Part shown: in pieces, positions 1-15,720 of the stretch
How the letters are laid out: each line of letters begins with the position of its first letter
How positions within the stretch are numbered: the stretch's first letter is position 1
Assembly (NCBI GenBank): GCA_002376965.1
Contig: DFOV01000240.1
Span: 10,829-26,548, forward strand
From: Gammaproteobacteria bacterium UBA3532
GTDB lineage: Bacteria > Pseudomonadota > Gammaproteobacteria > Enterobacterales > UBA3532
DNA length: 15,720 nucleotides
Direction: 5' to 3'
Made by a program: the position numbers and the translations under genes
Notes under the pieces: model-generated
Database searches by the model: none
What the model saw: the letters and a program-made list of their open reading frames with translations, nothing else
What the model was told of the DNA's origin: nothing

Positions 1-1466
1 AACAAGCCGATGAGAACCGCGCTGAATATTGCGATAGATAAACGGCGTTGGCGCATTATCGGGCGCAGAGTGGCAAGCAGCATTTTACTTAGCAAATAGT
101 TATCTTGCTCTTTGTCAGCTATTTCTGAACGCGATTTATTGGCTGGGACTAAAGCTAACCAGGCAGGGATGAGCAATAGCGAGATAATCATGGCTACAAA
201 CATGCCAAACGACATGCAAATGCCGAAGTGACGCAGATTGCTGATGCTGGTGGTGGTCGACACTAAGAAGGTGATGCAGGTGGTGATGGTGGTTAAGATT
301 ACAGGCGATGCCATCAAGCGCAGGGTGTTTTTAACCGCCAGCATTTGGGTGGAGGCATGGCGACGTTGATGGTAGTACTCCGCCATCACATGAATGGCAT
401 CCGATGAGCAGATGGTGATCAGAAAAACCGGCAGCGCGGCGGTGATTAAATCCATTGGAATACCCACCAATGCCATACCGCCCATCGTCCACACCGTACA
501 CATAATCACATTAACAAGCGGGATAACGACGCCAAGCGTCGAGCGAAAGAAACAGGCTAGCACCAGGCTAACCAGCAAAACGACCGCTGGAAACAAGGTC
601 GCCATATCGGCATCCATGATTTTCTTTTGCTCGGCGAAAAAAACAGGAACACCGCCGATGTAGACATCGTCGGTTAATTCAGGGTGTTGCTGTTGATAAT
701 CAGCGACCATTTGCTGAACGGCGTCATAGGCCCGAACTTGTCCTTCGGCGTCGTCTTCTAGCACGCTAATTTCTAATACAATCAGCCCAACTTTTCCAGC
801 GCGGTCGATGACGCCCATATCCATTAGCTCGTTATTCATCACTGCTTTTTCTATGATGGCGACATCGGGGGTAGCTGAGTTAACCGAGATAGCGGCGCGC
901 AGCGTGCCATCTGCTTCTAGGTACACATTCTCCGAAGCTGACATACCCGCCATTTCACGGATCGGATCGAGGCGTTCGGCGATGATTTGCCATTGTTTTT
1001 TGTCCCTTGCTGACAGTGGCCAGTGTTGGGCTTTTTCTGCGGCTTCGCGCACCAATGGAATATCGGTTTGATCCAGTCCATTATTGAGAATGGCGGTTGT
1101 CAGGTCGTTCAGTTCTGGAACATTGGGATAGCGCTCGGCCATATCGCGCAGGTTTTTCACATCGGCTTCATTGGTGAAGTGCAGCTGACGTACATCTTCG
1201 GTTAATTCAAACAGCGCCTTTAAGCTGGTGGGGTTGAAGATGCTGTTGTCGTTGTAGAGGGTGATTAATATCGAGTCATAGGTGCCGGTGAACTTGTCAC
1301 GCATTTCATATAGCGGAGCGCGAGCGGGGTGATCCTCTGGCAATAAATAGGGGTTGCTGTCTTCTGACAGGTATTGCGTGAAGTAGCCGAACGCCAGGGT
1401 GAGCAGGGTTAGGCTGAGTAGGATGGTCTTGGGAAATTTTCCAACAAATCGTAAATAGGCTTCCAT
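1..1466 (-). CDS. RND/MMPL-family exporter, N-terminal part (cut by window edge)
   Basis: This is an inner-membrane proton-driven exporter of the RND superfamily, MMPL-like branch. 488 residues are visible and the rest lies beyond position 1. The visible part has one transmembrane segment (about residues 14-30), a large periplasmic domain (about 31-288), then a run of hydrophobic segments (about 290-307, 311-330, 340-362, 388-405, 415-437) and the start of another at about 476. A charged SSDAIHV motif at 354-360 sits in the position where this family has polar residues inside the membrane. The start is ATG at 1466, with AAGGAG 6-7 nt upstream. The gene follows the LolA-like gene after a 202-bp gap holding a structured repeat. 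MMPL pumps next to LolA-like proteins are typical of lipid-export operons such as aryl polyene clusters. I infer that it exports the operon's product; the cargo cannot be seen. The family call is firm. Confidence 0.93.
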   Translation of the reverse strand, partial: MEAYLRFVGKFPKTILLSLTLLTLAFGYFTQYLSEDSNPYLLPEDHPARAPLYEMRDKFTGTYDSILITLYNDNSIFNPTSLKALFELTEDVRQLHFTNEADVKNLRDMAERYPNVPELNDLTTAILNNGLDQTDIPLVREAAEKAQHWPLSARDKKQWQIIAERLDPIREMAGMSASENVYLEADGTLRAAISVNSATPDVAIIEKAVMNNELMDMGVIDRAGKVGLIVLEISVLEDDAEGQVRAYDAVQQMVADYQQQHPELTDDVYIGGVPVFFAEQKKIMDADMATLFPAVVLLVSLVLACFFRSTLGVVIPLVNVIMCTVWTMGGMALVGIPMDLITAALPVFLITICSSDAIHVMAEYYHQRRHASTQMLAVKNTLRLMASPVILTTITTCITFLVSTTTSISNLRHFGICMSFGMFVAMIISLLLIPAWLALVPANKSRSEIADKEQDNYLLSKMLLATLRPIMRQRRLSIAIFSAVLIGL

Positions 1467-1520
1467 GGTGTTCTCCTTTTGTCCTTGTATAACCTGAGTA
1501 TTTATCAACATTGGTGCGAT

Positions 1521-1649
1521 GTTGGTGGTCGCTATAAGCAAATCAGAACCTTGGCCAGCGGTAAATACGCGCTCCCGGCGCGGATTTACCTCAAAAATCG
1601 TCCTGATTTTTGTGGCCAAGAACCTGCTTCACTTATAGCCACCACCAAC
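1521..1649. repeat. Nested inverted-repeat element with two internal hairpins
   Basis: The outer arms at 1521-1538 and 1632-1649 pair over 18 bp with one mismatch. Pairing resumes at TTGGCCA, 1551-1557 with 1613-1619. Between them lie two further hairpins. In the first, 1560-1566 pairs with 1584-1590, and after one mismatch 1568-1572 pairs with 1578-1582. In the second, 1592-1599 pairs perfectly with 1605-1612 around a 5-nt loop. The whole could fold as a branched junction in RNA or single-stranded DNA. It fills most of the gap between the LolA-like gene and the exporter. No T-run follows either end, so it is not an ordinary intrinsic terminator. I see no target-site duplication. It could be a MITE- or REPIN-like mobile repeat, or an RNA processing or stability element inside the operon. 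Confidence 0.75.
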
Positions 1650-1668
1650 TCATAGTTCGTTACGTCAA

Positions 1669-2478
1669 TTAGCGTAAACTAGGAACCTTTGCTGGCGAAA
1701 TGCCGCGTTTCAGGCTGCGCTTGCTAACCAGTTTGTCGTCCAACGCGACGTTGTATTCCACATCGCTAAAAATCATTTCCGAGCGTTTGCCATTTTCAAG
1801 GTTGACCATTTCGGATGTCATAATGGTCCAAACACCTTGAACCTGCTCGACTTCGGTTGATTGTTGGGCTTTAAACACGATGCCTTTGGCATTGTAATAA
1901 TGCTGCTGCATCACCACGTCGCGCTCTTTATCGATCCATACTTTGGTTTTGTGATAACCGGTTTTATTGATCACATCCTGAGAAGCGGCAACACGCTCGA
2001 TAACCCAGGTTGGTCGCCCTAAAACCTCTTCTTCACCTAGCAATGTGGATTGGTAATCATTAACGCGAATCTTATCCAAGTCGGAATAGTTAAAGGTCGA
2101 TCCCATAAACGAGCCGCGTTTATCGTTTGAACCCAAGCGACGGGTCTTACGAAATGCGGGGAGATACATCCATTGATCGTCGGGTTGGGCAGTGTTTTCG
2201 TCATAATTGGCGATTAAAAAAGACACGCCGCGAACGTCAGATGGCGAGTGAAAATGCATTAGCGCGCGCTCTTCTTGATTGGGTAAATCTTTTTGCAACA
2301 TATACAAATGGCGCTCGCGTAAATCACCATCACTGCTATAGAGCTTGAGAGTAACCTGAGTGCTATAGGATGCACCGTCGTCGCGATCACGGGCCTGAGT
2401 TAAAATACTATTCGCATCAGGCATCGCAAAGCTGAAAGAAGAAGAAAGAAAAAGTAAGCCAGTAATAAACGTTCTCAT
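1669..2478 (-). CDS. LolA-like outer-membrane lipoprotein-sorting family protein, periplasmic
   Basis: This 269-residue protein has a clear signal peptide: a basic start, a hydrophobic stretch, and predicted cleavage after residue 18 (SFA before MPDA). The mature part resembles the family annotated as outer membrane lipoprotein-sorting protein. These proteins have a LolA-like half-barrel that can hold an acyl chain. Typical features here are the DDQWMYLPAFRKTRRL stretch near residue 100 and the GSFMGSTFNYSDL stretch near 125. Such proteins usually sit beside RND/MMPL pumps and are thought to carry a hydrophobic cargo across the periplasm. The gene starts at ATG 2478, 13 nt after the barrel gene, with AAGGGA upstream. 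I infer that it shuttles the operon's lipid from the exporter to the outer membrane. The family call is good; the role is inferred. Confidence 0.85.
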   Translation of the reverse strand: MRTFITGLLFLSSSFSFAMPDANSILTQARDRDDGASYSTQVTLKLYSSDGDLRERHLYMLQKDLPNQEERALMHFHSPSDVRGVSFLIANYDENTAQPDDQWMYLPAFRKTRRLGSNDKRGSFMGSTFNYSDLDKIRVNDYQSTLLGEEEVLGRPTWVIERVAASQDVINKTGYHKTKVWIDKERDVVMQQHYYNAKGIVFKAQQSTEVEQVQGVWTIMTSEMVNLENGKRSEMIFSDVEYNVALDDKLVSKRSLKRGISPAKVPSLR

Positions 2479-2491
2479 GATGATTATTCCC

Positions 2492-3697
2492 TTAAAATGT
2501 GTAAGTCACTGATGTCCAAATACGGTCGTTGTCTTGAAACTGGCCAAAGAAATTGGTTTCTTCGCCATCTAATAAATCGATATTAAGCTGCCACGCCCAG
2601 TTAGCCGATGGGCGATAGGTCAGCTTGGATTGATAAAGCTGACCGCCACCCAGGCTATCCGAATGGCTAACGGCAATGCGCAAAGCAATGGTGTCTGAGG
2701 CTAGTTGGCCATCCGCTGACAGGGTATACAGTGGGTCTTTTTCTGGTGTTGCCAACATGTCGTTCCAGCCAGCAATACGCCGGTCGCTGTATTGGCCAGT
2801 GATCAGCCAGTTTCCCATCAGGTAGTCAACGCCAACCAACCACTGTTGTTGATGATGGGCCGAATGACTACCATCAATATAGCCAAACTCGCGCTGGTGG
2901 AAAAATGCCCACTCACCGCGCATTACCACAGGGCCGAATGGTCGAGATAAGGATGTACCAAGCATGGATTCGCGGTGGAAATCCTCAGATACGCCGGTCA
3001 GATCAAAGGATATGACCGGCATATCGTTGTAGCCATGAAAGCCATAGAAAGCCACGTCGGTATCAGCGACAAAACCTTGCAATCGAACGCCAACCTCAGT
3101 GCCTGATGGCTCGTTGGTCGACATATCGCTGGGTAAGCCCAAGTCGAACTCACTGCCTGAGGCTGGCAATTCGTTTGCTTTGGCATCCAAAATCCACATA
3201 CCATCCAAGCTCCAGTTACCGAAGCTGGTCTCGGCACGCAGCATCGGCAGGCTCATGCGGTAGTCATCGATATCAAATAAAACAAAGTCCTTTAAATCAA
3301 GGGGGTTAACCACATCAACCACACGAAGATCATCGGCCTGTCCCCAAACGACTTTCTGATAGCCCAGGGATAAGTCAACGCTACCAGCAAACCAGCGTAA
3401 ATAGGCATCATCGACCCATAGCCGTGATTGGTATTCGTCTTTGGCAGCGTCGGAGTAGCCGTCGTGCCAGTCATAGGCACTGTCATATTCCACTCGGCCC
3501 TGAAATTTGGCGCTCAGTGTGCTGCCCTGAAATTCCAATAATAACCCCAGCGCATTCACCTGGCTGGTCAATTGATCTTCACCATGCAGACGTTGCGCAG
3601 CAGACAGGCTGATGCTCGGTTGGTGATACCATTCGCCCGCGAATGTTGCCGCCGGTATCGAACATATCAGCGCGAAAGTCGAGATTAAACGCCGCAT
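2492..3697 (-). CDS. Outer-membrane beta-barrel protein, DUF1302-like
   Basis: This 401-residue protein has a signal peptide with cleavage predicted after residue 20 (ATFA before GEW). It then has alternating short aromatic-rich strands and ends in VTYTF; a final Phe is the usual beta-barrel assembly signal. The segment around residues 110-150 (QKVVWGQADDLRVVDVVNP) resembles the conserved WG(E/Q)AD..R..DV.NP block of DUF1302-type barrels. ATG 3697 is chosen because GGAGG lies 6 nt upstream. The gene overlaps the end of the preceding dehydrogenase by 13 nt, which suggests coupled translation. Together with the LolA-like protein and the RND pump it forms a three-layer set: outer membrane, periplasm, inner membrane. 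Whether it is a channel for the product or an assembly site cannot be told from sequence. Confidence 0.85.
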   Translation of the reverse strand: MRRLISTFALICSIPAATFAGEWYHQPSISLSAAQRLHGEDQLTSQVNALGLLLEFQGSTLSAKFQGRVEYDSAYDWHDGYSDAAKDEYQSRLWVDDAYLRWFAGSVDLSLGYQKVVWGQADDLRVVDVVNPLDLKDFVLFDIDDYRMSLPMLRAETSFGNWSLDGMWILDAKANELPASGSEFDLGLPSDMSTNEPSGTEVGVRLQGFVADTDVAFYGFHGYNDMPVISFDLTGVSEDFHRESMLGTSLSRPFGPVVMRGEWAFFHQREFGYIDGSHSAHHQQQWLVGVDYLMGNWLITGQYSDRRIAGWNDMLATPEKDPLYTLSADGQLASDTIALRIAVSHSDSLGGGQLYQSKLTYRPSANWAWQLNIDLLDGEETNFFGQFQDNDRIWTSVTYTF

Positions 3698-4452
3698 CCG
3701 AAACCTCCATCCACCACGATACTTTGGGCGGTGATCATCTTGGCGGCAGGTGAAGTGAGAAACATCACCGTATCTGCAACATCGCTCGCCGAAATCAACT
3801 GGCGCAGGGGGATGCGCTTTTTAATCTGGCGAATGACCTGTTTCACCTGCAAGCCCATCACTGCGGCTTGTGGTTCTAATTCGCGGCGTAACATTGGAGT
3901 GTCTACCCAGCAAGGCAGTACGGCATTAACGGTGATGCGTCTTGCCGCCCAGTCCATTGCCAGCGCTTTAACCAATCCGAGTAAGGCATGTTTAGACGTG
4001 ACATAACCGGTGTTGACCGCTTTACCGGCGCGGCCTAACACCGACGACATCACCACAACCCGTCCGTCGTCCAAGATAAAATCCGTTAGCATAGCCAACA
4101 GGCGTTGGGTGGCGTGAAGGTTTACATTAAGCACCAAGTCCCAGGTTGCGCTGTCTTTGATATCGTTTTCGATGCCGATAGCATGGCTGATAACAATATG
4201 GTCAACACCGCCACGCCCTTCAACTTCAGCCACGAGCTTTTCACTCACTTCCTGGTGATTGGTCAGATCGATAGCGATGGGGGTGATGCGCTGTTGCTGC
4301 GTATCTGGGCGGTCATTGACCAATGTCGATAAGCCATCGCTATTGATATCAACCGCGATAACGTCAAAGTCGGTTTGTTCGAGGTATTTTGTTACCGTTG
4401 CTGCGCCAATTCCGCTGGCTGCTCCGGTGATAATCACAGATTCCTTGCGCAT
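3685..4452 (-). CDS. Short-chain dehydrogenase/reductase, probably NAD(H)-linked
   Basis: This 255-residue classical SDR has the cofactor motif TGAASGIG at residues 9-16, catalytic Ser136/137, Tyr150 and Lys154 (YVTSK), and a C-terminal VDGG. An Asp at position 35, at the end of the second strand (AVDINS), usually selects NAD(H) over NADP(H). The usual NNAG motif is replaced by SHAIG near residue 89, a modest departure. The start is ATG 4452 with GGAG 6 nt upstream, 9 nt after the preceding FabG-like gene. Its place next to a second SDR in a ketosynthase operon suggests that it acts on a carrier-bound or released acyl intermediate, as a ketoreductase or as an alcohol dehydrogenase. The fold is certain; the substrate is unknown. 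Confidence 0.9.
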   Translation of the reverse strand: MRKESVIITGAASGIGAATVTKYLEQTDFDVIAVDINSDGLSTLVNDRPDTQQQRITPIAIDLTNHQEVSEKLVAEVEGRGGVDHIVISHAIGIENDIKDSATWDLVLNVNLHATQRLLAMLTDFILDDGRVVVMSSVLGRAGKAVNTGYVTSKHALLGLVKALAMDWAARRITVNAVLPCWVDTPMLRRELEPQAAVMGLQVKQVIRQIKKRIPLRQLISASDVADTVMFLTSPAAKMITAQSIVVDGGFGCGV

Positions 4453-4461
4453 GATGTTCTC

Positions 4462-5211
4462 CTATCCTAAAACCAGTCCGCCATTGACATGAAGTATTTC
4501 GCCGCTGATATAGTGATTCGCTGGATCAGCGATAAACATCACCATGCGGGCAATATCTTCCGGGGTGCCAAGCTGTTTGGCCAGCATGCGTTTTTTGATC
4601 GCTTGCTCATATTGCTCCAGCAATGCGCCTGCCATATCGGTTTTAATCACGCCAGGGGCAACACAGTTAACCCGAATGCCTTTGCTGGCAACTTCCACTG
4701 CCAAGGCGCGAGTAAAGGCCTCAACCGCACCTTTGGATGCGGCATATTGGGTTTGGCCTTTGTTTGGTTTAGTGGCCGAAATCGAAGAGATATTCACAAT
4801 GTTGCCACTGCGTGCTGGCAGCATCAGCTTGAGTGCTGCGCGACTAAAAAGCAAAGGCCCGATAACATTGGTATTCAGCACTTGCCGCATATCGCTCAAC
4901 GGCATGGTGGCCAGCAAGCCGTCTTTGGTTTGGCCTGCGTTGTTCACCAATAAATCAATGCGGCCATAGACTTCATCAATAGCGCCAAAAAACTGCTCAA
5001 CGTCTGCTTCGTTGCTGATATCGAGCGCTTGAGCGACGACTGCTGCGCCTTTGGCTTCCAATTCTTGGCGCAAGCTATCGGCATGGGCCTGGCTGCTGCG
5101 GTAGCAAAAGGCAATATCATAGCCCTTTGCGGCGGCTTCGAGGGCGATAGCGCGGCCAATTCCGCGCGTAGCACCGGTAATAAGAGCGACAGGTTTGGTT
5201 GAATGGTTCAT
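4462..5211 (-). CDS. FabG-like 3-oxoacyl-[ACP] reductase
   Basis: This 249-residue SDR is close to FabG in length and motifs: TGATRGIG at 12-19, VNNAG at 89-93, Asn115, Ser142/143, and the catalytic Tyr156 and Lys160 (YAASK). Arg38 after the second strand (CYRSS) fits NADPH use. FabG enzymes reduce the 3-keto group of ACP-bound chains after each condensation, which suits an operon with its own carrier protein and ketosynthases. It starts at ATG 5211, where the last base of the upstream TAA stop is the A of the start codon (TAATG); GGAG lies 8 nt upstream. That arrangement implies translational coupling with the fusion gene. It is an operon-dedicated paralogue and probably not the housekeeping fabG, since the usual fabD/acpP neighbours are absent. 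Confidence 0.92.
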   Translation of the reverse strand: MNHSTKPVALITGATRGIGRAIALEAAAKGYDIAFCYRSSQAHADSLRQELEAKGAAVVAQALDISNEADVEQFFGAIDEVYGRIDLLVNNAGQTKDGLLATMPLSDMRQVLNTNVIGPLLFSRAALKLMLPARSGNIVNISSISATKPNKGQTQYAASKGAVEAFTRALAVEVASKGIRVNCVAPGVIKTDMAGALLEQYEQAIKKRMLAKQLGTPEDIARMVMFIADPANHYISGEILHVNGGLVLG

Positions 5212-8060
5212 TACATAGACTCCGTTTCTTTGCTTTGCGCTAGCCCCAATCCGTGAGCAGTAGCGTATTCGAGGATGGTTTTTACTTGGGTTTTATCGAT
5301 ATTGCCGTAAGAAAAATTGGCTTGATATTGCTCTAGCCCCAGCACAATGGTTTCGGCCATGCAGGCGTATACTTGCCCCTGCTTGAGATAAGCTCTGGCG
5401 CGAGGGTCGAGGCTTTCACCATTAGGTGTGCTAACGATACCGCCACGTAAACAGCGAATGTCGGCACGTTTCGCCAGCAGTTCATCCGACAAGTTGTGAG
5501 GTACGGCGATATCACAAACCAGCGCATGTTGCTTGATATGGTGCGGCTGGATAAAGGCCTCGGCAGAGTTAGCTGCACACACCAGCAAGTCAGCATCGGC
5601 AATGTCGTCAATGGATTCAGACACTTTCACCAGCTGTGAGTGTGGTGCATTTTGCTCAAACCAGCGATAAACCTTTTGGCCGTGGTGTTTTTGACGGCGA
5701 AATTCAGTCGTCAGCCAGCCGTTGTCCTGAGCAAAGGGTGCCAGCATTGCAGCAATGCCTTTGCATTGCTGTGGTTGATTGACCAAATCAAGGAGCGCAC
5801 ATTCATACACCTGTCCGGCAGTTGCCATAACGCGGCTGGCAGAACCAGGGCGACCGCTTCCAACCAAGGTTAGTGACGGGCAGTATTCGGCAAGCAAGGT
5901 ACTGTAAACCGAACCGATATTACCCGCTGCGCCAATCACAGCGGCGCGTTGAATATGGCGTTTATCTTCGCGGATGGCTTTTTGGATAGCTTCAGCCGCC
6001 ATAGCTACCGTTAACGCATTGCCGGTGGTCAGGTGGATGCCTGAAGTGTTTACCGCTTTGCCATTGTTAGTAACGATGGAGGTGAACATGCCTAGCCCTG
6101 CAACCGAGCAGCCATCATTACGCGCCGCTGTTAGACGGTCGTCGACGGCTTGACGAATCACTTCAAGCTCATTGTTCTCAAGCATTTCGCCGATTTGCTG
6201 TGAGGTGGCGTTGATGGGGTAGAGGGTAAAGTCAACCGTCTTGCCCTGGGCAGAGCGAATGCGAACCGGTTCAAATGGCGCGACACGTCGGTCAAATGAA
6301 AGACGGTTTAGCAAAGCATCGGTTTGCTTTTCGGCAAGATGAGCCAGCGAAGGATCGACTTCTTTCAGCCATTCGCTGGATATTAAGTGGTTAACAAAGG
6401 CAGCTTTGGCATCCGCTTCGCCTACTGGGCGCACAATATTCAGCGACTGATACCAGGGGCGAAAATCCCGTGGTGCCTCGACGGGTTTGGCATCGTCGAT
6501 CAAATAGTCAAGCAGGTAACCGGTGTCCTGAAAGCGCAGGGCTAAACAAACACAGCGCAATGCATCGACCAAACGCTTGATATTGCCATCACTGAGCTGA
6601 ATACTCGGTTCTACCCGCACCACATTTCCGGCGCTAGCAGGCGGCGCAATACGAATGCCATGGCGCATCAATAAATGGCCGGTGACCAGATAGCCAATAG
6701 CACCTTGATAGGCGGTGGTGCGCAACATGATTGATAGGGCGTCGTGTTGCTCTTTAAACACAATGCCTTGTAATAGCCCTTTACCACGAATGTCGCTGAT
6801 GATATCGGGAAACTCTTGTTGCAGCTGAATTAGTGCCTCAAACAGCGCGTCGCCGCGTTCGCCAACTTGTCGAATTACTGCCTGATTGTTGGCCGTGATG
6901 TAACGTACAAATGCACTTGCTACACGGGCCGACCAGTCATCTTCACCAAAGGTTGAGCTTTGAACCAAATCGAAGCCTTCGGCATATTGGCTTTGGCGGA
7001 TCGCGACCAGGCCTATTTTGGCCACGCCGCCGCCCAAGCCTTTTGATAGCACAACGTAATCTGGCTTTAATCCGATTTGGCTACCGGCCAGGAAACTGCC
7101 ACAGCGGCCACAGCCTGATTGCACTTCATCGGCAATCAGGGGGCAGCCAAGCAGATCGCGCGCGCTGTGCAAGGCTTCTGCATCATGGGGTGCTAAGCTA
7201 TACACGCCGCCTTCGCCTTGCACTGGCTCGACCAGAATAGCGCCAACTCTAGGAATAGGCATTAACTGAAGTGTCAGGCCATGCCGACGCTTTTTCAGTT
7301 GTAGCGCGTAGGCTCGTTCTTCTTTGAGCAGGCTTTTTAAGGCATGGGGTGTCATATCTTCTGTGGCCATAAATCGTGTGTTTAAGCCAAAGCGACGACA
7401 CGGCTGGCGATACATATCGCCATGGGTTAGTTGAATGGTGGTGTTTAATTTGCCGTGGAAGGCTTTTTTCAGCGCGATGAACACTGGCGGACGCTGCAAG
7501 GTTTCAACATTCCAGGCTGAAATAAAGTCCCAGCGAGCTTCGCTGTCTAAATCGCGCAGCTCGGGGAATAAGGCGATAACCTCATCATCTATATGCCAGG
7601 ATTGGTTGAGATCGATAGCGCTGTGTTGGCGGGTTAGTTGCTCGCCAATTTCGTCCAGCATACGGCCACGTTTTACTTCTGCATGTTTCAACGCAATCTC
7701 AACCGACTCGGCGCCTGTTGAGGTGAAGGCACATAAAAATTTCTCGTTCCATTGGGTTTCCTGCTGCAATATGGGGTTTAGCAGTGAAGCCAGTTCACCG
7801 GCACCCTGGCGGATCGAAAACTGATTATGAAAAGGTACGCATTGTTGGACTTGCTCGGTAAGGGCACGGATCATCGCTGGATGATTGTGGCCAAGCAATA
7901 AGGCACCATAGCCACCCAGTAAATCCAAAACTGGCTGCTCGATGCCTTGGTCATCGTAATAATAAAGGTATTGCTGGCTGGCGCGGTGGAAGGTTTTATC
8001 CAGGCCAACGCTGTGCAAAGCTGCTGCTAATGTCGGTTTGCAATAGGTTTGATAATTCAT
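5211..8060 (-). CDS. Class III aminotransferase fused to an acyl-ACP reductase (AAR-like) domain
   Basis: 949 residues in two enzymes. Residues 1 to about 505 are a fold-type I, class III PLP aminotransferase: TGAES at 115-119, FHGK at 201-204, EPVQGEGG near 279, DEVQSG at 311-316, and the PLP lysine K340 in VVLSKGLGGG. Residues of about 545-949 align along their whole length with cyanobacterial long-chain acyl-ACP reductase as I remember it: LGMFTSIV near 656, LTTGN near 677, the nucleotide-binding GAAGNIG at 710-716, and YACMAE with Cys900 at the place of the AAR nucleophile, then NFSYG near 915. AAR reduces acyl-ACP to a fatty aldehyde with NADPH; a class III aminotransferase could turn that aldehyde into a primary amine. 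I infer that this is the chain-release enzyme of the operon. The start is ATG 8060 with AAGGAG upstream. PigE and TamH in prodigiosin and tambjamine pathways also join a reductase and an aminotransferase, but from memory in the opposite order and with a different reductase. Confidence 0.92.
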   Translation of the reverse strand: MNYQTYCKPTLAAALHSVGLDKTFHRASQQYLYYYDDQGIEQPVLDLLGGYGALLLGHNHPAMIRALTEQVQQCVPFHNQFSIRQGAGELASLLNPILQQETQWNEKFLCAFTSTGAESVEIALKHAEVKRGRMLDEIGEQLTRQHSAIDLNQSWHIDDEVIALFPELRDLDSEARWDFISAWNVETLQRPPVFIALKKAFHGKLNTTIQLTHGDMYRQPCRRFGLNTRFMATEDMTPHALKSLLKEERAYALQLKKRRHGLTLQLMPIPRVGAILVEPVQGEGGVYSLAPHDAEALHSARDLLGCPLIADEVQSGCGRCGSFLAGSQIGLKPDYVVLSKGLGGGVAKIGLVAIRQSQYAEGFDLVQSSTFGEDDWSARVASAFVRYITANNQAVIRQVGERGDALFEALIQLQQEFPDIISDIRGKGLLQGIVFKEQHDALSIMLRTTAYQGAIGYLVTGHLLMRHGIRIAPPASAGNVVRVEPSIQLSDGNIKRLVDALRCVCLALRFQDTGYLLDYLIDDAKPVEAPRDFRPWYQSLNIVRPVGEADAKAAFVNHLISSEWLKEVDPSLAHLAEKQTDALLNRLSFDRRVAPFEPVRIRSAQGKTVDFTLYPINATSQQIGEMLENNELEVIRQAVDDRLTAARNDGCSVAGLGMFTSIVTNNGKAVNTSGIHLTTGNALTVAMAAEAIQKAIREDKRHIQRAAVIGAAGNIGSVYSTLLAEYCPSLTLVGSGRPGSASRVMATAGQVYECALLDLVNQPQQCKGIAAMLAPFAQDNGWLTTEFRRQKHHGQKVYRWFEQNAPHSQLVKVSESIDDIADADLLVCAANSAEAFIQPHHIKQHALVCDIAVPHNLSDELLAKRADIRCLRGGIVSTPNGESLDPRARAYLKQGQVYACMAETIVLGLEQYQANFSYGNIDKTQVKTILEYATAHGLGLAQSKETESM

Positions 8061-8090
8061 GGTTAACTCCTTGTCTTACGTGACTCGTTT

Positions 8091-8957
8091 TTAAAGCGAA
8101 GGCGTGGTTAATCTAACCTGTGCCTGATTGCCATAGCTGTCCTGGCTATGGATAGTAGTGTTCTGTTGCTGCGTGTTAGATATTGCCAGTTGCTCTGCAA
8201 TGCTATACAAGATGCCACCCCAGCGTGGAGCGCTAGTTGGCTCGGCGTTGGTGCCGGAGCGTACCTCTAGTTCAGATAACAATGGCAAGCTATCGGTATC
8301 GGTTTGACGGCCCAGCACTAAAGCAACGGCACCTTGTCCGGCCAATAGGGCATTCTCTTCAGATAGAGCATTGTCTGCAGATATGGTGGCTTCGAGCTGA
8401 TCACATGCGGTGCCCGACATAACGACCAGCGCGGCATCAATATAACCGGCTTGTAGTTGAAAACAGGCTTCGCTTAACGCCGCCATAGCACCCGACTGAT
8501 CACGCAAAAAAGCGCTGCAATCGCCACGAATCTCCCAGAGTACACTGATCAAACCCATCAGGTTGTTACTTAACCCTTTGATGGCCAAAAACGGATTGAC
8601 GGCTTTGCTGTTCCACAACGTATCGTAAAGCGGCGCTTCGTCCGTCGCTTGGCTAAAGCCTTGATGGTAGTCATCCAAATCGGAATGTTGGAATCCGGCC
8701 TGACTGGTATACAGCCCAAAGCGTTGGTCAAACTGTTGTGGCTCAATCTCGGCCATGGCGAGCGCCTTTTCAACCGCTGCCACTGCTTCGGCTGCCACCC
8801 GACCACCAAAACGTTGGTATTTGCGCGGCAGGGGAGCAACATCTGTATACCAGGCAGGCAGCTCGTTAGCCAGTGAGGTAGGCGCGAGTGGCGCAGATGC
8901 GGGTAATGTAGACGTGGCGGCAACTGCATAACCGTGAATAGCGATGGCATTAGTCAT
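8091..8957 (-). CDS. Half-size ketosynthase-like protein with Gln for Cys (chain-length-factor-like)
   Basis: A 288-residue protein matching only the N-terminal half of a beta-ketoacyl synthase. Aligned with the adjacent complete KS, its FLRDQSGAMAAL falls on the NGACAGAAQAI active-site block, so Gln154 replaces the nucleophilic Cys. Gln at this place is the mark of chain length factors and KSQ domains. The C-terminal half with the HGTST and GH histidines is missing; the tail after about residue 245 is low-complexity and polar. The truncated KS-like partner (ApeC) of aryl polyene clusters is a known parallel. ATG 8957 is preferred over an upstream in-frame start at 8987 because GGAGG sits 8 nt before it and it overlaps the KS stop by 8 nt (ATGACTAA). 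I infer a heterodimer partner of the KS just upstream, setting chain length or specificity. Confidence 0.85.
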   Translation of the reverse strand: MTNAIAIHGYAVAATSTLPASAPLAPTSLANELPAWYTDVAPLPRKYQRFGGRVAAEAVAAVEKALAMAEIEPQQFDQRFGLYTSQAGFQHSDLDDYHQGFSQATDEAPLYDTLWNSKAVNPFLAIKGLSNNLMGLISVLWEIRGDCSAFLRDQSGAMAALSEACFQLQAGYIDAALVVMSGTACDQLEATISADNALSEENALLAGQGAVALVLGRQTDTDSLPLLSELEVRSGTNAEPTSAPRWGGILYSIAEQLAISNTQQQNTTIHSQDSYGNQAQVRLTTPSL

Positions 8958-10239
8958 GAGCGTATCCTCCAAAAACCAGGCAGGCATTCAAGCCGCCAAA
9001 CCCAAACGAGTTGCTTAATGCATATTTAAACGAGGCAGGGCGCGCATGTTGTGCTACATAATCCAAATCACACTTGGCATCCGGGGTTTCGAGGTTGATA
9101 GTGGGCGGCATGATTTGGTGATATAGCCCCATCACGGTAGCAATCGCTTCTGGTGCTGCGGCCGCTGAAATCCAATGCCCAATCATAGATTTGGTCGAAG
9201 ATACCGCTGGATAGCTGGGTGCTCTATCGCTAAATACGGTTTTAATGGCTGTTGTCTCGATGGCATCATTGAGTGGCGTTGATGTACCGTGAGCATTGAT
9301 ATATTCGATATCCTGACTGGTTACCGCCGCATCGTCCAACGCCGCTTGCATGGCCTTGATGGCACCGTGCCCTTCGGGGTGAGGTGCCGTCACTTTATAT
9401 GCATCCATGGAACTGCCATAGCCTTCGACACGGGCATAGATGGTGGCACCACGCGCCAATGCAGACGCTTCACTTTCCAACACCAGAAAAGCACCGCCTT
9501 CGCCAGCGACTAAACCCGAGCGGGCTTGATCAAAAGGGCAGCATAGCTTGTCTTTGCGCGAAGAGGAGGTTGCGGTTGCGCCCAGCAAGAATAAGCCAGA
9601 CATCACGCGGGTGTTCGTAACAGCATCGGCACCGCCCGCCAGCATCACATCGACTTCGCCGCGCTGAATGGCTTTAAACGCCATGCCAATGGCCTGTGCC
9701 GCACCAGCACAAGCGCCGTTGACGTTAAGGATGGGGCCGGTCATCGCCAGCTTTTCAGCAATGGCTGCCACCATGCTGTCGTTGGTGACGGTTAAGCCAG
9801 AGTGCTCTGTTGGTTGATGACGAACCAAGGCTTCGGGGTAGCTACCTAAAAGGTCGAGTTCCTGCATTTCAGACTCATGCATCTCAGGCACACCGCTACA
9901 AGCGGCGCAACCAATGCGCTTGCTGTTGTCCAAACCCGCGTCCTTAAAGGCTTCAAGAGCGGCAACCAGACCAAAATAGCCACGTCGTTCTAACAAGGGT
10001 GCGTTATCAAAGTGCTGCGGAAATTGTTGCCGTAGCTTGGAGAGCGAAACCGTCGCAGCGTACTTAACCGGATAATCTTCAGCACCCTGCGGTTGCCAGG
10101 GTGTAATGGCGCTTTTGCCAGATTCGATGGCTTGCCAGTAGCTTTTTTTGTCATGGCCAAAGCTGCTGACAATCCCCATGCCGGTGACGACGACCTTGTG
10201 TTTGTTAAATACAGAGTCTTTATTAGTATGCTTAAGCAT
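8950..10239 (-). CDS. Beta-ketoacyl-ACP synthase, FabF-like, complete catalytic triad
   Basis: A 429-residue KAS II-type condensing enzyme. It has the nucleophile Cys177 (NGACAGA), His317 (HGTSTPLND), Lys350 and His355 (KSMIGH), and the C-terminal NSFGFGG. The HWISAAAAPEA stretch after the second His is richer in Ala than the usual GAAG. It should extend ACP-bound acyl chains with malonyl-ACP. ATG 10239 is chosen because GGAGG is 5 nt upstream; a start at 10254 would add five residues without support. It overlaps the preceding KS-like gene by 8 nt (ATGCTTAA) and the following half-KS gene by 8 nt. These couplings suggest that the three KS-like proteins are made in fixed proportion and assemble together. 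Confidence 0.94.
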   Translation of the reverse strand: MLKHTNKDSVFNKHKVVVTGMGIVSSFGHDKKSYWQAIESGKSAITPWQPQGAEDYPVKYAATVSLSKLRQQFPQHFDNAPLLERRGYFGLVAALEAFKDAGLDNSKRIGCAACSGVPEMHESEMQELDLLGSYPEALVRHQPTEHSGLTVTNDSMVAAIAEKLAMTGPILNVNGACAGAAQAIGMAFKAIQRGEVDVMLAGGADAVTNTRVMSGLFLLGATATSSSRKDKLCCPFDQARSGLVAGEGGAFLVLESEASALARGATIYARVEGYGSSMDAYKVTAPHPEGHGAIKAMQAALDDAAVTSQDIEYINAHGTSTPLNDAIETTAIKTVFSDRAPSYPAVSSTKSMIGHWISAAAAPEAIATVMGLYHQIMPPTINLETPDAKCDLDYVAQHARPASFKYALSNSFGFGGLNACLVFGGYAHD

Positions 10240-11329
10240 GTTGACCTCCGACAACCAAATAACACAGTTGGCCGTGGTGCCCTTGAGCGATCACCAATAT
10301 GGTTTCTGAATTCAGGCGCACACTGGCTGGAGAGAAAATATGCGATATGCCTTGCTGACGTTGATGCATTGCCATCGCCAGATTCACCGCGTGAATAGCG
10401 CCGGTTGCACCGGTAAAGCCGGTTAGCCTGTCGAGATAGCACAGTTTGACGCCGGGCAAATAGTCGTAAAGGCGTTTTTCCTGACTGCCTTTTAAGCTAA
10501 AGCGGCCACTAAAAATAACTTGCTGAGGCAACGGAATATTGCGACCAGCTAACTCGCTTAATAGCTCGTCGAGGGCCGGAAAGTCGTTGGCCTCTTGGCT
10601 AACAAAGGCACGTTTGACCGCAAGCAGGCAGCCTTCGGCATTGTCGGCATCGGCGCTGGCAACAATGGATGCAGCGGATTCGGTTGGAAATGCGCCTGGA
10701 TATTGCCATTGGCGAATCATGTCGCGATAGGTTAAAAAATACCACGGGGTGATTTTTTGTGGCCCTGCAGCGATAAGCGCTTGCTCGACTTTTTGTTCGT
10801 GAATGGTAAACCAGGCTTCACTGATAGCTTGAGCGCCAGCATCGGCAAAGGGCGAGAATACGGCATTGGTGCCGGTGATATTCAGCAGTTGAGCGATATG
10901 GCTTGCTGCCGTGCTATTTAATAGTGTCAGGCCAGCCAGTGGTTTGGTATCTGTCAGCATTTGGTTGGCGTAGTCATTCAAATCACCATTAAATGCCAAA
11001 GGCTGGTCGTCGTCTTCGCAATCGACAACGCCCAAACCGAGAAATAGTCCGGTTTTTTCTGATGGTGAAGAGGCTACGGCCTGTTGCCAGCCACCAACGG
11101 CGGCCTCAATCACCCAGCGTGACTGACGCTCAGAGGTTTTGCGCACCATCCGACCTGCGCCGCATTCTTTGAGATCGGTATCTTCTAAGGTGGCGGCTTC
11201 GGCTACCAGCTCAAGGCTGCGTTCACTTTGTATGGCTTGGGGAACAACTTTGCGGCCATCCAACACATCAGCGATGCCGTTTAAGCCAGGGATGATTTCT
11301 TTGCCGGTTTTTAAATAGATTGCTTTCAT
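10232..11329 (-). CDS. Degenerate ketosynthase-like protein, no catalytic Cys or His
   Basis: A 365-residue protein with a recognisable thiolase/KS fold but no active site. The block aligned to the KS nucleophile motif reads SPFADAGAQAI, which puts Asp163 or a neighbouring Ala where Cys should be. The HGTST loop is absent. The second His region reads LTGFTGATGAIHAV, keeping the GATGA turn but not the His. Other KS landmarks survive: GLFLGLG near 94-100 and FPTESAASIVAS near 217, in the place of the usual GxGA(A/G) strand. It is shorter than a complete KS (about 410). It starts at ATG 11329 with AGGAG 8 nt upstream. Non-catalytic KS paralogues beside active ones are usually heterodimer partners, so I infer a chain-length-factor-like or scaffolding role. 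A repurposed thiolase-fold enzyme is possible but less likely. Confidence 0.8.
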   Translation of the reverse strand: MKAIYLKTGKEIIPGLNGIADVLDGRKVVPQAIQSERSLELVAEAATLEDTDLKECGAGRMVRKTSERQSRWVIEAAVGGWQQAVASSPSEKTGLFLGLGVVDCEDDDQPLAFNGDLNDYANQMLTDTKPLAGLTLLNSTAASHIAQLLNITGTNAVFSPFADAGAQAISEAWFTIHEQKVEQALIAAGPQKITPWYFLTYRDMIRQWQYPGAFPTESAASIVASADADNAEGCLLAVKRAFVSQEANDFPALDELLSELAGRNIPLPQQVIFSGRFSLKGSQEKRLYDYLPGVKLCYLDRLTGFTGATGAIHAVNLAMAMHQRQQGISHIFSPASVRLNSETILVIAQGHHGQLCYLVVGGQHA

Positions 11330-11368
11330 GGTTAGGTCTCCTTTCCTAGGTGGGTTGCCTGGTAGTGA

Positions 11369-12607
11369 TTAGTTGGTCCGTGAAAAAATAAGCGTGGCGT
11401 TTTCTCCTCCAAACCCGAATGAATTGCTTAAAACATGTTGCAGTTTCTGGGGTTGGCCGTGTTTAACAATATTGAGCAAGGGCTCGTCTTTGCCTGGTTG
11501 ATTGAAATTCAGTGTCGGTAGTACCTGTTGGTTTTCGAGGCTAAGCACGCTAAGCACCGCTTCGATAGCTCCACTGGCTCCCAAGGAGTGGCCCAGCGCC
11601 GACTTGGTTGAGGTTACTGAAACATCGTGACTAAAAAGCTGATTGATAGCGCGGCTTTCTGCCTGATCATTGCTAGGAGTTGATGTGCCGTGGGCGCTGA
11701 TATGGTCGATATCTGAGCTGGATAGATCCGCTTCTAGTAGTGCCTGGCTCATGCACTTAGCGTAATATTTGCCATCGCTTTCGGTTGATGTGAATTTGTG
11801 GGCTTCGCTTTGGCGTACGCCTGCGCTTAACTTCGCGAGCGGTTTAGCCCCGCGTTTTAACGCGTGTTCCAATGACTCCATGACCACAAAAGCAGATCCA
11901 TCAGCTAACAGGCAGCCACTGCGGTCTTTATCAAATGGTCGGCAAACTTCTGTGGGGTCTAAGCGCTGATTGGTGCTTAACGCGCCGAGCTTAAAGAAGG
12001 GGAGTTGCATCAATGGATGGGTGGCATGCTCTGTGGCACCGCATATAGCAATATCCAAATGGCCATGCTGAATGCGGCGCATGCCGCTGATGATGGCTGT
12101 GGCCCCAGCTGTGCAAGCATCGCCATAGGTCATGGCTGGGCCGTTGTTTTGATAATAGGCAGCGAGAGTTTCAGCGCATTGTTGAGGACGGATTTTGTCC
12201 ATGACATGCTGATATTCTGGCGCTTCTCTTCCTTGTTGCTGTGCTTGCCATAAACCATGAAGGGTTGATAACGACATCAGGGTTTTATTGCAACCAACAA
12301 AAATGCCAGCTTGCTGGATTTGGTCGCGAGTGAGTCCAGTTGTTTGAACGGCATTATCAGCCGCATATAAACCCATAATGGATGCTTGATTTATCTGTGG
12401 TTGTTGAAGGATCGAATAGTGATGCTGAATGGTCAGGAGTTGATCCTGCGCCATAGGAGAGCAGGTTTGCTGCAACTGACCGTGATCTGCATCCAGCACA
12501 TGTTGTTGTAGGAGCGACCGTCCGTGGTACAAGGCATCGAAAAGCGGATGGCGCTGGTTATAGCCTGGCACGCAAATGCCCAAGCCGGTGATTACTACCG
12601 TTTTCAT
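11369..12607 (-). CDS. Beta-ketoacyl-ACP synthase with complete catalytic triad (first KS of operon)
   Basis: A 412-residue KAS I/II-type condensing enzyme. It has Cys165 in YGDACTAGA, His306 in SAHGTSTPSND, Lys335 and His340 in KSALGHSLGASG, and NSFGFGGENA near the C-terminus. The Asp before Ala-Cys is less common than the usual Thr or Asn. It is Gln-rich at the N-terminal side (residues 45-130). Two ATGs are adjacent at 12610 and 12607; AAGGGA lies 2 nt before the first and 5 nt before the second, so the second is more likely. It follows the ACP gene after 85 bp containing a hairpin and precedes the degenerate KS by 39 bp. I infer condensation on the operon's own ACP, possibly paired with the degenerate KS next to it. 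Confidence 0.93.
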   Translation of the reverse strand: MKTVVITGLGICVPGYNQRHPLFDALYHGRSLLQQHVLDADHGQLQQTCSPMAQDQLLTIQHHYSILQQPQINQASIMGLYAADNAVQTTGLTRDQIQQAGIFVGCNKTLMSLSTLHGLWQAQQQGREAPEYQHVMDKIRPQQCAETLAAYYQNNGPAMTYGDACTAGATAIISGMRRIQHGHLDIAICGATEHATHPLMQLPFFKLGALSTNQRLDPTEVCRPFDKDRSGCLLADGSAFVVMESLEHALKRGAKPLAKLSAGVRQSEAHKFTSTESDGKYYAKCMSQALLEADLSSSDIDHISAHGTSTPSNDQAESRAINQLFSHDVSVTSTKSALGHSLGASGAIEAVLSVLSLENQQVLPTLNFNQPGKDEPLLNIVKHGQPQKLQHVLSNSFGFGGENATLIFSRTN

Positions 12608-12633
12608 CATAGTCCCTTATGTTTGGTTGGTGA

Positions 12634-12665
12634 CTCTGGCAATAGCATCCAAGGCCATGCCAGAG
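12634..12665 (-). other. Intercistronic hairpin between ACP and first KS genes
   Basis: Positions 12634-12641 (CTCTGGCA) pair perfectly with 12658-12665, giving an 8-bp stem around a 16-nt loop just after the ACP stop codon. In the minus-strand transcript no U-run follows, so it is probably not an intrinsic terminator. Such stems often mark RNA processing or 3'-end protection, and could let the small carrier protein be made in excess of the synthases. This role is inferred. Confidence 0.5.
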
Positions 12666-12692
12666 GCGTGTTAGTGATGTAGTAACTAGGCT

Positions 12693-13148
12693 CTAAGCGG
12701 CCTCCGTTTCCAATACGGCCTTGACCTGCTGCTGAATAAGGTCGTCGCCAGAAAGCCCGCTGTTCTTGATTGCTGTGCAAAGGTTCACCCAGTGACAGAC
12801 TTTGGTATCAGCAAAGATCTCAGCCAGGGTTTTGCCCGGATAAACGTCCTCTTCACTATATCGGTTAGGGCCAGAGCGCAATAGTTCAGCTCCCAGCTCT
12901 GTCACCGCATCGTTATCGAGCATGTCGTTGGCATCGCCGAGTATGTCTTCTGCATGCATCATGACGGTTTTTTGAGGCATCTTAATACTGAGCTGTTTGC
13001 CTAAAGAAAATGACATATCAACAATATCCAGTGAATCCGCACCTAAATCTGCAACGATGCGCGAATCCAGCTCGATTTCATCGATTTCCATTTCCAATAC
13101 GTCTGCAATCACTTCAATGATGTCATCAACGAGTTGTGTACTTGCCAT
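12693..13148 (-). CDS. Acyl carrier protein with a long C-terminal extension
   Basis: A 151-residue acyl carrier protein. The phosphopantetheine site is Ser39 in LGADSLDIVD, within a normal four-helix ACP module (residues 1 to about 80, acidic). Ser39 must be modified by a phosphopantetheinyl transferase, which is not in this window. A further 70 residues follow (about 82-151), with GPNRYSEEDVYPG near 93-105 and a Trp/Cys-containing helical part near 115-130; typical FAS ACPs lack this. ATG 13148 is chosen because GGAG lies 9 nt upstream and the ACP domain begins exactly there. An in-frame ATG at 13373 with AAGGGA upstream would add 75 residues, but these are not ACP-like and coincide with a series of RNA hairpins. 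As the first gene of the operon it should hold the growing chain for both KSs, the reductases and the AAR domain. Confidence 0.92.
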   Translation of the reverse strand: MASTQLVDDIIEVIADVLEMEIDEIELDSRIVADLGADSLDIVDMSFSLGKQLSIKMPQKTVMMHAEDILGDANDMLDNDAVTELGAELLRSGPNRYSEEDVYPGKTLAEIFADTKVCHWVNLCTAIKNSGLSGDDLIQQQVKAVLETEAA

Positions 13149-13181
13149 GTGTTTGATCTCCGTTTTGTTGTTGAAAAGTTC

Positions 13182-13449
13182 TCCTCGCATGGAGGAAAAA
13201 ACGTGGGGAAGTGACGACTCAGAACAGGGAGTAACGCGATAGATAATCCATGTTCTATCGCATGAAGCGCTAGCACCGCTAAGGGACGGTGCTTTGCGCA
13301 AAGGCGGAAGACCGCCAGTATATCGAGTGTAGTTGAGAGAGGTGTTTAAACGTCCTGTGATTGCCTGTTCCATAGCATTGTCCCTTGTTTGATTTCCTGA
13401 TTACTGTGCTTCAATAGCGCCTATATTCCAAGTAGGCTTCTATTTGAAG
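13182..13449 (-). promoter_or_regulatory. Structured 5' leader of the biosynthetic operon (five hairpins)
   Basis: Five separate stems lie between the inferred transcription start and the ACP gene. They are 13409-13417 with 13440-13449 (one bulge, plus inner 13419-13423 with 13433-13437); 13303-13307 with 13312-13316 (tetraloop); 13272-13278 with 13287-13293; 13236-13243 with 13254-13261; and 13182-13186 with 13192-13196. The last ends about 20 nt before the ACP ribosome-binding site. No stem is followed by a clear U-run. I do not recognise a known riboswitch class. It may be a regulatory leader, or part of it may encode an N-terminal extension of the ACP. Confidence 0.5.
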
Positions 13450-13468
13450 ACACTGTGTTTCTGTCCCA

Positions 13469-13481
13469 CGAGGCAAGAATA
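13469..13481 (-). promoter_or_regulatory. Probable -10 element and start site of the biosynthetic operon
   Basis: On the minus strand TATTCT (13481-13476) fits a sigma-70 -10 box. A start about 7 nt downstream, near 13469, puts the CRP site centre (13510.5) at -41.5, the standard place for a class II CRP-activated promoter. No good -35 box is needed or seen at such promoters. The start site is inferred from spacing only. Confidence 0.5.
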
Positions 13482-13502
13482 CTCAATTAATGATTGCAAA
13501 AG

Positions 13503-13518
13503 TGTGATTGGTTTCACA
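13503..13518 (-). promoter_or_regulatory. CRP (cAMP receptor protein) binding site
   Basis: TGTGA and TCACA half sites are separated by exactly 6 nt and flanked by A/T bases (minus strand reads AAATGTGA, six bases, TCACACTT). This matches the core CRP consensus perfectly. It lies in an AT-rich stretch upstream of the operon and at the right distance from a -10-like box. It predicts control by carbon status. No plus-strand gene begins nearby, so the target should be the minus-strand operon. Confidence 0.75.
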
Positions 13519-13560
13519 TTTTAAAATAAATTTAACATGCTGAATTAATTAAGGAAAATC

Positions 13561-13680
13561 TAATGGATGTTGCGTGGGGGGTGAAAAATGCAATATTGGT
13601 TTGGGCTAGAGGGCTGTGTTGGTGGGGCTTTGGGGTTGGTTTGGAGTGCTTGATCTGGGGGCTGATGGTTTGACGTCCTT
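13561..13680 (-). terminator. Probable Rho-dependent terminator (C-rich, G-poor transcript)
   Basis: Over these 120 nt the minus-strand transcript has 51 C and only 11 G and little self-pairing, beginning about 10 nt after the stop codon of the upstream protein. This composition is typical of rut sites where Rho loads. No intrinsic terminator is visible here. It would separate the accessory genes upstream from the CRP-controlled operon. The same tract is G-rich on the plus strand. Confidence 0.45.
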
Positions 13681-13690
13681 AGTTACCCGA

Positions 13691-14131
13691 TTAGGGATGC
13701 TTTCTACTGTACGCAATGCCTTCAAAAACTATTTTGTCTCCAAATAATAAAATTGGTGAAGTTTGATCAAGCCAAAATTCAATTTGACTATGATTGCTAC
13801 AGCAAAAGGTTTCAAAAACATCTTCCAACAGGTAACAATTCAATAAGTCTTCAGACAAATGCTGACTTTCTAGAATTTTTGGAAGGCTGGGATAGCCTGC
13901 TTTACCAACTTCATCATCTTCATCAACATACCCTCTTTTAGCGTCTTCCTTTTTCGAGGACAACACCCATTGGGTATAACTAACATCTAACCTTTCAATT
14001 AAATCAGCTTTTGCTATATGGAGTTCAAAAGAATGCCGACACATATTGGCTCTAGAAGAGCTTAAACTCATAGACGGGTATACTAAGGTAGCAGGATCTG
14101 CCGGAGTACCATCTATGTATAAATTAGTCAT
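13691..14131 (-). CDS. Hypothetical protein, start uncertain
   Basis: I do not recognise this protein. From ATG 14131 it has 146 residues and is mixed in character: acidic around residues 77-84 (DEDDE), Cys-rich near CYLLEDVFETFCC (about 109-121), with no signal peptide or membrane segment. In-frame TTG and GTG codons at 14185 and 14182 would add up to 18 residues. The frame stays open up to a stop at 14282-14284, which overlaps the end of the gene before it, and no start has a good ribosome-binding site. The extra upstream residues look like translated non-coding sequence, so this may be a gene that lost its true 5' end. It is AT-rich compared with the operon and lies next to a toxin-antitoxin-like pair, which suggests an accessory origin. 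A small immunity-type protein is possible but unsupported. Confidence 0.5.
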   Translation of the reverse strand: MTNLYIDGTPADPATLVYPSMSLSSSRANMCRHSFELHIAKADLIERLDVSYTQWVLSSKKEDAKRGYVDEDDEVGKAGYPSLPKILESQHLSEDLLNCYLLEDVFETFCCSNHSQIEFWLDQTSPILLFGDKIVFEGIAYSRKHP

Positions 14132-14281
14132 ACTGCCCAACAGATACTTATACACAATGACTTTCCACGAGGTACTTTCCACCAAACTCGTAGGTTGGTT
14201 GTGCCTGAGCGGAGCGACAAAGTGTCCTTGGCGACGACCCGTATACAGGAGGGCATAGGGTAGATACCTTCTGCTGACCGG

Positions 14282-14491
14282 CTACCTGTTTCTTTCAACG
14301 TTTGCCATCGCCTTGGCGCTGAGGTCTCTGACAGATATTTGATCGGTGAAGTTTTTTGATTGCCATTCAGAATAGTCAAAAGGCTCCCTTAATATCAGAG
14401 AAATGAACTTTTCGGCTTCAACTTCGCCCAAAGCGCTAATTAGAGCCTCCATCCCTTTCAATTTAATTTCAGTGTCTGTTGCAATACTCAT
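14282..14491 (-). CDS. Small protein paired with PIN nuclease, probable antitoxin
   Basis: A 69-residue protein, mostly helical in appearance, with LKGMEALISALGEVEAEKFISLI near the N-terminus and REPFDYSEWQ near residue 35. I recall similar small proteins beside PIN-domain proteins in many bacteria, but cannot check this here. It starts at ATG 14491 with GGAG 6 nt upstream; the TTG three bases earlier is not needed. The start lies inside the PIN gene, a 23-nt overlap, so translation is likely coupled. A role as antitoxin is inferred from size and position. Its order after the nuclease is the reverse of the more common layout. Confidence 0.7.
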   Translation of the reverse strand: MSIATDTEIKLKGMEALISALGEVEAEKFISLILREPFDYSEWQSKNFTDQISVRDLSAKAMANVERNR

Positions 14492-14918
14492 CAATTTCTC
14501 CAGCGGCCCTTAAAGGGTTCATAACCTTTATGCTCGATATACTTGCTAACCTCTTTAGAAGTTTATCATCAGTTGAAAGAAAATAATCACAATTTGATTC
14601 GATTGCACAAGATACATGCAACGCATCTTTGGGTGTTACACCAAATTCCACCATTGACTCAGCTCTAGCAATAATTTCTTCGGTTTCTTGAACATCTGAA
14701 TTGGCTATTGCTTTCCATTTCTGAATGGCGGAACGCTTCTCTTTAAACGGATTAAAGCTGTTTTCATATTCGAGAATGTAAGACCACACAAGCTCGATTT
14801 CTTTATTTTTGATTTTCTCCTGAATAAACAGCTTGGCCTCAGCTTCGATTTTTATTCTGATTTGTTGCTGGTCGTCAAACGGTCTATTGAAACAACAATT
14901 ATCCAAGTAAACTCTCAT
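14469..14918 (-). CDS. PIN-domain nuclease, probable toxin (VapC-like fold)
   Basis: A 149-residue PIN-domain protein. The expected acidic residues of the metal site are present: Asp6 in VYLDNCCF, Glu50/Glu52 in ILEYE, Asp98 in TPKDALH, and Asp117/118 in LSTDDK. PIN proteins of this kind cleave RNA with Mg2+ or Mn2+ and often act as toxins. The N-terminal YLDNCCFNRPFDDQ is characteristic of a PIN subgroup rather than of classical VapC. It starts at ATG 14918; the upstream ribosome-binding site is weak. The frame ends inside the small partner gene, with which it forms a two-gene unit. Base composition is more AT-rich than that of hemW and of the biosynthetic operon, which suggests acquisition. 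The target RNA is unknown. Confidence 0.85.
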   Translation of the reverse strand: MRVYLDNCCFNRPFDDQQQIRIKIEAEAKLFIQEKIKNKEIELVWSYILEYENSFNPFKEKRSAIQKWKAIANSDVQETEEIIARAESMVEFGVTPKDALHVSCAIESNCDYFLSTDDKLLKRLASISSIKVMNPLRAAGEIDEYCNRH

Positions 14919-15060
14919 TCATTCTACTCTTAGCCAAAGCGAAAAGTATAGGTTATATACTGAATTTCGGCTACTATTTGAACACTGCGCTGGCTACACA
15001 ATGGCTCTCCAGGAGGTGTTAGCCTTCCAATCCGCATGTCAGCTAAGTCCGAGCCATAAG
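14919..15060. other. Intergenic region between hemW and the PIN gene
   Basis: This 142-bp stretch has no gene that I can support. A weak imperfect hairpin lies at 14992-14999 and 15016-15024 (GGCTACAC against GTGTTAGCC, one bulge). No T-run follows it on the minus strand, so it is not a convincing hemW terminator. An AT-rich patch at 14944-14970 could hold the promoter of the PIN gene but no clear -35/-10 pair is seen. Confidence 0.4.
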
Positions 15061-15720
15061 CTATTCCGCCTCAAAAACATTTACACTATCATTTAAAAAG
15101 TTAAACCCTGCCTCTGTTGTTTTGAGACGGGGTTTAGTTTTTTCGATTGGGCTAAGCAGACCCTGTTCGACGCCGCTTTGCCACAGGTGCTCAATGGCGG
15201 TAAACGGCATTTGGCTATGTTGCTCAAAAATATTTACCGGCACGCCATTCTTTAGCCGTAGTGCATTTAGCATAAACTCATAAACGATATCGCTTTTCCC
15301 AAGTGTGTTCTCACCAGCGATAAATGACAGGTTGTTCATATACTGCTTTGGGTGGCGGTATTTGTGAAAGCGCTTGATGCCGCTTGCGCTTGTTAGCTTG
15401 GCGTGGGCACCGGCACCGATGCCTAGGTAATCACCAAACTGCCAGTAGTTGGTGTTGTGTCGGCATTGCTGGTCGGGCTTGGCATAGGCTGATACTTCGT
15501 ACTGGCTGAATCCTGCATTAGCCAGCATCTGTTGACCTTGCTCTTGTATGTCCCAGATGCCTTCATCTTCTGGAAGTGGGGGCGGGGAGTGGTAAAAAGC
15601 GGTATTTGGTTCAATGGTTAGTTGATACCAGGATAGATGAGCCGTGTTGAACGAAATAGCCTGCTGCAGATCGGCAAGTGCCTGTTGTGTTGATTGCTCA
15701 GGCAAGCCAAACATCAGGTC
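15061..15720 (-). CDS. hemW: HemW, radical SAM heme chaperone, C-terminal part (cut by window edge)
   Basis: 219 residues of the C-terminal half of HemW, long annotated as oxygen-independent coproporphyrinogen III oxidase-like. The frame stays open to the right edge, beginning DLMFGLPEQ, the characteristic HemW block after the radical SAM core. Other family landmarks follow: LSWYQLTIEPNTAF, QYEVSAYAKP, CRHNTNYWQFGDYLGIGAGAH, and a winged-helix-like C-terminal domain with EFMLNALRLKNGV. The CxxxCxxC iron-sulfur motif would lie beyond the window. HemW inserts heme into respiratory proteins. It is a housekeeping gene and marks the chromosomal edge of the accessory block. Its stop codon is at 15061-15063. 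Confidence 0.95.
   Translation of the reverse strand, partial: DLMFGLPEQSTQQALADLQQAISFNTAHLSWYQLTIEPNTAFYHSPPPLPEDEGIWDIQEQGQQMLANAGFSQYEVSAYAKPDQQCRHNTNYWQFGDYLGIGAGAHAKLTSASGIKRFHKYRHPKQYMNNLSFIAGENTLGKSDIVYEFMLNALRLKNGVPVNIFEQHSQMPFTAIEHLWQSGVEQGLLSPIEKTKPRLKTTEAGFNFLNDSVNVFEAE

Follow-up and report, generated by a model that had tools for sequence, protein, structure and literature searches.

Fusions of an aminotransferase and an acyl-ACP reductase

Proteins that join a class III aminotransferase (AT) to a reductase related to acyl-ACP reductase (AAR) are known from several pathways. PtTamH is described as a TA domain followed by an AAR-like TR domain, with C887 and K340. It converts the C12 acid carried on the ACP of TamA to the C12 amine with NADH and L-Glu; aldehyde is detected when L-Glu is left out, the enzyme is inactive with NADPH, and acyl-CoA yields nothing (PMC9594044). 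The N-terminal reductase of PigE is AAR-homologous and has Cys296. Its two steps were shown in lysate, purified PigE gave no product with a thioester, and channelling of the aldehyde was proposed by analogy with GluTR-GSAM (PMC8341465).

A third fusion, KecF, belongs to koreenceine biosynthesis. PMC6498172 reports 179 koreenceine-like clusters and sets out the kecA-K gene list and order in its section 9, and the published scheme draws the amine as a transient species that closes to a tetrahydropyridine. Antagonism is abolished when the kec cluster, or the fusion gene within it, is lost (PMC6498172, PMC10829540). According to PMC10829540, KecF itself had not been assayed in vitro; the paper reports transaminase activity for PP_2782 (PpKTFusion) and three fusions from thermophiles, whose reductase is described there without an AAR assay. 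The same paper counts 230 homologues with comparable clusters, including some from Cellvibrio, Photobacterium, Vibrio, Xenorhabdus and Streptomyces. Other reports describe a preference for medium chains in the KecG homologue PP_2783 and an "unusual predicted structure" for the ACP PP_2777 (PMC12490732), a koreenceine family of 664 members, for 654 of which Pseudomonas is given (a survey in preprint form, PMC11888242), and koreenceine clusters in sponge-derived pseudomonads as well (PMC12823289).

The fusion encoded in the window

The DNA considered here, called the window, is a stretch of 15,720 nucleotides whose features are collected in the table. Read on the plus strand, the fusion interval contains 44 stops; the ORF lies on the minus strand. 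The original prediction of a complete class III aminotransferase holds: PF00202 matches residues 33-501 (5.6e-46, 157.5 bits against a Pfam cutoff of 30.5), and the motifs TGAES (115-119), D311 and K340 are present.

Table. Predicted genes of the koreenceine-type cluster in the window
Feature	Coordinates	Strand	Basis
KecA-like acyl carrier protein, ORF of 226 aa	12693..13373	minus	PF00550; alignment with five kecA-position relatives
KecB-like ketosynthase, Cys-His-His kept	11369..12610	minus	PF00109, PF02801; alignment
KecC-like chain-length-factor-like protein, no Cys-His-His	10232..11329	minus	weak PF00109; alignment
KecD-like ketosynthase, Cys-His-His kept	8950..10254	minus	PF00109, PF02801; alignment
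KecE-like chain-length-factor-like protein, no Cys-His-His	8091..8987	minus	weak PF00109; alignment
AT-AAR fusion, KecF-like, 949 aa	5211..8060	minus	AT ~1-515, AAR ~545-949; K340, D311, G710/G713/G716, C900
KecG-like 3-oxoacyl-ACP reductase, FabG type	4462..5211	minus	PF13561; TIGR01830 254.2 bits, below cutoff 297.75
KecH-like short-chain dehydrogenase/reductase	3685..4452	minus	PF13561, PF00106
KecI-like protein, 401 aa	2492..3697	minus	homologues in kecI position in L097, L098, L134-L139
KecJ-like LolA-like protein	1669..2478	minus	PF17131 4e-54
KecK-like MMPL exporter, 5' part of ORF L007:9382-12447	1..1619	minus	PF03176

The C-terminal half is recognized less readily by family models. 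Its sole Pfam match is a weak one to Semialdhyde_dh (19.9 bits, below the cutoff of 26), and the cyanobacterial AAR equivalog TIGR04058 scores 64.7 bits against a cutoff of 449.7, which indicates homology short of equivalog status. A phmmer comparison with solved chains is clearer, and agrees with the predicted match of residues 545-949 to AAR: Synechococcus AAR (6jzq) is found at 2.6e-10 and PigE (4ppm), the best solved match of this half, at 1.1e-18. C900 shares a column with AAR C294 and PigE C296, numbered as printed for the chains, and the C294S chain 6jzz has Ser in this column. The glycine motif, G710-A-A-G713-N-I-G716, is intact.

The predicted model of the whole fusion has a pLDDT of 91.8 and a pTM of 0.85. 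Fold searches with this model listed AT chains alone and no AAR chain, and so the C-terminus was also modelled by itself; the AT and AAR folds of the predicted models both lie well above background. The protein has the parts of a TamH/KecF-type fusion, an N-terminal class III AT with its PLP lysine and a C-terminal AAR with nucleotide motif and catalytic Cys, and the agreement of ORF, domains, residues and model is far beyond chance. Together, fold, residues and the relative PtTamH support the prediction that a single polypeptide would reduce an acyl-ACP and then aminate the product.

One family model raises the question of whether this is a PigE-type enzyme of prodiginine biosynthesis. The PigE equivalog NF053554 is the best NCBIfam model for the fusion, at 262.5 bits (124.7 bits on the C-terminus), far below its cutoff of 850, and among solved chains PigE is also the one that the reductase half matches best, but its order of N-terminal reductase and C-terminal AT is reversed here, the AT is nearer CrmG, and the neighbours are a type II PKS set; domain order and gene context already contradict this reading. 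Origin of the fusion by simple permutation of PigE was likewise rejected, because the AT half is nearer CrmG (296.7 bits, against 74.7 bits for the best single stretch of PigE) and PigE is closest for the reductase half alone. PMC10829540 also suggests convergence.

Conservation of the catalytic residues

An alignment of 135 sequences comprises the window's fusion, the 120 homologues listed of 399 found (P0001 is the window's protein once more) and 14 ORFs from related loci; two longer ORFs, L102 and L021, are left out. K340, D311, G710 and G713 are present in all 135, and the G716 column varies, with Ala and Cys among the alignment rows shown. C900 is found in 128; of the other seven, four have Gly in this column, one has Ala, one has Ser, and P0018 has a gap.

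The six sequences in which Gly, Ala or Ser replaces C900 (P0072, P0074, P0077, P0089, P0095 and P0105) form one branch within the kec clade described below. The four with an organism given come from Streptomyces or Sphaerisporangium. L166, a close copy that likewise lacks the Cys, lies between type I PKS ORFs; Pfam lists no thioester-reductase family in these ORFs over 20 of the contig's 32 kb. Judged from the residue changes, the reductase half of the Cys-less relatives may be dead or changed.

The surrounding gene cluster

The genes are transcribed from one strand in the order ACP, KS, CLF, KS, CLF, fusion, FabG-type reductase, SDR, 401-aa protein, LolA-like protein and MMPL exporter. The first eight correspond to kecA-H in the published order, with an ACP, two KS/CLF pairs, the AT-AAR fusion and two reductases, and the last three are export-type genes homologous to those at the kecI, kecJ and kecK places of L097, L098 and L134-L139.

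Ketosynthases are told from chain-length-factor-like proteins by the Cys-His-His triad. No PDB match was found for the KecE-like protein. The KecI-like protein matched no Pfam family; our guess from its sequence is an outer-membrane barrel. The start of the KecA-like ACP is probably internal, at M76 (base 13148), where its relatives begin to align. This ACP (12693-13148) has a long C-terminal extension common to all five relatives aligned; four of the five carry a Cys-rich stretch, which is absent from the window and from Photobacterium. By the same kind of alignment, the true start of the kecK-like gene is probably near base 1466. The kecK ORF is interrupted outside the window by a run of N (L007:10519-10828) that ends directly before base 1. 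Elsewhere in the window, two minus-strand frames give weak matches below the Pfam cutoffs, one to a PIN domain (14469-14918) and one, at the contig end, to HemN_C (15061-15714).

Occurrence across genomes

A search for related loci with the single fusion protein gave no relative. A search by alignment kept 80 of 586 loci, many of which match in the AT part only, and the three Pseudomonas loci among the 80 include no full-length fusion. A first comparison covered 17 loci with fusion homologues. A megaplasmid of Photobacterium sp. DA100 (L097) has all 11 kec homologues in order, L098 (genome G403) has 10 of 11 in the same order, and a Streptomyces nigrescens locus has eight of 11 (A-H). At the other 14 the fusion occurs outside a kec cluster, in some cases beside single MMPL, LolA-like or KS matches.

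Within the genus Pseudomonas, entered through P. kitaguniensis (L057, genome G759), a threshold of 1e-60 picks out 27 of 298 genomes; 16 of the matches span the full length, at 37-39% identity, and 11 are lower-scoring. Twelve of these loci were examined. All six with full-length matches have kec clusters (11 of 11 genes in five, 10 in the sixth), and none of the six lower-scoring ones does. L142 and L143, from this genus, carry a second, more distant AT-AAR type with a FabF-like KS and a LolA-like gene nearby but outside any kec cluster. In the genus of S. nigrescens, P0077 matches 35 of 295 genomes at 39 places, 7 full-length and 32 in the AT part only. L167, one of the seven full-length places, has A-H in its flanks, and four others, with short flanks, have E-H visible. 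In the window's own lineage, 5 of 369 genomes of its class and 5 of 394 of its order match, its own genome counted each time.

A midpoint-rooted FastTree tree was built from 46 sequences (L020, L021, L102, L143 and L145 left out). One clade of 28 members (support 0.936) unites the window with all nine kec loci included and contains none of the 15 non-kec loci used. The six Cys-less sequences lie in it too, and thus membership alone does not prove the reaction.

AT-AAR fusions are thus also present away from kec clusters, at 14 of 17 and 6 of 12 loci examined. The original prediction knew of no described fusion of this kind; KecF (PMC6498172), PtTamH (PMC9594044) and PpKTFusion/PP_2782 (PMC10829540) are published examples. 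A new architecture is ruled out by these publications, and the novelty of the fusion is not supported.

Two longer frames met in the search have other architectures. In L102:9036-18080 (genome G088), a 3015-aa frame contains NRPS domains (two AMP-binding, one condensation, two carrier stretches) and a PilZ match, and ends in an AT and an AAR-like domain with GxxGxxG and the Cys motif; its neighbours include an MMPL exporter and an acyl-CoA dehydrogenase-like gene. From its domains, it would be an NRPS with built-in reductive-amination release. Literature searches on an NRPS with a terminal AT-AAR fusion and on the carmabin domain gave no title recognized as describing such a protein. In L021:9890-15898 (Nocardia sp. 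CNY236), a 2003-aa frame joins an AT-AAR to PEP-synthase/PigC/rifamycin-phosphotransferase-like domains, with a weak kinase-like end, and adjoins fatty-acyl-AMP-ligase-like and P450 genes. By analogy with TamH plus the condensing enzyme of tambjamine pathways, it may be an amine maker and ligase in one protein. The AT-lysine pattern has no match in either frame.

Proposed role and alternatives

The reading preferred here, with a probability of about 0.8, makes the fusion the release enzyme of a koreenceine-type (kecA-K) cluster, working by reductive amination in the manner of KecF and TamH. Starting from a fatty-acyl group on the dedicated ACP, the two KS/CLF pairs would build the chain, and the KecG/KecH-like reductases would process the bound chain. 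C900 of the AAR domain would then take the acyl group as a thioester, which NAD(P)H would reduce to the aldehyde, and the N-terminal PLP aminotransferase (K340) would aminate it. Given a 5-oxo group on the chain, which has been proposed for koreenceine, closure of the amine to a tetrahydropyridine would need no enzyme, and the KecIJK-like proteins would assist export of the product. The sequences directly show the architecture, the residues, the gene content and order and the clade, and modelling gives the predicted folds. We infer activity, substrate, ring and export for this fusion and cluster; passage from acyl-ACP through aldehyde to amine has been shown for the relative PtTamH.

Ring closure in this cluster is fairly likely. 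The original prediction had the chain released as a primary amine; by analogy with the published koreenceine scheme, that amine would be transient and, given cyclisation, probably an intermediate. The same enzyme chemistry could instead lead to a primary amine that stays linear, or to some other compound derived from the amine. Linear amines are what PtTamH makes (PMC9594044), KS and CLF have diverged in the window, and koreenceine has been shown in Pseudomonas only, in the literature found (PMC6498172). Such an outcome is unlikely: the eleven gene types of the window are those of koreenceine clusters, in the same order, and TamH is fed by an adenylation-ACP enzyme in its own cluster, according to PMC9594044.

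Much less probable still is a reading in which the AT takes an aldehyde made elsewhere and the AAR half plays little or no part. The six Cys-less relatives within the kec clade would fit this, as would the four homologous fusions whose C-terminal domains are reported without an AAR assay in PMC10829540, but C900 and the glycine motif are intact in the window's fusion, Pfam identified no second thioester reductase among the window genes scanned, and the PtTamH reductase acts on acyl-ACP (PMC9594044).

If the fusion is a KecF/TamH-type release enzyme, its product may differ from koreenceine. Between the window and the compared kec loci, KS and CLF share only ~30-55% identity, and the chain may therefore differ. 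A tentative, rather doubtful extension is that this divergent kec machinery makes an alkaloid or fatty amine unlike koreenceine, either linear or with another chain length or ring size, and that the fusion keeps the aldehyde between its two active sites. The window adds a further, divergent koreenceine-type cluster, export genes included, together with a distant TA-AAR enzyme that may prove useful in fatty-amine biocatalysis. It does not add a new enzyme class, because the fusion and its chemistry are already in print.

Comparison with known systems

KecF of Pseudomonas koreensis, as described in PMC6498172, has the same N-terminal AT and C-terminal AAR-like domain as the window's fusion, and its gene likewise lies between kecE- and kecG-type genes in a two-KS/CLF type II PKS cluster of the same order. 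The window's fusion differs in host lineage from the full-length Pseudomonas copies, to which it is ~37-39% identical. PtTamH of Pseudoalteromonas tunicata, from the tambjamine YP1 pathway, shares by its published description the domain order, the AAR-type reductase and even the number of K340, but its chain comes from TamA (adenylation-ACP) whereas the window's cluster is a type II PKS. PigE of prodigiosin biosynthesis (PMC8341465; 4ppm) also unites an AAR-type reductase and a class III AT in one protein; it differs in its reversed domain order and in its AT, that of the window being nearer CrmG. The original prediction had assigned PigE and TamH another reductase type and another domain order. 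Both reductases are in fact AAR-homologous (PMC8341465, PMC9594044; phmmer agrees for PigE), and the difference in order stands for PigE and fails for PtTamH. CrmG (5dds) and Synechococcus AAR (6jzq, 6jzu) match the two halves of the fusion in fold and catalytic residues, but they are separate enzymes, each with a single activity.
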